Assembly: GCA_016928865.1 (NCBI GenBank)
Contig: JAFGJX010000086.1
Coordinates: 1-64,000 of the forward strand
DNA: 64,000 bases
Source of the DNA: Spirochaetota bacterium
Lineage (GTDB): Bacteria > Spirochaetota > UBA4802 > UBA5550
Direction: 5' to 3'
Under the pieces are notes generated by a model. It worked only from the letters and a program-made list of their open reading frames with translations, had not been told where the DNA came from and did no database searches. The translations under genes were made by a program, and so were the position numbers. Of the stretch, positions 1-64,000 are shown in pieces. Numbering within the stretch: position 1 is the first letter of the stretch; the number at the start of each line of letters is the position of its first letter.

Positions 1-2
1 AA

Positions 3-191
3 AGCGGCGCGACGGCCCTGATGACGGCTGCGTCATACGGCTGCTATGATGCCGCGTCATTCCTTCTGGAGCACGGCGCTGACCCGGCCAGCGTGAACAA
101 CCAGGGTAAGAGCGCCGCCGGGATCGCGCGTGAGAACAGATATGACGACATTGCCGGTCTTATCGAGAAATGGGAAAAGGGGGCACGATAA
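3..191 (+). CDS. Ankyrin-repeat protein, C-terminal fragment
   Basis: The reading frame is open from the window edge to TAA at 189-191, so the gene starts before the window. The 62 visible residues contain a typical ankyrin repeat (GATALMTAASYGCYDAASFL then LEHGADP) and most of a second one (VNNQGKSAAGIARENRYDDI). Ankyrin repeats are protein-protein interaction modules. Nothing visible shows the cellular location or partner. The stop lies 1 base before the ATG of the downstream lipase-like gene, so the two are probably cotranscribed. Confidence 0.8.
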   Translation, partial: SGATALMTAASYGCYDAASFLLEHGADPASVNNQGKSAAGIARENRYDDIAGLIEKWEKGAR

Positions 192-192
192 C

Positions 193-1419
193 ATGAAGGG
201 CCTCTTTCGCATGATGATCCTCTGCCTGGCGACGGTTCCCGCGTGCGGGTATTTCTCCATCGGCGCGCGCGATAACATGCAGAAGGGCCGGGGCGCGGAA
301 TATAATTCGTCAGTAATAACGGGGACCGTTGTCGGCGCGGGCGGCGGGCCGGTCATGGTGCTGGCGCGTCCGGTCGAGGGCGGGGCCGCGCCGCCGCAGG
401 ACTATGTCATGCTGGAGCGGCCGGGCCCGTTCATGCTCTATGTGCCGGCGGGACGGTACCGGCTCTATTCCATTCGGGATTATAACGGCAACGGTGTGTT
501 TGAAAGCACCGAGGTCTCCGGCGTCTGTCGATCAGGCGGCGCGACCGCCGGGATCATGGCGGTGGAAGATGACGTGTGGACCGGCGTTGTCATCAGGGAG
601 GGCGCGGGTGCGGTTGGCCCCCTGTCTCCCTCTTTCAGGCTGCGTCATGATCGGTCGGCATTGCCCTGCCAGCCGGCCAACGGCGAGACCGCCAGGATAT
701 ACGACGAACGGTTCTGTGCCGCGAACGCGGAGGTCGGCTGGTGGTCGCCATCAACCTTCATGAGGGCCTTTGGCGCTGCCATCTATTTCACACGGGAATA
801 CGAGCCGAGCAAGATACCGGTGCTCTTTGTCCACGGCGCCCAGGGCAGCCCGCAGAACTGGGCGTATTTCCTGTTCCGGCTCGACGCGCGCCGGTACCAG
901 CCCTGGTTTTACTATTACCCTTCCGGGATACGCCTCGGCCTTGCCTCGCGGCTTCTGTTTGAGGCGCTGAAGGACCTCAGGAAGCGATTCGGTTTCTCCG
1001 CCATCTGCATTACGGCTCACAGTATGGGCGGCCTGATCACCAGGGACATGCTCTCGCGGTTCGACCTGAAGCGGGAGGGGATCGACGTGAAGGTCTACGT
1101 GACCCTGGCGTCGCCCTGGGGCGGGTTTGAATCCGCGGACCGCGCCTTCCTGTTCCCGTCCAAGCGTCTCCCGGTCTGGTACGATGTCACGTCGGCGAGC
1201 GCGTTCATCGACCGCGCCCTGCGCGCGAAACTGCCGCAGGGCGTAAGCTACTACCTCTTCTACGGGACGGCGGACGGCGTGGCGGAGGGGAGGGCCCTTG
1301 ACGAGCGGGTCTACACCGGGGCGAAAGAAAAATTCGCCTTTGACGTTGACCACGAGGGGATATTGTCCGACCGGAGGGTGTTCGATAAATACCGCGAGGT
1401 GCTGGGGAGACGCCGATAA
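193..1419 (+). CDS. Lipase-like alpha/beta-hydrolase lipoprotein
   Basis: The 408-residue protein starts at ATG 193, behind a purine-rich GGGAAAAGGGGG. The frame extends upstream, but this start gives a lipoprotein signal peptide (VPAC, lipidated C18). Residues about 40-130 form a small beta-rich domain with DYNGNGVFESTE, resembling carboxypeptidase-regulatory-like domains. Residues about 210-400 are an alpha/beta hydrolase: VLFVHGAQGSPQNW supplies the oxyanion HG motif, AHSMGG carries nucleophile S277, and D361 (GTADG) and H387 (DVDHEG) complete a plausible triad. An esterase or lipase acting at the cell envelope is likely; the substrate is unknown. It follows the ankyrin gene by 1 base. Confidence 0.85.
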   Translation: MKGLFRMMILCLATVPACGYFSIGARDNMQKGRGAEYNSSVITGTVVGAGGGPVMVLARPVEGGAAPPQDYVMLERPGPFMLYVPAGRYRLYSIRDYNGNGVFESTEVSGVCRSGGATAGIMAVEDDVWTGVVIREGAGAVGPLSPSFRLRHDRSALPCQPANGETARIYDERFCAANAEVGWWSPSTFMRAFGAAIYFTREYEPSKIPVLFVHGAQGSPQNWAYFLFRLDARRYQPWFYYYPSGIRLGLASRLLFEALKDLRKRFGFSAICITAHSMGGLITRDMLSRFDLKREGIDVKVYVTLASPWGGFESADRAFLFPSKRLPVWYDVTSASAFIDRALRAKLPQGVSYYLFYGTADGVAEGRALDERVYTGAKEKFAFDVDHEGILSDRRVFDKYREVLGRRR

Positions 1420-1442
1420 CCCTGCTGAATCACCGGAAGGGC

Positions 1443-1467
1443 GGCCGTGTCCCATGACGGCTCTTTT
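1443..1467 (+). terminator. Weak intrinsic terminator
   Basis: GCCGT (1444-1448) pairs with ACGGC (1457-1461) around an 8-base loop and is followed by TCTTTT. It lies between the lipase-like gene and the convergent START-domain gene, whose stop codon overlaps the T-run. The stem is short, so termination is tentative. Confidence 0.4.
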
Positions 1468-2515
1468 ATCTGATTTCCAGTTTTTTTGCGTATCTTTGTA
1501 GAAATTGATCGATCGTCATTTTCGTCCTGTCGCTTCCGAAAAAAATGATATTTTCGAACTCCCGCTCGTTTTCCCTGCTGTTGATCTCATGCTCGATGAT
1601 TGCCCTGTCATAGCGGTAGCGCCTGCGGATTCCCGGATCTGACCGGTATTTTCTTTCTATGAACTGAAGGCACCCGGTCTTGAATGCATTTTTTAATCCT
1701 TTGTACGAGCCGCCTGATTTTACGATGATGTCGATGATAGCGGGATCAGAAGCGATTTCCCTGACCAGAGGGTCGTCGATATATTCGTCCAGGCGCGCCA
1801 GCAGTATTTTTCTTATCGCGTTCCTGTCCGCCAGTATTCTTTCAATAAGCAGCCGGTCCTCAGACCCGAGAGCCTTATTGCGGTATTTCTCAAGCGCCGC
1901 CATTCTTGAAAGACCCCGAAGGGTATCCAACGGATACCCGCGTTCCTGATAATTGATAAAAAAATCAGACACATTGATTCCGGGATCGGCAAAGGATGTG
2001 TATACGACCTTCGTGCGGTTCCTGCCGAGATACTCGAGGACAAAATCGCCCCGGAATTCTTTCATGGGGAGATTTGAGCTTCCCGCGGGGAGGCGGTAAT
2101 CCGTCAAATGCTGCAGGGTGATGGCGGCCCTGGCAGCCGAGAGCTCATACACCGCCGAGGCCCTGAGCGCGAATTCCCTGTTGCGTATGCCCGGCGGCAT
2201 GCCGAGCACGAGGCATATGGTCATGGTGTTGCGGTCGGCACGGCTGATGAGTGATGATCCCCTGCAGGGGGCCAGCCAGTGCGGGAAGGATGCCGTGTCC
2301 CTGAATACTTCGGCCAGGACTTCCATCTTCGCGGGTAGTACCGCCACGCCCCTCAATTCAAGGATTCCGCTTCCCCGGACAGGCCGCGAATATACCCTGA
2401 CGTTCTGACCGGTAATTTCAAGTTTCCAGTCGGCTGCCCATGCACCTGAATATGCAGTCAGGCAGAGGACCAGACACTGCAGAGATCTGCTCCTCATCGT
2501 TAACCTCAATGTCAT
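1466..2515 (-). CDS. START-domain secreted protein
   Basis: The product is 349 residues with an N-terminal signal peptide ending near AWA-ADW. An alternative start at 2497 (MRSRSLQC) gives a cleaner signal. Residues about 25-215 resemble the START/SRPBCC lipid-binding fold: a charged start (WKLEITGQNVRVYSRPV), then FRDTASFPHWLAPCRGSSLI, a beta-sheet core (FRGDFVLEYLGRNRTKVVYT) and an amphipathic helix. START domains bind lipids or other hydrophobic ligands. The charged helical remainder (220-349, rich in Arg and Ile) is unassigned. It is convergent with the upstream lipase-like gene, and its start is 104 bases from the divergent promoter at 2619. A periplasmic lipid-binding role is inferred. 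Confidence 0.75.
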   Translation of the reverse strand: MTLRLTMRSRSLQCLVLCLTAYSGAWAADWKLEITGQNVRVYSRPVRGSGILELRGVAVLPAKMEVLAEVFRDTASFPHWLAPCRGSSLISRADRNTMTICLVLGMPPGIRNREFALRASAVYELSAARAAITLQHLTDYRLPAGSSNLPMKEFRGDFVLEYLGRNRTKVVYTSFADPGINVSDFFINYQERGYPLDTLRGLSRMAALEKYRNKALGSEDRLLIERILADRNAIRKILLARLDEYIDDPLVREIASDPAIIDIIVKSGGSYKGLKNAFKTGCLQFIERKYRSDPGIRRRYRYDRAIIEHEINSRENEREFENIIFFGSDRTKMTIDQFLQRYAKKLEIR

Positions 2516-2618
2516 CCATAATAAAAGCAGCAGTTAATTATTAAGCAATCACATTTCCGCGGCATTGTCAACGGGGGAGGTGCCTGTTCCGCGATTTTGT
2601 CATTTTTTTCCGCTGTCA

Positions 2619-2647
2619 TTGACAATAAAATTATATTCCTGTATTAT
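2619..2647 (+). promoter_or_regulatory. Sigma-70-type promoter of the 2675 gene
   Basis: A perfect -35 TTGACA (2619-2624), a 17-base spacer and -10 TATTAT (2642-2647). The predicted transcript starts near 2654. It therefore excludes the upstream in-frame ATG at 2597 and fixes the gene start at 2675. Confidence 0.8.
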
Positions 2648-2674
2648 TGTGACCTGAACACCCTGATAAGGCGA

Positions 2675-4144
2675 ATGAACAGTATGCACGGATTATTAAT
2701 GATCGCGGCGCTTTCATCCTGGATGAGCGTCTCGGCGTATACCATAAACGATATGGTGCGTGATATCGCGCCCGGCAGGAGGGGCGGAGAAGCGATACGG
2801 GAGGTCGCGCAACTCCTGGAAAAGACATCGGTGCAGGTCAGGAGAGACAAAGAGACCGAAAAATTTATGAAAGACCTGAAAAAATCTCTCGAGCGCTTCG
2901 ATTTCATGAAGATCTACAACAGCAGGTACTGCACCGATTACGAAGACGGGTTCAGGGGTGTCACGTTCCAGGGATGCAACAGGGACGATCATTACCGCGT
3001 GAACCTCGTCATGTCAGATCAGGAACGGTGCGAGGTTTCCCGCATCTGGGATTTCAGCACGCGTTATGCCATGAAAAGGAACGATCATTGTATAGCAGGC
3101 GGGCGGTCGTTTATCATGTCGATTGATTCCCTCACCGCGACCGGGCGGTACTCGCACAGGAATGCCCTGGCCTTCGTTGACGGCATCTTCAGGGTCATTG
3201 ATCCGGACAATATACGCGCCCTGAAGGCGCCGGAGTGCGGACTCTTTAAGAACCTGGAAGGCGACGCCCGGGCCGTGGTGAACGCCTTTTACGAATCGTT
3301 CCCCGGCGTGTCCGGGTTTTTCGACAGGTATGCCGAGATACGCTCACTACTTTCCGTGCAGAGCCATGGGGGCGTACGCTACACCCGCGTCGACGTGAAG
3401 TACCGCTACCGGCTCGATACCCTGAAGGAGGACTTTCCCCGCCTGGCGAAATCGATCAGAAAGATAAAGGACCTCTACCATATAAAGCTTGCCATCAAGG
3501 GCGTGAACGGCCATACGTACTGCACGCTCGTATTTAACAGCAGCGATGACGTTCTCGTAATGTCGTTTTACACCAGGCGCGGCTGTTTTGTTCCCTGGGA
3601 CGGCGCGGGGAGGCCCCTGTTTGGCGAAGCGGTGTCGCCGGCGCGCGTGGGGAGTATATCGTTCTATGCGGACATGGACATGCTGCATAACGTCCACGGG
3701 CTCAAGTTTGCCACGAACAATGTGATCGTCAGGGTCAACTGGAAGGAGACTCCGCGCCGCGGTCTGCTGAAAATCCGGCTGGAAGACATCCCCGCGACAT
3801 CAATATCCGGAAGTTACTACAATATTATACCGGCCTGGGTCATTGACCTGTTCATTCCGACGGACATGGATCAGCTGATAAAGGAATTTTCCGATGTCAT
3901 GGTACGGGCGGACGGGGGGACGGGATCGTCAATAACCTTCGACTGGGACACCCGCGATCCGCGGAACGTGATGCTGAAATTCGACGCGGTGAGTGAATTC
4001 ATCGATAATTATTTTATCCGCTACGGCCTGAAGATCTGGAGTAAAAAGATTATGGCGGACGACTCCTTCGCCGCCGAGGGCATGAAGCTCACCCGGAAGC
4101 TGCTCGCTGTTTTCAGGACGGACCTCGAAAACCTGAAATTGTAG
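2675..4144 (+). CDS. Secreted protein of unknown function
   Basis: The 489-residue product starts at ATG 2675, about 20 bases after the predicted transcription start (an ATG at 2684 is also possible). The N-terminus MNSMHGLLMIAALSSWMSVS is a signal peptide ending near SAYT. The mature protein has many charged and aromatic residues and several cysteines (CTDYEDG, GCNRDDHYRVN, RCEVSR, CIAGG, PECGLF) that could form disulfides after export. There is no later membrane segment. The C-terminal third (SITFDWDTRDPRNVMLKFDA) reads as beta-rich. I recognise no family. It stands alone behind its own strong promoter. Confidence 0.8.
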   Translation: MNSMHGLLMIAALSSWMSVSAYTINDMVRDIAPGRRGGEAIREVAQLLEKTSVQVRRDKETEKFMKDLKKSLERFDFMKIYNSRYCTDYEDGFRGVTFQGCNRDDHYRVNLVMSDQERCEVSRIWDFSTRYAMKRNDHCIAGGRSFIMSIDSLTATGRYSHRNALAFVDGIFRVIDPDNIRALKAPECGLFKNLEGDARAVVNAFYESFPGVSGFFDRYAEIRSLLSVQSHGGVRYTRVDVKYRYRLDTLKEDFPRLAKSIRKIKDLYHIKLAIKGVNGHTYCTLVFNSSDDVLVMSFYTRRGCFVPWDGAGRPLFGEAVSPARVGSISFYADMDMLHNVHGLKFATNNVIVRVNWKETPRRGLLKIRLEDIPATSISGSYYNIIPAWVIDLFIPTDMDQLIKEFSDVMVRADGGTGSSITFDWDTRDPRNVMLKFDAVSEFIDNYFIRYGLKIWSKKIMADDSFAAEGMKLTRKLLAVFRTDLENLKL

Positions 4145-4191
4145 CCGATGAAAGGGCCCGCGTGAATTGCGTTCCGGCGGGACGCGGCGGT

Positions 4192-4422
4192 TTATCTCAC
4201 CAACGCCTTCTCTTCGGTCATGAAGGCGTCGCAGAAAAATTCCCTGCATCCGATCGGCCTGTTTTCGTAGATGGTACACCGTCCGTCCGCGCCAAGGTTC
4301 GGGCACGCGTACACCTCCACGCCCGATGCGAGCACGAGCCTGGCCCGCTCGCCAGTCATGGGGAGCCTCCCGCAGCATTGCATCAGTTTTTCCTCGATGG
4401 GGCAGGTCTCACAGAACGACAT
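4192..4422 (-). CDS. YkgJ-type cysteine-cluster protein
   Basis: A 76-residue protein with eight cysteines: CETC, QCC, ACPNLGADGRCTIYENRPIGC and EFFC. The order CxxC...CPxL...GxCxIYExRPxxCR is the signature of the YkgJ/UPF0153 family (CxxCxxCC family), thought to bind zinc or an iron-sulfur cluster; the function of most members is unknown. Its ATG lies 14 bases inside the 3' end of the upstream HAD-like gene and has no obvious ribosome-binding site, so it is probably translated by coupling to that gene. Confidence 0.8.
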   Translation of the reverse strand: MSFCETCPIEEKLMQCCGRLPMTGERARLVLASGVEVYACPNLGADGRCTIYENRPIGCREFFCDAFMTEEKALVR

Positions 4423-5599
4423 TCGGGGCCTGCGGCGGGGGGCCGCCCGCAGTGCAGAAGTTCTTGTAGCGCACCCGGGCGATTTCGTAGATTTTTTTCA
4501 CCAGGTCGCCCGGGTTGCGGCGGTAATCCTCCATCCGCTCGGTCACGAGCCGCTTCACCTGGTTGATGTTGATGGACGAGCCGGCAAAGAAGACGTCGAT
4601 CTCGCGCTCGACCGACTTGTAGCTCTCGCCCGAATGCTCGATGCGCTGGCCGATGATGTTGCTCTGCATGTTCCGGTGCTTGACCTCGATCCCGATCAGC
4701 TCGGGAGATTTTTCTTTCACCGCTGAATAGACCACCAGGGAGGGCATGAATTCTTCGAATTCTTCGGTCATCAGCATATCGTCCATCCTGCCGTGAAAGT
4801 TGAAGAGCGGGAGCAGGGAGAGCAGGGAAGAGCCGTACAGGGTTATCCTGGATTCAGGTATGATGTTGTCGAACGGGTTGAACGCGACCGAGTTGACGGA
4901 TGAGAATGTTTTAATGCCGGCCTCGCCCCTTCCGATATACACGACCTCGTTGTCCTTCAGGTCGTTGTCGTGCATATATTTCTCGATCACCAGGCTCTTG
5001 CGGTCCCCGGAGAGGAACCGGTTGATGTCTCCGGCGAAGACCTCCTTTTTGATCGGGTCGGCTTTCTTCTTGTAATCGGTGCACACGAGGTTGTTCTCGT
5101 CAAGTCCCACGCGCTTGATCAGCTCAACGGCGATCTCGAACGGCATTGCCGTAAGCACCAGCGGGTCATAGGGCTTGATGAACCTGACGAAGGTCTCCGC
5201 GCCAGGGAAAAGGCGAGATTTTTCGCCGATGACCGAGATGCAGGACGTGGGCACGTCTTTCAGAAGAAAATCCGGGAAATAGACCCCCAGCTTGAAGAAG
5301 GAGAAGGGGACGTCGCCGACGGAGGATATACGGCGGTTGTTTTCGTCCAGAATGTTTTCTATCTTGATCCCCTCGGTGTCGAAGAAGATGTTGTCGATGA
5401 GGGTATTGTAGTCGCCGATCTCGAGGAAGTCGCCCAGGCCGAGGAATACTTTTTTCGGGTCCGTCAGCAGGTAGGAGAGCTCCTTGAGGTAGTCTTTCTT
5501 GTCAAGGCTGATCCTTTCGAAGCCCCGGTCCAGGCTGTGATTTATTATCAGTTCGTATTTGTCTTCTGTCATGGCGCAATGCCCTGTCTTTCGCTCCAT
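4409..5599 (-). CDS. HAD-like protein, possibly catalytically degenerate
   Basis: The 396-residue cytoplasmic protein resembles the core of HAD-superfamily phosphatases. FPGAETFVRFIKPYDPLVLTA looks like the strand carrying motif II (T), DRKSLVIEKYM offers a motif III lysine, and VVYIGRGEAGIKTFSSVNSV sits where motif IV (GDxxxD) is expected. No clear DxD nucleophile (motif I) is visible near the N-terminus (FLGLGDFLEIGDYN is the nearest), so activity is doubtful. The C-terminal 110 residues (KHRNMQSNIIGQRIEHSGES) are unassigned. ATG 5599 follows the predicted transcription start by about 20 bases; ATG 5572 (MTEDKYEL) is an alternative. It is coupled to the YkgJ-like gene. Confidence 0.6.
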   Translation of the reverse strand: MERKTGHCAMTEDKYELIINHSLDRGFERISLDKKDYLKELSYLLTDPKKVFLGLGDFLEIGDYNTLIDNIFFDTEGIKIENILDENNRRISSVGDVPFSFFKLGVYFPDFLLKDVPTSCISVIGEKSRLFPGAETFVRFIKPYDPLVLTAMPFEIAVELIKRVGLDENNLVCTDYKKKADPIKKEVFAGDINRFLSGDRKSLVIEKYMHDNDLKDNEVVYIGRGEAGIKTFSSVNSVAFNPFDNIIPESRITLYGSSLLSLLPLFNFHGRMDDMLMTEEFEEFMPSLVVYSAVKEKSPELIGIEVKHRNMQSNIIGQRIEHSGESYKSVEREIDVFFAGSSININQVKRLVTERMEDYRRNPGDLVKKIYEIARVRYKNFCTAGGPPPQAPNVVL

Positions 5600-5624
5600 T
5601 TATTTGCGAGATACCGGATACCTA

Positions 5625-5653
5625 ATAGTACTTCGTAAGTCTAGGAAGGTCAA
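5625..5653 (-). promoter_or_regulatory. Promoter of the HAD-like/YkgJ operon
   Basis: On the minus strand, TTGACC (5653-5648), a 17-base spacer and TACTAT (5630-5625). Transcription would begin near 5618, about 20 bases before ATG 5599. Confidence 0.55.
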
Positions 5654-5956
5654 GACGAATCAGTCAATAATATTTTTTATCTCTCTGGCAGGTTCGCTGT
5701 GCTAATACTGAGAGTCTATATCAACAGGTTTTTCACGCGTCGGAATAAGAGCTGAGCGGCCGAGGAATGTCTGAGTTTTCAATGTTCTTGTCCGACTTTC
5801 GCAGGCCGCGAGGCTTTTTCCGACGCTTCATTAGCCTGTCGGGATTGGTTCTAAGCCTTGGATCAAATGCAATCCCCGTTTTAATGGGATGTATTCAATT
5901 TTATCTGCCGGAGAGGCCGATAAATAATCTGGTGGTGGTTTTATGCAGTTTTTAGC

Positions 5957-5983
5957 TTGACAGTATAAAGGGCATTATATTAT
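5957..5983 (+). promoter_or_regulatory. Candidate promoter of the serine-hydrolase leader
   Basis: TTGACA (5957-5962) lies 15 bases from TATTAT (5978-5983); with the usual 17-base spacing the -10 would be TTATCC (5980-5985). It would produce a leader of about 95 bases before ATG 6088. The rest of the 5600-6087 gap holds no gene I can support; a 62-codon frame at 5767-5955 has no start signal or recognisable content. Confidence 0.5.
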
Positions 5984-6019
5984 CCATAAAAATTTTAACA
6001 TTCGCAATATACGAAATGC

Positions 6020-6061
6020 TGTGCAGGCGCACATAAATAGATAGTATGCGCCGGTTTTTTT
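6020..6061 (+). promoter_or_regulatory. Attenuator-like leader upstream of serine hydrolase
   Basis: GGCGCA (6026-6031) pairs with TGCGCC (6047-6052) and is followed by GG and seven T (6055-6061), the form of an intrinsic terminator. The same GCA is also used by an alternative hairpin TGTGC (6020-6024)/GCACA (6029-6033), so the two folds exclude each other. The terminator lies inside the leader, 26 bases before ATG 6088. It could be an attenuator, or the end of a separate small RNA of about 70 bases from the 5957 promoter. Confidence 0.5.
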
Positions 6062-6087
6062 GAATTTCAACGGGTTCGGGGAGTGGG

Positions 6088-7464
6088 ATGCAAAGAAGGA
6101 TCTACCTCTTGTCAGCGGCGGCGATCACGCTTGTCGCCATTGTTTTTTTCGGACAGGCCACCGTGTCCCGGGCGACAACGCTCATTGCCTTTTCCGGCGT
6201 ACGATCGGGGGATGAGCGCGCTCTGCCCGGACCGGACGCGAAGGCGCGGGCCGGGGAATACGGGACACGGTTCGCGTCCTGGCTGGACGGGAACGTCCCG
6301 GCCGGTATGGTGCCGTCCGTGGCGGTGGGCGTGATCCAGGGCGACCGGCTCGTCTACCATCACGGGGTGCGCGCCGACAGCGCCACCCGGTTCGGCATCG
6401 CTTCACTCTCCAAGACCTTTACCGCGCTCCTCGCGCTCCGTCTTCACGAGGAAAAGATACTCTCCCTGGATGCGCCGGTATCGCGCTACCTGCCTGGCGT
6501 GGTCATAGAGCGGCCAGAGCTCAACTCCGCGCCCGTCACGGTCATGCACCTGCTCGCGCACACATCCGGCATCCCGTCATATGGCCGAAGGTATGTGAGA
6601 TATGATGCCGGCGGCAGGTCGCTTTCGGTGCCCGAGCAGGTACACCCGGCGGGCTACTGCTACTCCTACTCGAACGAGGGATACGAGCTCATGATGCACG
6701 TCATCGAGGCCGCGTCCGGCAAACCGTATGCCGTGTGCATGCGGGAGATGGTTCTCGCGCCCCTCGGGATGGACAACAGCACGGCCGAGTTCGCGAACGG
6801 GACCGGCGGCATCGTTACCACAATACAGGACCTGTCGAAGTACGTCGCGATGCTGATCAACGGCGGTGTCTTTCGCGGGAAGAGGCTCCTGAGCGAGGAG
6901 AGCTTCGCGCGGATGCTGGCAAATCCGGTTGAGCTCCCGAGCACCAGGGTCGATTACTATTACTCCCTGGGCTGGGAGGTCATCACCGTGGACGGCAGGG
7001 TCGACAGCTATTACAAGGCCGGGCGGTGGTTCAACCAGGCCTCGGGTCTCCAGGTCTTCCCGAAGAAAAAAATCGCATTCATATATCTCTGCAACCCACC
7101 GGCGCACCTTTGCGGCTCCTTCATGTCATGGCGGCAGGGCCTCACCGGCATGCTGCGCTCCCTGGTGCGCAAGATCGCCGGTGACGAAAGCCTCTGCACC
7201 GCGTGGCCCTCTCTGACCCCGGACGAGCTGCGGCGGTATGACGGCCGATACCGGAACGTCATCACCGGTCAGACGGTGCATGTCTCCTACCGGGACGGCA
7301 TGCTCTTCAGCGACGGCTTCGGCGGTTCGCTGCCCCTGCGCACCTTCACCTCGAACCGCTTCCTGATAGACAGCGGGAGAATGCTGCACAACTTCGTATG
7401 GAAGGAAAACAGGGTTGTGGGGCTCGCGCTCCGGCACGGCTATTTCGAAGCGGTGAGGGAGTAG
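6088..7464 (+). CDS. Beta-lactamase-family serine hydrolase, exported
   Basis: The 458-residue protein starts at ATG 6088 behind GGGGAGTGGG. An N-terminal hydrophobic segment (IYLLSAAAITLVAIVFFG) is a signal peptide or anchor. The class C beta-lactamase/esterase fold spans about 55-360, with S106-x-x-K109 (ASLSKTF), Y194-S-N196 and the HTSG motif. A C-terminal lipocalin-like tail (about 385-458) resembles the DUF3471-type extension of such hydrolases. Family members hydrolyse peptidoglycan stem peptides, D-amino acid peptides or esters; the substrate cannot be read from the sequence. A paralogue follows at 7562, and the leader carries a possible attenuator. Confidence 0.88.
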   Translation: MQRRIYLLSAAAITLVAIVFFGQATVSRATTLIAFSGVRSGDERALPGPDAKARAGEYGTRFASWLDGNVPAGMVPSVAVGVIQGDRLVYHHGVRADSATRFGIASLSKTFTALLALRLHEEKILSLDAPVSRYLPGVVIERPELNSAPVTVMHLLAHTSGIPSYGRRYVRYDAGGRSLSVPEQVHPAGYCYSYSNEGYELMMHVIEAASGKPYAVCMREMVLAPLGMDNSTAEFANGTGGIVTTIQDLSKYVAMLINGGVFRGKRLLSEESFARMLANPVELPSTRVDYYYSLGWEVITVDGRVDSYYKAGRWFNQASGLQVFPKKKIAFIYLCNPPAHLCGSFMSWRQGLTGMLRSLVRKIAGDESLCTAWPSLTPDELRRYDGRYRNVITGQTVHVSYRDGMLFSDGFGGSLPLRTFTSNRFLIDSGRMLHNFVWKENRVVGLALRHGYFEAVRE

Positions 7465-7503
7465 CGCCTCACGTTTCACCGCGGCATTTTTTTCCGTTTG
7501 TAT

Positions 7504-7532
7504 TTGACAGATTCCCTTTCCGTTGCTCTACT
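7504..7532 (+). promoter_or_regulatory. Candidate promoter of the second serine hydrolase
   Basis: A perfect -35 TTGACA (7504-7509), a 17-base spacer and TCTACT (7527-7532). It lies directly behind the first hydrolase gene and before ATG 7541/7562, so the paralogue may have its own transcript. Confidence 0.5.
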
Positions 7533-7561
7533 ACCCGGGTATGCTGACAGCCGGCCGACAT

Positions 7562-8950
7562 ATGTCGCATCCGTTCGTATCGCCGGTCACGGGATGCCTG
7601 ATCCTGCTGCTGGCCGCCGCCTGCTGCGGAGAAAAAACGAGGCAGGGGCGGCCGCCGGCCCGCGCGGCGGATAAAAAGGCCGGGCAGGAAAAAAAGATCA
7701 GAGACGAACGGATCAACGCGGAAAAGAAAACGCTCTCCCTGTGGATGCGGGCCAACACCGGAGGCGAGGTGGTGCCTGCGGCCGCGGCAGCTGCGATCAG
7801 CGATGGCCGGGTCATATTTTCCGAATCCGTGAACTGTGCGTCCTCGACGCTTTTTCAGGCGGCGTCGCTCACGAAGACCTTCACCGCCCTGGCGGTACTC
7901 CATCTGGCCGACCGCGGGATCATATCGCTCGACGAACCGATCAGCACGTACCTGGGAGTGAAATTCGAGGCGCCGGGGCTCAACTCCGATCCGATCACCG
8001 TATGGCACCTCCTCACCCATACATCGGGGCTCATCGAGGATCCCGATCCCGTACAGGAGAAGAACAACTATCCTTTTATCGTGCCGCAGCAGAAATATCC
8101 GACCGGGTACCGGTTCAGCTATTGCAACCAGGGATACAATCTCCTTGGTTTCATCGTGTTCGAGGCTTCGGGCATGCCGTTGGGCGACTATGTGACCCGT
8201 AACATCCTCGCGCCGATCGGCATGAAGGACTCGAAGGCGCCCGTGACCACGCGGGGCGCATCGGGCATCCGCTGCTCGCTGAACGACCTGGTCAGGTACA
8301 TGCAGATGTTTCTGGACGGCGGCTCGGTCGGCGGGAAGCGGCTCATATCAAAGCGCATGTTCGACCGCTTCATCGACGAGACCATCGAAACGCCCCGGTC
8401 GCGCAAAAAGGAGTACCGCGGGCTCTGCTTTCGTGTCTGGTCCATCAGCGGCAGGGTCTACTCCATGCACCACGCGGCCCACATGCCAGGCGCGGGCGGG
8501 TTCATGCAGCTCTTTCCGCGCCACAACGCGGGCTACGTGTTCATCAGCAATCCGCCCGTATACGACCGCGAGGAATTTTACCGGTACTATTATGGCCTGA
8601 AGAGCCGCATGATCCGCTTTTCACGGCTTCTCGTATCCGATGATTTTGACCCGCTGACTTTTGAGCCGGACAAGCCGGGAAGAAGACAGCTGGAGAGCTT
8701 CGTGGGCCGGTACCGGCTGTACACCAACCCGGCCGGCGGCCGCTTCATCGATATCGAGCTGAACCCGGGAGGGTACCTTGTCGCGATAAAATCGTACACC
8801 GGGGCGCGGGTGGCCATCGTGCCGACGTCGCTGCACACGTTTGTCTACATCTATCCCGGCCAGACCGAAAAGGGTGAGATCTACGATTTCGTTCTGAAGG
8901 ACGGGAAGGTGGTGGGGCTGGGAGTAAAGGAAGGCTATTTTATCAAATAA
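7562..8950 (+). CDS. Beta-lactamase-family serine hydrolase lipoprotein
   Basis: 462 residues from ATG 7562; in-frame ATGs at 7523 and 7541 exist, but 7523 lies inside the candidate promoter and 7562 gives a lipoprotein signal peptide (CLILLLAAACC). A charged linker (KTRQGRPPARAADKKAG) precedes the serine-hydrolase domain. Catalytic motifs are S102-L-T-K105 (AASLTKTF), Y187-C-N189 and HTSG. A C-terminal beta domain of about 90 residues matches that of the neighbouring paralogue at 6088, pointing to tandem duplication with divergence; one product is a membrane-anchored lipoprotein, the other secreted or N-anchored. An envelope peptidase or esterase is inferred. The next gene begins 17 bases later. 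Confidence 0.86.
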   Translation: MSHPFVSPVTGCLILLLAAACCGEKTRQGRPPARAADKKAGQEKKIRDERINAEKKTLSLWMRANTGGEVVPAAAAAAISDGRVIFSESVNCASSTLFQAASLTKTFTALAVLHLADRGIISLDEPISTYLGVKFEAPGLNSDPITVWHLLTHTSGLIEDPDPVQEKNNYPFIVPQQKYPTGYRFSYCNQGYNLLGFIVFEASGMPLGDYVTRNILAPIGMKDSKAPVTTRGASGIRCSLNDLVRYMQMFLDGGSVGGKRLISKRMFDRFIDETIETPRSRKKEYRGLCFRVWSISGRVYSMHHAAHMPGAGGFMQLFPRHNAGYVFISNPPVYDREEFYRYYYGLKSRMIRFSRLLVSDDFDPLTFEPDKPGRRQLESFVGRYRLYTNPAGGRFIDIELNPGGYLVAIKSYTGARVAIVPTSLHTFVYIYPGQTEKGEIYDFVLKDGKVVGLGVKEGYFIK

Positions 8951-8967
8951 CATCGGGGAGACTGAAT

Positions 8968-9684
8968 ATGGAAAAAACGGTACTGTTTAAAACAAGCGGG
9001 AGCGTCGCGCTCATTACCCTGAACCGGCCCGAGCGGCGCAACGCCATGAACCAGGACCTTCTGGCGAACCTGTACGAGGCCATCGACCGGGTGGCTTCGG
9101 ACGCCGGCATCATGGCGGCGGTGATCACGGGCGCGGGAACGGCCTTCTGCTCCGGCCTGGACCTGAAGGCGATCGCGACCGACAACCTGATGGACCCGCG
9201 CGGCGACGGGAGGGGAATGATGGAGGTGCTTGCCGCCTGCACGAAGCCGATCATCGGCGCCGTCAACGGGCCGGCCATGACCGGCGGGTTCGAGCTCGCC
9301 CTGAACTGCGATTTTCTGATCGCGTCGGAGCACGCCTCCTTTGCCGACACGCACGTCAAGATGGGGATACACCCCGGCTGGGGGATGAGCCAGCTGTTAC
9401 AGGAAGCGGTGGGCCAGCGCATGGCAAAGCAGATGTCGCTCACCTGCCAGTTCATATCCGCCGATGAAGCGCTGCGGGCGGGGCTGGTAAACGAGGTCGT
9501 GCCCGCCGACAGCCTGGTGCCGCGGGCGATGGAGATCGCGGGGCAGGCGGCCGCGCTGAATGCCGACATGCTCCAGACCATGAAAAACCTGATCGAGTAC
9601 CGGAACGGCGCGACCCTGAACGAATCCCTCGGGCACGAGCGGCGGGGATTTGACGAGTTTGTAAAAAAAATATGGAAAAAGTAG
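8968..9684 (+). CDS. Enoyl-CoA hydratase/isomerase family protein
   Basis: 238 residues with GGAG 10 bases before ATG 8968. This is a complete crotonase fold: LNRPERRNAMN at the N-terminus, GAGTAFCSGLDLKA forming the CoA oxyanion loop, NGPAMTGGFELALNCDFLIA with the first catalytic Glu position, and HVKMGIHPGWGMSQLL at the second. The family hydrates or isomerises acyl-CoA thioesters, and the exact substrate is not predictable. It lies 17 bases after the lipoprotein serine hydrolase, so cotranscription is likely, and is convergent with the glycan cluster, whose last gene stops 20 bases away. Confidence 0.9.
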   Translation: MEKTVLFKTSGSVALITLNRPERRNAMNQDLLANLYEAIDRVASDAGIMAAVITGAGTAFCSGLDLKAIATDNLMDPRGDGRGMMEVLAACTKPIIGAVNGPAMTGGFELALNCDFLIASEHASFADTHVKMGIHPGWGMSQLLQEAVGQRMAKQMSLTCQFISADEALRAGLVNEVVPADSLVPRAMEIAGQAAALNADMLQTMKNLIEYRNGATLNESLGHERRGFDEFVKKIWKK

Positions 9685-9703
9685 CGGGACGTTCCGGCCT
9701 GGT

Positions 9704-11056
9704 TTAAAAGCCCTTTCGCTGCGCCTCGAGTATTCTCTTGTACAGGGTGTCGGTGCTGGTGCCGAACACGATGGTGTTGCTCCTCCATTTAACGTAATCG
9801 CGGTGGTATTCGGTCGACAGGCCGACACCCTCCAGCACGGGAACGTAGCGCGTCCTGCCGTCCGGCTGCCTGACTTCCCGGTCGCCTGTCCTGACGCAGA
9901 AGAGGATCGCGTTGCCGATGACCCGCGGCAGGAGCTCGTCGAACGGGATATTGAGCCGGTGCATGTCCCTGACGAAGCGGAAGAATCTCCGCGAGTGGAA
10001 TTTGATGCGGGGCAGGCCCGGCTTGATCAGGTAGATAACCCTGTCAGCGGGTTCCCATGTGTATGAGGTGAAATCGCGGAACGCGATCAGCTCCCCGCTG
10101 TTGACGTACATCTTCCCCACCATTATGATGAAGGATACCATGAAGGGGCTTTCGTAATATTTTTCGAACAGCCCGAGGTGAAGCGCTTCCCGCTCCTGCT
10201 CCTCGCGGATGCCCGGTTCCGGCCAGGGCCTGGTCCGGCCGTCCATCATCTCGCTCACGGTAAGTCCCTGCGGGGCCAGCGGCATCCGGTATCCGTAGCC
10301 GGAGGCGGGTACGCCGGCCACGCCGTCCCGTGTCACCGAAACGGCGTACCAGTATTTCAGCCCCTGCTCCGCTGTGGTGTCGATGAAGCGCGACGAATTA
10401 GTTTCGCCGATTTTTTCGTACGGGCCATCCGCTAACGGAGACCGGGATATGATGAAGTTGTTGCCCCTTCCGGAGCATTTCCAGGCGAGCGCCGTCTCGG
10501 CGGCGGATGTCCCTTTCGATATCCTGAGATCGTACACCTCGGGGAGCCTGCCCTGAAGGTAGAGCGAGATCCTCAGGGCCATATCGCCCGCCGCGCGCTT
10601 CACCTGTCCCGATGAGAACGGATGGCTCAGGACGCAGAGGAACCTCTTCTCCGCCGAGGAGTAGAGCTGCATGTCTGCGATAACGCCGCCGCCGGAATCC
10701 CCGCGTATCCTTCCCATAAGCAGGTGGGTGCATTCGAGCCGTGAGCAGATCGCTTCATAGCGCGCGAGGTTCCCCGGGGCAATGACGTCGCCCCGCTCAT
10801 AGGAGTACCCGTGCGCCGCCGCGTTTCCCCGCGGCAGCGCAAAGAGGGCGCCGTCCCGCGCGGCGCCGGTGATGCCCGCGTAAAGCCCCCATGACATATT
10901 GCGTCCCGTGATGGTTGATTTGAACCGGAGCACGCCGACGACGGCCGCGTCATGTGCCGGGGGCCTGGCGTCCGCCGCCGGCGCGAACGCCGCCCAGAAC
11001 AGGATGCAGGGGAGACTCAGGTTAAAGAAAACGGTTGAAAAGCGTCTGGACCGCAT
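9704..11056 (-). CDS. Secreted fibronectin type III-like protein
   Basis: 450 residues with a signal peptide ending near APAADA. Residues about 40-175 form an alpha/beta region with ECTHLLMGRIRGDSGGGVIA and MQLYSSAEKRFLCV, similar to secreted proteins that build CsgG-like or FlgO-like folds. Residues about 185-285 form a fibronectin type III-like module (ETALAWKCSGRGNNFIISRS, then YEKIGETNSSRFIDTTAEQG, YWYAVSVT). The C-terminal 160 residues (RFFRFVRDMHRLNIPFDELL) are unassigned. The start overlaps the GT39 gene by 35 bases, so it is the last gene of that minus-strand operon. The function is unknown; an envelope role fits the context. Confidence 0.72.
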   Translation of the reverse strand: MRSRRFSTVFFNLSLPCILFWAAFAPAADARPPAHDAAVVGVLRFKSTITGRNMSWGLYAGITGAARDGALFALPRGNAAAHGYSYERGDVIAPGNLARYEAICSRLECTHLLMGRIRGDSGGGVIADMQLYSSAEKRFLCVLSHPFSSGQVKRAAGDMALRISLYLQGRLPEVYDLRISKGTSAAETALAWKCSGRGNNFIISRSPLADGPYEKIGETNSSRFIDTTAEQGLKYWYAVSVTRDGVAGVPASGYGYRMPLAPQGLTVSEMMDGRTRPWPEPGIREEQEREALHLGLFEKYYESPFMVSFIIMVGKMYVNSGELIAFRDFTSYTWEPADRVIYLIKPGLPRIKFHSRRFFRFVRDMHRLNIPFDELLPRVIGNAILFCVRTGDREVRQPDGRTRYVPVLEGVGLSTEYHRDYVKWRSNTIVFGTSTDTLYKRILEAQRKGF

Positions 11057-12965
11057 TTTTAACTTCGCGCCTCTTTTTTTTCATTTTGAAAATCTCAACC
11101 TGAAAGTATCCGAGGCGAACGGTCTTGACGAGGTTCTCGGGCGTGAAGTGCTCCCGGTACACCTCGGCGATCGCCTTTTCAAAAATTACGTTCCTGCATA
11201 CCGCCATGTAGAGGGGGATGCCTGACCGGTAGGATGTCTCGGGTGCGCCGTTCTTTTTCTCAATGACGGGGATCGGTATATCGTTCATGATTTTTTTTAC
11301 CAGGTTGTGGTTGTACGGGATCAGGGACTGCAAAATGATCGGCTTGCGGTCGTTTTCAAGCACCAGCCCAGCGGACCAGCTCCCGGCGATTATCGCGTCA
11401 GGGGGCAGCTCGCGTCCCAGCTCGCGCGACGCTTCGTAGAGCCGGTGCTCGTGGAACAGGAACCACCTTCCGTACTGAAATACCTGCAGCGCGAGGATGA
11501 CGGCGAGCAGGAACGCGGGAAATTTTGGATTTTGCATCAGGCCCGCGAGTCGCTTCCGTAACGCCAGGGTCGCGATTACGCTGCCCAGCCATATGAGGGC
11601 GGCAGCGGCGATGAACGGTGCGGCGCTCGAGTACTCTCTCCTGATGAACGCGGGATAGAGCCGGTCCACCAGGTAGTTCCGCAGCGTTGCGGGAGTGGCC
11701 TGCTCGATGAGCACGATGCCGGTGTAGACCAGGCCGAATAGGATGAACACGCCGAAGATAAGGTTGTGGGGGAAGTGTTTTTTTCCGGTAAGAAACTCGG
11801 CCATGCCGGCGGTTTTGAAATCCGAGATGGACCGCGCGGCCAGGGCGACCAGGGGTATGAACGATATAAGATAGTAGCGCGACGGGCTGTAGTACATCAC
11901 GGTCGTGAAGATGAATCCGAACAGGAGCCAGCTGGCCATGAACAGGTCAGCCGTTATCCGGCGCCCCGTGAAGATATAATTGTGGATCGCCGAGAGGGCG
12001 AGGAGCATGCCGGCGAAAAAGGTGAAGGGATGGAGAAATACGAACTCCATGAAGACGGCCTTCGCGGCGACGTTCTGCAGCGGGTCGAACGCGGTAAAGG
12101 GGAGCAGCGCCGCCAGGGGCTGGCCGAAGACATTGACCGACATCAGCAGGAAGGCCAGCCGTACCTTGAGCTCATCCATCTGCGCAAACATGAGGTAAAC
12201 GACCCCGAAGAGGACAATGAAGAGAATATAGGCCAGGTTCATGCGCCTGGGCCGTATCCCGAAACGCGCGCACAGAAAGAGAAGGGCCCCCGGTGTCAGG
12301 GCGGGGATGATGAGGAGCAGGTTCCTCTTGATGAAGAATCCGCCGGCGAATCCTGCGAGTGCAACAGCGGTGAAGAGGAGGCGGTAGGACGTTTTTTTAA
12401 GCAGGTACGTGCTCCGGCTTTCCCCGTCGCGTTGTTCGCGGTAGCGCCTGAACGCCTCCGAGGCCCCGATAATGAAGATCATAATGTAGAACAGAAGGTG
12501 CGACTCGTACATGCCGAGCCGGTTGAACATGGCCGCGAAGTAGTTGGTTCCGTAGAGAACAAGGCCCGTGAGCGCGGTCGTTCTTCCGTAGTATCTCAAC
12601 AGGAAGATGAAGAGCAGCAGCATCGTCGCGGCGGCATAGGCGACGGACAGCACTCTGACCGAAGCGTAAGAGGGACCGAAGATGCTGAAAATATACGCGT
12701 AGGGCAGTGCGGTAAGGGGGCTTTTCGAGAGCCAGCCTTCGTATTCGTCATCCGGTGTCCATTTCCAGTCGCCGTACAGGGCATGGTTGCGCGCATCGTA
12801 GGTCTTGAAGCCCTCGTCGGTGTACGATGCCGCGGATGTGGTGAGATCCTGCGGCGCATCGGCATTGATATGCGCCAGCCTCATCCCGGTGAAAAGCAGA
12901 ATCAGGATGATCGCCGCCGGATACAGCAGGCGTCCCTCGGCCAATCTGTTCAGCACACGGAGCAT
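11022..12965 (-). CDS. GT39/ArnT-like membrane glycosyltransferase
   Basis: 647 residues with about 11-13 hydrophobic segments. The first extracytoplasmic loop contains YTDEGFKTYDARNHALYGDW, holding the acidic D-E pair typical of GT39/ArnT-type, lipid-linked-sugar-dependent transferases. A soluble C-terminal domain (about 500-647, SRELGRELPPDAIIAGSWSA) follows the last membrane segment. Such enzymes transfer sugars from polyprenyl phosphate on the outer face of the inner membrane, to lipids, glycans or proteins; donor and acceptor are unknown. The next gene upstream ends 9 bases from its start, and the downstream gene overlaps it. Confidence 0.82.
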   Translation of the reverse strand: MLRVLNRLAEGRLLYPAAIILILLFTGMRLAHINADAPQDLTTSAASYTDEGFKTYDARNHALYGDWKWTPDDEYEGWLSKSPLTALPYAYIFSIFGPSYASVRVLSVAYAAATMLLLFIFLLRYYGRTTALTGLVLYGTNYFAAMFNRLGMYESHLLFYIMIFIIGASEAFRRYREQRDGESRSTYLLKKTSYRLLFTAVALAGFAGGFFIKRNLLLIIPALTPGALLFLCARFGIRPRRMNLAYILFIVLFGVVYLMFAQMDELKVRLAFLLMSVNVFGQPLAALLPFTAFDPLQNVAAKAVFMEFVFLHPFTFFAGMLLALSAIHNYIFTGRRITADLFMASWLLFGFIFTTVMYYSPSRYYLISFIPLVALAARSISDFKTAGMAEFLTGKKHFPHNLIFGVFILFGLVYTGIVLIEQATPATLRNYLVDRLYPAFIRREYSSAAPFIAAAALIWLGSVIATLALRKRLAGLMQNPKFPAFLLAVILALQVFQYGRWFLFHEHRLYEASRELGRELPPDAIIAGSWSAGLVLENDRKPIILQSLIPYNHNLVKKIMNDIPIPVIEKKNGAPETSYRSGIPLYMAVCRNVIFEKAIAEVYREHFTPENLVKTVRLGYFQVEIFKMKKKRREVKNAVQTLFNRFL

Positions 12966-12974
12966 ATCGTCCTC

Positions 12975-14240
12975 TCACGCGTTGTGTTCCAGGTACTGCC
13001 GCCCGTGCGGCATGTCCGCGCTGCCGGGGCTGCCCGATGTGCGGGTGCTCTTCGCGCGCATAGAGTGCTGATAATCGTATTTCTTGAATACGGTAATGTA
13101 GCCATCCACCATTTTTTTCCAGGCAAAATTTGAGATGGTAAACTGCTTCGCCGTTTCGCCGAAGTCCCTCAGGTGCGGAACGTCCGAGAGCAGGGTGTGG
13201 ATCTTTTCTATCCAGGCCTTCTCGTTTTCCGGCGGCACCAGGAAGCCGTTCTTTCCGTCTATGACCGCGCAGGTGATGCCCTCCATCGCCGAGGCGAGCA
13301 CGGGCGTGCCGTTCACCGACGCCTCGAGCGCGACAAGGCCGAAGCCCTCGGCGTCCCCGATCACCTTTATATTCGGCATCACGAAGAGGTCGGCGTACTT
13401 CAGGATCTGGACCATATCCTCGAATGGCTGCTTGCCCAGGTAGAAGGCGCGGTTCCTGATCTCGGGGCTCTTGAGCGCCTTCTGCACCTCGATCTCGTCG
13501 AGACCCAGGCCCAGGCCCAGCACGATGATGTGCGCCAGCCGGTCAGGGAGCAGCTTCAGGATGAAGTTGATCCGCCGTATATTCGGGTCCGTGGGGCCGA
13601 CTATCAGGTAGATGATGCTTTCGTCAAGCTGCGGCAGCACCTTCGTCATGAACCAGGAGAACCCCTTTCGCCGCACGCTCCGGCCGATGGAGACGATCAC
13701 CTTCCTCCCCTGGAGCGGGATGCCGAGCTTGGCCTCGAGCGTTTTCCTGAACCCGGTCTTTTTGTCGATCAGAGACATCTCGGTGTCGACGCCGTTGCGC
13801 ACCACGTATACCCTGTCCCGGTCGAAGCCCCGCGCGATGCATTCCTGCGCCGTTGCCTGGCTAACGGCGATAATGCCGTCCAGCTTCTTGAAACGGTCGA
13901 CCATGTGGCGCTGGTAGAGCCTGCTTGGCATGACGATGTCGAGGCCGTGCAGGGTCATCAGTACCGGCACCGAGGTGATCCGCTTGATCCAGATGCCGCA
14001 GAAGCCCATCAGCCCGTCGTTGAGGTGTATGATCGATATGTTCGGGTTTTCCCTGAGTATCTTTTTCACCTTGAATGGAACGGTGAGAAGGAATTTCACT
14101 CTGCCCGAGGTGTTGTCGTATATCAGCGTGTGCACCTTGTATGAACGCGCCACGCCGTTTATCAGCTCGTAGCTCTGCTTTTCCATTCCGCCCACAGAGG
14201 GGGGATATTTATGCGTTATGAAGAGTATTTCCATCATCAA
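12975..14240 (-). CDS. GT4-family glycosyltransferase
   Basis: 421 residues with a two-domain GT-B architecture. The acceptor domain starts MMMEILFITHKYPPSVGGME with the glycine-rich loop of this family. The donor domain has VIVSIGRSVRRKGFSWFMTK (R/K phosphate-binding residues) and the ExxxxxxxE signature (EGFGLVALEA, GTPVLAS). It adds a sugar from a nucleotide-sugar donor on the cytoplasmic face. A charged 50-residue tail (MRAKSTRTSGSPGSADMPHG) is not typical of the family. Its 5' end overlaps the YbhN-like gene by 32 bases, which implies coupled translation. Confidence 0.88.
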   Translation of the reverse strand: MMMEILFITHKYPPSVGGMEKQSYELINGVARSYKVHTLIYDNTSGRVKFLLTVPFKVKKILRENPNISIIHLNDGLMGFCGIWIKRITSVPVLMTLHGLDIVMPSRLYQRHMVDRFKKLDGIIAVSQATAQECIARGFDRDRVYVVRNGVDTEMSLIDKKTGFRKTLEAKLGIPLQGRKVIVSIGRSVRRKGFSWFMTKVLPQLDESIIYLIVGPTDPNIRRINFILKLLPDRLAHIIVLGLGLGLDEIEVQKALKSPEIRNRAFYLGKQPFEDMVQILKYADLFVMPNIKVIGDAEGFGLVALEASVNGTPVLASAMEGITCAVIDGKNGFLVPPENEKAWIEKIHTLLSDVPHLRDFGETAKQFTISNFAWKKMVDGYITVFKKYDYQHSMRAKSTRTSGSPGSADMPHGRQYLEHNA

Positions 14241-15282
14241 TTCTCCCGGTTACCCGCACGATGAACAGAAAGGCGATGAATCCCAGGCCGATCCAGAAGA
14301 GCTGGCGCGCGCGGCGCAGTATGGAGACGGTGATCCAGACGCCCGCCCCGGGTACGTTCACGAATTCAAGCATGATCTTGCTCGCGTACTCCTCGATACC
14401 GATCTGTCCCGGTACGAACGCGCCCAGGCCCTTGAATACCATCACTCCGACCTCGATGGCGACGCACGACAGGAACGAAGCCTTCAGGCCGAGAAAGTAG
14501 AGGATCACGTAAAATTCCATGGCGCCCATGAGCCAGCTGGTGAAGGAGAGCAGGAACGCGGCGATAAACCTGATCTTCCTGGTCCGGTAAAAATCGATCA
14601 GCTCCCCGTCCACCTCTTTCAGCTTATCGATCGTTTTTTCAATGCGCCCGGAGTCGGGGAAGCGCCTCCCGATCAGGGTGAGGACGCGTTCCGCCGGCGA
14701 AAGGACGCCTTTGCCGCTGCCCAGGCGGTACAGGAGAAAGATCAGAAACGCCACAAGAATGGCGATGGTCGCCGTCAGGGAGACGGTGTTGGCCCTGATC
14801 TTGAGCCGGTCGAAAAACAGGTAGGCGCCGATCGCGATTATCGTAAGCGCCGAAAGGATGACCAGGAAGCGCGATATGGTGAGCGATACGATGCTGTCCT
14901 TGTAGGGTACGCGCCTCCGTTTCAGGAGGACCGCCTTGAGGGCGTCCCCCGCGATAACGTTTGTCGGGTTGATCTGGGCCAGGCTTTCGCCGATCTGTCG
15001 CATCAGAAAGAGCTGCATCGTGGAGAGGTGCCCCGGGTAACGGTAGAAGGAGAGCTTCCACGCGATGGTGACCATCATGTACGCGATAAAGGTCACCGCT
15101 ATAAGAAGCAGGAATTTCACGTTGAAATTCTTCAGCTGCTCCCATATTCCCTCGAGGGGGGACCGGGAGGCGAACCAGTAGATGAGAAATATGCCCAGAA
15201 GAAGACCGGCCGCCCTGGCGGCAATGCGCGCCCTGCTTTGCCGCGGGGCCGGGGTCCCGGCAAGGTCAGACGGCAGTTTCAT
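14209..15282 (-). CDS. YbhN/AglD-type membrane protein (UPF0104)
   Basis: 357 residues with about eight membrane segments. The pattern MRQIGESLAQINPTNVIAGD near residue 100 and FVPGQIGIEEYASKIMLE near residue 300 match the lysylphosphatidylglycerol synthase membrane domain family (UPF0104), which includes MprF flippase domains. It lacks the soluble LPG-synthase domain. In glycan clusters such proteins are commonly taken to move or accommodate lipid-linked sugars, but this is not proven. It lies 13 bases downstream of a GT4 gene and overlaps the next one. A second copy of the family is at 20147-21175. Confidence 0.8.
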   Translation of the reverse strand: MKLPSDLAGTPAPRQSRARIAARAAGLLLGIFLIYWFASRSPLEGIWEQLKNFNVKFLLLIAVTFIAYMMVTIAWKLSFYRYPGHLSTMQLFLMRQIGESLAQINPTNVIAGDALKAVLLKRRRVPYKDSIVSLTISRFLVILSALTIIAIGAYLFFDRLKIRANTVSLTATIAILVAFLIFLLYRLGSGKGVLSPAERVLTLIGRRFPDSGRIEKTIDKLKEVDGELIDFYRTRKIRFIAAFLLSFTSWLMGAMEFYVILYFLGLKASFLSCVAIEVGVMVFKGLGAFVPGQIGIEEYASKIMLEFVNVPGAGVWITVSILRRARQLFWIGLGFIAFLFIVRVTGRIDDGNTLHNA

Positions 15283-15295
15283 TCGGTCCCTCGCG

Positions 15296-16465
15296 TCATC
15301 TGGTATTGTCCCTCACGGCTTTTTCGTATAATGTAAACATGGCGCTGCAGAGGATGTCCCATTTTTGCGTGCGGGCGTATTCGACCACCTTTGTGCTCAT
15401 TCGCTTTCTCAGTTCGGGGTTTCGAATCAGGAGGTCGATCTTATCACAGAACGCGTCAGCGTTTTTTGGCTCGACGAGATACCCGGTCACGCCTTCCTCA
15501 ACGATGCCGCACTGTCCGCCCTTCGCGGCTGCCACCACGGGCAGGCCCGAGGCCATTGCCTCCAGGTTGACGTTGCCGAAGGTCTCGGTTATGGAAGGAA
15601 ACAGGAAGATGTCGCAGGAGGCGTATATCTTCGACAGCTCGTTATGGAGCAGGGTGCCGGTGAAGACCGCGTCGGGCATCCGTTTCTCCATGTACCGCCG
15701 CTGCGGTCCGTCGCCGGTGATCACCATTCTGGCCTCGGGACAGCGCGTGCGCAGTTTACGGTATATTTTCACGATCGTCGAGATCTCCTTTATCCAGAAG
15801 AGCCTGCTGACGAAGAGTATCCGCACTCCTCCCTTCCCGCACAGGTTTTCTATATACGTGATGTCCCGCTTCCGAGGATTGAAATTCTCGGTATCGATCC
15901 CGCGTGCCCAGATTGTCATGCGCGAGCGGTCTATTCCAACGGCGACGAGGTCCTCGATGACCGGCCGGGTCGGCACAAATACGATATCGCAGTTGTTGTA
16001 GTAAAACCGGAGTATCATCGGGACGACGTGCTTCAGGAACCTCAGGAAGGGGAGGTATTTGAAATAATAATCCACATACATGGGGAAGTGGGTATGATAC
16101 GTGCTCGTCACCGGGATCCCGTGCTTCTGGCCGTAACGGATGGCATACCGGCCGAGAAATGACGGCGAAGCGAAATGGACCAGGTCCGGCTTGAAGTCGG
16201 CGAGCGCGGCGTCCAGCTTTTTGTCGAAATAGGGGAAGCCCAGGCGGTATTCGCCGTAGAGGGGCATTTTAATGTAACGGCATACAACGATCGGAAAGGG
16301 AAATTTTACGCTGTTAGACGGAGGGAACGGAGTGATGAATAAAAATTCAAACCTGTCTCGCGGGATGCGCTGGATAATGTTGTAGAGAGTGTAAGTGACG
16401 CCGTCGTAATTTTCCTTCAGTACATCGGTGAAGAGTGCTATCCGAATCTTCCTTCCTTTTTTCAT
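15296..16465 (-). CDS. GT4-family glycosyltransferase, lipid-acting type
   Basis: 389 residues, GT-B fold. The N-terminus IRIALFTDVLKENYDGVTYT resembles the GT4 subgroup that includes diacylglycerol and phosphatidylinositol mannosyl/glucosyltransferases. VDYYFKYLPFLRFLKHVVPM is an amphipathic stretch suited to membrane association. FVSRLFWIKEISTIVKIY and ITETFGNVNLEAMASGLPVV supply the donor-binding and ExxxxxxxE motifs. It probably glycosylates a membrane lipid from the cytoplasmic side. It appears to be the first gene of the run of five minus-strand genes ending at 9704. Confidence 0.83.
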   Translation of the reverse strand: MKKGRKIRIALFTDVLKENYDGVTYTLYNIIQRIPRDRFEFLFITPFPPSNSVKFPFPIVVCRYIKMPLYGEYRLGFPYFDKKLDAALADFKPDLVHFASPSFLGRYAIRYGQKHGIPVTSTYHTHFPMYVDYYFKYLPFLRFLKHVVPMILRFYYNNCDIVFVPTRPVIEDLVAVGIDRSRMTIWARGIDTENFNPRKRDITYIENLCGKGGVRILFVSRLFWIKEISTIVKIYRKLRTRCPEARMVITGDGPQRRYMEKRMPDAVFTGTLLHNELSKIYASCDIFLFPSITETFGNVNLEAMASGLPVVAAAKGGQCGIVEEGVTGYLVEPKNADAFCDKIDLLIRNPELRKRMSTKVVEYARTQKWDILCSAMFTLYEKAVRDNTR

Positions 16466-16613
16466 ATGTGGCGCATTCCGTAGTAGTTATTTAATTTGCC
16501 GCTATAGCGATTGTTTTTTGCAGCAGATCCTTCGTCGCATCATCATAGCGCCGCGTATCGTATAATGGGTGGAAGAAGGAAAAATGTTAACACGAAGTTC
16601 CTCATGCGCCGTC

Positions 16614-16642
16614 AGAGTAAAACTATAAAATTTCTCTGTCAA
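16614..16642 (-). promoter_or_regulatory. Candidate promoter of the glycan operon
   Basis: On the minus strand, TTGACA (16642-16637), a 17-base spacer and a poor -10 TACTCT (16619-16614). It would give a leader of about 140 bases before the GT4 start at 16465. The 264-base gap is otherwise AT-rich and shows no gene. Confidence 0.4.
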
Positions 16643-16729
16643 GGATTATGTGTGTAATTTTTTTTGCGATGTATTGATGTGAAGTGATAAAAGAACACAC
16701 CAGTATCATTAATGCAACAGGGTGGATGG

Positions 16730-17914
16730 TTATTCGTACCTGAGAGCGTCGATGGGATTGAGCCGTGAAGCTTTTTTCGCCGGATAGTATCCAAACAGAA
16801 CGCCGACAAGAGCGGAGAAGCCGAAAGACGCCACGATAGACGCCATTGAAAGGATGAACGGCTGGCTCATGGTTACGGTATAGAAGAAGTATAACACGAT
16901 GCCGGCGATTATTCCGGCTAGGCCGCCCATGGAGCTGACGATGATCGCTTCTATCAGGAACTGGCGGAGGATATCGCTCGTCTTTGCGCCGATCGCCATG
17001 CGTATGCCGATCTCGTGGGTGCGCTCGCTTACGGACGCGAGCATGATGTTCATGATGCCGATGCCTCCCACGACAAGAGAAATCAGCGCGATGACCACCA
17101 TGGCCAGCGAGAGGAGGCCGCTGATCTCCTCGGTTTTCTGGATGGCTTCCTTGAAGGAGTTGACCCGGTAGTCCTGGAGCTGTTCCTGCGTGAGGTTGTA
17201 CTTTCTCTGCAGCAGGTCCAGCAGGTTTTTTTTGACGCTGTCGACCTGGCTCTCGGCGTAGGCCGATATGTTTATGATGAAGAAATTGTTCGTGCCGAAC
17301 AGCCGTGTCGCCATGGTTGTGTAGGGCCCGGCGATAAAGTTGTCGAAGTCGGTCCCTCCGAGGGACATCCCCTTTTCCTGGAGTGTTCCGATGATCCTGA
17401 AGGGGATCCGGTTTATAAGGATCACCTTGCCGATGGGGTCTTCGCCCTCGAAGAAGTGCTTTTTAATGCTGCTTCCGATCACCACGACCTTTTTTCTCAT
17501 GGTGAGCTCTTCACTGGTGAAACAGCCGCCGCTTTCAAACTCCCAGTTGCCCATGCTGAAGTATTCGCTGCTGACGCCGTACACCTTCCGGCTCAGGTTT
17601 TTGTTCTTGTATTTGACCGGGAACTCCCAGGAGTTCATCGGCGTGATGTATTCCACTTCGGGTATATTCTGACGGATGTCTTCCAGGTCGCTTTCCACAA
17701 ACGGCTTTTTTATCGACATCATCATGATGGCCGTGGTGCCGAAGCTCTGTATCTTTTCCCGCACCGCGATCCTGAGGCTGTTGCTTACCCCCGTCAGGGC
17801 GATGACGGAGAGCACCCCGATAAAAATACCGAGGCAGGTCAGCAGGGTCCGCATCTTGTTCCGCTGCAGCGCGCGGACCGCGACAATCGACAGATTTTCA
17901 ACGCTCATGCTCAT
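16730..17914 (-). CDS. MacB-type ABC transporter permease (FtsX fold)
   Basis: 394 residues: a first membrane helix at about 20-42 (LLTCLGIFIGVLSVIALTGV), a large periplasmic MacB-PCD-like domain (about 45-265), then three membrane helices (from SLAMVVIALISLVVGGIGIM onward) ending in the conserved PAKKASRLNPIDALRYE. The FtsX motif SERTHEIGIRMAIGAK is intact. MacB/LolCE-like permeases work with an ATPase and a periplasmic adaptor to export peptides, lipids or lipoproteins. No ATPase or adaptor gene is adjacent, so its partners must be encoded elsewhere. It may have moved away from its usual operon. Confidence 0.88.
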   Translation of the reverse strand: MSMSVENLSIVAVRALQRNKMRTLLTCLGIFIGVLSVIALTGVSNSLRIAVREKIQSFGTTAIMMMSIKKPFVESDLEDIRQNIPEVEYITPMNSWEFPVKYKNKNLSRKVYGVSSEYFSMGNWEFESGGCFTSEELTMRKKVVVIGSSIKKHFFEGEDPIGKVILINRIPFRIIGTLQEKGMSLGGTDFDNFIAGPYTTMATRLFGTNNFFIINISAYAESQVDSVKKNLLDLLQRKYNLTQEQLQDYRVNSFKEAIQKTEEISGLLSLAMVVIALISLVVGGIGIMNIMLASVSERTHEIGIRMAIGAKTSDILRQFLIEAIIVSSMGGLAGIIAGIVLYFFYTVTMSQPFILSMASIVASFGFSALVGVLFGYYPAKKASRLNPIDALRYE

Positions 17915-18029
17915 GGTGGTGCTCTTGCATTCTTTCTTTGAACAGGGTCCCCGGAACCCCCGGAGGGGGCATGGAAGACGTTTCTTTTATACGTCTTACT
18001 TATTTGATGGTATCACATGGCCGTCAAGG

Positions 18030-18056
18030 AAAAAAATAGTATATCATCCGGATGAT
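18030..18056 (-). terminator. Terminator of the SpoIIE phosphatase gene
   Basis: On the minus strand, after the stop at 18124, the palindrome ATCATCCGGATGAT (18056-18043) is followed by ATACT and a run of seven T (18036-18030). The stem is modest, but the position and T-run fit an intrinsic terminator. Confidence 0.5.
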
Positions 18057-18123
18057 GAATCTTTTATCGCAGTTACAGTTCGGCATCAGGGCCATCAAGG
18101 TGACCAATGCGGCCGGCCGCAGC

Positions 18124-19986
18124 TCATTTTTCCCGCCGCAAAACAACCATGGTGATGTCATCATTACATGAAAAACCTTCCAGCGAGGAGGTAATACTGT
18201 TTTTGATGTCCTCCACCGGTCCCGCGCATGACCGGGAAAAAACTTCAATGAGCCGCTCAATGCCGAACATGTGTATGCCGCCGTCACACGTCGTATCAGC
18301 CGTATCGGGCACACACGCTTCGGTAATGCCGTCGGTAAAGACCAGGAGCGTGTCCCCGATTTCGAGACGGCATGAATCGTCCTGGACCATGTCGGCAATG
18401 TCGTCGATTATTCCGAGCCACATTCCACGGGTCTCCAGCACGTCGATTTTGCCGGTCGCTTTTCTGTGAATAAGGATGTCCTGATGCAGTCCCGAAAAGA
18501 TGAATTGCCCGTCCTGGTGGACCGCCGACACCATGATTGTCATGTATCTGTCCAGCCCGATCTTTTTTATGCTCGGCGTAATGGATAAATTCACTTTCCG
18601 CATAAGCTCCGAAGGCGTGACATCGGGATCATCGGAGACCATGGCATGGATGGCGGTCTGTACAATCATCATGATGAGGCCGGACGGCACGCCGTGGCCG
18701 GATACGTCGCCGATGATGAGCCAGTCCCTCCCTCCAGCGTTCAGTATGTCATAGTAGTCCCCGCCGACTTCATCCGCAGGCCGCATAAAGGTTGCCAGGC
18801 GGTAGCCGGATATCGCAGGATCCGTAGGAAGGAGCACCGTCTGGATCTTTTTCGCAATGTGCATCTCGCCCCACAGCAAATCGCGCGTGTTGATCAGCTC
18901 GGCGTTCGTCACCCGTATCTCTTCAATCGCGGCCTTGAGATTGATTGTGTCCCTCTGGTCGTGGGCCACCACGACTATTCCCACCACCTCTCCGGCAGTG
19001 TCCTTGAAGTCCGAGCAGAAAAAGGTGACCGGGATATTCCCGCCCACTTTGGTTATGAGATTGCCATCGAATTGAAAATTTGATATGCTTGAATCCTTGA
19101 TGCGGTTCATCTTCTCGCGCAGAAACTCCTTTTCGGCTATCAGATCATACAGTGACTTTCCCCTGAATTCACTGCTGCTGAAACCGGTCAATTCCTCTGC
19201 CTGATGGTTTATGACTATGACGGTATCGTGCGGGTCGGTGAGGATCATGATGTCCATCATCTTTGATATGATCTCCCCCGCGGCAATTTCAGGGGTGAGT
19301 ACCAGGAGCTTGTATCGCGACATGGCGACCCATGCCCCAATGATGATGCTTGTACTGAACAGCGCGCCGATGGCCGGCATCTGTATTCCCAGTACGGGAA
19401 TGACCATGTTGAAAAAAGACGCCATGAGAAAGCTCGCTATGGTGGTGATGATCACCAGCTGCGCCTGCTTTTTATATCGCATGATATTTGATTTTCTCCC
19501 CCACAGCCAGAGTATTATACACGCGATAAAAAGTGCGGCAATGTTGTATAACCCGTAAATATTAAACCAGACCGACTTGCTGGCGATAATCTCGGCGGTG
19601 CCGAGCGGGGTCTGGTAAAAGTTTTCAGCGATCAGTATTCCGGTGAGGGAGCGCCAGAGTAAAATACAGGACGGGAGGTAGAGCACGGCATATATCCACC
19701 ATCGCGAGAGAAGCCTTTTCTTTCCCGTCAGGATCAGAATGAAGTGGAGGAGGGTCGAGTGAATGAAACACCAGCCGAAAGAGGTGAACCGGTACCAGAA
19801 CCAGATCTGCTTGATATCCGTGGCAGGATAGATAAACACATAGCCGAAGGACCATATCATGCCGGTTGCGCAATACGCAAAAAAAACCTGACTCAATCTT
19901 GCCTTTGGTTCGCGTCGGAGTACATGCAGGCCGAAATATGAGCAGAGAAGAAATGAAAAAAACGATAACAGGGAGAGGATATTCAT
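18124..19986 (-). CDS. 7TM-PAS-SpoIIE protein phosphatase
   Basis: 620 residues. About 1-230 form the N-terminal seven-helix membrane domain often found before histidine kinases (histidine kinase N-terminal 7TM region). About 245-365 is a PAS domain (TDPHDTVIVINHQAEELTGF). About 385-618 is a PP2C/SpoIIE phosphatase with metal-binding motifs GGDYYDIL, IGDVSGHGVPS, FTDGITEA and DDITMVVLR. Such proteins dephosphorylate anti-sigma-factor antagonists and so switch on partner-switching pathways in response to membrane or redox signals. No anti-sigma antagonist or RsbW-like kinase gene is nearby. The architecture is frequent in spirochaetes. Confidence 0.92.
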   Translation of the reverse strand: MNILSLLSFFSFLLCSYFGLHVLRREPKARLSQVFFAYCATGMIWSFGYVFIYPATDIKQIWFWYRFTSFGWCFIHSTLLHFILILTGKKRLLSRWWIYAVLYLPSCILLWRSLTGILIAENFYQTPLGTAEIIASKSVWFNIYGLYNIAALFIACIILWLWGRKSNIMRYKKQAQLVIITTIASFLMASFFNMVIPVLGIQMPAIGALFSTSIIIGAWVAMSRYKLLVLTPEIAAGEIISKMMDIMILTDPHDTVIVINHQAEELTGFSSSEFRGKSLYDLIAEKEFLREKMNRIKDSSISNFQFDGNLITKVGGNIPVTFFCSDFKDTAGEVVGIVVVAHDQRDTINLKAAIEEIRVTNAELINTRDLLWGEMHIAKKIQTVLLPTDPAISGYRLATFMRPADEVGGDYYDILNAGGRDWLIIGDVSGHGVPSGLIMMIVQTAIHAMVSDDPDVTPSELMRKVNLSITPSIKKIGLDRYMTIMVSAVHQDGQFIFSGLHQDILIHRKATGKIDVLETRGMWLGIIDDIADMVQDDSCRLEIGDTLLVFTDGITEACVPDTADTTCDGGIHMFGIERLIEVFSRSCAGPVEDIKNSITSSLEGFSCNDDITMVVLRREK

Positions 19987-20146
19987 ATAAACCTCACTCG
20001 TATCCGGGGGGCGGATACCTTATCGTGGGTGCGTCTGATTACTATGTACCCCGCCGCACCCGAAGGGTATTACAACAGCAGTTAGCGCTAAATGCAAGAG
20101 AATTTTTAATGATCAGGGACTGCCGTAAGGGCGGCGCGATAGGGCG

Positions 20147-21175
20147 TTATTTCCTGATCTTCATCGCGATGGCGCACACCAGGGCGATGAGCGCGCTGGC
20201 GAAAAAGCTGATCACGTGGTACCCGAACCCGGTGAAGATGGCGTCATGCTCGCTCATACCCACCAGGAGAAAGCCGCCGGTCCAGCCGGCCTCGAGCGTG
20301 CCGAAGCTCCCGAAGCTGTTGATCGGCAGCACGTTGGTCAGCACCCCGCCGGTCGAGCCGGCCACCGACTGGATGAAACCGATCTCGATGCCGAAGGACC
20401 TGATGGTCAGGTAGAACAGGAAATAGAGCGCGCCCCAGGTGAGCATGCTGGTCAGCGCGAGCATGGGCGCGAGTCTGCCCGCCTTGAAGGAAGAGAATTC
20501 ATCGACGACCACGTCGATCTTTCCCAGTATCTTCGCCGCCAGCGGCCGCTCCTGGATTCCCAGTCGCGCCGTTGCCGCGTGGAACAGCCTGCCGGACCAT
20601 ATCACCAGCCACTTGAGATTGAACAGGGTGATCACCGAGACGGCGAGAAAGACGACGCCGAGCACCACGAGCGCGATCGACGTATTCGCGCCGAAAAACA
20701 GGATGATCGAGCAGATGAAAAAGGCGGATATCACGATGAAATCGAATATCCTGGTAACGACGAGTATATGGAGTCCCTTCGAAACATCGATGTTCCCGAT
20801 TTTCTTCAGATAATAGACGAAGGTCAGCTCCCCGGTGCGGGCCGGCATGATCTGATTGAAGAAATTGTGGTAGCTGGTAATCGAGTACAGGTCGAGGAAC
20901 GGGATCCCGGCCCCGGAGAGCATGACGCGGAAGCGGAGCGCCTTGAAAAAGTTCGAGGTGAAATAGACGAGGCATGACGCTGCGATCAGCAGCAGGTTCG
21001 CGTTCCTGATGATATCCCAGGACCTGCCCAGGTCGAGCTTGCCGATCAGGAAATAGGCGATGGCGACCGAAAGGACGAGCAGGACCAGGGTCTTTACGCT
21101 GAAAATGCGCCGCTTCCGCTCCGTTAGGACGGCTTCCGCGCTCTGCGGAGTCGGGTTGATATCCGGGCCGGCCAT
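20147..21175 (-). CDS. Second YbhN-type membrane protein (UPF0104)
   Basis: 342 residues, about eight membrane segments. The pattern LVYFTSNFFKALRFRVMLSG and QIMPARTGELTFVYYLKK near residue 110, and GGVLTNVLPINSFGSFGTLE near residue 280, match the UPF0104 lysylphosphatidylglycerol-synthase membrane family. It starts 3 bases after the GT2 gene stops, a tight two-gene unit. Pairing of a DPM1-like GT2 and a YbhN protein suggests handling of polyprenyl-phosphate sugars, with this protein a possible transporter (inference). It is only distantly similar to the 14209 protein. Confidence 0.8.
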   Translation of the reverse strand: MAGPDINPTPQSAEAVLTERKRRIFSVKTLVLLVLSVAIAYFLIGKLDLGRSWDIIRNANLLLIAASCLVYFTSNFFKALRFRVMLSGAGIPFLDLYSITSYHNFFNQIMPARTGELTFVYYLKKIGNIDVSKGLHILVVTRIFDFIVISAFFICSIILFFGANTSIALVVLGVVFLAVSVITLFNLKWLVIWSGRLFHAATARLGIQERPLAAKILGKIDVVVDEFSSFKAGRLAPMLALTSMLTWGALYFLFYLTIRSFGIEIGFIQSVAGSTGGVLTNVLPINSFGSFGTLEAGWTGGFLLVGMSEHDAIFTGFGYHVISFFASALIALVCAIAMKIRK

Positions 21176-21178
21176 CGA

Positions 21179-22150
21179 TTATCTCCGGGCGCTGCCGCGG
21201 GGCCTGATCTCTTCCTTTATGCCTGCCTTCCTGAGACGGTACTGTATGTCCTCCAGCAGGGTGCGGTTGACCGCCATGAGATCCACAATGAACGCGGCCA
21301 GTATCGACTGGAAGCCCATCAGCATAAGTATGCTGGCGAGTATCAGGGACTGGATGTGGCCCTGACCGGCCCCGGTGAAATAATAATAGAGGAAGCGGGC
21401 GCATATGATCAGGCCGACCAGGAAAAGGAACCCGCCGATTCGTATAAAGAACCTGAATGGCTCGTATACCACGAAAATCCTGAAAATGGTGACGATGGAG
21501 CGCTTGATGTAGCTCGGGATACTCTTCACCAGCCGCGATGGCCGAAGGTCCTCGTTGACGCGGACCGGCACCCAGGTGATGGCCATGTTCTTCCGGCCCG
21601 CCTGTATGATGGTTTCCAGCGTGTAGGTGTACGCGTTGAAGACGTTCAGCTTCAGGGCCGCGTCCCTGCTGAAGGCGCGGAAGCCGCTTGGCGCGTCAGG
21701 AATGTCCGTGGAGCTGAAGCGCCGCACCACGTAGCTGCCGAGTTTTTGGAGAAGCTTCTTCACTATGGAAAAATGCTTTATCTGGACGATGGGACGCGCG
21801 CCGATCACGATGTCCGCTTTCCCGTCGAGAATCGGCTGGATGAGCTTCGGGATGTCGCCGGCGTGATACTGGTTGTCCGCGTCCGTGTTCACGATGATAT
21901 CGGCGCCCAGGGAAACGCAAGCGTCTATGCCCGCCTTGAAGCCCTCCGCGAGGCCCTTGTTTTTTTTGAAGCGGACGACATGGTCGACGCCATGCTTTTT
22001 CGCGACGTCCACCGTGTTGTCCTGGCTCCCGTCGTCGATGATGAGCCACTCAATTTTGTCAATGCCGGTGAGCCTGCGCGGGAGCTCGCGGAGCGCTACG
22101 GGAAGCGTCTTTTCTTCATTATAGCAGGGGATCTGGATGATCAGCTTCAT
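21179..22150 (-). CDS. GT2 glycosyltransferase (polyprenyl-phosphate sugar synthase-like)
   Basis: 323 residues. The N-terminal GT-A domain has KLIIQIPCYNEEKTLPVALR, the aspartates WLIIDDGSQDNTVD and NTDADNQYHAGDIPKLI with its DxD motif. Two C-terminal hydrophobic helices (RFFIRIGGFLFLVGLIICAR and SLILASILMLMGFQSILAAF) anchor it. This is the layout of dolichyl/undecaprenyl-phosphate mannose or glucose synthases, which charge a polyprenyl carrier used by GT39-type transferases such as those at 11022 and 22458. The match between these enzymes supports one pathway. It is cotranscribed with the YbhN gene. Confidence 0.87.
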   Translation of the reverse strand: MKLIIQIPCYNEEKTLPVALRELPRRLTGIDKIEWLIIDDGSQDNTVDVAKKHGVDHVVRFKKNKGLAEGFKAGIDACVSLGADIIVNTDADNQYHAGDIPKLIQPILDGKADIVIGARPIVQIKHFSIVKKLLQKLGSYVVRRFSSTDIPDAPSGFRAFSRDAALKLNVFNAYTYTLETIIQAGRKNMAITWVPVRVNEDLRPSRLVKSIPSYIKRSIVTIFRIFVVYEPFRFFIRIGGFLFLVGLIICARFLYYYFTGAGQGHIQSLILASILMLMGFQSILAAFIVDLMAVNRTLLEDIQYRLRKAGIKEEIRPRGSARR

Positions 22151-22288
22151 CTGCGTACCTCTGGGTCATGGATGCGGCATTGACAAACCGGTTTCTCTCT
22201 GTGCCGGGTATTATCCGGCACGGGGCGGAATTGTTCAAGTGAATTTCAGCATATAATTTTTTATTTACTAAAATTACATTTTATCGAA

Positions 22289-22443
22289 GGGCGGGAGGCA
22301 TCCCGGCGAGCAGGCGACAGGACGTCGCCGTTTCCGCCGAGTCAACATGAGCGCTGGCCAGGATGGCCGAGTGCAGAGCCGGAACAGGATGTTCCAGCAG
22401 GCTCTGCTCTATACGAGGCGGACGAGCGGGATGCCTCCCGCCC
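22289..22443. repeat. Element with three CAGGA-loop hairpins inside a 17-bp inverted repeat
   Basis: The ends are a perfect 17-base inverted repeat: GGGCGGGAGGCATCCCG (22289-22305) and its complement (22427-22443). Between them lie three short hairpins that all show the same loop: GGCGACAGGACGTCGCC (22313-22329), GGCCAGGATGGCC (about 22356-22368) and GGAACAGGATGTTCC (22381-22395), the last framed by AGAGCC/GGCTCT. The loop matches the core (AGGA in a hairpin loop) bound by CsrA/RsmA proteins. A related element is at 30447. It fills the 307-base gap between the GT39 and GT2 genes. A dispersed repeat or a CsrA-binding RNA are both possible. Confidence 0.75.
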
Positions 22444-22457
22444 TGTTCGTTGACGAA

Positions 22458-24164
22458 TCATGGAACAAACCGGTACAGGTAGCTCGTAATGCCGCCTTTT
22501 GTGTGAAATGTCCTGAGCAGGATGAAGTGGCCGCTCTGAACGCCCCTGTCGCGTATCTCCCTGAATACCCAGGCCCGCCGGTCTATGGCGTTCGGGTCTT
22601 TTATCGGGAGGCGCCTGATGTAGAAGTCGTCGACGAAGACGTGTGTTACCTTCATCGCCCTGAGCTCGGGCACAATCTCTTCGATGGTCCTTCCCTTGAT
22701 GAAGAAGGAGACGGCAAAGCGCTCGGGCCCGAAGCCCGAGTAGTACATGGGTACGTTTGTCTCGGAGATCAGCATCCTGTCGCCGGGCCCGGCGTTCTCC
22801 CTGTACCAGAGCGCCGCCTGCTTGAACTCCACCCGCGAAAGGCCGTGGTGGTCGAGCGCGCGCACCCCGTAATATACCGAAAGGTTGATGAGCACGCCGC
22901 ACGTCAGCGCCAGAAGCGCGGCGCCGCCGAATCGTTTTTTATCGCCGTTCCCGTATATTGCAACCGTCGCGATCAAGGCGGTGAAGACGAGGGCGAAAAA
23001 CGCGTGCGCAGGCGTCGCGTCAATGATGATGGCCGCCATGGTCGCAGCGTACAGTGCGGTTGCGGCAGCCCAGATAATGACGGTTACGGCGCCGCGCGCT
23101 CCCTGCTTCATCCGGCCGCATATTCCCGAGAGCCACGGCATCATACCCCCGGTGATGCCGGTTATGAGAAACAGGTTCAGTATCCAGAGGATCGGCATGA
23201 CATACCGGTCCTTGGTGTTCTGATAGATCAGGTGTATGAGGAGGAACCCGGCAAAGAAGATAAATACCGGAGCGAACTCCCTGCGCTGCTTTTTCCATAT
23301 CAGAACGGCGCCCCAGGGGATGCCGGTTACGACGATGATCCCGGGTATGGCCAGGAACGCCAGCATGGCTGTCTTCAGCAGCGTGTTTTCCATGTACCAC
23401 GCGTGGCCGGCCATCCACTGGATGAAGCTGCCCGCGACCAGGAAACAGTCGATGAGATAGCGGTAGATATTGGGGCCCCGGTGCGCGATTTCTGCCACAT
23501 AGGGATGTCCCCGGGTGGTGATGAAGCTGAGCAGCAGCCATGTGACAGCGCCGGCGGACGCCATCGTGCCGAGCACGATGGCGAGCATCTTCCTCCTATT
23601 GTAAAAAAAGTCCCTGAACATCACTGCCGGCACGATGAAGACCGAGTCCCACTTGGTGAAGGCGGTGAGGAATGCTGTCGCATATGACAGCTTTGAGTCA
23701 CGCGCCGCGAGATACAGGGACAGGATGATCAATGTGGTCAGCGTCATCTCGAGCTCGGCGTTGACCGCCATGTATACGGTATAGATATTGGTGCCGAGGA
23801 ATATGAGGGCGGCCCAGGCCGCCCTGTCAGAAAGGTACTTGCGGTAGGTAAGGAACGCAAGGAAGAGATAGGGGACCAGCAGGGTCATGTTGAGTATCAT
23901 CGCGGTCAGATAGACCGGATCTTCCGCGGGCAGGGGATTTATCCGCGTCAGCGCCGAGAGGACGAGCGGAAAGAAGGGGAGGAATTTGAAGTTCTTTCCC
24001 GGAAAATCGCCCTGCATGTACTGCAATACCGGCACCCTGATGTTACCGATATAATCGCCGGAAGGTGTTTCAAAATAATTGAAGTAGAACACGCCGTACC
24101 CGATGGAAACAAGGAGGATCAGCGCGGGGATAACCACCCGCAGGGGAGCATCTTTGATTTTCAT
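22458..24164 (-). CDS. GT39-like membrane glycosyltransferase
   Basis: 568 residues from ATG 24164, which has GAGGA nine bases upstream; the frame stays open to 24239, but that extension lacks a start signal. About 11-12 membrane segments begin with RVVIPALILLVSIGYGVFYF. Early loop residues (TPSGDYIGNIRVPVLQYMQG) occupy the place where GT39/GT83 enzymes carry acidic catalytic residues, here D rather than the usual DE pair. A soluble C-terminal domain follows (WYRENAGPGDRMLISETNVP). It probably uses a polyprenyl-phosphate sugar, in line with the GT2 gene downstream; the weak motif makes this less sure than for the 11022 protein. Confidence 0.75.
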   Translation of the reverse strand: MKIKDAPLRVVIPALILLVSIGYGVFYFNYFETPSGDYIGNIRVPVLQYMQGDFPGKNFKFLPFFPLVLSALTRINPLPAEDPVYLTAMILNMTLLVPYLFLAFLTYRKYLSDRAAWAALIFLGTNIYTVYMAVNAELEMTLTTLIILSLYLAARDSKLSYATAFLTAFTKWDSVFIVPAVMFRDFFYNRRKMLAIVLGTMASAGAVTWLLLSFITTRGHPYVAEIAHRGPNIYRYLIDCFLVAGSFIQWMAGHAWYMENTLLKTAMLAFLAIPGIIVVTGIPWGAVLIWKKQRREFAPVFIFFAGFLLIHLIYQNTKDRYVMPILWILNLFLITGITGGMMPWLSGICGRMKQGARGAVTVIIWAAATALYAATMAAIIIDATPAHAFFALVFTALIATVAIYGNGDKKRFGGAALLALTCGVLINLSVYYGVRALDHHGLSRVEFKQAALWYRENAGPGDRMLISETNVPMYYSGFGPERFAVSFFIKGRTIEEIVPELRAMKVTHVFVDDFYIRRLPIKDPNAIDRRAWVFREIRDRGVQSGHFILLRTFHTKGGITSYLYRFVP

Positions 24165-24257
24165 TCCGGGGTCCTCTGTCGCCTGTCGATTTTTACGTCT
24201 GATGCGGATGAATATAGAAATGAATGGACAACATGTCAAGATACTTCTTGCACGGAA

Positions 24258-24286
24258 TTGACAAAGAGCCGGTCAATTGATATATT
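24258..24286 (+). promoter_or_regulatory. Strong promoter of the CULT gene
   Basis: TTGACA (24258-24263), a 17-base spacer and TATATT (24281-24286). Transcription should start at about 24292-24293, which coincides with the ATG at 24293, so the mRNA may be leaderless. Confidence 0.8.
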
Positions 24287-24292
24287 CCTGGT

Positions 24293-24736
24293 ATGGAAGA
24301 TGTTCGAAATCATGAGCGTCTGCTATCGGCCGCCGGCCTTGCCGTTCCCCTGTCCATCCTCCAGCGCTCTGATACACCGAATTTCGTCGGACTGCGCGAG
24401 GAAGCCCCGCGCGACGCTCTTGAAAGGGAAGAGGGCCGATTGCTCTGCGGCGCGTGCGGCAACCGGATCACCACGGAGTCGGCGTGCATAGTTGTGAACG
24501 GCTCGCATGATCATATCTTCCGGAATCCCGGCGGTCTGGTTTTTCATGTCGGCTGTTTTTCCGACGCGGGGGGCTGTCTGGTCGTCGGCGTCTTCACGGA
24601 GGAGTACACCTGGTTTCCCGGATATGCCTGGTGCTATGTACTCTGCGCGGGGTGTCAGGCGCACCTCGGGTGGCGGTATGAGCGGGGCGATGACGGTTTT
24701 TTCGGATTGATCCTTGACCGGCTTGTGCGCCGGTAA
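24293..24736 (+). CDS. Cereblon-like CULT-domain protein
   Basis: 147 residues. From residue 50 on it matches the CULT domain, the thalidomide-binding domain of human cereblon, also known as single-domain proteins in bacteria (Magnetospirillum). Zinc ligands are C52, C55, C118 and C121. The aromatic cage is W107, W113 and W127. The spacings W-6-W-14-W and W-11-C are those of human W380/W386/W400 and C391. Conserved HxHxFxNPGG (HDHIFRNPGG) and FFGLILDRL are present. CULT domains bind cyclic imides such as those at C-terminal degrons; the bacterial role is unsettled. No ATG other than 24293 is available and there is no ribosome-binding site, consistent with a leaderless mRNA. The stop lies 2 bases from the convergent anti-sigma gene. 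Confidence 0.92.
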   Translation: MEDVRNHERLLSAAGLAVPLSILQRSDTPNFVGLREEAPRDALEREEGRLLCGACGNRITTESACIVVNGSHDHIFRNPGGLVFHVGCFSDAGGCLVVGVFTEEYTWFPGYAWCYVLCAGCQAHLGWRYERGDDGFFGLILDRLVRR

Positions 24737-24737
24737 C

Positions 24738-25745
24738 CTAATCCTGTATATGCATGGTGATGCGCAGCGTGGCTGAAGCGCGCGGCGCCGCCGGTGACCT
24801 GTCGAAGATGTTCCATCGTTGTCCCAGCCTTTCAATGAATGCCGGGTAGTTTCCTGACGGCAATTCAACGACAACGGACCGGGGAGCGCCCGTTGTTTTG
24901 TCCATGACTGTCTGGATGATCTTTCCGCCGAGCGGCCTGGCAAGGTCGTCAATGGCCCAGATTGTATCCGCACGCTGTTCGTCCCGCCCTGATGTTTTTG
25001 CGCGCTGCGCCTCCGGCGCCGCGCTCGAACGCAGCGAGGTGCCGCCGACTATGATCCCGGAATCCGCGGCCGCATCCTCGCTTTCCCGCGTCACCAGATC
25101 TTCGGTCGCCGCTTTCTCTTCATGGGCTGATTTCAGCCGCAGGGCGAGGGTAATCTCCGCCGCCTGAATGTCGGCAGTCTCCTGTTTCTGTATCTGTTCT
25201 CCCGGCCGTGAGCCAACGGTGACCGCGGCATCCTTACGTGCCGGTTCAGGTCGGGTTGCGCGTTTTTTTTCAGGTGCGGCCGCGACATTGTTTTCCGGCA
25301 GCGCCTGCCTGCGGCCGGGCGCGATATCCCGCGTCGCTTTCCTGTCCGGCGCCGCTGCATGCTCCGTAACCGCAGGGGCCTGCTCGGGGCCGTAGTCGAG
25401 GAGGTCGGTTCTATACGGCCTGAAGAGCAGGACGCCGGTCAGGGCCAGCGCCACCAGTGCGGCTGCCTCGAGAGGCACCTTGACGCTGAGCGGGAAAAAG
25501 AGCGTCCGCACGATACCGCTCCGTTGCCGCCGTTCTATTCCGCGGTGGACCCCTTTCAGAAAATCATCAGGCGCCTGAAAGGTGGGATATTTCCCGATTG
25601 CCTTCAGGTACTTTTTCAGAAAACGGAGCTCATCGCGACAGTTGTCACACTTCTTGAGGTGCGCCGCAACGGAGGCCTTCTCTTTTTCCGTTGCCGTTCC
25701 GTCAAGGTAGTCCGCGAGGATCATTTTGACCTGATCGCAGTTCAT
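24738..25745 (-). CDS. Zinc-finger anti-sigma factor (membrane)
   Basis: 335 residues. The N-terminus MNCDQVKMILADYLDGTATE with HLKKCDNC (HxxxCxxC) is the ZAS/zf-HC2 anti-sigma domain that binds ECF sigma factors. A membrane helix lies at about 92-110 (VPLEAAALVALALTGVLLFR). The periplasmic part is a long low-complexity linker rich in Ala, Arg and Glu (about 115-250) and a C-terminal domain ending in a beta-rich segment (VVVELPSGNYPAFIERLGQR), similar to DUF2275/DUF4349-like sensor ends. It begins directly after the sigma gene stop, so the pair is coupled. It should hold the sigma factor at the membrane until an envelope signal arrives. Confidence 0.87.
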   Translation of the reverse strand: MNCDQVKMILADYLDGTATEKEKASVAAHLKKCDNCRDELRFLKKYLKAIGKYPTFQAPDDFLKGVHRGIERRQRSGIVRTLFFPLSVKVPLEAAALVALALTGVLLFRPYRTDLLDYGPEQAPAVTEHAAAPDRKATRDIAPGRRQALPENNVAAAPEKKRATRPEPARKDAAVTVGSRPGEQIQKQETADIQAAEITLALRLKSAHEEKAATEDLVTRESEDAAADSGIIVGGTSLRSSAAPEAQRAKTSGRDEQRADTIWAIDDLARPLGGKIIQTVMDKTTGAPRSVVVELPSGNYPAFIERLGQRWNIFDRSPAAPRASATLRITMHIQD

Positions 25746-26348
25746 CTAGAGAACCTCCCGCAGCGACTCTCTAAGAAGGTGCCGCGCCCGCGCGAGGCGC
25801 GATTTGACCGTTCCCAGGTTGACGCCGGTTATTTCCGAGATCTCCTCGTAGGAGTTTCCCTCGAGGTCTCTCAGCACGACGAGGACTTTCAGCTCGTCGG
25901 GCAGGGAATCGATCGCGCGGTGTATCACCCGCGACTGCTCGTTTTTTTCGAACAGGTCGCCGGGATCGGAGGAGCAGTCGTTGATCTCCACCGGTCCGCT
26001 CTCTGCATCTCCCGGGCGGTCTATGCGGACCATTTTTTTCCTCATGCGGTTCCCCGACGATGACAGCATGGTGCGGCATGTGTTTATTGCGATTCGATAC
26101 AGCCACGTGGTGAAGCTGGAACGAAACGCGAAGTTTTTCAGATTGGCATGCACTTTTATAAACGTCTCCTGGGCGCAGTCGCTCGCGTCATCATAGTCTC
26201 CCACTATACGGAAACAGAGGTTGAACACGAGGTCCTGGTACTTGAGCACGAGTCGGTCAAATGCGTTGATGTTTTCAGCCAGAAAGTCGCGTATCAGGGT
26301 TTCATCCTCCTGATTTGACCGCGCCGCTTTTTTTGTTTCACTGTTCAT
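25746..26348 (-). CDS. ECF RNA polymerase sigma factor
   Basis: 200 residues, RpoE-like. Region 2 is at about 25-95 (FDRLVLKYQDLVFNLCFRIV, DASDCAQETFIKVHANLKNF with the core-binding and -10-melting helices). Region 4 is at about 145-195 (LPDELKVLVVLRDLEGNSYE, then EISEITGVNLGTVKSRLARA, the helix-turn-helix). A polar linker (RKKMVRIDRPGDAESGPVEI) separates them. The gene is followed with no gap by its zinc-finger anti-sigma gene. Its regulon is unknown; such pairs usually recognise a promoter ahead of themselves, but I cannot identify one in the AT-rich upstream region. Confidence 0.93.
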   Translation of the reverse strand: MNSETKKAARSNQEDETLIRDFLAENINAFDRLVLKYQDLVFNLCFRIVGDYDDASDCAQETFIKVHANLKNFAFRSSFTTWLYRIAINTCRTMLSSSGNRMRKKMVRIDRPGDAESGPVEINDCSSDPGDLFEKNEQSRVIHRAIDSLPDELKVLVVLRDLEGNSYEEISEITGVNLGTVKSRLARARHLLRESLREVL

Positions 26349-26775
26349 TAGACTGTTTTCATGAAAAAAAGATCGTAGATTATCGTGTTGTTAAGCATAT
26401 CTATCACGCATATACTTTTTATGCAGTCAATATAATTTTTTAAATGCGTATCTGGATAATGGCAATGAATTTGATCGGATACAAGCAAGATTTCCCGGGT
26501 GCCTTATATCGCGCCAGTTGTTTTTATGACGCTGAAGCCTTTTGATAATCAATTCGTTCAATAATGAAAAAAAAATCAATTTTGAGCCCATCTGGATGGG
26601 ATTTTAATTGACTTTTTGAGAGCAGTTATATATACTAATGATTGTGTACATTCTTAATTTAAGGTAATATACAGATTGTATAGAAAGATTTCAATAATAA
26701 AGAGGGATCATCTTTAATAACAGAGATAAGTTAGAACCGGTTTATGTCGCAGCATGAAAGACGGATTGAGTATTC
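26349..26775. other. AT-rich divergent intergenic region with palindrome
   Basis: 427 bases separate the sigma gene (minus) from the LruC gene (plus). I see no gene. The most structured part is an interrupted palindrome: TCAATT and CCCATC on the left (about 26576-26592) mirror GATGGG and AATTGA on the right (26593-26621), and the right arm overlaps the -35 element at 26618. It could be an operator for the promoter that it overlaps. Confidence 0.5.
26618..26646 (+). promoter_or_regulatory. Promoter of the LruC-domain gene
   Basis: TTGACT (26618-26623), a 17-base spacer and TATACT (26641-26646). The transcript would begin near 26653 and have a leader of about 120 bases. Confidence 0.75.
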
Positions 26776-28011
26776 ATGAAGAATACAATTGCATTGTTCC
26801 TGTTTCTGATAGTTATAATTGTTGCATTAACCGTCAATGATGCAGACGCCCGGGATGGATTTAAATACAAGACGATTCATAATGTCACGTTTGACATCCG
26901 GGTAAGCGATGTATTGAGCAACCCGATCGGACAGGCGGTCCTCAGGGTCACCACGGAGCAAAGCGATATTACAAACGCGGTGACTGGAAAGGATGGCGTT
27001 GCGGCATTTAAGATATCAATCAGTGACACGGACAATCTCGTGTCGCTGATTATCGAGCATCCCGGTTATGATACGAAAACGGTCTATATTGATGGTATTC
27101 AGGACCGTTCGATTGTCAGCCGTACGATATGCCTCGGGTTGAACCAGGGGAAAAAGCCGAAACCAGACCGGGACGGCGACGGCGTGCCGGATGATGCGGA
27201 CGAGTTTCCGGATGATCCGTTCCTGATAGGTACCGCGCACGGAAGGTATATAATCGTGTATGAAGTCGCGGCACCGGAAACAGCCGATGCTGATTTCAAT
27301 GATTGCGCGGCGCGGCTGGATATCAGGGAATATATCGACAACAACAACATGATCAGCAGGATTGTTGTCACTTCCAGGGTACTGGCCGCAGGTGCCCGGC
27401 ATCCCGGGCAATTGTGGATCAGCGTTCTGAATAAGGAGTATCGGCTGATCCTCGATGTGCAGAAAGACCTTGGCGGATCATGGAATACAAGGAAGGGGGA
27501 GGCCTATTTTGAGGGCCCGGTGCACACGCTTGAAATCCCCCTTGAGGCGCCGATCGCGCGAGATATAATTGAGCCGATGCCGTATGATCCGTATCTTGTC
27601 TGCGGCGGTGTCAGGCAGGCGCACCTTCCCTTTGTAAATACGAAGGTCGCGGGCGCCGGCCCCCATGGCGGCGAGTTGGCCCGGGCGATTCTTTTGCCTG
27701 CTGACTGGGCGTGGCCGTATGAGGGCACCATGATCGAAGAGGCGTATCCCGAATTCCGGGCATGGTATGAAACGAAGGGCCGTGAGAATCGTGACTGGTA
27801 CCTTCATCCGGAGATCGATCGGGTATATAAGGTTTCGCCGACTTCGATCCTGGCGGTGTATTTCATAAAGGCGTCATCAGGAGTGAATTACGGAATCTTG
27901 CTTGGAATAATCACTATCTCGATGGTGACTGTAGCGGGGATCAGTACCTGGAGAAAACGGCGCTACGGCGAACAGCGCGCTGTTTCCAGGGAGTATGTTC
28001 AAAACCAATAA
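26776..28011 (+). CDS. LruC-domain surface protein
   Basis: 411 residues. A signal peptide or anchor (IALFLFLIVIIVALTVNDAD) comes first. Residues about 33-120 form a beta-sandwich like carboxypeptidase-regulatory domains (VLSNPIGQAVLRVTTEQSDI). PDRDGDGVPDDADEFPDDP is a calcium-binding thrombospondin type 3-like repeat. The rest matches the LruC domain (DUF4842): a hallmark DFND (ADADFNDCAARLDIREYI), GARHPGQLWI and a C-terminal LPADWAWPYEGTMIEEAYPE. LruC is named after a Leptospira uveitis-associated antigen. A C-terminal membrane helix (YGILLGIITISMVTVAGIST) followed by RKRR suggests an anchored protein. A strong promoter and terminator make it a single-gene unit. Confidence 0.85.
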   Translation: MKNTIALFLFLIVIIVALTVNDADARDGFKYKTIHNVTFDIRVSDVLSNPIGQAVLRVTTEQSDITNAVTGKDGVAAFKISISDTDNLVSLIIEHPGYDTKTVYIDGIQDRSIVSRTICLGLNQGKKPKPDRDGDGVPDDADEFPDDPFLIGTAHGRYIIVYEVAAPETADADFNDCAARLDIREYIDNNNMISRIVVTSRVLAAGARHPGQLWISVLNKEYRLILDVQKDLGGSWNTRKGEAYFEGPVHTLEIPLEAPIARDIIEPMPYDPYLVCGGVRQAHLPFVNTKVAGAGPHGGELARAILLPADWAWPYEGTMIEEAYPEFRAWYETKGRENRDWYLHPEIDRVYKVSPTSILAVYFIKASSGVNYGILLGIITISMVTVAGISTWRKRRYGEQRAVSREYVQNQ

Positions 28012-28059
28012 TGCAGTTTAACGGTTGATAACCGATTTAAACCCTCCATATCCTTTTCC

Positions 28060-28104
28060 CCTCCCTGGAGGAATGAATAATTCCTTCAGGGAGGAACTCT
28101 TTTT
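28060..28104 (+). terminator. Strong intrinsic terminator after LruC gene
   Basis: CCTCCCTGGAGGAAT (28060-28074) pairs with ATTCCTTCAGGGAGG (28080-28094), 15 pairs including one G-T, with a 5-base loop and then AACTCTTTTT. Confidence 0.88.
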
Positions 28105-28149
28105 ACGTTACATCCGGCGCAAATAAATTTAAAAAAATCCTCTTTGCAC

Positions 28150-28179
28150 TTGACTTTTTTTTGAAGAGGTGCTTAATAT
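28150..28179 (+). promoter_or_regulatory. Candidate promoter with long leader
   Basis: TTGACT (28150-28155), an 18-base spacer and TAATAT (28174-28179). It would give a leader of about 225 bases before the GTG start at 28414. The gap contains the palindrome at 28275 and no gene I can support. Confidence 0.5.
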
Positions 28180-28274
28180 TATGTCGTCCCTAGTATGTTC
28201 TATACATTTGTGTTGTTGTCCATTGCTGACGGGTACTGGATGCGTAATAAGTGCAGTGTGATTATCTTCGCCAT

Positions 28275-28290
28275 ATGCCCTGCAGGGCAT
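28275..28290. repeat. Perfect 16-bp palindrome
   Basis: ATGCCCTGCAGGGCAT is fully self-complementary. It lies in the leader between the 28150 promoter and the 28414 gene, a position suited to an operator or an RNA hairpin. Confidence 0.6.
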
Positions 28291-28413
28291 GAAACAATAA
28301 TCATTCGTTCCGGTATTATCCAAAATTGAGTAACGGGGTTTCGGATCTCAGCAGGGGACTCGCCTGTCACGTGGTTATTTTTATTGCAACCAGTCCTTTT
28401 TAGGGAGTCGTGA

Positions 28414-28860
28414 GTGATAATCATCATCTTATTCCTGGTTCTGTTCGTTTCGCTCGCGTTACATCTGTCATACCTGGTCAGATACATACAGACCCGCAAC
28501 CAGGAACTGCTGCAGAAATATATTCTCACAACAATATGCAATGTTTTTTTATCGGGCGCGCTCATATTTGTGGCGCTCTACAAGCCGGATCAGATCCAGC
28601 GGATCAAGTTTCCTCTCATGATGTGGCTGCTGAACGGCTTTATCATGGTGCTCATGTTCCTCAGCCAGATGGTGATAGCGCGGAGAATATATCAGCGCTC
28701 CAAGATGCCTGAGAATTATCATTATAATTTTTTCGGGAAAAAAGTTCTCCACCCAGGTGTGGTAAAACCGACCGAGGTGGCGGCTTTTTTTGCTTCAATA
28801 CCGTTGTTTCTTTTTACGGGCGCGTATTTTATCGCAAAATTAATACGCTTTTTTATCTGA
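28414..28860 (+). CDS. Small four-helix membrane protein of unknown function
   Basis: 148 residues, start GTG 28414 with AGGGAG seven bases upstream. Four hydrophobic helices: about 2-22 (IIIILFLVLFVSLALHLSYL), 38-58, 68-90 (PLMMWLLNGFIMVLMFLSQM) and 120-143. The loop between helices 3 and 4 is basic and aromatic (IYQRSKMPENYHYNFFGKKV). I recognise no family. It is a single-gene unit bounded by its own terminator. Confidence 0.78.
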   Translation: MIIIILFLVLFVSLALHLSYLVRYIQTRNQELLQKYILTTICNVFLSGALIFVALYKPDQIQRIKFPLMMWLLNGFIMVLMFLSQMVIARRIYQRSKMPENYHYNFFGKKVLHPGVVKPTEVAAFFASIPLFLFTGAYFIAKLIRFFI

Positions 28861-28861
28861 A

Positions 28862-28902
28862 CCGAGTATATGCGCTTTATACTACGTACTCGGGTCTTTT
28901 TT
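28862..28902 (+). terminator. Intrinsic terminator
   Basis: CCGAGTA (28862-28868) pairs with TACTCGG (28887-28893), with an inner GTATA/TATAC helix, followed by GTCTTTTTT. It starts directly after the membrane-protein stop codon. Confidence 0.8.
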
Positions 28903-28968
28903 ACTGACATTATTGCGCGGCTTGTTTCCTTTTTAGTCGCATTGCGGTGAAAGGCACATATTTTTCGA

Positions 28969-28987
28969 TTTCACAATGTATGTGAAA
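28969..28987. repeat. Inverted repeat TTTCACA-N5-TGTGAAA
   Basis: Seven-base arms (28969-28975 and 28981-28987) around ATGTA, about 105 bases before the CxxC-protein gene. The arms resemble a CRP/FNR half-site in reversed order. It may be an operator, or a minus-strand hairpin. Confidence 0.5.
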
Positions 28988-29091
28988 AAATATTACTGGA
29001 AATTTTTAATGAATAATATTATTGTGTATCAAAAATGGTTGCTAATAACCATATTAATTAATTCACATAATGAGCAGTGGAGGAAGTTACA

Positions 29092-29367
29092 ATGGCGTTA
29101 ATCACCAAGAATGTCAGGGAGCATGCTGAAAAATGCAAGGCGTGTGTCCTTCAAAAATTGAGGAAGTACCTGGAAACCGGTCTGGAAGGCGGAGGTAGGA
29201 GCGCACTTGATAGAGATACGTCACGGCAGTTGTTGAAGCTCACCAATGTCATTGAAAAGATCGGATGCAATCTCTGCCCGTACAAGGATGACTTCCAGAA
29301 GGTGTATGGCATGAGGCCGGTCGATTATTTTATGCAGAATGAAATGAATTCGAACAGAATGAAATAA
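29092..29367 (+). CDS. Small CxxC protein of unknown function
   Basis: 91 residues from ATG 29092, with a strong GGAGGAAG six bases upstream; the in-frame GTG at 29077 lies within that site, so is not the start. Two cysteine pairs, CKAC near residue 18 and CNLC near residue 64, could jointly bind zinc, iron or a redox disulfide. The rest is helical and charged (LTNVIEKIGCNLCPYKDDF). I recognise no family. The strong ribosome-binding site and strong terminator suggest high expression as a single-gene unit. Confidence 0.8.
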   Translation: MALITKNVREHAEKCKACVLQKLRKYLETGLEGGGRSALDRDTSRQLLKLTNVIEKIGCNLCPYKDDFQKVYGMRPVDYFMQNEMNSNRMK

Positions 29368-29410
29368 GTCATGAATCATAGCGCGGCGATTGTGCCGCGA
29401 CGCCATACTG

Positions 29411-29443
29411 AAACACCCGCTGCAAGCGGGTGTTTTGTTATTT
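29411..29443 (+). terminator. Strong intrinsic terminator
   Basis: AAACACCCGC (29411-29420) pairs perfectly with GCGGGTGTTT (29426-29435) around TGCAA, followed by TGTTATTT. Confidence 0.88.
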
Positions 29444-29486
29444 CTATACTGCGCGCCGGCCGCAATGCCCGCGGGCATATCCGGGC

Positions 29487-30245
29487 CTATTCCATCAGCT
29501 TATCCTCGTCTTCTATCGCGGGGGTGATTTTTTTCGGGATCATCATCAGGATCACGAGATTGGTAAGAACCAGGATTATGGACATGGTGATGATAATGAG
29601 CAGCAGCATCTGGTTCTTGATAGCGTCTATCTTGACCAGGTTGACTCCGATAATGAACGAACCCCACCGGGTTCCGTAAAGCCTGACCGGAGCGCCGATG
29701 TTCCACAGCACTTCGCCCGTATCGCGGTTGTAGCGCTCCCGGTGGGCGCTGTCACCGTTGTAATCCAGGATCTTTTTAATGCCCTCGTAGGAATAGAAGT
29801 TTCTTTTTGACCTGCTGTATATGACATCGCGCGCATAATTGCCGGTCAGTGGCTGTGAGTATTTTTTATTATGGACCGGGACGTATCCGTTCTTGTCCAT
29901 CAGGACCGCGAATTCAACTTCGGTGTCCAAAAGGTATTGATCCTGTATATCCTGGATCCACCTGTCGAAGATTACATTATAACGGGTGCGGTACTTTTTC
30001 GGATTGGTGCCGGGGATCTCAATATAATTCGTGTCAAACACGTCTTCTTTCGTGAGCATGTTTTTATTTATCATGAGATACATTATCTCGCTCATTGCCC
30101 GGGCGCCGGTCATCGCCTCTATGCGGCACTTTTCATAGAGCTGGTTCTCGAGATTACTGAAGATCTTGGTGATGATCAGATAGGACCCGAGGCAGGAGAA
30201 CAGGCTGAATGCGATCGCCATTATTATTTTTCTACGAAGGCTCAT
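29487..30245 (-). CDS. Orphan Cache-type membrane sensor (paralogue A)
   Basis: 252 residues: a membrane helix at about 5-27, a periplasmic domain of about 175 residues, a second helix at about 208-232 and a short tail (KKITPAIEDEDKLME). The periplasmic part has FAVLMDKNGYVPVHNKKYSQ and RDTGEVLWNIGAPVRLYGTR with WGSFIIG, a pattern typical of Cache-like sensing domains of methyl-accepting proteins and kinases. There is no HAMP, kinase, methyl-accepting or cyclase domain, so any signal must pass to another protein. A paralogue lies at 33573-34364. Confidence 0.75.
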   Translation of the reverse strand: MSLRRKIIMAIAFSLFSCLGSYLIITKIFSNLENQLYEKCRIEAMTGARAMSEIMYLMINKNMLTKEDVFDTNYIEIPGTNPKKYRTRYNVIFDRWIQDIQDQYLLDTEVEFAVLMDKNGYVPVHNKKYSQPLTGNYARDVIYSRSKRNFYSYEGIKKILDYNGDSAHRERYNRDTGEVLWNIGAPVRLYGTRWGSFIIGVNLVKIDAIKNQMLLLIIITMSIILVLTNLVILMMIPKKITPAIEDEDKLME

Positions 30246-30446
30246 AATTGTCTCTGATTTTAATGGTTCGGCATCATGAATCAGTTCAGGACACCGGTAT
30301 AATCGAGCAATTAATACATATATTTGCTGCAGTGTCTATAATAATTTTTCCCTCAAAGCCATTTTATCAAAATAAGCGATCAGTGTATTAGCCAAAATGA
30401 TATCAACATCCTTGTCCTTGACAATCATTGAAAGCAACATTCAAAA

Positions 30447-30652
30447 TCGCGCTGGCCAGGGATGGCCGAGTGCCGCGAAGGACAGGACATCCGAGAGCGG
30501 CCTTCGCTCCGCTCGCGATGACATAAAAGAAAATAAGACTTTTTGGACACCCCCTTCATTTCCCTTCGCTTTACTCTGGGAAATGGCGGTACTTCCTGTA
30601 CGGATTAGATTGCATCCCGGGCTTTTGGATGCAATCTAATTATTTTTTATTC
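30447..30652 (+). ncRNA. Candidate CsrA-sponge-like small RNA
   Basis: A TTGACA at 30418-30423 lies about 25 bases upstream (a matching -10 is weak, TTCAAA). The region begins with GGCCAGGGATGGCC and GGACAGGACATCC hairpins, the same CAGGA-in-loop design and the same flanking words (GCGCTGGCCAGG, GGCCGAGTGC) as the 22289 element. ATCGCG/CGCGAT frames this part. CATTTCCC...GGGAAATG follows, then a terminator at 30604. It carries about seven GGA motifs, as in CsrB-like RNAs. Transcription is inferred. Confidence 0.5.
30604..30652 (+). terminator. Strong intrinsic terminator with no gene before it
   Basis: ATTAGATTGCATCC (30604-30617) pairs perfectly with GGATGCAATCTAAT (30627-30640), a 14-pair stem with a 9-base loop, then TATTTTTTATT. 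The nearest plus-strand gene upstream ends at 29367 behind its own terminator, so this one should end a short RNA. Confidence 0.8.
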
Positions 30653-30903
30653 TGCGCACGGGCCGTTTGGATATACATTTAGTATATTTAGTAGAACCGG
30701 TATCTCGGGCCCGTTGACAGTCTTTTCATGTAAACGTGACAGAGGCCGGGATCATGTTCAATGCGGGCGAGCATGATTACTGCGCGTGGTGATCGGTTTT
30801 CATGCTGGATGATGGGAGGATGATGCATAACAAATTTCGGTTACAGGACCATCACGGAAATCTATAGTTTCGCGGCATTATTGGCCGTTTTTACTGTTTT
30901 ATA

Positions 30904-30931
30904 TTGACAATTACAGCCAAATTGATAATTT
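30904..30931 (+). promoter_or_regulatory. Promoter of the HEAT-repeat gene
   Basis: TTGACA (30904-30909), a 16-base spacer and TAATTT (30926-30931), giving a start near 30938, just upstream of ATG 30956. Confidence 0.6.
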
Positions 30932-30955
30932 GGTCACAATGAATAAAAATAAGGC

Positions 30956-31999
30956 ATGGTATACACGATGTCTATATTTAAACCAAATGTTGATAAACTT
31001 ATAAGTGAAAATAATATCCCCGGCCTTATTAAAGCCACATCGAGCAGAAATCCGGAATCACGCCTGAAAGCATTTCTCGCCCTGTTAAATGTTGAGCACA
31101 AGAACGAGAACATCATCGTTGCCCTTCGGAAAATGAAGAACGACAAGGACGTGAGAATACGAAATACCGCAATATTGAAGCTCGCCGAGGCGGGCGATGA
31201 AGGCATTCTCGATGACCTGCGGGCGATCATGGTCGAAGGCTCTCAAAACGATAAGATTGATGCGCTCAGGATCCTTGCCTCACGTGGTAAAACGGACGCG
31301 GATTCGTCATCGATTATAGCCCTTGCCCTTAACGACAAGAAGGGGATGGTACAGCTTGAGGCCATCCGCACGATGGGGACCCTGCGTGACCACACCTCGA
31401 TCATCCACCTCGAGGAAAAGCTGCACGATACGCGTCATCAGATCAGGCTGGAGGCGGTCAAGGCCCTGGGTAATATTCAGTCTGACGAGGCAGTGAATCT
31501 TCTTATCGGATCGCTTACCGACAACAAGCTCGAAATCCGGCGCGCGGCGCGGGAGATCATCGAGGGGATCGGCAGCGACAAGGCCAAAAAGGCGCTGAAT
31601 GACGCGCCGCTCATGATGCTGGTCAAGCGAATGAACGAGGGCGTTGCGTCAAAGATCGATGCTCTCATCTATATCGGCAAGCACCGCTTTCCCGACGCCC
31701 TCCCGCTCGTGCACAAGGCCACCAGCGATGAGTACAAGAACGTGCGGTTTGAGGCGGTCAAGGCCCTGGGCGCGATGAGGGACAAGGGTTCCATCAACAC
31801 GCTGGCCCGCATGGTCAACGACCCGTACTACGATATCCGTCTTGAGGCGGTCAAGGCCCTGGAGCACATCCTTGATCCCGCGTGCCTCAAGCCTCTGGAG
31901 AAGGCAAAGGAAGACCTGAACAAGAGCGTGAGGGAGGAGGCGAAAAAGGCCTATTATACAATCCAGACCAGGCTTGAGGACCTCCATAAAAATAAATAA
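30956..31999 (+). CDS. HEAT-repeat protein
   Basis: 347 residues of tandem helical HEAT (PBS-lyase-like) repeats, each about 31 residues, with the recurring phrase RLEAVKALG. ATG 30956 follows AAGG by 4 bases; M5 at 30968 is an alternative. No signal peptide or membrane helix is visible, so it is cytoplasmic. HEAT arrays act as scaffolds for protein partners. The 19-base word GAGGCGGTCAAGGCCCTGG occurs three times (31451, 31751, 31844), showing recent repeat duplication or gene conversion at DNA level. It is a single-gene unit with promoter and terminator. Confidence 0.88.
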   Translation: MVYTMSIFKPNVDKLISENNIPGLIKATSSRNPESRLKAFLALLNVEHKNENIIVALRKMKNDKDVRIRNTAILKLAEAGDEGILDDLRAIMVEGSQNDKIDALRILASRGKTDADSSSIIALALNDKKGMVQLEAIRTMGTLRDHTSIIHLEEKLHDTRHQIRLEAVKALGNIQSDEAVNLLIGSLTDNKLEIRRAAREIIEGIGSDKAKKALNDAPLMMLVKRMNEGVASKIDALIYIGKHRFPDALPLVHKATSDEYKNVRFEAVKALGAMRDKGSINTLARMVNDPYYDIRLEAVKALEHILDPACLKPLEKAKEDLNKSVREEAKKAYYTIQTRLEDLHKNK

Positions 32000-32025
32000 C
32001 ATCCCCCAAACATACTGAATAACGC

Positions 32026-32053
32026 AACGGCCGGAGAGCATCCGGCCGTTTTT
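32026..32053. terminator. Bidirectional intrinsic terminator
   Basis: AACGGCCGGA (32026-32035) pairs perfectly with TCCGGCCGTT (32041-32050), followed by TTT. It sits between the convergent HEAT and SDR genes; the T-run is better for the HEAT gene. Confidence 0.75.
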
Positions 32054-32062
32054 ATGTGCGCG

Positions 32063-32827
32063 TCACACGGCTGTTGCGCCGCCGTCCACCACCAGGGTCT
32101 GGCCGGTTATAAAGCCCGCCGCGTCCGATGCCAGGAAGAGGGCGGGGTGCACCACATCGATCGGTTCCGCTATCCTGCCCAGGGGGATCCCCCGCACCAC
32201 ATGCTCGGCAATGTCCTTGTTGGACCAGAAGGGCTTGCTGAAATCGGTGCGCACCATGGCGGGCGCCACCGCGTTGACCCGGATGTTAAACGAGGCCAGC
32301 TCCGCGGCCAGCACCTTCGTCATCATTTCAACTCCCGCTTTGGCGATTCCGTAAATGCCCATCCCCGGCGAGGCCTTGCGCCCCGCGATCGATGTTATGT
32401 TGACGATGCTCCCCGAACGCTTGCCCTTCATGATCGACGCCGCCTTCCGGGAGCAGATAAACGTGCCGGTCAGGTTCGTTTCGATGATTTTCTGCCACTG
32501 CGCGACCGTGGCGTCGGAGGTTGACGGGGTCATCAGGTTCATGCCCACATTGTTGATCAGGACGTCAAGTCCCCCGTGCGCCTCCAGCACCCGGCTGAAG
32601 AGGGCGTCCACGTCCTCCTCCTTCGCGATGTGTGCGGCGATTGCCGTGAGGCTGGCCTCGTGCCCCAGCGAGGATGCAGCCGCGTCCAGGTTCTCCTGCT
32701 TTCTGCCGCATATAACGACACGCGCCTTCTCCTCGAGCAGTCTTCTTGCGATCTCGAGTCCGATGCCGCGGCTGCCGCCGGTCACGACAACGATTTTGCC
32801 TTCAAGTCCGTAGGTGATTGCGCTCAT
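32063..32827 (-). CDS. Short-chain dehydrogenase/reductase (SDR)
   Basis: 254 residues from ATG 32827, which has AGGAG seven bases upstream; the frame extends to 32845 without such a site. Classical SDR motifs are present: TGGSRGIG for NAD(P) binding, NNVG, and the catalytic YGIAK (YxxxK) with SIVNITS before it. The C-terminal DAAGFITGQTLVVDGGATAV is typical. It oxidises or reduces a carbonyl substrate in the cytoplasm, with the substrate unknown; FabG-like or sugar/alcohol roles are possible. It is divergent from the thioesterase gene across a 200-base gap. Confidence 0.92.
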   Translation of the reverse strand: MSAITYGLEGKIVVVTGGSRGIGLEIARRLLEEKARVVICGRKQENLDAAASSLGHEASLTAIAAHIAKEEDVDALFSRVLEAHGGLDVLINNVGMNLMTPSTSDATVAQWQKIIETNLTGTFICSRKAASIMKGKRSGSIVNITSIAGRKASPGMGIYGIAKAGVEMMTKVLAAELASFNIRVNAVAPAMVRTDFSKPFWSNKDIAEHVVRGIPLGRIAEPIDVVHPALFLASDAAGFITGQTLVVDGGATAV

Positions 32828-33029
32828 GGTGCGACTCCTGTGCAATTATGTTCAATGTTTCCATCCTTCGATTGAGTATATGCATACACGTGATAAAAAT
32901 GTCAAATACATATCACCCGCCGGTCATTTCCGGAATGCCGGTGGCCAGGTGCGTAAAATGTTCCTTGACGCGCATGTGGGAACGAAAATCATACCATGAC
33001 GAGAATATTTCGAATCAAAGGGTGATTCC

Positions 33030-33542
33030 ATGATCGACATTAAAAGCATCGAGAAGATGAAAAAACTGCCAAACCGGGGGAAAAATCCCTGCTTCGGATG
33101 CGGCCCGTCAAACCCCTACGGTCTCCGCATGGCATTTTACACTGACGGCGTTTCGGTGTTTTCACCCCTTTCGATCCCCGGGCACCTGTGCGGGTGGAAC
33201 GATCTCGCGCATGGCGGGGTGATCTCCACGGTCCTTGACGAGGCCATGAGCTGGGCTGCGATATCCCTTCTGGGGCGCTATATTCTTACCAGGTCTATGA
33301 CCGTGGATTTCCTGCGGCCGGTCTGGATCAAGCGCCAGATCGTTGCGGAGGCGCGGGTGATGGAAAAGGTCAATGAGCGCGATGCGGTCATGGAAGGAGC
33401 CATCTACGATGATACCGGCGCGCTGTGCGCCCGTTCGCAGGGAAGATATGCACTGTTCACGCTGGAAGGCATAAACAGGCTCAACCTCTTTGATGCCGAG
33501 GTACTGGAATCATTTGATGACGTTTTCAGGGCGATCGGGTGA
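33030..33542 (+). CDS. PaaI-type hotdog thioesterase
   Basis: 170 residues, ATG 33030 behind AAGGGTGATTCC. The N-terminal CFGCGPSNPYGLRM is a motif found at the start of many PaaI/4HBT proteins. The hotdog core has HGGVISTVLDEAMSWAA with the catalytic-loop HGG and acidic residue, and TRSMTVDFLRPV. The family hydrolyses acyl-CoA thioesters. Neither the SDR opposite nor the sensor downstream identifies its substrate. Confidence 0.88.
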   Translation: MIDIKSIEKMKKLPNRGKNPCFGCGPSNPYGLRMAFYTDGVSVFSPLSIPGHLCGWNDLAHGGVISTVLDEAMSWAAISLLGRYILTRSMTVDFLRPVWIKRQIVAEARVMEKVNERDAVMEGAIYDDTGALCARSQGRYALFTLEGINRLNLFDAEVLESFDDVFRAIG

Positions 33543-33572
33543 GCCCCGCCCCGTACGGCAGCCGCGCGGGGC

Positions 33573-34364
33573 CTACGGCGCGTCGTCGGGCGGCGGGTTT
33601 TCCGTGTTGACCGTTACTTCCGACCGGGGAGGATCCGCTACCAGGTATTTCTGCGGTATGACCGAGAGTAGGATAAGGAGCGTAAAGCTGAGGATGATGA
33701 TCATGATGGTAACGGTAATGATCACCATCTGGTTCTTGATGATGTCAATCCGGTGAAGGGAGATGCCGATCAGGAAGGCGCCCCAGCATTCACCGCGAAG
33801 CCATACCGGCGCGCCGATGTTCCAGATCGGCTCCCCGGTATCGCGGGTGTAGAGGTATCTCACGGTACCGCTGCCGCGGTATTTGAGGATTTCGCGTATT
33901 TCTGGCGTGTTGGCGTACATCCGTTTCGAGCGGCTGTAGTTGAGATTGAGCTCCCTGTTTTTTCCCTCGGGCCGGGAATATTTCGAGTTGTGCGTTGGAA
34001 CATACCCGTTGCGGTCAAACAGAATGGCAAACACGACATCCTCGTCGTTAAGAAACTCGTCCTCAAATTTCTGTATGGTCTGGTCAAAAACAGCGTCATA
34101 TTGAGTATTGTATTTTTTCGGATTTGAGCCGGGGATCTCCCGGTAGTTGGTGTCCATGATCTGCTCGTAGGTCAGCGTGTTGGTATGAATCAGCATCTCC
34201 ATGAAGGTGCTCATCACTTTGGCACCCACCAGCGCTTCAATCTGGCATTTCCTGAGAAGCTGGTCTTCTGTTTTGTCGAATATCCGGTTGATGATAACGA
34301 TCGAGCCCACCGAGAGGATTATGCAGAATGTGATGATTATAATAATCTTGTTCCTGAGATTCAT
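33573..34364 (-). CDS. Orphan Cache-type membrane sensor (paralogue B)
   Basis: 263 residues with helices at about 6-27 and 205-230, a periplasmic domain between them and a cytoplasmic tail of about 30 residues rich in Pro and acidic residues (PPRSEVTVNTENPPPDDAP). It shares with the 29487 protein the segments NYREIPGSNPKKY, FDRNGYVPTHNSKYSRPEGK and TRDTGEPIWNIGAPVWLRGE. As there, no output domain is present. The two genes are separated by 3.3 kb and diverge mostly in their tails, which could bind different partners. Confidence 0.75.
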   Translation of the reverse strand: MNLRNKIIIIITFCIILSVGSIVIINRIFDKTEDQLLRKCQIEALVGAKVMSTFMEMLIHTNTLTYEQIMDTNYREIPGSNPKKYNTQYDAVFDQTIQKFEDEFLNDEDVVFAILFDRNGYVPTHNSKYSRPEGKNRELNLNYSRSKRMYANTPEIREILKYRGSGTVRYLYTRDTGEPIWNIGAPVWLRGECWGAFLIGISLHRIDIIKNQMVIITVTIMIIILSFTLLILLSVIPQKYLVADPPRSEVTVNTENPPPDDAP

Positions 34365-34478
34365 GGTAACCCCGGTTTGTCTGCGGCCATTGCATGGTAC
34401 CGCAAATCTGGAGTCAATGTATACATATCGAGTTTAAAAGTAAATAATAATTTTCAGGCAGGTTTAAAATCGACACTG

Positions 34479-35168
34479 TTACAGCATGGCGCGGATGAGC
34501 GAACGCAGGGCCTGGTATATCATGCGCAGGCCTGCGGCATTGACGTGGGTTTCGTCAATGGCCACATCGTTTATGTCTATTTTATCCCTGAAGGGATCCA
34601 CAATCGTGACTCCGGGACAGGATGCGGCCGCCTCGCGATAGATCGCGTTGTAACGATCAATATTGATTGCGATATGGGGATTTTTCCGTATCATGATATC
34701 AGCGGGGGGCAGAATAGGTATAACAATCACTTTCGCACCTATGGAACGGGCGCGCGAGAAAAAGCCGGTGATGTTCGACCTGAACTGCTCCGGGGGCACT
34801 TCCGTTACCTCCGGGTTGCGCACCCGGTGTTTTTTGACGTGCTCTATGTACCGCTGCCTGATTCCCGCCGGCAGGATCCTGCTCACGATATAGAACTCGA
34901 CGCTTGTTTTATCGAAGAGGCGGGGCGCGCACTCCGCCATTCCCTGCTGGAGTATAACGATGTCGGGCATGTAGCTCTCCAGCAGGTCCAGTCCGCCGCC
35001 GCCCTCGTTCACGAGGCGCGTGGACGTGCTTCCGCGTGCTGGCCGGTCGATAATGTCATGCTCCGGGAACTCTTTTTTCAGGAGATAGATCCATGTGTCC
35101 TCGTAGCGGATGCCGGGCCGGGGCATGGCGATGGAGTCCGTGATGATCATGATTTTTTTTCGGGTCAT
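34479..35168 (-). CDS. SGNH/GDSL-type hydrolase
   Basis: 229 residues without a signal peptide. Block I is MIITDSIAMPRPGIRYEDTW (S12 as nucleophile in DS), block III is VILQQGMAECAPR, and the C-terminal DETHVNAAG holds the catalytic D-x-x-H. SGNH enzymes are esterases or acyl-hydrolases; some act as O-acyltransferases. Block III lacks the usual GxND (QQGMAE instead), so the oxyanion hole is altered, as in several polysaccharide-related subfamilies. It is 114 bases from the sensor gene, same strand. Confidence 0.78.
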   Translation of the reverse strand: MTRKKIMIITDSIAMPRPGIRYEDTWIYLLKKEFPEHDIIDRPARGSTSTRLVNEGGGGLDLLESYMPDIVILQQGMAECAPRLFDKTSVEFYIVSRILPAGIRQRYIEHVKKHRVRNPEVTEVPPEQFRSNITGFFSRARSIGAKVIVIPILPPADIMIRKNPHIAINIDRYNAIYREAAASCPGVTIVDPFRDKIDINDVAIDETHVNAAGLRMIYQALRSLIRAML

Positions 35169-35445
35169 GGCGGTCGTGGCCTCGTTTCATCGGGCGTCGC
35201 ATCAGCCCGTGCGTGCTGTGGACGTCTGCTTCGGCCCATTATTCCCGCGCCGCGGAATCAGACAACCAATTTTTTCCCGCTGCGGGCGGCCGTCCCGCGA
35301 GGCGCGCGCTGCCGGGGACAGGAGGCACGAGGCGTATGGAGAATTTGTTAGTTGACAAATGCTTCATTTTATTGTTGATGAAAGCTATACTTTACCGCCT
35401 GGTGCCGGCCCCCTGCGGGCCTGCCGGTTCGCGATGGAGGAGGAT

Positions 35446-35895
35446 ATGGACCTGACACAAAAACAAAAAGCCATGAAGTACACGGGCCTGATCTATTCGG
35501 TCGTATTCATCGGCACGCTGCTGATATTTATCGCTTTGCCGGAACAGATGTTCTCCGCTATCAACGACGTATCGGCGGCGCTCTTTCCCTCGTTGCCGCC
35601 TGCTTCAGATTCCGGTAAATTCTGGGTCTCCCTTTCGGTATCCATGATGGTCACCATATCCGCGCTGTCGCTGATGATATACCTGGACGTGAAGGCCAAC
35701 TACCGGATGGCGGTGCCCCTGGTGGCCGCGAAATTCACTTCGTCGATCCTGGGCCTGGGGTTTTTCATTGCCGGGACGGCATGCACGGAAACCGGCTGGA
35801 ATACGCTGGCAAACATCCTGATTCTCTTTACGGATCTGCCCCTGGGCGTGCTGATGCTCGTCCTGTACCGTATGGTAAGGGACGAACGGGTATGA
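35446..35895 (+). CDS. Small membrane protein, first in amidohydrolase operon
   Basis: 149 residues from ATG 35446, with GGAGG five bases upstream; an upstream frame to 35359 is open but not started by a site. Four hydrophobic segments: about 14-34 (LIYSVVFIGTLLIFIALPEQ), 63-82 (FWVSLSVSMMVTISALSLMI), 92-112 (PLVAAKFTSSILGLGFFIAG) and 118-140. I recognise no family. Its TGA overlaps the ATG of the amidohydrolase (ATGA), so the two are translationally coupled. Confidence 0.8.
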   Translation: MDLTQKQKAMKYTGLIYSVVFIGTLLIFIALPEQMFSAINDVSAALFPSLPPASDSGKFWVSLSVSMMVTISALSLMIYLDVKANYRMAVPLVAAKFTSSILGLGFFIAGTACTETGWNTLANILILFTDLPLGVLMLVLYRMVRDERV

Positions 35896-37517
35896 CTGGA
35901 TCCGGTGGTGTCACCGAGCGCGGGAAGTATGTGAATCGTTACAGCAGGCGTGATTTTATAAAGGCGTCCGCCGTGGCGGTCGCAACCGCGGCGGTCCCTG
36001 ACGGCATGTTCACGGGATGCGCAACTGGCTCGGGGCGCGCACTTCCCCCGATAGATTATTCCGCGCCACTGCGCCTTAACCGGTGCAGCGTGATCGATGT
36101 CGATTCCGGCCGCGTGATCCCCGACCGCACCATTACCATAGAGAAAGGGATCCTCAGGTCGATAGAGCCCACCCGCCCCGGGAATGAAGCGCGTCACACC
36201 TCTCTTGACCTGGGGGGAAGCTATGTCATGCCGGGCCTTATCGACGCGCACTGCCACCTGACCCTTCAGTCCTGCGGCTATTTCAGGACCGTGGACGCGG
36301 CAAAATACGTCAGCCAGATCAAGAGAAACGGCCAGATGCAGGTTGAAGCGGGCGTCACCACGGTTCGCGACATGGGCAGCTTCCCGAAGATGCTGCACGG
36401 GCTGATGGATGACTATGCACGGGACCTGCGTATCGGGCCCCGGGTTGTGTACTGCAACGCGTTCACGAATATAGACGGCGGGCATCCGGACATCAGGCCC
36501 TCGGAGCTTTCGGACTTTGCCCCGGTTTCAGAGGCCCTGACCGGGAAGATGTATCTGTATTATAAAAACCGAAATGAGCTGATGGATGGCCTCAGGAAAA
36601 ACGTGGAGGACGGTGCCACGTTCATCAAGCTGACCATGGACGACCTGTCCCTGATCTGCGGCAGGGGCAAGATCCCTGTATACAGCGACGACGACCTGAA
36701 AACGATATTTGATTTCGCCGATTCAAACGGCCTGCCCGTGGCCGTGCACAGCCTGCGGTACTACGGGCTGAAGCGGGCGCTGCAGTATCCGGTGCACTCG
36801 ATGGAGCACATCACGAGCGACGCGGTCATCAGCGACGCCGACATCAGGACCATGGCGCGGAAGAAGGTATCGATCGTGCCAACGCTGATCATCGGGCAGA
36901 CATTCGCCTTCAGGGAGCGGTACGAAGCGATCCCACGCGCGTATGAAACACCCTTTATAAAGAACGAGCTGGCGATACGTGACGAGTATGTCTTCAGGGG
37001 AGAACATCGCAACTATGACGCGGATCTGCACCGGCTGAATATTGAAAGCATACAGTGGTTCAGGGATCCTGGATGCGCCGCCATGCCGAAAGAAAAGAAG
37101 TTCCTGACAGACCCTGAAGTCGGCTTCAATTGTCTTCTGAACGGGCCGGTGAACGCTCGCAGGATGCGAAACGCCGGGATCAGGATCGGCTGCGGGACCG
37201 ATTCGGGCGTTCCCCTGCATTACCACGGCTCCCTGTGGCGCGAAATGGAGATGATGACCAGGATCGGCTTCAGAAATGACGAGGTACTCCGTTCTGCAAC
37301 GATCAATAACGCGGGGATCCTCGGAGCGGCCGACGCCATCGGCTCGCTGCGCGAGGGGAAGCGCGCGGACATACTCGTGCTGAAGGACAACCCCCTGCGC
37401 GCCATAGAGGCGCTCCGGTCGCCTCTCCTGGTGCTGTCTGGCGGAAAGGTCAGGTACAGCGCCGTGGACCTGAAACAGAACGGCGCGGAGGCGGGGGACA
37501 ATGCATATGCCGTATAG
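35892..37517 (+). CDS. Tat-exported amidohydrolase
   Basis: 541 residues from ATG 35892, overlapping the upstream stop. YSRRDFIKASAVAVATAAV is a twin-arginine signal (SRRxFIK), and TGC at its end suggests a lipoprotein cysteine. The amidohydrolase barrel has metal ligands in DAHCHL (HxH), FIKLTMDD (bridging Lys), VAVHS, HSMEH and GTDSGVPLHYHG. These match imidazolonepropionase/prolidase-like metal-dependent hydrolases. It acts outside the inner membrane on an unknown amide or lactam substrate. The next gene follows after 21 bases. Confidence 0.88.
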   Translation: MTGSGGVTERGKYVNRYSRRDFIKASAVAVATAAVPDGMFTGCATGSGRALPPIDYSAPLRLNRCSVIDVDSGRVIPDRTITIEKGILRSIEPTRPGNEARHTSLDLGGSYVMPGLIDAHCHLTLQSCGYFRTVDAAKYVSQIKRNGQMQVEAGVTTVRDMGSFPKMLHGLMDDYARDLRIGPRVVYCNAFTNIDGGHPDIRPSELSDFAPVSEALTGKMYLYYKNRNELMDGLRKNVEDGATFIKLTMDDLSLICGRGKIPVYSDDDLKTIFDFADSNGLPVAVHSLRYYGLKRALQYPVHSMEHITSDAVISDADIRTMARKKVSIVPTLIIGQTFAFRERYEAIPRAYETPFIKNELAIRDEYVFRGEHRNYDADLHRLNIESIQWFRDPGCAAMPKEKKFLTDPEVGFNCLLNGPVNARRMRNAGIRIGCGTDSGVPLHYHGSLWREMEMMTRIGFRNDEVLRSATINNAGILGAADAIGSLREGKRADILVLKDNPLRAIEALRSPLLVLSGGKVRYSAVDLKQNGAEAGDNAYAV

Positions 37518-37538
37518 CTGCGGAGAAGGAGGTACCCG

Positions 37539-38837
37539 ATGGGCAGTACAATCATAGTTGGAGCCGGCATCAATGGCATGCTGCTCGGGGCACTGCTGGC
37601 CCATGATGGGGAGTCGGTGACGATATATGAGAAAAACAGGTTTACCGGGGGGAGGGCCTTTCTGTACGAGCGCGGCGGCTATGTGATGGACTACGGCGTG
37701 CACCTGACCAGGTTCGGTCCGGAGAGCGCGCTTGCGAAGATCATGAAGCGGATCGGCGCCGGGGTCTCGTTCAAACGCCTGGGCACCTCGTACGTCATCG
37801 ATAAAAACGGGAGCAGGGTCGTCTTTCCGACCAGCCCCTTCGGCATCGTCAGGAGCGACATGTTCACTCTCTATGAAAAGGCCAGGCTGTTCGGCCTGCT
37901 GTTCAGAATAAAAAAAGGCGCGTTGAACGACGGGCTGATGGACGTGTCCCTGCGCGACTGGATGAACATGAACAACGTCACCGGCGGCTTCAGAAGATAT
38001 CTGGAGCTCCTGAGCGCGTCGGTCATGGTCTGCCCTTTTTTCGAAAAGACCTCTGCCGGGGAAATGTTCAGAAACCTGAACCGGGTCTTCGCCACCGGAC
38101 ACTCGGCCGAATATCCCGCCGCCGGATGGAAGCCGGTACATGCCGCGCTCATTCGTGAAATTGAGAAGGCGGGTGCCATCAATTGCGGCGTCAGGGTGGA
38201 CTCGGTGATTATTGACAGGGGGAAGGCCGTTGGCGTCGTTGCCGGAGGCAGGCGGGTCATGGCCGAACGCGTTGTGATCAACGTGCCGGTGCAGGAGCTG
38301 TTCACCCTCATGCCGGATAGCGCCTTCAGCCCGGCCTATGTCAAGATGTGCAGGCAGCTCGTGCCGACATCCGGCATTTTTTTCGATATCGCCCTGGATA
38401 AACGGATCGCCGATTACGACGGGCTCCTGTACACCTACAGCCCGATGACGTACGGGATGATCACTTCCAACCTCGTCGACGGACTTGCTCCTGAAGGCGG
38501 CCAGGTCCTCACCATGCTCTATCCAACCTCGCTGGAAGACGTGCGCGACGGGGCGCTGCGGATCCAGCGCAAGGACGAGCTCTGGAGCGCGATCAAGAAA
38601 TATTTCCCCGGCATTGAACAGCATATTCTCTGGATGCGCGAATCGAGCCTGAAGATGGTGGACGGGGCCCAGGTGAACACCACACAGACCGAGGAAAATC
38701 GACCCGGGACCAGTGTGCCGGGTGTTCGGAACCTTTTTCTGGTGGGGGATTCGATCTCCTCTCCCGGGGCGGGCGGCGATATCGGGAACGAATCGGTGCT
38801 TGCCGCGTATGCGGCGATGACGGGAAATGCGCTGTAA
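37539..38837 (+). CDS. FAD-dependent amine oxidase/desaturase-like oxidoreductase
   Basis: 432 residues, ATG 37539 with GGAGG nearby. The N-terminal Rossmann fold STIIVGAGINGMLLGALLAH has the GxGxxG motif, and GGRAFLYERGGYVMDYGVHL follows as in phytoene-desaturase/protoporphyrinogen-oxidase-like enzymes. The C-terminal NLFLVGDSISSPGAGGDIGN is the second FAD motif. It oxidises or desaturates a hydrophobic substrate. It ends the three-gene operon with the membrane protein and amidohydrolase; a shared pathway is inferred from coupling only. Confidence 0.87.
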   Translation: MGSTIIVGAGINGMLLGALLAHDGESVTIYEKNRFTGGRAFLYERGGYVMDYGVHLTRFGPESALAKIMKRIGAGVSFKRLGTSYVIDKNGSRVVFPTSPFGIVRSDMFTLYEKARLFGLLFRIKKGALNDGLMDVSLRDWMNMNNVTGGFRRYLELLSASVMVCPFFEKTSAGEMFRNLNRVFATGHSAEYPAAGWKPVHAALIREIEKAGAINCGVRVDSVIIDRGKAVGVVAGGRRVMAERVVINVPVQELFTLMPDSAFSPAYVKMCRQLVPTSGIFFDIALDKRIADYDGLLYTYSPMTYGMITSNLVDGLAPEGGQVLTMLYPTSLEDVRDGALRIQRKDELWSAIKKYFPGIEQHILWMRESSLKMVDGAQVNTTQTEENRPGTSVPGVRNLFLVGDSISSPGAGGDIGNESVLAAYAAMTGNAL

Positions 38838-38860
38838 GGCGCGGCGTTCCGGCCGCTTCC

Positions 38861-39406
38861 CTATCTGTTCGATGATATTTCTTCCACCAGCGCTGAAAAG
38901 AGGGTTATGATGTCGGTGTTTGATTTTCTCAAATTTGCGCAGAGACGGCTGGCGATGGCCCGTGTGATGGCAAGCCCCGCCTGCGGGTTCTCGTCGCCGA
39001 ACTTGATGAAATCCTCGCGGCTGATGACCAGGCATCTGCAGTCGGTTTTCGCGTACACCGAGGCTGACCGCCGGTCATTGTCGATAAGGGCGATCTCCCC
39101 TACGTAGACGGCGCCCAGACCGGCGTTCATGGTGGTCACGGTGTACTGCTCGTTTTGCAGGGTCTTTTTGATGATGTCTATCTGTCCGCTGATGACGATG
39201 AACAGCTCGTCGCCGAAATCTCCCTCCCGGATGATCGGCTTTCCCTTCCGGTAAAACCTGCGCGTGCACATTTCGGCTATCCTTTTTATCATGTCAATGT
39301 CATTGGCGAACATTGAAAAGAAGGACACTTCTTTCAGCTTGTCCAGGACGTAGTCGGTCCGCTCGGAGAGTTTTTTCTTTCTTTTAAACAACGGCATGGC
39401 TGGCAA
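38861..39406 (-). CDS. Cyclic-nucleotide-binding-domain protein
   Basis: 181 residues. After a basic start (PLFKRKKKLSERTD), residues about 30-145 are a cNMP-binding domain: FYRKGKPIIREGDFGDELFI then VISGQIDIIK and GAVYVGEIALIDNDRRSASV. The usual phosphate-binding sequence GExALxxxxxRxAxV is present (GEIALIDNDRRSASV). There is no output domain. The start overlaps the K+ channel stop by 23 bases (14 with ATG 39397), so the two are made together and this may be a separate regulatory subunit of that channel. Confidence 0.85.
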   Translation of the reverse strand: MPAMPLFKRKKKLSERTDYVLDKLKEVSFFSMFANDIDMIKRIAEMCTRRFYRKGKPIIREGDFGDELFIVISGQIDIIKKTLQNEQYTVTTMNAGLGAVYVGEIALIDNDRRSASVYAKTDCRCLVISREDFIKFGDENPQAGLAITRAIASRLCANLRKSNTDIITLFSALVEEISSNR

Positions 39407-40751
39407 CGTTCCTTTTTTGTTTCATTGGCCTGCGGGCGCGGCCCTCGATGATGATGGCCTTGCTGTGGTGGGTGATGACATACTCCGGCTTCGGATTTAT
39501 AACCGGCATGTTGGCGACGAGCTGCTTCACGTCCTTCAGGCTGTCAACGAGCTTGGAGATGTCCGGGGTCTTCTGCGCATCCCGGATGGCCTCGGTTTTT
39601 CGCGTGTAGAAGTTGCCGGTGTTCTCAAGTATCCCGATGAGGATCGTCCGGTCGCGGGACATGTAAAAATCGAAGAGCTCCCCGAACGATTTTCCCGCAA
39701 AGCGCGCCGGGATGGTTTGTGTCGAGATGGATACTTCCGCATCCACGTTCAGGAGCGCGCTTATCACGTGTGAGATTCCACTTCCCGCCGATGCGTTGGC
39801 GATGATGGAGCGGTTGTATTCCGTGGAGAGGATGATCTCGTCGCAGTTCGAAAAGCGGAGATAGCGCTCGAACTTCTCGTCGATGATCTCGGCGCAGGTG
39901 TATATGGTCTTTGACATGGATTTGATCGTGATAATGGCCATGACGGTGCGCGAATCGACCTCCTGCACCGAGCCCTGGACCAGGCGGTCGGCGAATACGA
40001 TCACCCGCGAGGCGTCTTTCAGCCGGGCGCGCTTCAGAACCCGCTCGTCGATGTAGTCGCCGTGGATGTAGTTGATATGCGAGAACCTGCTGTCGGATTT
40101 CAGGTTTTCGATCTCTTCGGCGCCCGCGGTGTTGATCAGCACGAAATCGGATGGCAGGAACTCGGGGTTCTTTTCCATGATATGGTAGAGGATGTCGGCC
40201 ATGTCGCGCTTCCATCCGCACAGTATGAAATGGTTTTTGAGCTTTAATTCCTTCAATCCGCGTCCCTCCTTGAGCTGTTTTTCCACCAGGGCCGATGCGA
40301 TATTACCGGTGACGACCCCGACCAGCGAAACGCCGAAGAACATGAGCAGTATCCCCATCAATCTGCCCGCCGCCGATTTCGGGTAGTAATCGCCGTAACC
40401 GACCGTTGTCGACGTGACGAAGGCCCACCATACCGCATCCTTGAGGGAACGTATGTTGCTTGAAGACGCTTCGTCCTCGACCTTCACGCCGCCCGCGTCC
40501 CGGTAGAAAACATGCCTGCTTTCAAAATAATAGACCGCCGTTGAAAAAACCGAAAGAAAAATGAAGCCGGCGAGAAAGAGCTTGAAGAAAAAGTTTCTCG
40601 TTACCTTCGTGATCACAAATGTGATCGTCCTTGTTCCGGGTTTTTTTGCGCTATCGGAATTTTTTTTCAAAAACGCGCGCGCGTTATCCAAACCGGACCC
40701 CTCCCGGGTTTTAAGCAGGAAGCTTTTAATTGTTGTTTTCGGTTCCAGCAT
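39384..40751 (-). CDS. Two-helix K+ channel with RCK domain
   Basis: 455 residues. A basic N-terminus of about 45 residues precedes helix 1 (FFFKLFLAGFIFLSVFSTAV), a pore loop with the TTVGYGD selectivity filter, and helix 2 (GILLMFFGVSLVGVVTGNIA). From about 165 a TrkA-N/RCK domain follows (HFILCGWKRDMADILYHIME), then a C-terminal RCK_C-like part. MthK-like channels gate by ligand binding to RCK. A cNMP-binding protein is encoded in the overlapping downstream gene. The pore-helix loop is charged (RDAGGVKVEDEASSSN), unlike compact MthK. It is divergent from the zinc-finger gene at 40940. Confidence 0.9.
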   Translation of the reverse strand: MLEPKTTIKSFLLKTREGSGLDNARAFLKKNSDSAKKPGTRTITFVITKVTRNFFFKLFLAGFIFLSVFSTAVYYFESRHVFYRDAGGVKVEDEASSSNIRSLKDAVWWAFVTSTTVGYGDYYPKSAAGRLMGILLMFFGVSLVGVVTGNIASALVEKQLKEGRGLKELKLKNHFILCGWKRDMADILYHIMEKNPEFLPSDFVLINTAGAEEIENLKSDSRFSHINYIHGDYIDERVLKRARLKDASRVIVFADRLVQGSVQEVDSRTVMAIITIKSMSKTIYTCAEIIDEKFERYLRFSNCDEIILSTEYNRSIIANASAGSGISHVISALLNVDAEVSISTQTIPARFAGKSFGELFDFYMSRDRTILIGILENTGNFYTRKTEAIRDAQKTPDISKLVDSLKDVKQLVANMPVINPKPEYVITHHSKAIIIEGRARRPMKQKRNVASHAVV

Positions 40752-40883
40752 GGTTCTTTTCGATATCGGTATAGGGAACCCGGGGGTTTCCGGTTACATT
40801 GTCGAAAAATGTCATGCAAATCATTAATATTGTTTCATGATTTACAGGGATTTTTTTCATTATAAAAATCGACGGAATGGCGC

Positions 40884-40913
40884 TTGACGTCCGGGCATGA
40901 TCCGGAGTATATT
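40884..40913 (+). promoter_or_regulatory. Promoter of the zinc-finger gene
   Basis: TTGACG (40884-40889), an 18-base spacer and TATATT (40908-40913), with transcription starting near 40920, just before the strong AAGGAGGTG ribosome-binding site. Confidence 0.65.
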
Positions 40914-40939
40914 GGTGGTGACGGTCAAGGAGGTGCGCT

Positions 40940-41365
40940 ATGATCTGCCCGCGATGCAGGAAAGGCCTGGTGAAGGAGAGCAGGGAAGGGGAGGAGATTC
41001 TGGTCTGCAGGGAGTGCGGCGGGATGTGGCTGCATCCGCATCAGCTCAACAACCTGCTGAAAGAGAGCGGCGGCGACGTTGAGCTCTGTTCCTACAATAC
41101 CCTGCCGGAGGACGATCGCTATCCGATGATCCGTTGCCGCGAGTGTCCCGATACCCTCATGCTGAAAATCAATTTCCTCGATTATTCAGATATCATCATG
41201 GACCGCTGTCCCTCGTGCGGCTCCTACTGGCTCGATAAAAACGAGCTGGCGAACATGCACAAGTATATAAAGCAGGTGGAAGAGGGGAGCCACCAGGTTA
41301 AGGATTTTTCAGCCTATACCCTTCTCACGCGGTTGAGCCGTATAGCCTACTCGATCTTTCACTGA
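40940..41365 (+). CDS. TFIIB-type zinc-finger protein
   Basis: 141 residues with a near-consensus AAGGAGGTG six bases before ATG. It contains two zinc-ribbon modules: MICPRC...CRECGGMWLHPHQL and CRECPDTL...MDRCPSCGSYWLDKNEL. This C-x-x-C...CxxCGGxWL pattern defines the bacterial zf-TFIIB family, whose role is unknown. No membrane segment is visible. Its own promoter makes it a single-gene unit; the gap after it holds no clear terminator. Confidence 0.85.
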   Translation: MICPRCRKGLVKESREGEEILVCRECGGMWLHPHQLNNLLKESGGDVELCSYNTLPEDDRYPMIRCRECPDTLMLKINFLDYSDIIMDRCPSCGSYWLDKNELANMHKYIKQVEEGSHQVKDFSAYTLLTRLSRIAYSIFH

Positions 41366-41728
41366 CCGCCCGGTCCCGTGACCATGAGTATACGCTTCTG
41401 CATGGCCGCGATCAATGCCCTGGGCGAAAACCGGCTGCCGTTCATGCACGCGGCCACTTAATGCGTAAAAACCAGCCCGGGGAGGCGGCGCAGATTTCCG
41501 GGCGGGTGGTGGATCTCAAAGGTTTTGAGAGAAGAATTGACGGCATCGGTCCCGTGTTCGGCGCGCCCATATTATTCTTGACGGATTCCGAAAAACATGT
41601 AACTTGCGATTATATGTGCCTTCACATATATTTTGAACGGGCGGCGTGATTTTGCATGAGATATCACCCCGGCCCGATCAGGTCGCGGTTAGAAATAAAA
41701 TAACGAAAAAAATAAAACGGAGTATTAT
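41366..41728. other. Intergenic gap without supported feature
   Basis: 363 bases between the zinc-finger gene and the lipoprotein/OmpA operon. A 62-codon frame at 41461-41649 has no ribosome-binding site or recognisable content. A TTGACG at about 41579 has no good -10 partner. I see no hairpin of note. Confidence 0.5.
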
Positions 41729-42400
41729 ATGAGATTATCAGTGTCGATTCTGGCGGCTTTTCTTGTATTTCTTGCAGGGTGCGTCACCATGCCGGATCCC
41801 GTGCCCGATGAATACCTCGTAGAAAAAACTGCCGAGCAGGAAAAGGGCCTGGAGAAACTGGAAAATTTTGTCATAGCAAAAAACCACGCGGCCCGCGTGA
41901 TGAAAGAAAAGCTTCATGACGCCGAGCAAAAACTGAAAGTCGAGAAGGGAAGACTCGGTATACTGAAAGATGAAAAGAAGCTGCTCGAGGAGAAGCAGAA
42001 GCAATATAAGCTGGAAAACGACGGCGAGAAGGTCGATGAAACCGCGAACCTGATCGCCCGGAAGGATAATGAGATACGGGCCCAGGCCTCGCTGGTTGAT
42101 CACGTCGAAGCGCTTCGCGATCTTGCGATTGCTGAAAAGGACGTCGCCGATGCCGACCTGTCTGTCCAGGTAGCGGAGTTGCGCTATGAAAGGGCCAGGA
42201 TAGCACGTGACTATCTGATGAGCCGCCTGGGAACGACTGATACTAAAGATAAGAAAGATTCGTCAGAGGCGGCGGAGAAATATGATGAAAAGTATCGCGT
42301 GTACCTGGAGAAGCAGAAGAAGATACTGGTCGACAAGAAGGAGGACCGCGAGGAAGCCGCGGTCAAGGTTCGGGCGACCGAAGACAAACTGGTGAAATAG
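41729..42400 (+). CDS. Coiled-coil lipoprotein
   Basis: 223 residues, ATG 41729 behind ACGGAGTAT. The signal peptide ends in the lipobox LAGC (C18). Almost all of the mature protein is charged, heptad-rich coiled coil (EKLHDAEQKLKVEKGRLGIL, DEKKLLEEKQKQYKLENDGE), ending in a Lys/Glu-rich region. Lipoproteins of this DUF4398-like type occur beside OmpA proteins and probably link envelope layers. The OmpA-family gene follows 12 bases later, so they form an operon. Confidence 0.83.
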   Translation: MRLSVSILAAFLVFLAGCVTMPDPVPDEYLVEKTAEQEKGLEKLENFVIAKNHAARVMKEKLHDAEQKLKVEKGRLGILKDEKKLLEEKQKQYKLENDGEKVDETANLIARKDNEIRAQASLVDHVEALRDLAIAEKDVADADLSVQVAELRYERARIARDYLMSRLGTTDTKDKKDSSEAAEKYDEKYRVYLEKQKKILVDKKEDREEAAVKVRATEDKLVK

Positions 42401-42412
42401 GAACATACTGAC

Positions 42413-43459
42413 ATGAAACGATATATGGTCATCAGGCTCATAATTACGGCAGCGGTGGCGGCCTTCCTCTTCAACGGGTCGGTGCCGGCCCGCGGGGCGC
42501 TTATTTACACGCCGTCGCAGTACAAGAAGCTGTATAATGAAAATGAGGCGCTCCAGCTCGAATTGAATTCTTTAAAGCGGCAGTACGGCAACGACAAGGC
42601 GAACCTCGAGGCGAGGATAGCGGGGCTTGAAAACAAGATCGACAGCCTCGAGCGAGAGCTTGAGAATCTTCGGAAGGAGCAGAAGAGCGACCGTGAACTG
42701 TCCGCGAACAGAATCAAGGAGCTTGAAGACATGATCGATCTGATGAAGAAGAAGGGGAGCGATCGTGAAAAGCAGCTGATAGAGGAGAACCGGAAACTTC
42801 AGAGGCGCAGCGAGGACGACGTGGAGAAGCTCCGCGACGAGCTTGCAGCCGAGCGCCAGAAATGCATAACCGAGCTGGGAGAGGTTCGGGACCAGTACGA
42901 GAAGAAGATCTCCGACCTCAAGAAGGAGATCAATAATCTTAATATCGAGCTTTCGAACCTGGAAAAGCTGACCCAGAAACAGAAGGACGAGCTCGCCCGC
43001 ATGGAGGACCAGGCGAAGGAGCTTGAAAAGCAGCTGGCCGAAGAGATACAGAAAGGCGACATTACGCTCAAGCGCTTTCACGACCGCCTGATCATCGATA
43101 TCGGGGAGAAGATCAGCTTCGATTCAGGAAAGGCGGAGCTCAAGAAGGACGTCATGCCGGCGCTCGGGAAGATTACCGAGATACTGAATAACTATCCGGG
43201 AAACAGGATAATCATCGAGGGCCACACGGACAATGTCCCCATCTCCACCAGCAGATTCAGGGACAACTGGCAGCTTTCCACAGAGCGGGCCCTGTCGGTC
43301 CTCAACTATATTCTGCGCGAAAAGAAGCTGAACACCTCCCGGTTCAGCGCGGCCGGCTACGGGGAATACAATCCGGTCGTTCCGAACGATACGCCGGCGA
43401 ACCGCGCGCTTAACCGCCGCGTGGAGATCGTCGTGATTCCGCGCCTTCCGGGCAAGTGA
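42413..43459 (+). CDS. Coiled-coil OmpA/MotB-family peptidoglycan-binding protein
   Basis: 348 residues: a signal peptide ending near ARGALIY, a long coiled coil (about 35-215), then the OmpA C-terminal domain (about 225-345) with IIIEGHTDNVPISTSRFRDN, WQLSTERALSV and NRALNRRVEIVV. The OmpA domain binds diaminopimelate in peptidoglycan. With the upstream coiled-coil lipoprotein it could bridge outer membrane and cell wall. It lacks the N-terminal membrane helix of MotB, so it is not a flagellar stator. Confidence 0.9.
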   Translation: MKRYMVIRLIITAAVAAFLFNGSVPARGALIYTPSQYKKLYNENEALQLELNSLKRQYGNDKANLEARIAGLENKIDSLERELENLRKEQKSDRELSANRIKELEDMIDLMKKKGSDREKQLIEENRKLQRRSEDDVEKLRDELAAERQKCITELGEVRDQYEKKISDLKKEINNLNIELSNLEKLTQKQKDELARMEDQAKELEKQLAEEIQKGDITLKRFHDRLIIDIGEKISFDSGKAELKKDVMPALGKITEILNNYPGNRIIIEGHTDNVPISTSRFRDNWQLSTERALSVLNYILREKKLNTSRFSAAGYGEYNPVVPNDTPANRALNRRVEIVVIPRLPGK

Positions 43460-43554
43460 CGCTTTTTTCTTGACGATCATGATGAACGGCGCATACTGGT
43501 GCCCCCGGCCGGTCCCGCCGGTGTGTGTATTCCCCAATTCGGTCAGGCCAGGAC

Positions 43555-45495
43555 ATGAGCAGCCAGGAAGATATTAAAAAGATCGAGCGCCGCGCCCGTG
43601 CCATGCTCATGGACAAGGAGATCCCGCCGCACAAGCAGGAGCTGGTCCGCACCCTCATGAATAACCGGCAGCTCAAGCCGTATGAAAAATTTCGCGCCAT
43701 AATCGAGCTCGTACAGACCTGTCCCGATAAAAAGGTGGTCTTGAGCGAACCCGAGGGCGTCAGGCCTGAGCCGGCAAAAAAGAGGAAGGTATCCCCGCGG
43801 GCCGCCGAGCCCCGCAAGCAATCGTCCGATATCTTCGCCCCGACGGAGACATCCTATTACATCGATGACCTCTACCGTGAGTTCCGGGGCCCGGGGCTGT
43901 TCCGCAGGCGGCATCTCGTTCATCGAAACAACCGGATAGGCATTGGAATCAGGAAGCGGCTGGTCCCCTCAAAGCATATGATTAAGGTCATGCGGTACCT
44001 GGCCGGGATACAGAGCATGCTCGCTGGCCGCCTTGTCGTAATCATGATGAAGATACTTGAGGACCCGGCAGCGGACGACCCCATCATTTTCAATTATCTA
44101 CGATGCGTGAGGAGATGGATGGCAGAGGTTCCGCTGCTGCAGATGAAGTACGAGGTCATCAAGTGGATGGAGCGGCCGCAGTTCGAGAGGGAATTGCGCG
44201 GCTGGGTGGCCTGGTATTTTTCGTTTATACAGCTCAACGCGGATATGCGGGAAAAAATAATTGCCGAAGCGGAGCGGCGGCTCCGCTCTCTTGATGATTT
44301 TCTCAAGGAGGAACTGATTGACGGGGAGCCGGTATCGTACCGGAAGGAAAAGGAGAAGCGCAACCTCGACAAAGAAAAGCTGGTTTATGAGTTCATGATG
44401 CTCCTTCGTTCGTTTATTCCCCTTTCCACCGGCCAGGAGTGCCTGCTGTCGAGGCGAATGAAGGAGCGGTTCGGCATTAACGGACTCGGAGAGCTGCTGG
44501 TAATGATCCAGCAGGCGCTGGTGTTCCAGCGTCGAGTCGACCAGGACGCGATTGTCGCCTATTACGGAATTAAAGAGCCGTTCGTGAAAACGGCGGAATG
44601 GGACTACAGCGAGGATTTCCTTGTCAAGGTGGGCAAGGACAGGGAGTCGCTCATGAAGAAGACGCGGGAAGCCATCAGGAAGGAGCTCGAACCGTACGAG
44701 ACGATGATGGCTCTCCTCAGACTTGCCGATGAGGGACGCAACATTCTCGTCAAGGGAGTGGAAGACCAGTGGCGCTATATCGACAAGAAGCATTACGACC
44801 CGAAGGTGATGTACAACGAGAATTTCATGAATTTCCTCGATGCCCTTCTGCAGAGCTTCAGAAACATGTATCTTCCCCTGCTGGACGGCTCGGCGGTCCT
44901 TTTCCGCGATATGGGACGCCAGGAGCTGGAAGGCGCCATGTTTTCCCTGAGTTATTTTGAGGGGCATCTCGATCTTTTTAACCGGATACTCAACGAAATG
45001 CACTCCTTCAGGACCGGCAATCCCACCATGGCTATCGGCAGGGACGAGGTCAGAAGGGCGATGAAGGGACAGGCGGGGTCCGGGACGCTGGTGGACCGAC
45101 TGATCCGCTCCATCGGAGACTGCTTCTATCTCTTCGGCAGGGAGCTGCAGGGCGTGTACGAACAGCACCGGCGCTGGGCCGCGGCCAGGTCGCCGGGGGC
45201 AGGCGCGGACCAGGCGCGGGAGTCGCTCAAGGCGCGCGGGCTCGATGAGGCGGGCGAACGGGGGCGGCCGATCCCGTTTTACGATTGCGTCATTCTTGAA
45301 GTTAAAAACGGCTCGCCGTTGACCCGGGAGCTTGCGGGAAAGCGGGTCATGGAGGATTCCCTGCTGGACGGGGTCTTTGTCCGCATGAATGCGTTCGCGT
45401 ATCAGGTTGCGCACGAGTGCATGAGCGAGCGGCTGGCGCGGGACCTGGAGGAGCGTAAAAAACTGCTGGAAAGGGCCGAGGGAGCGCCGGAGTAG
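43555..45495 (+). CDS. Large helical cytoplasmic protein of unknown function
   Basis: 646 residues from ATG 43555; the frame is open to 43525. No signal peptide or membrane helix. It is helical and charged throughout, with a basic Pro-rich linker at about 65-90 (EGVRPEPAKKRKVSPRAAEP) separating a small N-terminal helical domain (1-60) from a large body. Repeated Met and aromatic residues (NFMNFLDALLQSFRNMYLPL) suggest packed helical bundles. I recognise no family; some spirochaete-restricted DUF families of similar size exist, but I cannot place it. Translation begins with little visible ribosome-binding site. Confidence 0.78.
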   Translation: MSSQEDIKKIERRARAMLMDKEIPPHKQELVRTLMNNRQLKPYEKFRAIIELVQTCPDKKVVLSEPEGVRPEPAKKRKVSPRAAEPRKQSSDIFAPTETSYYIDDLYREFRGPGLFRRRHLVHRNNRIGIGIRKRLVPSKHMIKVMRYLAGIQSMLAGRLVVIMMKILEDPAADDPIIFNYLRCVRRWMAEVPLLQMKYEVIKWMERPQFERELRGWVAWYFSFIQLNADMREKIIAEAERRLRSLDDFLKEELIDGEPVSYRKEKEKRNLDKEKLVYEFMMLLRSFIPLSTGQECLLSRRMKERFGINGLGELLVMIQQALVFQRRVDQDAIVAYYGIKEPFVKTAEWDYSEDFLVKVGKDRESLMKKTREAIRKELEPYETMMALLRLADEGRNILVKGVEDQWRYIDKKHYDPKVMYNENFMNFLDALLQSFRNMYLPLLDGSAVLFRDMGRQELEGAMFSLSYFEGHLDLFNRILNEMHSFRTGNPTMAIGRDEVRRAMKGQAGSGTLVDRLIRSIGDCFYLFGRELQGVYEQHRRWAAARSPGAGADQARESLKARGLDEAGERGRPIPFYDCVILEVKNGSPLTRELAGKRVMEDSLLDGVFVRMNAFAYQVAHECMSERLARDLEERKKLLERAEGAPE

Positions 45496-45591
45496 TGAGC
45501 CGGCCCGCGTTATAAATCCTCACCCTCCGGGCCGGACGCGCGCAGGCGCACTCCCGGCGCCGGGCGGCGATCATCAGTGGAACAGTGTACC

Positions 45592-47049
45592 ATGAGACCA
45601 TTTTCCATTTTACGCCGGCACTTCGCCGGCAGGTTTTATTCCGAGGGCGGCTATCGGGACGTATTGATAATCGCCGTGCCCCTTGTTTTCACCACGGGTT
45701 CGTGGGCGCTGCAGCATTTTATCGACCGCATGTTCCTCAACTGGTTCTCGAAGGAAGCGATGGCGGCGTCAATGCCGGCGGGAAGCCTTAATTTCACGCT
45801 GGTGAGCCTGTTCATGGGAACGGTTTCCTATGTGAGCACCTTTATCGCGCAATATTACGGCTCCGAGCAGAACAGGATGGTGGGGCCGGTGCTCTGGCAG
45901 TCTCTCTATATTTCAGCGATATCCGGCGCCATCATCATGCTCTTTATCCCTTTTTCGGATGCGATATTCGCTTTCGTGGGACACGCACAGCAGGTGCAGG
46001 AGTACGAAGCGGCCTATTTCACCATACTCTGCCTCGGAGCCATGCCCCTGGTCGCGTCGTCCGCCATGTCCGGTTTTTTCTCTGGCACCGGCAGGACCTG
46101 GATAATCCTTGTCTCGAATTTTTCCGCCACCGCGGTGAACCTGGTCATGGACTACCTGCTGATTTTCGGGAACTTCGGATTCCCGCGACTGGGCATCGAG
46201 GGAGCGGGGGTCGCGACGGTCTTCGCCTCCTGCGTCTCCCTTGCCGTGTATGCGGCGGTGCTCTTCCGGCCGTCGTATGACGCGTTGTTCAATACCATCA
46301 GGGGATGGCGGTTCGAACCGCGCCTGTTCCGGCGGCTGATCCGCTTCGGCCTGCCGAACGGGGTGCAGTTCTTTCTTGACATGCTGGGCATCACCGTGTT
46401 CATTCTGATCCTCGGCCGGCTCGGAACGGACAGCCTCGCCGCGACGAATATCGCCTTTAATGTCAACACCATCGCCTTCATGCCGATGATCGGTCTCGGG
46501 ATCACCGTCTCCGTGCTGGTGGGACAGTACCTCGGCATGAACGACCCGGACCGGGCGGAGTACAGCGTGTATTCGGGACTGCACCTGGCGGTCGCCTACA
46601 TGGGCGCTATCGCGCTCGTGTATCTGTTCGCTCCCGATATATTCATATCGCTGTACGGCGCCGGGGCCGACCAGGAGCGGTTCAGGCCGACCGCGGACCT
46701 GGTCAGGGTGCTGCTTCGCTTTGTTGCCTTCTACTGTGTGTTCGATTCGATGAACATCATTTTTGCTTCCGCGATAAAAGGTGCGGGCGACACCCGTTTC
46801 GTCATGTATGTGATTATCATTCTCTCGCTGTTCTGCCTGGTGATCCCGACCGCGGTGCTGCTCTATTATTTCGATATGGGTATTTACGCGGGTTGGTCGG
46901 TGCTGACGTTTTACGTCGCGGTGACGGGAATCGTGTTCGCTGCGAGGTTTTCGGGCGGCCGCTGGAAAGGCATGAGGGTGATCGAGGAGCCGTATGCCGT
47001 TATTCCGCCCTCCATGCCTGAAGGGCCTGGCGGCAGGACCGAGGTGTGA
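45592..47049 (+). CDS. MATE-family efflux transporter
   Basis: 485 residues from ATG 45592 (a GTG at 45577 is in frame). Twelve membrane segments in two halves of six: RDVLIIAVPLVFTTGSWALQ begins the first, LIRFGLPNGVQFFLDMLGIT begins the second. MATE proteins export drugs, flavins or lipids using Na+ or H+ gradients. The N-terminal 25 residues are basic and cytoplasmic. It follows the unknown protein by 96 bases, with no visible promoter of its own. Confidence 0.9.
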   Translation: MRPFSILRRHFAGRFYSEGGYRDVLIIAVPLVFTTGSWALQHFIDRMFLNWFSKEAMAASMPAGSLNFTLVSLFMGTVSYVSTFIAQYYGSEQNRMVGPVLWQSLYISAISGAIIMLFIPFSDAIFAFVGHAQQVQEYEAAYFTILCLGAMPLVASSAMSGFFSGTGRTWIILVSNFSATAVNLVMDYLLIFGNFGFPRLGIEGAGVATVFASCVSLAVYAAVLFRPSYDALFNTIRGWRFEPRLFRRLIRFGLPNGVQFFLDMLGITVFILILGRLGTDSLAATNIAFNVNTIAFMPMIGLGITVSVLVGQYLGMNDPDRAEYSVYSGLHLAVAYMGAIALVYLFAPDIFISLYGAGADQERFRPTADLVRVLLRFVAFYCVFDSMNIIFASAIKGAGDTRFVMYVIIILSLFCLVIPTAVLLYYFDMGIYAGWSVLTFYVAVTGIVFAARFSGGRWKGMRVIEEPYAVIPPSMPEGPGGRTEV

Positions 47050-47082
47050 AGGCTCCTCCGTCAGTGCGGGATGACCGGCCTG

Positions 47083-47415
47083 CTACTGTTGCCCGTCGTC
47101 CGGGGCCTGTTCTTTTTTGCGCGAGGATTCCTCTTCCATGGCCAGCTCCTGTTCCTGTTGCTCGATCCGCTTCTTCTCTTCCTTCTCTACGCGCCACAGG
47201 TACATGCGCTCCGCCGTGCTCCCGGTCATCTGCTGCGCCAGCTCCTCGATAATTTCGTTTACCTGGAGGAGCTTGAGCCGGGTGTCATTGTCGAAATACT
47301 GGATATAATCGGTCTTCAGTTCAAGGATGAGCTGGCCTATCTGCATGATTTTAAAGGAGAGCTCGGCTGAAAGCTTTATCTCCATTTTTTCTTTCTGCGT
47401 CTGGAACAGAGACAT
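47083..47415 (-). CDS. Small coiled-coil cytoplasmic protein
   Basis: 110 residues from ATG 47415, which has GGGGAGGAG five bases upstream; the open frame to 47475 lacks a site. Helical, with KIMQIGQLILELKTDYIQYF in the middle and a Glu/Gln/Lys-rich C-terminus (EKEEKKRIEQQEQELAMEEE) predicted as coiled coil. I recognise no family. Confidence 0.72.
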   Translation of the reverse strand: MSLFQTQKEKMEIKLSAELSFKIMQIGQLILELKTDYIQYFDNDTRLKLLQVNEIIEELAQQMTGSTAERMYLWRVEKEEKKRIEQQEQELAMEEESSRKKEQAPDDGQQ

Positions 47416-47534
47416 CGATACTCCTCCCCGGCCTGTGATGGATGATATAATCGTCTTTAGATCGATTGTCGTCAAGAAATAATTTCATTCACCTGCCGGC
47501 ATGGGAAATATACTGCATTTTACGGATACGGTCA

Positions 47535-47567
47535 ATAATAAAAAAGGCCATGAATTTCATGGCCTTT
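47535..47567 (-). terminator. Intrinsic terminator of outer-membrane protein gene
   Basis: On the minus strand an 11-pair perfect stem (AAAGGCCATGA/TCATGGCCTTT, 47567-47557 with 47553-47543) with a 3-base loop, then TTTTTTATTATT, 18 bases after the stop of the 48424 gene. Confidence 0.85.
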
Positions 47568-47584
47568 CTGGTTCCGCTGGCGCC

Positions 47585-48424
47585 CTACTTTTTCGCTGAT
47601 CCCGGAGGCGGCGCGCCGAAGCGATAGGAGAGTCCCAGCGACGCGGTGATGAAGTCGCCCCTTACTTTTTCGAAGGCCATGAGAACGCCCGCCTCAATGT
47701 AGAACTCCAGGTACGGGATCTTCTCATTCACGTAACCGAGTCCGATGCCGGGAGCGACCGTCGGGTCGAATGAAGAGTCGCCCTGTGCGAGAACCGGCGT
47801 GATGCCGCCGCCGACCCTGATGTAGGGTTTCAGACCGTAGGGTGCGATGAACTGGAACTTGAAATATGCGGTGATCGGGACCATCATGACATAGGCGGAC
47901 TTCTTGCTGAACGAGAAAGAGCTGCCTCCCTTTGTGGTGTGGTAGAGGAAACCGGCAGAGAGGCCGGGCCTGATTTTCAGGATGTCAATATTCACCGGTA
48001 AGGCGAGATCGCAGAACAGGGTGCCCCCATAGCCGATGTTGACCGCCTTGCTTACATCGCCGAACGGCACGGCGACCCCGGGAAGGATTCCGAGCGTCGG
48101 GTCGAGTGCTGTCAGGAGATCGGATGGCTTCGCATCGCCGCCCCGGGGCTTGACATCCCTTGCCGTATCCCTCTCCTTTTTTTTCACGCCGATCTTTTCT
48201 TCTCCCGGATCGAGAACAATGTCTTTGATGAAAATCGTTTTAATCTTGCGGAGCTGCCTGGTTTCCTGATCCTGTAATGTTATCTCATCGTCATTCCGGT
48301 CTATTAGCTTGCCCTTCACCGCGGCTCCCGACCTGAGAACGATTGTCGCGGCATGGAGATTGATCTGGCAGAAGAAGATCGTGATTATGCAGAGCATCAG
48401 CAGATGGAGGCGTTTGTGGTTCAT
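47585..48424 (-). CDS. Outer-membrane beta-barrel-like protein
   Basis: 279 residues: signal peptide (LHLLMLCIITIFFCQINLHA), a small N-terminal domain LRSGAAVKGKLIDRNDDEIT (an SH3/LSM-like fold seen in several spirochaete envelope proteins), then a beta-rich domain of about 165 residues with amphipathic strands ending in FITASLGLSYRFGAPPPGSA. The late aromatic strand resembles the barrel end of outer-membrane proteins. The function is unknown; a porin-like role or structural role is possible. It has its own promoter and terminator. Confidence 0.75.
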   Translation of the reverse strand: MNHKRLHLLMLCIITIFFCQINLHAATIVLRSGAAVKGKLIDRNDDEITLQDQETRQLRKIKTIFIKDIVLDPGEEKIGVKKKERDTARDVKPRGGDAKPSDLLTALDPTLGILPGVAVPFGDVSKAVNIGYGGTLFCDLALPVNIDILKIRPGLSAGFLYHTTKGGSSFSFSKKSAYVMMVPITAYFKFQFIAPYGLKPYIRVGGGITPVLAQGDSSFDPTVAPGIGLGYVNEKIPYLEFYIEAGVLMAFEKVRGDFITASLGLSYRFGAPPPGSAKK

Positions 48425-48544
48425 GCAACAATAACTCCTGTTGGATGGATTATCTGATATGCGAATTAACTATATTATTATTTTTCGGCTGCTTATTCAC
48501 AAAACAGGATATAGTATTTTAATTATTGTTATTATATTGTTACA

Positions 48545-48573
48545 AAATTACAATATTAAGATATGTTAGTCAA
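48545..48573 (-). promoter_or_regulatory. Promoter of the outer-membrane protein gene
   Basis: On the minus strand TTGACT (48573-48568), a 17-base spacer and TAATTT (48550-48545). The leader would be about 115 bases before ATG 48424. Confidence 0.6.
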
Positions 48574-48595
48574 ATAAAAAAGCCCAACCGGGCTT
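48574..48595 (-). terminator. Minus-strand terminator without gene
   Basis: AAGCCC-GGTT-GGGCTT (48595-48580) followed by TTTTATTT on the minus strand. Directly after it lies the promoter at 48573. No minus-strand gene lies upstream, so it either insulates that promoter or ends a short antisense or small RNA. The remaining 48425-48738 gap is AT-rich and empty. Confidence 0.6.
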
Positions 48596-48738
48596 AAAAA
48601 TTTTGTTGTCAATCTGTTTTTGTTTATATGGCCATGCAAAAAATGATTAATTTCTTGTTTTTATCCATATATTTTGTTAATGAGCAGACACAGAATAATT
48701 TAATATGAACACTTATCCTGAATAAAACAGGGGGAACA

Positions 48739-50286
48739 ATGAAACGGGCCATTTTCATGATCATGCTGCTTGCTCTTTGCGGTTCCTGCGGATCCCGTGA
48801 ATCCTCTGCAACGATCAAGAGATCCAACCTCGCGGGGCAATGGTATTCAGCTGACCGGACTGAGCTTTCCCGGTCCATCGACCGGCTGCTGGCCAGGCCG
48901 GCCGCCGTGTTCCAGCGGCGTGATCCCCTGATACTGGTTCTTCCGCATGCGGGGTATGCGTATTCCGGGGGCATTGCAGCGGCAGGCTATCGGGCGCTCG
49001 GAACCGTGGGGAAGCCCGCGGTCACCACGGACCTTGTCGTCATTCTCGGCCCTTCTCATTACAGCGCGTTTTCCGGGTGCGCGCTGATTGACGCGGATTA
49101 TTATGAAACGCCGCTGGGCAGGGTGCGGCTCGAAAGGGGCGTGGCGGAGCGTCTCGGAAAGAATGCGCTTTTCAGACATAATCCTTCCATGTACGAGCGG
49201 GAGCATTCCATCGAGATCCATCTTCCCTTCCTCCAGAGGATTTTCGGCAGCGCGATCGAGCGTGATATCAGCGTTCTTCCCGTGCTCGTGGGTGAGCTTG
49301 ATGACAGAGAGGCGGCGCGCGCTGCCGGAGCCATTGCAGCCGCCGTCGCGGGGAAACATCCGCTTTTTATCATAAGCAGCGATTTCACCCATTACGGGCC
49401 CCGGTTTGGATACATGCCGTTTAAAAATGAAACTGCGTCGGGTACCGCGCAAAAATTAAAAAAGGTCGACAGGGACGCAATTGAATTTATTCTGAAAAGG
49501 GACATCGCCGGTTTTTCCTCATACGTGGAGCGTACCGGCATCACCATCTGCGGCAGGAACCCGATCAAGATCGCGATGGCCCTTCCCATAGAAGGCCCCG
49601 GGGCTGAAATAATCGCGTATGACACGTCGGGCGCTATCACGGGCGATTACGAAAACTCGGTCAGTTACGCGTCCATTATTTTTTACGGCAGGCTGGCCGG
49701 CTCCGCGGGAGCGGCCGCCCCGGATACGTTCGCGCTTGCGGAACAAGACAGGCTCTTTCTGCTCAGGGCGGCCAGGGACAATATACGATCATGGCTCGAA
49801 AAGAAAAGGGGGATCAGGTTTTTTCCCACGGACGTGCCGAAGACCTGCCTTGAGAAGAGGGGCGTCTTTGTGACGCTGAAAAAAAAGGGCGCGCTCCGGG
49901 GCTGCATCGGCTATATCGTGGGCACCATGCCCCTGATACAGGGTGTGCTGGACGCCTCCTACAACGCGGCCTTCAGGGACCCGCGCTTCGGGCCGCTCGG
50001 CAGGGACGAACTGAAGGAGATCGCCATTGAAATCTCCGTGCTCACCGCGCCCGTGCCGGTGCGCTCCGTAAAGGAGATACAGACGGGCAGGGACGGTTTA
50101 ATCGTCGAGCGGGGCCGGTACCGCGGTCTCCTGCTTCCCCAAGTGGCGGTGGAGCAGGGGTGGGGACCCGAGCGTTTCCTGGACGAGACGTGCCTCAAGG
50201 CAGGCCTTCCCGCGGGCGCGTGGAAAGACGGGATAACCACGGTATCCAGGTTCCAGGCGATTGTGTTCGGAGAGGAGGCGAAGTGA
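48739..50286 (+). CDS. AmmeMemoRadiSam proteins B and A fused (MEMO-AMMECR1), lipoprotein-like
   Basis: 515 residues, GGGGG before ATG 48739. MKRAIFMIMLLALCGSC is a lipoprotein-like signal (cysteine at 17; the -3 residue is Cys, so not canonical). Residues about 30-310 form the MEMO fold: AGQWYSADRTELSRSIDRLL, LPHAGYAYSGGIAAAGYRAL, LGPSHYSAF and EHSIEIHLPFLQ with metal-ligand histidines. Residues about 335-515 form the AMMECR1 fold: RGVFVTLKKKGALRGCIGYI. The A and B proteins normally occur as separate genes beside the radical SAM enzyme; here they are fused and probably exported. It overlaps the next gene by GTGA. Confidence 0.92.
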   Translation: MKRAIFMIMLLALCGSCGSRESSATIKRSNLAGQWYSADRTELSRSIDRLLARPAAVFQRRDPLILVLPHAGYAYSGGIAAAGYRALGTVGKPAVTTDLVVILGPSHYSAFSGCALIDADYYETPLGRVRLERGVAERLGKNALFRHNPSMYEREHSIEIHLPFLQRIFGSAIERDISVLPVLVGELDDREAARAAGAIAAAVAGKHPLFIISSDFTHYGPRFGYMPFKNETASGTAQKLKKVDRDAIEFILKRDIAGFSSYVERTGITICGRNPIKIAMALPIEGPGAEIIAYDTSGAITGDYENSVSYASIIFYGRLAGSAGAAAPDTFALAEQDRLFLLRAARDNIRSWLEKKRGIRFFPTDVPKTCLEKRGVFVTLKKKGALRGCIGYIVGTMPLIQGVLDASYNAAFRDPRFGPLGRDELKEIAIEISVLTAPVPVRSVKEIQTGRDGLIVERGRYRGLLLPQVAVEQGWGPERFLDETCLKAGLPAGAWKDGITTVSRFQAIVFGEEAK

Positions 50287-51431
50287 CGGACAGAGAAATC
50301 AGATCGATGCAGAGAAGGGAGTTTCTCCGGAAAACCGGGCAGGGGCTGTGCCTGTTTGCGCTGGGCGAGCTCGGGCTTATGGGCTGCTCGGATACCTACT
50401 GCCAGTCGGGGAAAAACTACTACACCAGGCCGGCGAAAATGTGGAAGAGGCTTGAAGGCGGCGATGTCCTGTGCCAGCTCTGTCCCAACGGGTGTCGACT
50501 CGGAAACGGGGACCGGGGCGTCTGCAGGGTGCGGCAGAATATCAAGGGGGAGCTCCACACCCTGGTCTACTCGCGGATCGCGGCGGCGCACGTGGACCCG
50601 GTGGAGAAAAAGCCTATGTTCCACTTTCTGCCCGGCGAGACCGCGTATTCTATCGCGACGGCCGGATGCAACCTTTCCTGCCAGTTCTGCCAGAACTGGC
50701 AGCTGTCTCAGGCCGCTCCGGAGGACCTTGACGCGACCAGAATCACCCCGGATGATCTGTCGAGGCGCGCCCGTTCTGCGGGATCGAAAGTGATCGCTTT
50801 TACCTACAACGAGCCGACCGTGCAGTACGAGTACATCCTCGACGCGGCGGCGTCGGCGCGCCGGCATGGAATCAGGCCGATCATCATCTCGAACGGCTAC
50901 ATCATGCCGCTGGCGGGGCGGACGCTTGCGAAGAGCCTGGATGGCGTCAAGATCGACCTCAAGGCCTTCACCAACCGGTTCTATTCGTCGATCTGCGGCG
51001 GCAGGCTCAAGCCGGTCCTCGAGAACCTGGTCGCGGTGCACGCGACCGGCACATGGCTTGAGATCGTGGTCCTGGTGATCCCCACCCTCAATGACGATCC
51101 GGCGGAGATACGGAAGATGGCCGCCTGGGTCCGGAAGAACCTGTCGGCGGACGTGCCCATGCACTTCACGAGGTTTCACGCGATGTACCGGATTCGAAAC
51201 CTGCCGCCCACGCCCGTATCGACTCTGGAGCGGTGCCGGACGATCGCGAAAGAGGAGGGGATTCGCTACCCCTATATCGGGAACGTGAGCGGCCATCGGT
51301 GGGAGAACACCTTTTGTCACAACTGCAACAGGATGATCATAGAGCGGAGCGGTTATTTCAATGTAAGGAATCATGTCAGGGGCGGGGCGTGCCCCTTCTG
51401 CGGCGCGAGGATACCGGGGGTGTGGGTGTGA
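50283..51431 (+). CDS. AmmeMemoRadiSam radical SAM enzyme with Tat/lipoprotein signal
   Basis: 382 residues, start GTG 50283 with GGAGG upstream, overlapping the preceding stop (GTGA); ATG 50307 is an alternative. The N-terminus QRREFLRKTGQGLCLFALGE is a twin-arginine signal followed by lipobox LMGC (C35). C129, C133 and C136 form the CxxxCxxC site for the [4Fe-4S]/SAM cluster (AGCNLSCQFCQNW). FTYNEPTVQYEY and NGYIM are typical of the PflA-like AmmeMemoRadiSam branch, and a C-terminal set CHNC...CPFC may bind zinc or a cluster. The reaction is unknown. Export of a SAM enzyme is unexpected, because SAM and electrons are cytoplasmic. Confidence 0.92.
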   Translation: MTDREIRSMQRREFLRKTGQGLCLFALGELGLMGCSDTYCQSGKNYYTRPAKMWKRLEGGDVLCQLCPNGCRLGNGDRGVCRVRQNIKGELHTLVYSRIAAAHVDPVEKKPMFHFLPGETAYSIATAGCNLSCQFCQNWQLSQAAPEDLDATRITPDDLSRRARSAGSKVIAFTYNEPTVQYEYILDAAASARRHGIRPIIISNGYIMPLAGRTLAKSLDGVKIDLKAFTNRFYSSICGGRLKPVLENLVAVHATGTWLEIVVLVIPTLNDDPAEIRKMAAWVRKNLSADVPMHFTRFHAMYRIRNLPPTPVSTLERCRTIAKEEGIRYPYIGNVSGHRWENTFCHNCNRMIIERSGYFNVRNHVRGGACPFCGARIPGVWV

Positions 51432-53623
51432 AAAACCCGGGCCGCGCCGGAATCGCGGCAATCGCCTTCTTCACCGGGCTTGAAGCCGCCATCGTCCAGG
51501 TGGTGCTCATCCGTGAGCTCCTGACGGTCTGCCGGGGCAACGAGCTTATCATCGGCATCATCTTTTCTTCCTGGTTCTTCGGGATTTTCCTGGGCGCCCG
51601 CCTCAACCCGGCAGGCGGAATCGGGTCGCTCAAGCGCCGCGCGCTCGTATCCATGGCGCTGCTGCCCTGCCTGATGGCTGCGGCGGTGTACGGAGCGCAC
51701 GCGCTGCAGGCGATCGTCCCGCGGGTGGCAGGTACGTTTTATTCATTTTCAGCCGAAGCGGTCATCGCGCTGGTATGCGCGGCTCCCGCGGGCTTTTTCG
51801 TCGGTTTTTTTTTCCCCCCGCTGGTGGCGCTTGCTTCGATGGAGATGGGACGTCGGTCAGCGGGTTTCGTCTACTATCTCGAGTCGCTCGGCTCGTTCGC
51901 GGGCGGGATCGCCTTTTCCTTTCTTCTCGTTGAGGCGGCGAACCCGCTCGAGTTGGCCTCGGGGCTTCTCTGCGGGGCACTGGTCATCATCGGGTGCCTG
52001 ACCGACAGGAGGCTGCTTCCTCTCGTTCTCGTTCCCCTGACCTGCGTTTTTTTTTCCGGCCGGATCGAAACCCGGGTGTTTTCCGCGGTCTGGGACCGCA
52101 CGCACGCGGGAACGCTTGAGAGCTATCGGCGTACCAGGTACCAGGCCGTTGCAGTGGAATCGGCCGGCGACACCGTGAGCGTGTACGGCAACGGCGTTCT
52201 TGTCCACACCCTGCCGGACCGTTACGAATCACGCGGTATCGTACACCTGATAAATGCGCTGCGCGGGAACAGAAAGACCCTTCTCCTCATAGGATCGGGC
52301 CCCGGGGCGCTGCTCAACAATATGCTGCGCGCAGATATAGAGCGCCTGACCTATATCGAACAGGACCCGGGCCTCTGGGAGGAGATCTCCCCGTGGATGA
52401 AAAGGTTTTATCCCGGGGCGGACACCTCGAAGCTTTCGCTGCAACGGGAAGACCCGCGGCATTTTCTCACAAGAACCGCCGGGCGTTTTGACATGATCAT
52501 CAGCATGCCGCCGGCGCCTGAAAACATCATGCTGAACCGTTTTTATACGAGAGAGTTTTACGCCCTGTGCAAAAAGCGCCTGGACCGCAGGGGCGTCTTC
52601 ATAACATCGCTCCACGGCTTCAGCAACTACCTGTCGCCCGAGCTGAGGGACTTCATCGCTTCGGTCTACCGGGCCTTCGCGGGCGAGTTCAGCTTCCGCC
52701 TGGTCACGTCCGGCGAAACCATGTACCTGATCGGGGCCGCGGAAGAAGGCGTTCTCCCCGCCAGCGGCGAAGAGCTTATCGCGCGCTACAATGCGATCGA
52801 TGCCCACCCTCTTCCATTCGATCAGGAGATAGTAAGGAATTTTTCTCCCCGGGAGCTGAGATGCTTTTTTGAAAAGACCCAGATCGGGTATTTCAAGGAG
52901 GCCATGGCCCGCGCCGGCGGGGACGAAAACCGGGACATGAGGCCGGGCGCGTACTGGAAAAACATAGTGCTGTCGGCGTTCCGCGAGCGGTCAGTGCTCT
53001 ATGATATAATCCGCGGCTTTCTGGTCCTGCCCGTGCTCGTTCTCCTTGCCGCGGCAGCGGCTATCGGCGATATCGGACGGAGGTACGGGGGGCGGCGTAT
53101 GGCCGCGGGCGCGGTCATCTGCGCCACCGGCATGGCGAGCATGTCGGCGATGATGATAATGATCATCCTGTATCAGAACGCCCACGGTATCGTATACCAC
53201 CGGATATCGCTCATCAATGCGATTTTCATGCTGGGGCTCACCGCGGGGAGCTTCTTCTCGTCGCGCGGCAGGACGCCGCGGCCGGCTCTGATTGTGGGGG
53301 GTGCGGCGGTGTCCGTTGCCAGCATGCTCGTCCTGACTCTGCCCGGGACCGGATTCCTGTTCTGGCCCCTGCTCGCGGTTTTTTCGTTTCTGTGCGGCGC
53401 GCTTTTTCCCTCGCTGTTTGCCGCGATCGGGCGCGATCGCTACCAGGAATCCGCGTCCGTGCTTGACGCCATGGACCATTTTGGCTCAATAACTGGCTCT
53501 CTGCTCACGGTGATGCTTTTCCTGCCTGTGCTGGGAATACAGGGGGCGCTTGCCGCTGTCTCCGTGATTCTCATTCCCGCGGCCGTAATCGCGTGGAAGG
53601 TCATCGGATCGGATGCCGGGTGA
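51428..53623 (+). CDS. Membrane-embedded spermidine-synthase-like protein
   Basis: 731 residues, start GTG 51428 overlapping the radical SAM stop (GTGA). An N-terminal membrane domain of about seven helices (AAIAFFTGLEAAIVQVVLIR, then PAGFFVGFFFPPLVALASME) is followed by a soluble spermidine-synthase-like Rossmann domain (about 235-460): TLLLIGSGPGALLNNML, IEQDP and a DMIISMPPAPEN region. A second membrane domain (from LYDIIRGFLVLPVLVLLAAA) closes it. Such fused proteins are widespread and unassigned; SAM or decarboxylated SAM binding is likely by fold only. Coupling with the radical SAM gene suggests both act in one pathway. Confidence 0.87.
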   Translation: MKNPGRAGIAAIAFFTGLEAAIVQVVLIRELLTVCRGNELIIGIIFSSWFFGIFLGARLNPAGGIGSLKRRALVSMALLPCLMAAAVYGAHALQAIVPRVAGTFYSFSAEAVIALVCAAPAGFFVGFFFPPLVALASMEMGRRSAGFVYYLESLGSFAGGIAFSFLLVEAANPLELASGLLCGALVIIGCLTDRRLLPLVLVPLTCVFFSGRIETRVFSAVWDRTHAGTLESYRRTRYQAVAVESAGDTVSVYGNGVLVHTLPDRYESRGIVHLINALRGNRKTLLLIGSGPGALLNNMLRADIERLTYIEQDPGLWEEISPWMKRFYPGADTSKLSLQREDPRHFLTRTAGRFDMIISMPPAPENIMLNRFYTREFYALCKKRLDRRGVFITSLHGFSNYLSPELRDFIASVYRAFAGEFSFRLVTSGETMYLIGAAEEGVLPASGEELIARYNAIDAHPLPFDQEIVRNFSPRELRCFFEKTQIGYFKEAMARAGGDENRDMRPGAYWKNIVLSAFRERSVLYDIIRGFLVLPVLVLLAAAAAIGDIGRRYGGRRMAAGAVICATGMASMSAMMIMIILYQNAHGIVYHRISLINAIFMLGLTAGSFFSSRGRTPRPALIVGGAAVSVASMLVLTLPGTGFLFWPLLAVFSFLCGALFPSLFAAIGRDRYQESASVLDAMDHFGSITGSLLTVMLFLPVLGIQGALAAVSVILIPAAVIAWKVIGSDAG

Positions 53624-53627
53624 TCAG

Positions 53628-54128
53628 TTATCTCGAGTTGCCGCTGTAGCGGGCTATGGCCCGCTCGATATCCTGTCTTCGGTATCCAATGTATGCCCTG
53701 TCGCCCATGATAAAGAGCGGTATGGGGATGTCCTTCTTTACCGTCGTGGCGGCAGATATTTTAACCAGATAGTAAGGGGTGCCATTGACCAGGGCAAAGG
53801 CGTGCGGCCTGCCGGATTCGTAAATGAAAGGCCGGCCTTCCAGGCGTGCGTTTATATTGCGAAGAAGTGCAATCATGATGCCCCTGTTGCGGAGATTGGC
53901 GGCATCGACCCGACCTCGGGCGTTCAGCACCTCGTAGTTTGCAAGAGTGATCTGGGGATAGCGTTGCAGTATGAACGGAAGGTCTTTTTCCGCGTGCTTG
54001 CAGTGCGGGCAGAGCGGGCTTGTGAAAAAGTGAATTTTCAGGCGTTTTCCCGCTTCTCCTGCCTGTGCCGAATGCAGCAGCAGGGCCGCCACGGTCAGCG
54101 AAAATAAGATCGCGCGCAGATGCTTCAT
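53628..54128 (-). CDS. Periplasmic thioredoxin-fold protein (CPHC)
   Basis: 166 residues with a signal peptide ending near AQAGEA. The N-terminal thioredoxin fold holds C40-P-H-C43 (FFTSPLCPHCKHAEKDL), the dithiol of DsbA/glutaredoxin-like proteins, and VKKDIPIPLFIMGDRAYIGY contains the cis-Pro. The protein lacks DsbA's long helical insert, so a reductase or glutaredoxin-like role is as likely as oxidation. It is convergent with the AmmeMemoRadiSam operon, stopping 5 bases from it. Confidence 0.83.
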   Translation of the reverse strand: MKHLRAILFSLTVAALLLHSAQAGEAGKRLKIHFFTSPLCPHCKHAEKDLPFILQRYPQITLANYEVLNARGRVDAANLRNRGIMIALLRNINARLEGRPFIYESGRPHAFALVNGTPYYLVKISAATTVKKDIPIPLFIMGDRAYIGYRRQDIERAIARYSGNSR

Positions 54129-54428
54129 CGCTTACTCCTCCGGTGGTATTGCTGACCGCCAGTATGTGGGGAAGCCGTTATTCTGTAAAGCACTTGTCGG
54201 GGAAATCCCGCCGGGGCCGGTCGTGATATGGATCGGTTCTCTTCATCGCGGAATCCATATTGTGTTGACGTATCAGGATTATTAATAGTTATATGTAAAG
54301 AATTGATTTTGTTATAATATCAAGTTTTAAAAGGGATATAATCCCCCGGGAGCATCCCCTGTAAAACCTGCCGTGGCTTTTACGGCGAGTGTGAGTCGTG
54401 GTTTCGCAACAAGTCTGATCATTAAGAA
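54129..54428 (+). promoter_or_regulatory. Extended -10 promoter and structured leader
   Basis: An extended -10 TGTTATAAT (54310-54318) lacks a good -35 (TATATG at the expected place), typical of extended -10 promoters. The leader from about 54325 has three consecutive small hairpins: GGGAT-ATA-ATCCC (54333-54345), GGGA-GCA-TCCC (54348-54358) and GTAAAACC...GGCTTTTAC (54361-54383). It matches no riboswitch I recognise. Upstream (54129-54300) I see nothing. Confidence 0.55.
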
Positions 54429-56228
54429 ATGATTGTCAAAATGTCAAAGTTTCGTGCAATAATAATCCTGCTGGTTGGTGTCACCCTGATGGCTGATCAT
54501 GGCATCAATTCGGCAGCCGGAAAAAAAGGTGTGTCGCGTCATCGGAACGTAAAACCACATCGTATAAACAGAAAGAAGGAGGCCCCCCGGCTTCCGGATC
54601 CGGCCCTTGAATGGGGTGACTGCGGGGGGAATGGTATTGCCGGTATCTTCAATAATAATATCATTTCAACCAGGATCGCTCCGGTCAAAGGTGACATTGC
54701 CGATGTCGCGGTCCGCGGGGAAAAACTCTATGTGCTGGTGAAAAATTTCAACCTGGTCTCAGATGCGATATTCACCATCAGGAAGCAGAGCGGCAGGATA
54801 GAGGCGATATGGGGGATAGGGCGTCTCGGCGCGGAAGCCATTGCCTGCGACGATCGATTTATATGGATACTGAGCAGATCGGACCGATATTTTATCCGCA
54901 AGCTTACGATGGCGGGGAAATCAGCCGGCGCTATCGGCGTTTCGTCATTGCCGGAGGGATCATTCAGGGGGCTGTCCGTCTCGGGCGGCGTCCTGTCCTT
55001 CGCCGTCAGACGCGAGAACGGATCAGGATTATTTATCTTCGATCCCAAGACCCGCGGCCTGAAAGAGATCGGATCGTACCGGGGCACGATCGGCGGCGTC
55101 GCTTCACACCAGGGGTTCGTGCTCGCCTACCTGAACGAGTTTGACGCCTATTCAGACCACTGGCTGCTTGCCTTCGACAATTCCGGCGAATTAAAAAAAA
55201 AGATGCGCTTCGTGGACGCGGTTCCGGACGCCCTGACCGGAGACGGAAAGGATCTCTACTGCATGATAAAGGGGAAAAACGGCGCGACAGTATTTCCCGT
55301 TGCGCTGCTCATGGACAGGAGCCTCGTGCTGGCGGCCCCGACCGTAAGGTCGATCACCATGACCATTCCGGTCACCGGCAGCTATTCGATCCCCTACAGC
55401 GTGGACCTCTGGGTGCCGTATCCGATTCACCGCAGGTTCCAGAATGTCAGGCGGGTCTCACTCGATCCGAAACCGGCTGAGATCACCGATGATCGCTTTG
55501 GAAATCGCTGGGCGAGGGTCAGGTTTGAACGTGTAACCGGAAGCGTTCGGGCCATTCTGACATTTGACGTTATTACTGCCGCGGCGGCCTGCACCCTCGA
55601 TCAGGGTGCCGATTTCAACACGGACGACCTGACGCCGGAGTCGGCATTCCTGGGAGAGACGAGCGCTTTCGATATCTCGCACTTTATTATAAAGTCTCAT
55701 TCCACGCGTATCGACAGGAACGGCTCGTGTCTGTCGCGCGTCCTGGCGATCCGGGATTACGTTAATGAGACGATACGCTTTACCGCCTACTGCGATCGGT
55801 GGATGAAGGCGAGCGATTACCTTTTCAGGGGCAGGGGGGACGCGTACGGGCAGACGCTCGGATTTGCGGCGTTATCACGCTTCATGGGCATTCCGGCGCG
55901 CGCCGCCGGCGGCCTGATAATAGACGCGAGCACTGAAGAGGGAGTGCGGGAGCCGCTCGCCACCTGGAACCAGGTATACATGCCGGGCTCCGGCTGGGTG
56001 GACATCGGCATCGGAAGGGACTACGGCGAGGCACGGGACGTTGTCGCGGGAAAGCCGGCCGAATATTGCGTTATGTTCGAGGGAGACTTTGATTGCAGTG
56101 ATTACCGGACCGCGTTCGCAGAAGTCGGATGGACCCTGGCATACCGGCTGATCTGTTCGGAAGACAATCACGGTGCGGACATCAGTGTGGGAACCGTACG
56201 GGTGGCGGCGAAGGCTCTGGAGAAATAA
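54429..56228 (+). CDS. Transglutaminase-fold protein, catalytic Cys/His lost
   Basis: 599 residues with an N-terminal signal or anchor (KFRAIIILLVGVTLMADHGI). Residues about 60-330 read as beta-propeller- or beta-sandwich-like (VRGEKLYVLVKNFNLVSDAI). Residues about 440-560 match the transglutaminase-like core: IRDYVNETIRFTAY, then GDAYGQTLGFAALSRFMGIP with ARAAGGL, and TWNQVYMPGSGWVDIGIG. In active enzymes the first segment has Cys and the second starts HAW; here they read AYG and ATW, so the catalytic Cys and His are absent while the Asp-region is kept. A binding or structural role is likely. M5 at 54441 is an alternative start. Confidence 0.72.
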   Translation: MIVKMSKFRAIIILLVGVTLMADHGINSAAGKKGVSRHRNVKPHRINRKKEAPRLPDPALEWGDCGGNGIAGIFNNNIISTRIAPVKGDIADVAVRGEKLYVLVKNFNLVSDAIFTIRKQSGRIEAIWGIGRLGAEAIACDDRFIWILSRSDRYFIRKLTMAGKSAGAIGVSSLPEGSFRGLSVSGGVLSFAVRRENGSGLFIFDPKTRGLKEIGSYRGTIGGVASHQGFVLAYLNEFDAYSDHWLLAFDNSGELKKKMRFVDAVPDALTGDGKDLYCMIKGKNGATVFPVALLMDRSLVLAAPTVRSITMTIPVTGSYSIPYSVDLWVPYPIHRRFQNVRRVSLDPKPAEITDDRFGNRWARVRFERVTGSVRAILTFDVITAAAACTLDQGADFNTDDLTPESAFLGETSAFDISHFIIKSHSTRIDRNGSCLSRVLAIRDYVNETIRFTAYCDRWMKASDYLFRGRGDAYGQTLGFAALSRFMGIPARAAGGLIIDASTEEGVREPLATWNQVYMPGSGWVDIGIGRDYGEARDVVAGKPAEYCVMFEGDFDCSDYRTAFAEVGWTLAYRLICSEDNHGADISVGTVRVAAKALEK

Positions 56229-56308
56229 CCGCTCCGGGACAAATGGCGCCTTAACTAATAGAGTGGACGGCTGTTCAGTGCGAATACGGAATTTACTGAC
56301 TGAATCTG

Positions 56309-59245
56309 GTGGGACATGTGTGGCTGTATAACATAATATCCATTAACAACCTGCTGCTGGCGATACTTCTGCTTATAATATTCGCCTACTTCGCGATCAG
56401 GGCCGACAAGACCCCCGAAGTCATATCGTTTCTTATTTTCGTTTCAATGCTTTTCATATGGCAGGTCTGCTTTCTTTTCAATAACATGCTTTTTGATCCC
56501 GTGTCCGCCTATCCGTTCTTTTATTTCCATAATTCAGGGTACACGGCATTTGCCTATCTTGGCCTGGCAATGTTCTCATATTATATCATTGAGCCGATGT
56601 TCCCGCGCGAGCGGACCGTTGTGCTGGTCGTTGGTCTGGCGGTCGCCTGTGGCCTATTATTCCGCGCCCTGTTCGTTGATTTCCAGCGTCCGCTTGAGCT
56701 CACCTTCAACCCCGTGCTCGACGTCTACCGGATCGACGCGGTGCCGGTCAGGCGGCATATCGTCCTGGTCCTTTTCATCATGACGGGCATTGTGGCCAAA
56801 AACCTGATCGCCAAGATGCTGCTCTTCCGGGGGGATTCAAGAAAATACCTGGCCAGAATATTTTTATGCCTGCTTATCGGGCTCGGTTCGCTCCCGCTCT
56901 CTTTTGTCATGGTGCGCTATTTCAACGTCGATGAAAACATCGCGAATTCGTTGCTCACCTTCGTGACCGGTGTCTGCATGATATACTTTTTCTGGACCTT
57001 TGTAGAGCATGTCAGGATAGGCTTCTACTATTCCGACAAGACGGGCCTTGTCATCCTATTCCTGGTTGTCATTATAATCAGCATAATATCATCCTTCACC
57101 TTTCTGGTCTACAAACAGGCATACTACAAAAACCTTGACGGCATGGTCAGGCAGGTGCGTTTTGATGTGTCACGGGAGATTCTCGACCGGAGCTATTATG
57201 CGAAGCGGTACGGCCGCTTTGTGGAATATATAACCCTGAAGGACACCAGGGACGGAAGCGCAACCTATCTCGTCGGGTATCAGCCCCCGTTCTCAGTGGA
57301 ACGCACCGAAAAGCCCGAGATGGCCGGATACCATTTCAAGCTGCTGGGCAGGAATGTTTACCTGTTCCGCAATGCCCGCACCGGGCCCTACCTGATACAG
57401 ACGGGTTTCCCCTATATCTCATACCGGCGTTATATCCACGAATTCGTCTCGATCGGCTTCAATACCGCGCTGGGTATCGTCGTGGTCCTCTTTTTTCTCA
57501 TGCGTGTCATGGTCAACATAAGCCTGGTCAGGCCGCTCCGCAGCCTCATGGAAGGCATAGAATATCTCCAGAGAGGCAACCTCGACCATCGCATCGAGGT
57601 TGCGTCGCTGGATGAGATCGGGTATATATCCGAGCAATTCAATCACATGGTTTCGGATCTGAAGGGGCGCGGGGATGAGATACGGGAGTCAGAGAAAAAA
57701 TATCGCGAGCTCACCGCTCTCCTCCCGGACATTATCTATGAAACGGATACGGACCTGAACATCACCTACCTGAACGAAACGGGGTTCAGCCTGACAGGGT
57801 ACAGCCGCGCCGACCTTGCCGCCGGTCTTCCGATGAGCTCAATCATGGACGCGGAGGACTATGAGATTATGAAGCGCCTCCTGGAACGACAGGAAGATGA
57901 AGCCGCGGTCAATATCTTTATCCATACCGTGAGGCGCAGGGACGGGAGCATTATCATCGGGGAAAACAAGGCGGTCGTGATCACTGCCGACCATGGGATT
58001 GTTGGCGTTCGCGGCATCATACGGGACGTCACCGAAAAACAGCGTCTCGAACAGCGACTGATCCAGTCACAGAAGATGGAAATTATCGGTAGTCTTGCGG
58101 GCGGCATCGCTCACGATTTCAACAATATCCTGGGCGGCATTATTGGCTCAATATCGCTTATAGAGTACAAGATGAAACAAACGATTCAGATCGACCGGGA
58201 CGATCTGAGCGGGGACGTTGAAGTGCTGAAGATATCGGCGGAACGGGCCATGAAGATGGTCGAGCAGATTCTCGCCATTTCGAAGAGAAAACGGATCACC
58301 ATGGGCATTACCGATCTCAACGGCATCCTGGAGCACGTTCAAGGGATATGCGAAAACACTTTTGATAAAAAGATCGAGCTGGATTTTCGCTACAATGCGG
58401 CGGAGCCGAATATAGTTTTGGGCGACGCCACACAGCTGGAGCAGGTGCTCCTGAACCTGTGCATCAATTCCCATGACGCGATGACCATCATGCGGGGCCA
58501 GGGCGCGGAGCATGCGGGGACACTGGCGGTGAGCCTCTTCCGGATGAAAACCGATCCTGATTTTACCGCGAAATATCCTGATGCGACGGCGCAGGAATAC
58601 CTGTGCCTCCGCGTGAGCGACACCGGCGTCGGTATGGATCCCGGCACGCGCGAGCGGGTATTCGACCCCTTTTTCACGACCAAGGAGAGCCTCGGCGGGA
58701 CGGGCCTTGGCCTGGCCATGGTGTACAATATTATCAAACAGCATAACGGAGTTATCGATGTCTATTCCCTTCCCGGCGAGGGGACAACATTTACGGTCTA
58801 TATCCCGGCCGCGGATTGGGTGAAAGAACGTGACGCCGGGGATGCCGGGACCGCGGAGCACGTGGGGGGAGAAGGTACCATCCTGGTCATCGAGGATGAC
58901 CCGACGGTCAGGAAAACCTGTGAGAAGATTCTGCGCCTGCTCGGGTATACGGTCATCCTCGCCGAGAACGGGCTGCGGGGCGTCGAGATGTTCAGGGAGC
59001 GGCGGCCGGAGATTGACGCGATCATACTCGATATGGTCATGCCTAAACGCTCGGGTAAAGAGACGTTTATTGAGCTGAAGGCGATTGATCCTGGCGTGAA
59101 GGTGCTGCTCACATCAGGCTTCAGGAACGACGCGCGTATAGATGAGGTGCTGAATCTGGGCGCCATGGGATTCCTCCAGAAGCCGTACACCATGGAGGAT
59201 GTATCGAGGGAAGTGGCCCGGATCCTTTCAGAACGAGCCGATTGA
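56309..59245 (+). CDS. Hybrid sensor histidine kinase with receiver
   Basis: 978 residues, start GTG 56309 (GTG 56318 has a better GGTGGGA and may be used). Seven or eight N-terminal helices (to about 270), an extracytoplasmic Cache-like domain (about 275-390), another helix (to about 415), HAMP (RPLRSLMEGIEYLQRGNLDH), PAS (about 475-590, IIYETDTDLNITYLNETGFS), HisKA with phosphoacceptor H602 (GGIAHDFNN), ATPase (GGTGLGLAMVYNII) and a receiver (ILVIEDDPTVRK, phosphoacceptor D908 in LDMVMP). It likely phosphorylates itself and its receiver and another response regulator. No partner regulator is adjacent. Confidence 0.92.
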   Translation: MGHVWLYNIISINNLLLAILLLIIFAYFAIRADKTPEVISFLIFVSMLFIWQVCFLFNNMLFDPVSAYPFFYFHNSGYTAFAYLGLAMFSYYIIEPMFPRERTVVLVVGLAVACGLLFRALFVDFQRPLELTFNPVLDVYRIDAVPVRRHIVLVLFIMTGIVAKNLIAKMLLFRGDSRKYLARIFLCLLIGLGSLPLSFVMVRYFNVDENIANSLLTFVTGVCMIYFFWTFVEHVRIGFYYSDKTGLVILFLVVIIISIISSFTFLVYKQAYYKNLDGMVRQVRFDVSREILDRSYYAKRYGRFVEYITLKDTRDGSATYLVGYQPPFSVERTEKPEMAGYHFKLLGRNVYLFRNARTGPYLIQTGFPYISYRRYIHEFVSIGFNTALGIVVVLFFLMRVMVNISLVRPLRSLMEGIEYLQRGNLDHRIEVASLDEIGYISEQFNHMVSDLKGRGDEIRESEKKYRELTALLPDIIYETDTDLNITYLNETGFSLTGYSRADLAAGLPMSSIMDAEDYEIMKRLLERQEDEAAVNIFIHTVRRRDGSIIIGENKAVVITADHGIVGVRGIIRDVTEKQRLEQRLIQSQKMEIIGSLAGGIAHDFNNILGGIIGSISLIEYKMKQTIQIDRDDLSGDVEVLKISAERAMKMVEQILAISKRKRITMGITDLNGILEHVQGICENTFDKKIELDFRYNAAEPNIVLGDATQLEQVLLNLCINSHDAMTIMRGQGAEHAGTLAVSLFRMKTDPDFTAKYPDATAQEYLCLRVSDTGVGMDPGTRERVFDPFFTTKESLGGTGLGLAMVYNIIKQHNGVIDVYSLPGEGTTFTVYIPAADWVKERDAGDAGTAEHVGGEGTILVIEDDPTVRKTCEKILRLLGYTVILAENGLRGVEMFRERRPEIDAIILDMVMPKRSGKETFIELKAIDPGVKVLLTSGFRNDARIDEVLNLGAMGFLQKPYTMEDVSREVARILSERAD

Positions 59246-59287
59246 CCGGCCCTTTTCTCGATCACACGGGAAGTGGGTCGGCAGCGG

Positions 59288-60343
59288 TCAGTGCGCCGCC
59301 TGTTTCATCATGCGCTCCAGCTGCGCGAGCTTTCGTTCAAGGTTGGACCTGTTTATATACATGCCGAAGGCGGTGTCGCCGGTGATCTTGTGGTTGTAGA
59401 TGGCGTCCACAATCATATCGCATACCGCTTTATTATAATGATTGGGATCGTGAAAGTTGTTAAGGTAATGCGTGGTGATTTCATTCGGATACATAAAATG
59501 ATAGCACTCGCCGAATACCTCGACAATGTCCCTGATCCACCGCAGGTATTCATCGAGCAGGCCGTGTTTGACCATTGACGCCAGCATGGGCAGGATCACC
59601 GGCGTGGTGAACGCTACGAACCTGCTTCGGGGATTTTCGTCCCGCATCTTTTTCAATATGGCGCGATATTCCGGGTTGTAGACGTAATTGTTAAACGAAT
59701 AGGCGCTGCCCGATTTTTCAAAATGGGCCATCAGGTACTTCATGTGCAGGGCTATCCTTTCAGGGGGAAGGGGGGTCGTGTATTTGACATTATTCCGGTC
59801 ATAATAGATGTGGCGGACACCGAGAGCATTCATGAAGTTCTTTCTGGAGAATTTAAGGGTGTCGATGCTGACGAGGGTCTTGACCCGGTAGAGCCAGTTG
59901 TCTGTTTCAGCAAACAGCTTTTCAGGATCAAACGTCAAATTCCTGAATTGCGCGGCCAGAAGGAAATCCAGCCCGAGGAAGACGTATTCGAAATCGCGCC
60001 CGTTCCTCTTTTTCGCATACATGATGTAAGGGAGGTATTCCGCTGGGGTGAGCGCGCTTATTGCGTAATTATACACCGAGATGCCATTGAATGAGCGCTG
60101 GTCGATGTTCGTGCTGGTGCTGGCGCCGATGATGACCCCCTGGTAATTGAAATCCTGGAACGTGACAAAATTGGTTTTCTGCTGGCGCTCGTTGAAGTCG
60201 TCCTGCACCTGGTTGAAGCGGTGGGAATGGGAAAAGCACCAGAGGGGGTCCATGAAAAAATTTATTCCGGCGACGATGCCGGGCAGCACCAGCGAGATAA
60301 GCAGGGTTATGATGATCCATTTTTTATAGTTCATTTCTTTCAT
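59288..60343 (-). CDS. SGNH-like (AlgX/AlgJ/DltD-type) accessory protein
   Basis: 351 residues with one N-terminal helix (WIIITLLISLVLPGIVAGIN). The periplasmic part resembles SGNH-like proteins encoded beside MBOAT genes: VIIGASTSTNID near residue 72 holds the nucleophile position (S), and LNNFHDPNHYNKAVCDMIVD near 315 holds the D-x-x-H. Such partners (AlgJ, AlgX, DltD, PatB types) pass an acyl group to a polymer outside the membrane. It starts 3 bases after the MBOAT gene ends, a fixed two-gene unit. Confidence 0.78.
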   Translation of the reverse strand: MKEMNYKKWIIITLLISLVLPGIVAGINFFMDPLWCFSHSHRFNQVQDDFNERQQKTNFVTFQDFNYQGVIIGASTSTNIDQRSFNGISVYNYAISALTPAEYLPYIMYAKKRNGRDFEYVFLGLDFLLAAQFRNLTFDPEKLFAETDNWLYRVKTLVSIDTLKFSRKNFMNALGVRHIYYDRNNVKYTTPLPPERIALHMKYLMAHFEKSGSAYSFNNYVYNPEYRAILKKMRDENPRSRFVAFTTPVILPMLASMVKHGLLDEYLRWIRDIVEVFGECYHFMYPNEITTHYLNNFHDPNHYNKAVCDMIVDAIYNHKITGDTAFGMYINRSNLERKLAQLERMMKQAAH

Positions 60344-60346
60344 GGC

Positions 60347-61792
60347 TTAAAAGTTCGCGTAAATAAATTCCGATACCTGCGTCAGGTGCAGCGCCGCGAC
60401 GCCGAGCAGCAGCCCGGCGAAAAGCGCCCATCGGACCGAGGGCCTCATCCTTTCCGTGATTTCCATCGAATTCTTTGCAAAAAAGATTATCCCGATCGAT
60501 GCCAGTATGAGATAGATGAAATAATAGGTATCCGGGCCGAGGTGGGCCAGCCAGTTTCCTGTAACCGGATTCAAGAACGGGATCGATTTCAGCGTTTCCG
60601 GCAGGGTAAAGCCTTCGAGGCCAAACATGCCGCGGTGTATTTTGAGCGCGTCCTTCAGGGTCGCGGCCCTGAAAAAGACGCCGGTAAATACGAAAAAGAG
60701 GAAGGTTAAGCCCCGCGCAAGATGGTCGTTCATCACGATTCCTGTTTTTCTCCAGATGCGGTGCGCGATAAGGCCAACGCCGTTGAGCGCGCCCCAGAAT
60801 ATGAACCCCCAGCCGGCGCCGTGCCAGAATCCGCCGATGATGAAGGTTATAATCAGGTTGAAATACAGCCGCGCTTCGCCCAGCCGGCTTCCGCCGAGGG
60901 AGATGTATACGTAGTCACGCATGAAGCGCTGAAAGGTAATGTGCCAGCGTCGCCAGAGGTCCTGTATGTCCGTCGCTTTGTAGGGCGAGTCGAAGTTCAG
61001 CGGCAGCCTGATATTGAACATCAGCGCTATGCCGATCGCGATGTCGCTGTACCCGCTGAAATCGAAGTATACCTGGAATATGAAGGCGAGCGCCGCGAAC
61101 CATGCCTCGAAAAAATTCAGGACCGACGCCCTGTCAAAGCCGATATTGGCCCAGACGGCGAGGTTGTCCGCAATGACCATCTTCTTGATAAGCCCGATGG
61201 CGAGGAGCAGCAGGCCGCGGGCTATGTTTTCATAATTGATCTTTCCGGTTCCCGGATCGCTGAACTGAGGCGCCATTTCATTATAAGTGGTGATGGGCCC
61301 CTGGAGCAGTTTCGGGAAGAATGTTACTGAAAGGATATAGTTCGTCGGGTCTATTTTTTTGATTTTCCCCCGGTAGCAATCGACGATGAAAGAGATCTGG
61401 ACAAAGGTATAGAAGCTGATTCCCAGGGGGAGCAGTATCGCCATTGCCCCGATGTCGGAGCCGAATAACCGGTTGATATTCTGAAGAAAAAAGTTCGTGT
61501 ACTTGAAGTATCCCAGGAGCCCGATGTCAAAACAGAGACCGGTGACGATGAGCGCCTTTTTCTCGCGCGTGGCCGTGGTGCGGCCGATCAGGGCGGCGCC
61601 GATGGCATAATTGACGATTATAGACAGGAGGAGCAGGGGGACGAATATCGGTTCCCAGAGCCCGTAAAACAGAAGGCTTGCCACGATAAGAAAAAAAGCG
61701 GCAGGCTTGTGCAGACCCCGTGAATTAAGAATAAAATTGGCTGCTAAAACGACGGGGATGAAGATTATGATATATTCAAAATATGTGAACAT
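60347..61792 (-). CDS. MBOAT O-acyltransferase (AlgI-like)
   Basis: 481 residues, about 11 membrane helices. RDLWRRWHITFQRFMRDYVY and IIGGFWHGAGWGFIFWGALN are the AlgI signature, the second containing the catalytic His. It starts FTYFEYIIIFIPVVLAANFI. AlgI/PatA-type MBOATs carry acyl groups across the inner membrane for O-acetylation of polysaccharide or peptidoglycan. The SGNH-like gene is its likely partner. The acceptor is unknown; the glycan cluster at 9.7-24 kb is a candidate source. It is divergent from the selenium module. Confidence 0.92.
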   Translation of the reverse strand: MFTYFEYIIIFIPVVLAANFILNSRGLHKPAAFFLIVASLLFYGLWEPIFVPLLLLSIIVNYAIGAALIGRTTATREKKALIVTGLCFDIGLLGYFKYTNFFLQNINRLFGSDIGAMAILLPLGISFYTFVQISFIVDCYRGKIKKIDPTNYILSVTFFPKLLQGPITTYNEMAPQFSDPGTGKINYENIARGLLLLAIGLIKKMVIADNLAVWANIGFDRASVLNFFEAWFAALAFIFQVYFDFSGYSDIAIGIALMFNIRLPLNFDSPYKATDIQDLWRRWHITFQRFMRDYVYISLGGSRLGEARLYFNLIITFIIGGFWHGAGWGFIFWGALNGVGLIAHRIWRKTGIVMNDHLARGLTFLFFVFTGVFFRAATLKDALKIHRGMFGLEGFTLPETLKSIPFLNPVTGNWLAHLGPDTYYFIYLILASIGIIFFAKNSMEITERMRPSVRWALFAGLLLGVAALHLTQVSEFIYANF

Positions 61793-62011
61793 GTATGATG
61801 ATGGCTGCGCTTTGAAGATTCTGTTTAATATAGGGCTTCATGCTCGGTGTGTGACACTATCATTTGTGCGGATATTAGCGCAAGTAAAAAAAATGGCGCC
61901 GGGGTGATAATGGCCGCACCGATTCCCGTTGCCGTATCTCTCACGCCTGCAGGGGATCGTTCAAAAAATCCTTGCTAAATAATCAACCGGGAAGGATGAT
62001 GCAGTGAACCC

Positions 62012-63250
62012 ATGAGCATGCATACGGGCATTTTCTCGCATGCGCAACTCGCGGACAGGATCGGTATGGTACTACAGGCAGAAAAGGCGGCCGCCGTTTA
62101 CTTCGACAATGCCGCAACATCGTTTCCAAAGCCGCCGGCGGTGATCGGGGCGGTAACGGACTACATGACCCGGGTCGGCGGAAACCCGGGACGATCGGCC
62201 CATGCCCGCTCCGTCGATGCGGGAGAAGCTGTTTTTGCCGCGCGAGAGGCGGCCGCGGAGCTGTTCGGCGCGTCGAATCCGATGCGCGTGCTCTTCGCCA
62301 GTAACGCCACCGATGCGCTCAATCTCGCGGTACAGGGGATACTCCGCCCCGGCGACCATGCGGTTACCACCGCCATGGAGCATAACAGCGTAATTCGTCC
62401 ACTCCGGGAGATGGAGGCGCGGGGCGTGGCGCTCACCGTGGTGCCCTGCCCGGACGGCCGCCTGGACCCGGAGCGGTTTTCCAGGAGCGTGCGCGGGGAC
62501 ACGAAGCTCGCGGTTGTCAATCACGCGTCGAACGCTTTCGGCATCCTCCAGCCGCTGCGCGATATCGCTGCCGTGTGCAGGGAACGGGGAATCGTCCTGC
62601 TCGCGGATTGCGCCCAGACAGCCGGTATCATCCCGATCGACATGGAGCGTGACGGCATCGACCTGCTCGCCTTTGCCGGGCACAAGGGACTGTACGGGCC
62701 TACCGGGACCGGCGGCCTCGTGCTCGCGGGAGGATTTGATACCGCGTTGCTTCGCCCATTGAAATTCGGCGGCACTGGCAGCAATTCCGACAGCGAGGTG
62801 CAGCCCGATTTTCTTCCTGACAGATACGAGAGCGGGACACTGAACGCGGCCGGGATCAGCGGGCTTAACGCGGGGATCCGGCATATTTTTTCTTTACAGG
62901 ACGGCGTGAAGAGTGTACATTCGCACAAGAAAATGCTTGCGGACCGTTTCATTAATGGCGTACGCGGCTCCGTGCGGGGTTTTACGGGCTACGTGCCGGC
63001 AGAGAGGATCGAGACTGGAGTGGTTTCTTTCAACATTGCGGGAATGGAACCCTCAGAGGTTGCGTATCTCCTTTCGGAGCGCTATGGCATCATGTGCCGG
63101 CCGGGGCTTCACTGCGCGCCTCTGGCACACCGCACCATGGGAACCTTCCCGGGGGGGACGGTGCGCTTCAGTTTCGGAATTTTCAACACGGAAGAAGAGA
63201 TAGATTTATCCATCCAGGCGCTGGGAGAAATCAGCAGCGGAAAGAGATGA
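62012..63250 (+). CDS. Cysteine desulfurase-like PLP enzyme of selenium module
   Basis: 412 residues. Class V aminotransferase fold: AVYFDNAATSFPKPPAVIGA, HASNAFGILQPL, PLP lysine K225 (FAGHKGLYGP) and catalytic C368 in GLHCAPLAH. It fits the TIGR01977-like group of cysteine desulfurases often encoded beside selD. It may release sulfur or selenium from cysteine or selenocysteine for later SelD-linked steps. The start is uncertain: ATG 62066 has AGGATC before it and begins nearer the family start, so the first 18 residues may not exist. It overlaps the DUF3343 gene by ATGA. Confidence 0.88.
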   Translation: MSMHTGIFSHAQLADRIGMVLQAEKAAAVYFDNAATSFPKPPAVIGAVTDYMTRVGGNPGRSAHARSVDAGEAVFAAREAAAELFGASNPMRVLFASNATDALNLAVQGILRPGDHAVTTAMEHNSVIRPLREMEARGVALTVVPCPDGRLDPERFSRSVRGDTKLAVVNHASNAFGILQPLRDIAAVCRERGIVLLADCAQTAGIIPIDMERDGIDLLAFAGHKGLYGPTGTGGLVLAGGFDTALLRPLKFGGTGSNSDSEVQPDFLPDRYESGTLNAAGISGLNAGIRHIFSLQDGVKSVHSHKKMLADRFINGVRGSVRGFTGYVPAERIETGVVSFNIAGMEPSEVAYLLSERYGIMCRPGLHCAPLAHRTMGTFPGGTVRFSFGIFNTEEEIDLSIQALGEISSGKR

Positions 63251-63471
63251 AAGAATATTGCGTCATATTATTCCAGACGGTAACGCAATCAGTCTGGACA
63301 TCCCGCCTCCTGAAAAAGGCCGGCATCGAGAGGAAGATGGTTCCGATACCACGCTCCCTGAGCGCGGACTGCGGCTATTGTGTGCGGGTGTTGCGGGATG
63401 ACGCACAGAGGGTGCGGGAGCTCCTTGACCGGAGCGGAGTTGGCTGCGCGCGGATAGAAAACTATCAGTAA
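63247..63471 (+). CDS. DUF3343 small Se/S-carrier-like protein
   Basis: 74 residues, ATG 63247 overlapping the previous stop (ATGA). DUF3343 family: KEYCVILFQTVTQSVWTSRL then SLSADCGYCVRVL with CGYC and a short C-terminus. The family is a small YedF/TusA-neighbouring domain often linked to selD and a desulfurase. A sulfur- or selenium-carrier role is proposed for the family and not shown here. It is coupled to the desulfurase and precedes selD by 115 bases. Confidence 0.87.
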   Translation: MKEYCVILFQTVTQSVWTSRLLKKAGIERKMVPIPRSLSADCGYCVRVLRDDAQRVRELLDRSGVGCARIENYQ

Positions 63472-63476
63472 GAGGC

Positions 63477-63540
63477 CCCCCACCCCCCCGGAGGGGGGCT
63501 TGGGGTCGGTTGAGATACTATGGTTCCCTTCGGGGGAATT
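63477..63540 (+). repeat. GC-rich two-tier hairpin upstream of selD
   Basis: CCCCC (63477-63481) with GGGG (63502-63505) outside, and CCCCCC (63484-63489) with GGGGGG (63493-63498) inside a GGA loop. A second hairpin GGTTCCC/GGGAATT (63522-63540) follows. Neither has a T-run, so it is not a normal terminator. It lies in the 115-base gap before selD and could affect mRNA processing or expression. Confidence 0.55.
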
Positions 63541-63586
63541 GAGATGAACAATAACCCCGGCTTTCAACCCGGGAAGAGGAGAAGCC

Positions 63587-64000
63587 ATGGGCGACACGTG
63601 TGACATCAGCAAGCTGAACCAGCTGCGCCTCACCGAGTCCGTATCGAGCTCCGGTTGAGCTGCGAAAATAGGTCCGGCGGACCTTGAAGCGGTCATGAAG
63701 GGCATGCGCATCAGCTATGACCGGAATGTCATCGTGGGGATGGACGCCAGCGACGATGCCGGCGTGTACCGGATATCCGAATCGGTCGCGCTGGTACAGA
63801 CCGTGGATTACATCACCCCGATCGTCGACGATCCGTTCACCTTCGGCAGGATAGCGGCATGCAACAGCCTGTCTGACGTGTACGCCATGGGCGGCAGGCC
63901 CATAACGGCGCTGAACATCGTATGCTTTCCCGTGAAAAAGTTCTCGACCGACGTTCTCGGCGATATCCTTGCCGGCGGGCTTTCGGTCATGGAGGAGGCC
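63587..64000 (+). CDS. selD: Selenophosphate synthetase, itself a selenoprotein (partial)
   Basis: AGGAG six bases before ATG 63587. The frame reads through TGA 63656-63658 as residue 24 and continues to the window edge (138 codons) with clear SelD sequence: [50 protein letters not shown] and [20 protein letters not shown]. Residue 24 is the position of the catalytic Cys (Cys17 in Escherichia coli) or selenocysteine in SelD. A hairpin directly follows the TGA (see 63659). SelD makes selenophosphate from selenide and ATP. It therefore needs selA, selB and selC products from outside this window. The 3' end is cut by the window. Confidence 0.95.
63659..63690 (+). promoter_or_regulatory. SECIS-like hairpin for selenocysteine insertion
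   Basis: AGGTCC (63670-63675) pairs perfectly with GGACCT (63679-63684) around a GGC loop whose first base lies 17 bases after the TGA. Bacterial SECIS elements have their apical loop at about this distance, usually with G and U in the loop and a bulged U. The loop here has two G but no U, so the fit is good in position and only partial in sequence. Confidence 0.7.

Follow-up and report, generated by a model that had tools for sequence, protein, structure and literature searches.

A GGA-loop hairpin element of Spirochaetota as a predicted CsrA-binding RNA module on a mobile repeat

At positions 22289-22443 of the 64,000-nt stretch of Spirochaetota DNA analysed here (the window), a perfect inverted repeat encloses hairpins that display one loop motif on different stems. 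Is this a regulatory RNA, a mobile repeat or both? A first-pass annotation had taken the recurrence of one loop on several stems as a sign of selection on the loop, perhaps for binding the RNA-binding protein CsrA, and the inverted repeat as the mark of a single folded unit or of a mobile repeat; further copies in the genome, a csrA gene and stems that co-vary around constant loops were what it proposed to look for. Its account of the locus itself, a 17-bp inverted repeat and three CAGGA hairpin loops, proved exact to the base. The 5' arm of the outer stem, GGGCGGGAGGCATCCCG (22289-22305), is the perfect reverse complement of the 3' arm (22427-22443), and CAGGA occurs three times in the 155-base element, every time within a hairpin loop. 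On the + strand, hairpin 1 (GGCGACAGGACGTCGCC, 22313-22329; GGCGAC-AGGA-CGTCGCC) is followed by a hairpin-2 arm (22333-22422), whose base stem pairs TCCGCC (22333-22338) with GGCGGA (22417-22422) and adjoins a tandem G·A motif, CGAG (22338-22341) with its partner CGAG (22414-22417). This arm contains two further hairpins with CsrA-type loops, A (GGCCAGGATGGCC, 22356-22368; GGCC-AGGAT-GGCC, with a stem of 4 bp) and B (GGAACAGGATGTTCC, 22381-22395; GGAAC-AGGA-TGTTCC), the latter sitting on a longer stem (22373-22380 with 22400-22407). Beyond what had been listed before, the outer stem bears a three-way junction.

As RNA, the + strand of the element folds at -98.2 kcal/mol (z = -7.0), and none of 200 shuffles folds equally well. 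The reverse strand is almost equally stable (z = -7.6), so stability alone cannot assign the strand. None of 5000 shuffled elements contained three CAGGA hairpins, in a test that requires 5-bp stems and detects only two of the three real ones because the stem of the GGCC hairpin is 4 bp long. Two other candidates were rejected by eye, a Rho-independent terminator (a T-run after the stem is absent on both strands) and an integron attC site.

A DNA search of the host genome recovered further copies with the same ends and a different middle. In compact copies, about 100 nt long, the outer stem is variable and encloses hairpin 1 (GGCGAC-A(N)GGA-GTCGCC) together with hairpin 2 (CCGCCGAGTCAAC-AGGA-GTTATACGAGGCGG). 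The window copy is an expanded form, in which the extra module of hairpins A and B replaces the hairpin-2 loop; compact copies have the single loop GTCAAC-AGGA-GTTATAC there. Covariance models were built from eight compact copies (R1) and from 99 copies (R2), and the whole window element scores 84.1 and 84.8 bits with them. R1 finds about 16 copies, of which the weakest (E = 0.7) is marginal, in the 3.8-Mb host genome, and 5, 19, 35, 8 and 0 copies in five other species of the genus; the host counts derive from genome searches. Some R1 copies lie in other families of the order. With R2, the element is present in 16 of the 392 Spirochaetota genomes searched, a lower bound given strict filters and the few candidates scored per genome, and the named relatives that carry it are uncultured Spirochaetes MAGs, for example RBG_13_51_14. 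Searches of IMG/VR, phages and plasmids returned no element. A weak copy (26.4 bits) occurs in an Alphaproteobacteria MAG, on the short contig JAJEAZ010000156.1 (L156, 1311-1447), through either horizontal transfer or mis-binning.

Other variants of the family were seen in passing. Copies at L148 (2991-3144), L149 (1110-1265) and L127 (2794-2949) represent another expanded form, with a long nested insertion in hairpin 1 and not in hairpin 2, and at L123, L124 and L117 the hairpin-2 loop gives way to a stem that lacks GGA, of the ATCCCGAT...TCGGGAT type. A second, separate repeat lies at 30430-30557 of the window, with copies elsewhere in the host genome (G000:C62:26280-26407, 84% identical, and C60:12744-12792); it has the hairpin GCGCTGGCCAGG(G)ATGGCCGAGTGC in common with the inserted module of the element (22351-22389), and GGA-type loops are present in it, but it folds no better than shuffles.

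The host genome encodes one CsrA (85 aa; 88.7 bits), its gene lying directly after fliW. The protein carries L4 and R44, two residues known to contact RNA in E. coli CsrA. Among 21 genomes checked, csrA is present in 20, the exception (G201) being 78% complete. It is also present in genomes free of the element, such as G002, and the element occurs in only a small fraction of the Spirochaetota genomes, so Csr control can do without the element. Leptospira has been noted to lack homologues of csrB/csrC, with FliW as a possible antagonist (PMC8668096).

The stems do co-vary around constant loops. At 14 of 16 outer pairs both sides have changed, and the GGA of the loops is kept. Standard pairs fill 94.7% of pair cells in the alignment of eight copies, whereas every slid control drops to 37-46% paired. 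Across the family the outer stem, 16 bp long, varies between copies yet remains paired; most of its positions show all four Watson-Crick pairs among the 99 copies, and at a site common to three species (L081, L114 and L141) the outer stems are widely different and still pair. Template-switch repair could likewise turn imperfect palindromes into perfect stems, so pairing by itself is no proof of RNA function. The folded strand is probably the + strand, an assignment supported statistically because the non-standard pairs of the outer stem, read on that strand, are mostly G·U (G·T), 57 against 17 A·C (binomial p = 3e-6; the count omits the innermost, mostly unpaired position, and the p-value overstates independence, the copies being related and the aligning model having been built for the + strand). 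The CGAG/CGAG tandem G·A motif, which is meaningful on the + strand only, recurs in most copies.

Hairpin 1 is conserved over the 99 copies. GGA is retained in 91 of 95 short hairpin-1 loops and in 70 of 79 short hairpin-2 loops, and has been lost in some hairpin-2 arms. Most loops keep the CsrA consensus C-A-(N)-G-G-A. Those seen most often are ACAUGGAUGU, ACACGGAUGU and ACAGGAUGU; the first two, the most frequent in hairpin 1, are close to the CsrA SELEX consensus RUACARGGAUGU, where GGA lies within a hairpin loop (PMC7652899). CsrA dimers span two sites separated by 10-63 nt (PMC7652899), and in compact copies about 30 nt separate the GGA of hairpin 1 from that of hairpin 2. The window copy has three CsrA-type GGA loops and most copies have 2-4. 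Conservation of GGA on co-varying stems agrees with the earlier suggestion of selection on the loop.

The nearest described relative is TwoAYGGAY (RF01731), a predicted CsrA-binding small RNA that contains tandem GA and whose outer stem is poorly conserved (Gardner and Eldai, PMC4333381), which was described from human gut metagenomes, gamma-proteobacteria and Clostridiales (Weinberg 2010, PMC2864571). Both have two A-Y-GGA-Y loop hairpins on a long, poorly conserved outer stem and a tandem G·A motif in a stem. Two copies exceed the Rfam threshold of 43 bits, one in genome G033 (C20:4255-4390, 49.4 bits) and one in the host (G000:C98:114970-115104, 43.7 bits), and both coincide with places found by R1 and R2. 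Most copies, that of the window included, fall below it, and the spirochaete copies further differ from TwoAYGGAY in their phylum, in numbering up to 35 per genome, in lying on mobile repeats and in having expanded forms with extra hairpins. At gathering thresholds, Rfam gave no match over the entire window; within the TwoAYGGAY clan (CL00106), the sole match of the window copy is to CsrB (RF00018), at 14.1 bits against a threshold of 71. The sponge RNAs CsrB and RsmZ likewise display repeated CAGGA hairpin loops. They are encoded by one or two longer genes, whereas the element is dispersed in many copies, each with only 2-4 loops in one closed three-way junction and without a known promoter.

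On balance, the element is probably a predicted CsrA-binding RNA module of the TwoAYGGAY type that has spread as a MITE-like repeat, and the idea put forward at first reading is supported in kind. The + strand would fold into an outer stem with two hairpins, or three as here, each loop presenting a C-A-(N)-G-G-A site for CsrA, and the spacing of the loops would let one CsrA dimer clamp two of them. If the element is transcribed, as we infer, it would titrate CsrA by binding it, in the manner of a small CsrB; alternatively, it would flag the transcript in which it lies as a target of CsrA. Several results weigh against this reading: in most tandem contexts the neighbouring genes would be read on the other strand, no sigma70-like promoter into the folded strand emerged, the window copy stays below the TwoAYGGAY threshold, the element is rare in the phylum and csrA also occurs without it, and some hairpin-2 arms no longer have GGA.

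The mobile side of this reading comes from relatives. In genome G004, 13 copies lie between GGTAGCAGT terminal inverted repeats flanked by 9-bp direct repeats; flank identity at length 9 reaches 0.607, compared with 0.289 after shuffling (0.41 at most in 200 shuffles), and the excess at lengths 10-11 is small. In G033 and G020, which represent two other families, copies occupy a unit of constant length, about 175 bp, with AGAGCCTATTTCAGTAGG ends, and most places with such ends contain the element. No clear target duplication could be discerned around these units, and none is visible at the window copy. The window locus is empty in G001 and G005, where the two flanking genes are direct neighbours and no element separates them, and only three sites are common to species of the genus. 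No autonomous transposon with the same ends was found; beside the few end matches that do not contain the element there is no obvious transposase ORF (by eye), and two of these matches are near contig ends. Judged from these insertions, the family is mobile in relatives, and both early ideas about the inverted repeat hold, as it encloses one fold and belongs to a moving family.

Bacterial MITEs with transcribed hairpins include the Correia/NEMIS, ERIC and REP elements. Like them, the element is a short, dispersed, intergenic inverted repeat with terminal repeats and target duplications and without a transposase of its own; it differs in an interior that is a conserved multi-hairpin module with CsrA-type sites, and in an outer stem that varies and co-varies between copies. 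It could still be a MITE at the DNA level alone, with inverted repeats and hairpins that serve transposition or form cruciforms and GGA loops that are incidental or bind the transposase. The terminal repeats and 9-bp duplications of G004, the fixed unit of G033 and G020, the intergenic and oriented placement about 50 nt from promoters and the failure to find a promoter into the element all sit well with this account. It is nevertheless unlikely, since the internal hairpins keep the CsrA consensus and vary where CsrA tolerates variation, the wobble is strand-asymmetric, the tandem G·A motifs are conserved, one internal module occurs within two different sets of terminal repeats and the family matches an RNA described from other phyla.

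The placement of the copies raises a further alternative. Only one of the 99 copies overlaps a called gene (the calls came from a simple codon-usage script, and starts are approximate). The window copy lies between two genes on the minus strand: gene X, a family-2 glycosyltransferase (21179-22150), and gene R, a 593-aa protein without a Pfam match (22458-24239), whose stop codon is 14 nt from the element. The likely promoter of gene X (TTGAAC, 22233-22238; GATAAT, 22210-22215; minus strand) is 50 nt from the element and is conserved in G001, whose locus has no element. Across the copies, 74 of 93 left neighbours point away from the element in their transcription (p = 8e-9), and the right neighbour is unbiased. 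Tandem contexts divide 40 to 12; in 40 of 52, transcription of the flanking genes would proceed along the opposite strand, which reads UCC where the + strand has GGA. The -35 boxes of outward promoters are concentrated at 45-64 nt from the element's edge (34 of 70 hits in about 125 nt). From this pattern we infer either that insertion is oriented and directed to sites upstream of promoters, or that such an orientation is selected for. A transcript running divergently from the neighbouring promoter would in that case cover the + strand; no promoter signal supports this, as sigma70-like promoters into the folded strand showed no consistent excess over shuffles. A TATAAT in the left terminal repeat of G004 was rejected as a promoter by eye, there being no -35 at the right spacing.

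The same orientation bias and clustering of -35 boxes would be expected if the element served the opposite-strand gene X in cis, as a terminator, an attenuator or an upstream promoter element, and such a role would explain its position, in one orientation, about 50 nt upstream of the -35 box. We regard this as improbable. With a promoter situated between it and gene X, the element is not part of the X leader; the T-run of a terminator is missing, the wobble asymmetry favours the other strand and species free of the element retain the X promoter.

Two recurrent neighbourhoods may be recorded here. A malQ-like gene (4-alpha-glucanotransferase, named from its first residues only) stands beside the element at L150 (G000:C24), L121 (G003:C78) and L127 8989-9089 (G005:C6); this is one of the three shared sites, and the G005 element has the opposite orientation. 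In E. coli, glycogen metabolism is among the classic targets of CsrA. At L146, L082 and L125, in three species of the genus, elements lie between the genes for tRNA-Pro(TGG) and tRNA-Arg(TCT).

In DNA hairpins, too, G·T wobbles and sheared G·A pairs are stable. A functional single-stranded DNA fold, of the kind used by IS200/IS605 or attC and with the + strand recognised by a recombinase, would draw on that stability, on the long perfect stems and on a wobble asymmetry that fits a folded single DNA strand equally well, but it is very improbable given that GC skew reveals no bias to either replication strand (42 vs 57, p = 0.16), that the 9-bp target duplications suggest a transposase acting on double-stranded ends and that the loops follow the CsrA consensus.

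The prediction that TwoAYGGAY is a CsrA RNA dates from 2014, and we found no test of it in the literature. The family is known in kind; its copy number in spirochaetes, its expanded forms and its mobility were not found described. With up to 35 copies per genome, consensus loops, stem co-variation and a strand test, the spirochaete elements make a strong comparative case for the TwoAYGGAY prediction, which one protein and one 155-nt RNA would be enough to test directly. To our knowledge, Gammaproteobacteria are the only group in which CsrA antagonists of the CsrB type are well established, FliW being the presumed antagonist elsewhere. A bolder and less probable reading is that these are CsrA-decoy RNAs multiplying as transposable elements, whose oriented insertions some 50 nt upstream of promoters add sites and shift the Csr set point. 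Should that be true, the added CsrA sites would be transcribed away from the promoter, and transposition would alter the global Csr set point of the cell. What the element family adds is that predicted CsrA-binding RNAs can, as far as these genomes indicate, spread as mobile elements.

Follow-up and report, generated by a model that had tools for sequence, protein, structure and literature searches.

The window, by which we mean the whole stretch of 64,000 nucleotides analysed here (positions 1 to 64,000 of contig JAFGJX010000086.1, assembly GCA_016928865.1, from a Spirochaetota bacterium), carries on its forward strand a short gene for a protein related to human cereblon. The gene, its promoter, and the parts of the protein are the following.

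24258..24263, forward strand: -35 element TTGACA (consensus scan; same element and spacing in 6 of 6 genus members)
24281..24286, forward strand: -10 element TATATT, 17 bases past the -35 element, with 6 bases between it and the ATG
24293..24736, forward strand: CULT gene, 147 amino acids plus stop, ATG start, single copy in the genome
24293..24433, forward strand: N-terminal tail, residues 1-47, predicted disordered (AlphaFold2)
24344..24361, forward strand: tail motif PLSILQ, residues 18-23, some 28 residues ahead of the first zinc cysteine (Gibbs search, held-out check, alignment)
24434..24733, forward strand: CULT domain, residues 48-147 (phmmer, Foldseek, VIA-align)
24446..24457, forward strand: first zinc CxxC, C52 and C55, invariant in 64 homologues
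24524..24535, forward strand: NPxG hairpin tip, N78-P79-G80-G81 (homologue alignment; a named CULT motif, PMC4449219)
24611..24631, forward strand: cage tryptophans W107 and W113, with Y111 (equivalents of MsCI4 W79, W85, and Y83)
24644..24655, forward strand: second zinc CxxC, C118 and C121 (alignment of 64 homologues)
24671..24679, forward strand: cage tryptophan W127, and Y129 (equivalents of MsCI4 W99 and Y101)

Judging from its aligned residues and from a predicted model, the product is almost certainly a CULT protein of the bacterial kind whose pocket is intact. A phmmer search against PDB chains matches residues 51-145 to MsCI4 (cereblon isoform 4, MGR_0879, of Magnetospirillum gryphiswaldense; PDB 4V2Y and others) at E 1.6e-24, and residues 50/52-130 to human cereblon chains at E ~1e-9 to 1e-7. 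No Pfam or NCBIfam model matches the 147-residue protein at cut-off, and so automatic annotation probably leaves the gene as "hypothetical". Across the 64 homologues, which come from several phyla, C52, C55, N78, W107, W113, C118, C121, and W127 are invariant, and P79 and G81 are nearly so. An earlier note on this DNA had called the protein cereblon-like and its imide pocket complete. The MsCI4 match and the invariant pocket residues bear out the first claim, and the second agrees with the sequence, the predicted model, and the residue invariance.

How closely does the pocket follow those of known structure? The intervals along C52-C55-W107-W113-C118-C121-W127 are 3, 52, 6, 5, 3, and 6. The phmmer alignment to MsCI4 runs without gaps from C52 to beyond W127, with all intervals equal; the imide hydrogen-bonding position, E104/Y105/W107, aligns with MsCI4 E76/F77/W79, and the tyrosine at the base of the cage, Y129, with MsCI4 Y101. 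The cage tryptophans of human cereblon are W380/W386/W400 (PMC8900816). In the phmmer alignment to the human protein, 79 query residues span 81 human residues, the stretch that joins the first zinc pair to the first cage tryptophan being two residues shorter here. If, as we take it, the human zinc cysteines are numbered Cys326 and Cys394, then C326 to W380 measures 54, versus 52 here. The assertion that the tryptophans and cysteines have exactly the spacings of human cereblon is thus right for five of the six intervals and wrong for C55 to W107, which is two residues shorter; it is for MsCI4 that it is exact.

AlphaFold2 was run twice, once with 26 relatives and once with 64 relatives from several phyla. 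The CULT domain is predicted with pLDDT >95 after residue 50, and the model matches solved structures with a Foldseek E ~1e-11. Superposition on MsCI4 and on human cereblon, which the earlier note had proposed as a check, agrees with the assignment: VIA-align gives Z 19.6, rmsd 1.1 Å, and 40% identity over 100 residues for MsCI4, and Z 17.8, rmsd 1.4 Å, and 29% identity for human cereblon. The protein has the two CxxC zinc motifs and the three cage tryptophans at conserved spacing that mark a bacterial CULT protein, the predicted model has the beta-tent fold of the solved structures, and the CULT domain stands alone, as a single folded domain behind a 47-residue tail that is predicted to be disordered. 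The LON domain and the DDB1-binding region of cereblon proper are absent from the 147 amino acids, which hold no further domain. By analogy with MsCI4, the protein would very probably bind cyclic imides in vitro.

Bacterial CULT proteins were described in 2015 (Lupas et al. 2015), including one from the spirochaete Leptospira sp. B5-022 (PMC4287342). The proteins of that group are likewise stand-alone, and they are described as wholly CULT domain, whereas here there is a conserved tail motif outside the domain. MsCI4 is also a single CULT domain, with identical zinc cysteine and cage tryptophan spacing and a tyrosine at the cage base, but it has Phe77 and Ser78 where the window's protein has Tyr105 and Thr106, and its tail ahead of the first cysteine is 23 residues long in the phmmer alignment versus the 51 found here, which carry the motif. 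The thalidomide-binding domain of human cereblon shares the fold, the zinc site, and the tri-tryptophan cage; it differs in having Phe at the cage base where there is Tyr here, and His353 in place of Gly80. A stand-alone bacterial CULT domain is known, and what is new is the tail motif, the promoter, and the occurrence of a sigma pair beside the gene only in the genus. As to what such proteins do, the earlier note gave their functions as unknown, in agreement with the literature that we could reach (PMC4287342, PMC4449219), where, apart from the ligands of MsCI4, we found neither a bound ligand nor a contact with a protease nor a phenotype for bacterial CULT proteins.

The N-terminal 50 residues had been set aside as no part of the known domain. 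As far as the fold is concerned this is correct, with pLDDT ~50-60 before residue 40, but the tail holds a conserved motif. The motif, P-[LIVFY]-x-[LAF]-[FL]-[KRQ], lies mostly 26-30 residues ahead of the first cysteine in proteins from several phyla, and PLSILQ is its local form, a variant without Phe. It comes from an ungapped Gibbs search of 74 dereplicated proteins (<~62% identity) that left out the 14 residues adjacent to the domain; a first search in which the domain-near residues were kept found the composition of the charged linker only and was discarded. The likelihood score is 434 versus 338 +/- 6 (maximum 350) in 40 shuffles of the 74 proteins, shuffles that, like the other controls on the motif, remove the relatedness among proteins.

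We then scored 43 held-out proteins, all of one class, not dereplicated, and in part ranked with a profile in which columns of the tail are included, using 57 training sites chosen by eye from the Gibbs search list. The best site falls 24-32 residues from the cysteine in 33 of these 43, where 13.5 are expected and at most 22 were reached in 200 shuffles, and the mean score is 1.58 versus -0.05 (maximum 0.82) in the shuffles. The motif is conserved and non-random across several phyla, and it is supported in the held-out proteins. Several short relatives (such as those at L132 and L140) start at the motif itself, with MYAFR or MYALR. We found no description of the motif in the open-access literature, although it may stand elsewhere. 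The much shorter tail of MsCI4 indicates that the motif is not universal. MsCI4 itself presumably has no clear tail motif, from which it would follow that imide binding does not depend on the motif.

In all six genus members, TTGACA is followed by 17 bases, TATATT or TATAGT, and then exactly six bases to the ATG; matches of at least 11 of 12 promoter positions occur in 0.05% of shuffled 60-mers. Since a promoter ending six bases before the ATG would, with the usual start site, put the first transcribed base at or near the start codon, the CULT message is probably leaderless, and this would fix the start codon. Upstream lies a divergent membrane-protein gene. A second consensus promoter, TTGACA-N17-TATATT, at 24211-24239 of the window (reverse strand), points towards that gene and away from CULT; the gene likely starts at the ATG near 24165 rather than at the TTG at 24239. 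The downstream neighbour, convergent across a 1-base gap, is an anti-sigma gene whose product has a zf-HC2 domain, and beyond it is an ECF sigma gene. On the reverse strand, the ECF sigma gene (25746-26348) is followed directly by the anti-sigma gene (24738-25745), and this pair, at 24738-26348 of the window, is beside CULT in five genus loci. Further away, at 18124-19986 (reverse strand), there is a gene for a seven-helix sensor with a PAS domain and a SpoIIE phosphatase, likely a regulator of the anti-anti-sigma type.

The proximity of the sigma/anti-sigma pair, to which the earlier note had drawn attention, is therefore real, and the convergent arrangement with its 1-base gap is kept in the genus. 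The stress link that the note allowed for finds no support, and that CULT belongs to a stress regulon of the adjacent ECF pair seems to us very improbable. The order of the neighbourhood is kept in the five genus loci for which the flanks were read, but other flanking genes are kept as well, which is plain synteny, and no part of the arrangement turns up near CULT in the order's other families. In 6 of 6 genus members the promoter of CULT is sigma-70-like and not ECF-like, and with housekeeping-type hexamers it is unlikely that the neighbouring sigma factor controls the gene. Adjacency confined to one genus and a sigma-70-type promoter of its own lead us to reject the link. A conserved operon partner we reject too: among the best 80 loci, with flanks read up to 10 kb, any protein family that recurs next to CULT does so only within a single genus or close family, and nothing in these neighbourhoods supports a protease partner.

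The genome holds one copy of the gene, on the chromosome. CULT is present in 29 of 59 sampled relatives, all in the window's order, and across the phylum in 32 of 392 genomes. When genome contigs were scanned, tblastn confirmed 494 relatives; the best 80 of these 494, which were kept, come from Thermodesulfobacteriota, Spirochaetota, Pseudomonadota, Nitrospirota, Acidobacteriota, Aminicenantes, and others. Around Desulfosediminicola, 122 of the 257 genomes in one class carry CULT, nearly always once. One genome (G633) has three matches on three contigs, either because the gene was duplicated or because the assembly is mixed. Searches of phage, plasmid, and viral contigs gave no CULT match, on which ground we reject carriage by such elements. 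The leaderless, housekeeping-type promoter and a single copy in roughly half the relatives sampled speak for an everyday role in the cell, and against a stress or mobile-element function.

A phylogeny of the domain had also been suggested in the earlier note, and we could follow the suggestion in part: a tree of 94 CULT domains was built, with few columns and poor resolution, and in it the genus of the window forms a group of 7 rows (98/91) together with Syntrophaceae and myxococcal rows, and not with all spirochaetes. This grouping hints at lateral transfer of CULT.

What might the protein do? We propose that a zinc-pinned beta-tent holds a cage of three tryptophans that would bind a five- or six-membered cyclic imide, as MsCI4 leads one to expect, and that the natural ligand could be the C-terminal cyclic imide (aspartimide or glutarimide) of damaged or processed proteins, as for human cereblon. 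Human cereblon recognises C-terminal cyclic imides that arise from protein damage or via the PCMT1 isoaspartyl methyltransferase (PMC11974815, PMC13001092), and PDB entry 9nr3 shows cereblon in complex with cyclised GLUL; that a bacterial pocket would read such C-termini is drawn by parallel with the human protein. The tail motif, on its acidic disordered linker, would then dock a partner, a protease or a chaperone, making the protein a small adaptor. The ClpS and SspB degradation adaptors, in which a small folded degron binder has a flexible tail that contacts the protease, are likened to it by analogy only. The parts of this proposal differ in strength. That the natural ligand is borne by a protein and is not a small molecule is a claim, again by analogy, on which we are evenly divided, and that the motif is a docking site for a partner we consider about equally open to belief and doubt; the scheme of reader plus docking as a whole is tentative, and on balance it may well be wrong in some part. 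Carried further, to a ubiquitin-free pathway for degradation or quality control of cyclic imides, in which the pocket recognises C-termini that end in aspartimide or glutarimide, perhaps the products of an isoaspartyl methyltransferase, the motif docks a bacterial protease or chaperone, and the thalidomide pocket is seen in its ancestral use, the proposal becomes unlikely.

The main alternative for the ligand is that the protein is a sensor or carrier of small molecules, in which the cage binds free rings similar to uracil, hydantoin, or dihydrouracil, and its occupancy is passed on to a partner by way of the tail. Uridine and deoxyuridine bind to MsCI4 with an affinity like that of thalidomide (PMC4449219), the PDB has other small rings as well, and the likeness of the pocket in bacteria and eukaryotes was read by Lupas et al. 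as a sign of a widespread ligand (PMC4287342). Yet in the 80 loci no gene for pyrimidines or hydantoins is a recurrent neighbour of CULT, and the authors of the uridine work found no biological context for it (PMC4449219), and we regard this alternative as possible though doubtful. A different use of the tail, in which the motif bends back onto the aromatic cage or the rim of the cage and controls entry of the ligand without any partner, would suit its near-constant distance from the domain, its ending in K, R, or Q, and the flexibility of the apo MsCI4 cage, which unfolds without ligand (PMC4449219). The models speak against such self-gating, and we think it quite unlikely: with 26 or with 64 homologues, the tail stays at pLDDT ~50-60 and is not placed confidently on the domain. 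Block means over the tail are ~48-65 with 26 relatives and 55-72 with 64, and the larger alignment lifts the tail pLDDT, which is ~50 over the first 40 residues with 26 relatives, only to 55-61. A motif docked on its own domain is not seen with confidence in either AlphaFold2 model, as expected if it is the site of another partner.

Drugs for targeted protein degradation use the thalidomide pocket of cereblon more than any other handle. The tail motif, conserved in bacterial CULT proteins of several phyla, is a concrete bait for the missing partner, and it makes the question of bacterial CULT function testable.

Some observations concern the neighbours of CULT in other genomes. At L082 (9280-9954, on the same contig as L016), a gene of the protein-L-isoaspartate methyltransferase family immediately precedes CULT on the same strand, with a Pfam PCMT match at 1.5e-38. 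Its eukaryotic homologue, PCMT1, produces the cyclic-imide degron of cereblon. A methyltransferase and a CULT protein could form a pair of writer and reader, but this is one case in ~168 loci and could be chance. Isoaspartyl methyltransferase is present in 58 of 59 genomes, so nearly universal that its presence, and hence its co-occurrence with CULT, has no discriminating power.

We inspected three long frames as possible CULT fusions, and none is convincing. In one of them, a frame of 659 residues (L146) that joins a siroheme synthase to CULT, the junction looks like the end of the synthase read out of frame, which suggests an overlap, a frameshift, or an assembly artefact. In several Desulfobulbales-like genomes (L089, L097, L098, L146), CULT comes after a siroheme synthase (cobA/hemD) gene. 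L098 is from Desulfosediminicola flagellatus IMCC35005, a sulfate reducer that can be cultivated. Finally, in two gammaproteobacterial loci (L068, 4860-5738, and L077, 9007-9876), a gene of the sigma-70 family that resembles heat-shock sigma-32 lies upstream of CULT on the same strand.

Follow-up and report, generated by a model that had tools for sequence, protein, structure and literature searches.

A likely extracytoplasmic AmmeMemoRadiSam system encoded by a Spirochaetota operon

Can a radical SAM reaction take place outside the cytoplasm? This question is raised by an operon of three genes located in the window, i.e. the whole stretch of 64,000 nucleotides that was analysed. The operon encodes a MEMO–AMMECR1 fusion, a radical SAM enzyme and a protein of 14 transmembrane (TM) segments containing a domain with the spermidine synthase (SpdSyn) fold (Table 1). 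Radical SAM enzymes have been treated as strictly cytoplasmic, as they require SAM, Fe–S clusters and low-potential electrons. We propose that this operon likely encodes an extracytoplasmic AmmeMemoRadiSam system (probability of about 0.75). This proposal is supported by computation, that is by the export signals, the signal-bearing clade, the retained catalytic residues, the gene linkage and the predicted topology; export, SAM supply and the electron route are inferred, and localization has not been measured.

Table 1. Coordinates of the operon features in the window and of related loci in the same genome.
Feature	Position	Strand	Basis
MEMO–AMMECR1 fusion, 515 aa, N-terminal lipoprotein/Sec signal	48739..50286	+	TIGR04336, TIGR04335, Pfam Memo and AMMECR1
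Fusion signal peptide MKRAIFMIMLLALCGSC	48739..48789	+	Signal and terminal Cys kept in relatives
Candidate lipidated Cys17 of the fusion	48787-48789	+	End of signal peptide
MEMO domain, LigB-like metal site (PHAGY, GPSH, SSDFTH, TICGR)	48826..49677	+	Domain match, ligands conserved
AMMECR1 domain, LRGCIG motif	49765..50268	+	Domain match
AmmeMemoRadiSam radical SAM enzyme, 382 aa	50283..51431	+	TIGR04337, 373.6 bits; AlphaFold model
Tat motif RREFLRK	50313..50333	+	Conserved in relatives
Lipobox LMGC (Cys codon 50385-50387)	50376..50387	+	Several same-genus/same-order relatives have xx[SG]C here
CX3CX2C radical SAM cluster motif (C129, C133, C136)	50667..50690	+	Invariant in both clades
Protein of 14 TM segments (MFS/SpdSyn-like) with an inserted domain of spermidine-synthase fold	51428..53623	+	GTG start, overlaps stop of radical SAM gene
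SpdSyn-fold domain between TM7 and TM8	52067..53020	+	Foldseek to spermidine synthases; predicted outside
Signal-less radical SAM enzyme (L002)	G000:C8:27311-28282		Second set
Separate MEMO and AMMECR1 genes (L004)	G000:C98:135255-136772		Follow a coaB/C-like gene
FKBP-like lipoprotein, DUF362 protein with RK Tat-like leader and polyferredoxin, in a row	G000:C2:27624 (L200 409-3587)

The operon and its export signals

The product of the first gene matches TIGR04336 (MEMO, system protein B) with 219 bits for a cut-off of 26 and TIGR04335 (AMMECR1, system protein A) with 178.3 bits for a cut-off of 99, PF01875 and PF01871 being also above their cut-offs. In its lipobox, LCGSC, Cys17 is preceded by C-G-S, which departs at position -3 from the canonical [LVI][ASTVI][GAS]C pattern. 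Nearly all relatives at the genus and order level have a cysteine at the end of the hydrophobic stretch of the leader. Human MEMO1 has been shown to bind iron or copper through H49, H81 and C244 (PMC11081632). Of the aligned fused sequences, some of which are near-duplicates, 88-90 of 91 retain the equivalent residues as well as H131, D189 and H192 close by; the same holds for 39-40 of 40 stand-alone sequences.

The second gene encodes a radical SAM enzyme well identified by TIGR04337 (373.6 bits versus a curated cut-off of 220). The automatic ORF start, GTG 50160, proved to be wrong and falls inside the overlapping upstream gene. GTG 50283, preceded by GGAGAGGAGG and forming a GTGA overlap with the stop codon of the fusion, is the likely start, with ATG 50307 as an alternative; RREFLRK and LMGC are retained from both. 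The leader meets the pattern of a Tat substrate, with an RR motif, a moderately hydrophobic h-region and a c-region lipobox, translocation itself being inferred. Shuffling of the first 60 residues produced the combination of Tat motif, hydrophobic stretch and lipobox in 9 of 100,000 draws, and shuffling of the whole protein in 9 of 20,000. The same genome codes for TatC (196 bits, G000:C86). Throughout this study, export signals were assigned by motif, hydrophobicity and conservation.

The initial annotation had described the fusion and the radical SAM genes, a lipoprotein-like signal on the former and an RR motif with the lipobox LMGC on the latter. The coordinates held for both genes, as did the signal of the fusion, though its lipobox is non-canonical at -3, and the RR motif and lipobox of the enzyme, whose signal is conserved in all relatives carrying the fusion. 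A later start codon removing the RR motif, which would have refuted this annotation, was checked for, and every plausible start keeps RR. The third gene and a second, signal-less set present in the same genome (see below) were absent from it.

The AlphaFold model of the radical SAM enzyme (pLDDT 88.7, residues 15-43 disordered) has a core closest to that of pyruvate formate-lyase activase (3cb8, TM-score of 0.81 over the target). The CX3CX2C motif is invariant in the signal-bearing and signal-less clades alike, and the N-terminal (C14, C17, C21, C31) and C-terminal (C295, C298, C320, C323; domain numbering) cysteine residues are 98-100% conserved in both. The cluster cysteines and the remaining residues shared across the family show the same degree of conservation as they do in signal-less enzymes, so SAM-cluster chemistry is under selection in the exported enzyme.

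Two further genes lie near the operon. An exported thioredoxin/DsbA-like protein with a CPHC motif is encoded convergently (53628-54128, - strand), and a transglutaminase-domain protein with a leader peptide is found at 54429-56228 (+ strand). Homologues of the latter occur downstream of the cassette in three genomes of the same genus (L058, L061, L062).

Distribution of the signals and phylogeny of the enzyme

Within the phylum, 186 of 393 genomes contain a TIGR04337 match above cut-off, from which about 100 loci were taken, best scores first and thus not as a random sample. Wherever the radical SAM enzyme is adjacent to a fused MEMO–AMMECR1 protein, it has an R[RK]xxL motif and a hydrophobic stretch (17/17 loci, 10 with RR and 7 with RK). 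A signal is present on the fusion at every one of the 17 fused loci with a readable start, and an MFS/SpdSyn gene is the neighbour of the exported pair at 16 of these loci. Only five radical SAM enzymes without a fused neighbour carry Tat-like leaders (L046, L049, L051, L073, L074), two of them also with the SpdSyn gene. RK in place of RR was observed in the leaders of relatives at the order or genus level, namely L039, L040, L042, L043, L044, L047 and L064.

The genome of the window (3.8 Mb, 131 contigs, 90% complete) contains a second complete AmmeMemoRadiSam set devoid of signals and split over two places (Table 1). Judged from sequence alone, this set serves as an internal control for the signals of the exported one.

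Across phyla, a scan using an alignment of Tat-type radical SAM enzymes as query returned 80 loci; it is biased to exported forms, and most of the genomes are MAGs. Most of these enzymes have Tat leaders and some have Sec or TM leaders, including orthologues with cleavable-looking Sec leaders (L136, L139, L189). Carriers of the exported type include MAGs of Acidobacteriota and Caldithrix and one Thermoanaerobaculum aquaticum MAG. Nearly all the neighbouring fused MEMO–AMMECR1 proteins have signals, several of those scored as 'none' by script having one on inspection. To counter the bias of the scan, 50 of the scanned genomes were searched for all MEMO and all radical SAM copies. Signals were found on 41 of 45 fused copies (39 by script, L240 and L267 by eye) and on 2 of 31 stand-alone MEMO copies (Fisher p = 1.9e-14), while the extra radical SAM copies of these genomes are almost all signal-less. 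Signal-bearing and signal-less forms are paralogues coexisting in the same genomes.

A phylogenetic tree of 222 radical SAM sequences, built with the signal region left out, contains a single branch (SH-aLRT 97) which has on one side all 102 signal-bearing enzymes and only four signal-less ones. The signal label agrees with this branch in 214 of 218 labelled rows and requires 3 changes, versus 72.6 in shuffles. Enzymes on the exported side come from bacteria and archaea and represent 22 or more named phyla, Aenigmatarchaeota among them. Judged from these sequences, the divide reflects an ancient split rather than scattered gain; the tree is unrooted and the direction of change is undetermined. 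The four enzymes of the exported clade in which no leader is evident (L025, L029, L050, L196) could reflect losses or misread starts. At L104 and L112, in the signal-less clade, the frame that encodes the radical SAM domain also encodes a multi-TM segment upstream of it, which may indicate a membrane-protein fusion.

The membrane protein and candidate electron carriers

The third gene is translationally coupled to the radical SAM gene through a second GTGA overlap. In its product, a 318-residue domain separates two groups of seven hydrophobic segments (14 in all), and the AlphaFold model (pLDDT 85.9, pTM 0.89) has helices at the predicted places. The domain matches spermidine synthases 1uir and 3o4f (Foldseek, TM-score of 0.67-0.68 over the target). 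In 32 of 32 homologues, the loops expected to lie inside are the ones rich in lysine and arginine, following the positive-inside rule (20 versus 4 in the window protein). Loop charges alone do not decide the topology, as dropping both TM7 and TM8 leaves the parity of the other loops unchanged. These two segments, which flank the SpdSyn domain, are hydrophobic in 31/32 (TM7) and 30/32 (TM8) homologues. Because of the positive-inside charges, the hydrophobic TM7 and TM8 and the helices of the model, the SpdSyn domain is predicted to face the outside, which we consider likely. The hydrophobicity of TM7 and TM8 in nearly all homologues led us to reject a simple 6+6-TM MFS topology, in which the SpdSyn loop would be cytoplasmic.

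By curated family score, the protein is not a spermidine synthase: with 45.1 bits against TIGR00417 (speE) for a cut-off of 249.55, this identity was rejected. Its catalytic Asp region is altered, MPPAP being found where spermidine synthases have VDSTDP (STDP motif). It is also below the cut-off of the fused MFS/spermidine synthase family NF037959 (24.8 bits versus 40). With scores so far under the spermidine synthase cut-offs, the ligand of the domain cannot be assigned from family scores, and SAM is only a possible candidate, put forward as a hypothesis.

Gene linkage distinguishes the exported from the signal-less loci. Within 1.5 kb of the radical SAM gene, a SpdSyn gene was found at 31 of 74 exported loci, a DUF362 gene at 19 of 74 and a polyferredoxin gene at 7 of 74, versus 0 of 54 signal-less loci in each case; these tests were not corrected for shared ancestry. 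The recurrent neighbours are DUF362 proteins with Tat leaders and a Sec/Tat polyferredoxin of NapH-like type, in which an RR motif occurs internally. For a polyferredoxin of like architecture, it has been shown with reporter fusions that the C-terminal part is Tat-translocated (Keller et al., 2017; PMC5449189). In the genome of the window, there are nine DUF362 matches, one of which is in an operon with such a polyferredoxin (Table 1). This pair lies elsewhere in the genome, and neither gene type is linked to the window operon.

Seven radical SAM homologues (L170, L171, L173, L179, L180, L181, L187) carry, between a Tat-type leader and the core, a CXXCH motif and a downstream histidine, which are absent from the window enzyme. 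The covalent attachment of heme c normally takes place outside the cytoplasm. This module might be a built-in heme c electron donor, a possibility inferred only from the sequences, covalent heme not having been shown.

Proposed mechanism, rival explanations and known systems

In the mechanism we propose, the radical SAM enzyme would fold and receive its Fe–S cluster(s) in the cytoplasm before export by Tat. As a lipoprotein, it would be held on the outer side of the inner membrane, beside the MEMO–AMMECR1 fusion, which would be exported by Sec and lipid-anchored. On this outer side, the 14-TM carrier would most likely pass on or recycle SAM, or a nucleoside derived from it, through its outside SpdSyn-fold domain. 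The electrons needed to cleave SAM would come from exported carriers, that is in many phyla from the neighbouring Tat-DUF362 and Sec/Tat polyferredoxin proteins, in some homologues from the fused heme-c-like CXXCH module and, in the genome of the window, from the unlinked DUF362–polyferredoxin pair. The PFL-activase-like enzyme would then make a radical on an envelope substrate, either a protein backbone or a small molecule, and MEMO, with its Fe/Cu site, and AMMECR1 would be its partners. A protein backbone as target is a speculation, possible in view of the PFL-activase-like fold. No precedent for an exported radical SAM enzyme or for Fe–S/SAM chemistry outside the cytoplasm was found in the open-access literature searched, which did not cover subscription papers and preprints, and a free extracytoplasmic SAM pool is not known to exist.

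The initial annotation had reasoned that, if both proteins are exported, a SAM-radical reaction would have to happen outside the cytoplasm, unless the signals are retained as membrane tethers, and had suggested surveying the fused signal-bearing version across genomes. This survey was run and revealed signals across a clade spanning more than 20 phyla. With export still inferred, an outside reaction is supported by the clade-wide signals, the paralogues, the CXXCH motifs and the outward-facing partners; tethering by retained signals is less likely and is not excluded. In a bolder reading, which extends the proposal, many bacteria and some archaea would have a complete extracytoplasmic radical SAM pathway, with SAM delivered across the membrane by the 14-TM carrier, electrons provided by exported polyferredoxin/DUF362 or fused heme c, and MEMO–AMMECR1 as lipid-anchored partners. 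The odds for and against this extension, which would be a first for SAM-radical chemistry outside the cytoplasm, appear to be balanced.

The most serious rival holds that the enzymes are exported without SAM being supplied outside: the folded radical SAM enzyme would carry its cluster and a bound SAM regenerated at each turnover, and the SpdSyn protein would handle another substrate such as a polyamine or a nucleoside. Export of proteins already carrying their cofactors is known for Tat, the canonical catalytic Asp region is missing from the SpdSyn domain, which scores under curated cut-offs, and the SpdSyn gene is close by at fewer than half of the exported loci (31/74). However, the orthologues with plain Sec leaders (L136, L139, L189) cannot be exported folded and pre-loaded, and SpdSyn linkage is nil at signal-less loci (0/54), so that we lean against this explanation. 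Alternatively, the signals could be uncleaved anchors keeping the enzymes on the cytoplasmic face of the membrane. This would dispense with SAM and low-potential electrons outside, and would suit the RK motifs in part of the phylum as poor Tat signals. Tat often accepts RK poorly, and RK instead of RR in 7 of 17 in-phylum fused relatives does count against the extracytoplasmic reading, weakening the Tat interpretation for those species. Nevertheless, the lipoboxes and AxA sites, the positive charges of the N-flanks, the cleavable Sec leaders of some orthologues, the CXXCH motifs of homologues, the fact that nearly all fused partners bear lipoprotein or Sec signals and the SpdSyn domain predicted to face outward make this cytoplasmic-face explanation unlikely.

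It might also be argued that the exported protein performs no radical chemistry and is an Fe–S or zinc protein involved, with MEMO, in metal or electron handling. MEMO binds Fe or Cu (PMC11081632), and Tat commonly transports redox and metal proteins; this explanation is nonetheless improbable given that the cluster cysteines and family-wide residues are conserved as in the signal-less clade. Finally, the signals could have arisen by chance or from a wrong start codon, as the automatic start was indeed wrong. Since both realistic starts keep RR, shuffles give the pattern in only about 0.01-0.05% of draws, and conservation of the signals extends to more than 20 phyla, this possibility can be virtually ruled out.

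If the extracytoplasmic reading is true, an ancient exported radical SAM clade with every catalytic cysteine retained and with redox and membrane linkage would change the cytoplasm-only picture of these enzymes. It would imply that SAM is present outside the cytoplasm and provide a handle on a widespread system with the human homologues MEMO1 and AMMECR1.

Several known systems can be compared with the present one. The closest solved fold to the radical SAM model is the pyruvate formate-lyase activating enzyme (3cb8), from which it differs by having no glycyl-radical enzyme nearby, by its extra N- and C-terminal cysteine quartets and by its export signal. The third protein shares TM segments and a spermidine-synthase fold with the fused MFS/spermidine synthase NF037959 and the membrane polyamine aminopropyltransferase PRK03612. 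In contrast to these, it is below both cut-offs, its domain interrupts a series of 14 TM segments after TM7 and is predicted to lie outside, and the canonical Asp motif is lost. The linked polyferredoxins have a NapH-like TM part, an internal RR motif and a Cys-rich C-terminal part in common with the dual Sec/Tat NapH–NapG fusion (PMC5449189), whereas in the window genome the polyferredoxin is unlinked (G000:C2) and its role as electron donor is inferred. The AmmeMemoRadiSam system itself (TIGR04335, TIGR04336, TIGR04337) is already known, its reaction being still unidentified, and the window set belongs to it, with all three components above curated cut-offs and the same catalytic residues. 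What is new is the exported variant, which, unlike the typical system, bears export signals on all parts, has fused MEMO–AMMECR1, forms a separate and ancient radical SAM clade, and is linked to a membrane SpdSyn protein, DUF362 and polyferredoxin.

Follow-up and report, generated by a model that had tools for sequence, protein, structure and literature searches.

Selenocysteine (Sec)-containing selenide, water dikinase (SelD) is a well-known selenoprotein family (PMC1794560, PMC9312934, PMC4561486) and one of the two most widespread in bacteria (PMC1794560, PMC9312934). Among spirochaetes, Treponema denticola is already known to be rich in selenoproteins (PMC1794560). Bacterial SECIS elements are characterised by a small apical loop that contains a guanosine (PMC1088965). 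With regard to selenium supply, NifS-like proteins have been proposed as selenium donors for selenophosphate synthesis (PMC4561486), and DUF3343 proteins have been proposed as selenium-trafficking chaperones (PMC9312934). The selD locus described here lies at the end of the window, the whole stretch of 64,000 nt that was analysed, and its closest named relatives are from uncultured Spirochaetota. It shares with the bacterial Sec-SelD systems the protein family, the position of Sec, a SECIS-like hairpin after the UGA, and the presence of selA, selB, and selC in the genome; nothing of substance differs except the host lineage, an uncultured order of Spirochaetota. Judged from its sequence, the gene is almost certainly an ordinary bacterial selD in which TGA is read as Sec, an assignment that is correct but not new.

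The frame of selD was read directly from its ATG, which is preceded at 5 nt by a ribosome-binding site, and it contains an in-frame TGA in the context ...TCC GGT TGA GCT GCG AAA ATA GGT CCG GCG GAC CTT.... The contig sequence past the window carries the frame to a TGA stop, and translation of the internal TGA as Sec gives a product of 355 residues with Sec at residue 24. An initial annotation of the window had claimed a SelD-type protein unbroken on both sides of the internal TGA, with the rest of the gene to be found past position 64000. Indeed, the genome profile search returned a SelD match at 63626-64552 (E 1.4e-110; profile positions 1-310 of 311) with one TGA inside it, and the remainder of the gene was recovered as given in Table 1. 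The translated protein belongs to the SelD family, scoring 376 bits against TIGR00476 (cut-off 125; model positions 1-310 of 311). The same annotation had expected that standard gene finders would split or truncate the gene. The list of open reading frames contains an uninterrupted ORF of 319 aa from ATG 63695, at which automatic gene callers would truncate selD, with consequent loss of the active site.

Table 1 Features of the selD locus and of the Sec machinery. Positions are those of the window unless a contig is named; C23 is a contig of the same genome.
Feature	Position	Strand	Basis and details
Cysteine desulfurase / selenocysteine-lyase-like gene	62012..63250	+	TIGR01977 (EF2568 family), 438.6 bits, cut-off 377; PF00266
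Putative Se/S carrier protein	63247..63471	+	PF11823, 63.2 bits, cut-off 25
Ribosome-binding site AGGAG for selD	63577..63581	+	Direct reading
selD, selenide water dikinase	63587..64000, to contig position 64654	+	TIGR00476 and translation; N-terminal 138 codons inside the window
TGA codon 24, predicted to be read as selenocysteine	63656..63658	+	Alignment with 3u0o and 2yye; codons of relatives
Predicted bacterial SECIS	63656..63695	+	Fold and recoding excess; upper stem 63670-63675/63679-63684, apical loop GGC 63676-63678
selC	C23:42862-42950		73.2 bits for tRNA-Sec; anticodon TCA (ARAGORN)
selA	C23:43128-44447		486.7 bits
selB	C23:44507-46315		302 bits

In an alignment with solved SelD chains, residue 24, within SSGUAAK of the query, pairs with the first of the two Cys in GAGCGCK of PDB 3u0o. 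This chain is E. coli SelD, and the aligned Cys is its catalytic residue. The two proteins are orthologous over residues 11-321 (249 bits), but 3u0o has GCGCK where the query has GUAAK, with predicted Sec for the first Cys and Ala for the second. The Lys that follows this N-terminal active site is conserved (U24-A-A-K in the query and C-G-C-K in 3u0o). In 2yye, the stretch SSGCAAKVGPGDL likewise corresponds to this region. Furthermore, the active-site stretch SSG[C/U]AAKxGPxDL is common to the query and to the SelD structures 2yye and 2zod, whereas the crystallised chain has Cys where the query would have Sec.

The codon at this position was then compared in 109 aligned relatives: TGA was found in 99, TGC in seven, and TGT in three, with no other codon. 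The TGA thus falls, as the initial annotation had it, on a residue that is Cys or Sec in the family, and the aligned codons show the pattern by which bacterial selenoproteins are recognised, namely UGA in some homologues and Cys in others. In the genome collection, a SelD match containing one internal TGA was returned for every one of the five same-genus genomes, for another 31 genomes of the same order, and for two additional members of the phylum; the same TGA also occurs in most of 80 loci from named genomes belonging to several phyla. Sec-type selD is accordingly documented in most sampled members of this uncultured Spirochaetota order. One genome of the same family (G006) carries a pair of SelD genes (L039 and G006:C22:34368-35276), of which one has the TGA and the other no internal stop.

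The perfect hairpin reported in the initial annotation at 12 bases after the TGA is present as GGTCC-GGC-GGACC at 63671-63683. Counted from the U of UGA, it occupies nt 16-28, and its apical loop GGC, with G first, occupies nt 21-23, which agrees with the small guanosine-bearing loop of bacterial SECIS elements. The hairpin folds at -7.9 kcal/mol (z -2.0), and the 45-nt element including the UGA at -15.0 kcal/mol (z -2.4) with the UGA within the lower stem. A longer stretch of 71 nt around the site showed no excess stability (z -0.4); the shorter windows of bacterial-SECIS size were chosen after this result, and a recoding test was relied on instead. A search of Rfam gave no match at gathering score for the element or the whole window. 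A PyrD leader match upstream was below threshold, with an E value (0.35) at chance level, and was rejected.

Because the region is coding, the hairpin was tested against synonymous recodings. For this selD alone, 4% of the recodings equalled its hairpin, which is only mildly unusual, so that the hairpin by itself is weak evidence. Across 98 TGA-containing genes, the fraction of recodings was below 0.05 in 61 (median, 0.025), and the mean hairpin score was 17.0 versus 10.9 for the recodings; across ten Cys-containing genes, the fraction was below 0.05 in two (median, 0.305). The genes in both sets are related, and these counts are not independent. Three of the ten Cys relatives retain a similar hairpin, so that its presence would not by itself establish Sec. 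Some relatives have stem variants that preserve pairing, such as GGUCC/GGAUC, or GUGC/GCAC in another register. The hairpin is maintained across the family beyond what codon usage predicts, in a clearly non-random manner.

The initial annotation had named selA, selB, and selC as genes whose absence from the genome would speak against Sec. All three are present, and they are consecutive in one cluster on a single contig (Table 1). Family searches, by which the selenoproteome of the genome was sampled, also detected three formate dehydrogenase alpha (FdhA) genes on contigs C108, C3, and C13 (L131, L133, and L134, respectively), in each of which a single in-frame TGA falls within an R[LI]UHS motif; automatic callers would likely split these genes too. 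A selU/ybbB homologue was found at 311.7 bits. Since this homologue occurs together with selA, selB, selC, and the Sec-FdhA genes, the genes for two published uses of selenium, Sec and selenouridine, are present. No convincing further selenoprotein emerged when the window was scanned roughly for other genes with in-frame TGA, but the filter was leaky and missed selD itself, and the result is not evidence of absence.

Other readings of TGA 63656 were weighed against these results. If it were a true stop, selD would be a pseudogene or would be truncated to begin at ATG 63695, from which the uninterrupted ORF does start; such a shortened SelD would be without its catalytic residue, whereas the conserved N-terminal part is kept in frame with its own ribosome-binding site, the position of the TGA is conserved across phyla, and the genome contains the Sec machinery. 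We consider a true stop very improbable. That the codon is really TGC or TGT, misread in sequencing or assembly, is more improbable still: the assembly consists of 131 contigs at 90% completeness, and a few relatives do have TGC or TGT, but the same TGA recurs in 36 further genomes from the order and in the majority of the 80 named-genome loci. This recurrence in independent genomes was taken in place of the resequencing that, had it revealed TGC or TGT, would have overturned the initial annotation. Conservation of the TGA across genomes excludes, for practical purposes, both an assembly error and a pseudogene.

The codon would also be translated if UGA had been reassigned throughout the genome, for example to Trp or Gly, instead of being read as Sec. 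Nothing in favour of this reading was observed. Ordinary genes here stop at TGA, including the desulfurase and selD itself, the in-frame TGAs that were detected fall where SelD and FdhA have Sec, and selC encodes a tRNA-Sec whose anticodon is TCA; reassignment is therefore about as improbable as a sequence error. No evidence contradicting the Sec reading was found in this analysis, and we hold with high confidence that selD encodes selenophosphate synthetase as a selenoprotein, with Sec supplied by the cellular machinery at residue 24 through UGA 63656.

On the established biology of bacterial selenoproteins, SelB with Sec-tRNA(UCA) would bind the hairpin just 3' of UGA 63656, and Sec would be inserted at the residue that corresponds to the catalytic Cys of the E. 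coli enzyme. SelD would form selenophosphate from selenide and ATP. Selenophosphate would then be used by SelA to make Sec-tRNA for SelD and the three formate dehydrogenases, and by SelU to make selenouridine in tRNA. Selenium probably reaches SelD through the adjacent cysteine desulfurase and the PF11823 protein.

These two neighbours lie directly upstream of selD, the start codon of the PF11823 gene overlapping the stop of the desulfurase gene; the desulfurase also resembles the selenocysteine lyase SclA, below the cut-off. PF11823 is the DUF3343 family of the literature. The same kinds of genes, an EF2568-family cysteine desulfurase and DUF3343/PF11823, characterise described selD neighbourhoods, but both are kept beside selD only in a subset of the relatives, many of which lack this pair of neighbours. 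It is conceivable, though rather unlikely, that the desulfurase, the PF11823 carrier, Sec-SelD, and the downstream genes described below form a dedicated operon for selenium uptake and delivery in this genus.

Two genes for VTT-domain (DedA-like) membrane proteins lie directly 3' of selD, beyond the window (contig C118:64651-65849; L004:4652-5850), the first overlapping the selD stop. This arrangement is retained in three same-genus loci (L038, L041, and L042) and in L051, and related genes are also found 3' of selD in several loci of Bryobacterales/Acidobacteriia. On the other side, several inverted repeats rich in GC are found in the 115-nt gap before selD (63472-63586); one of them is CCCCGGCTTTCAACCCGGG (63555-63573). 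Similar palindromes, of the form CCCCGGG-loop-CCCGGGG, occur in the corresponding gap of two same-genus relatives, where they differ in number and position, as if the palindrome were repeated or mobile.
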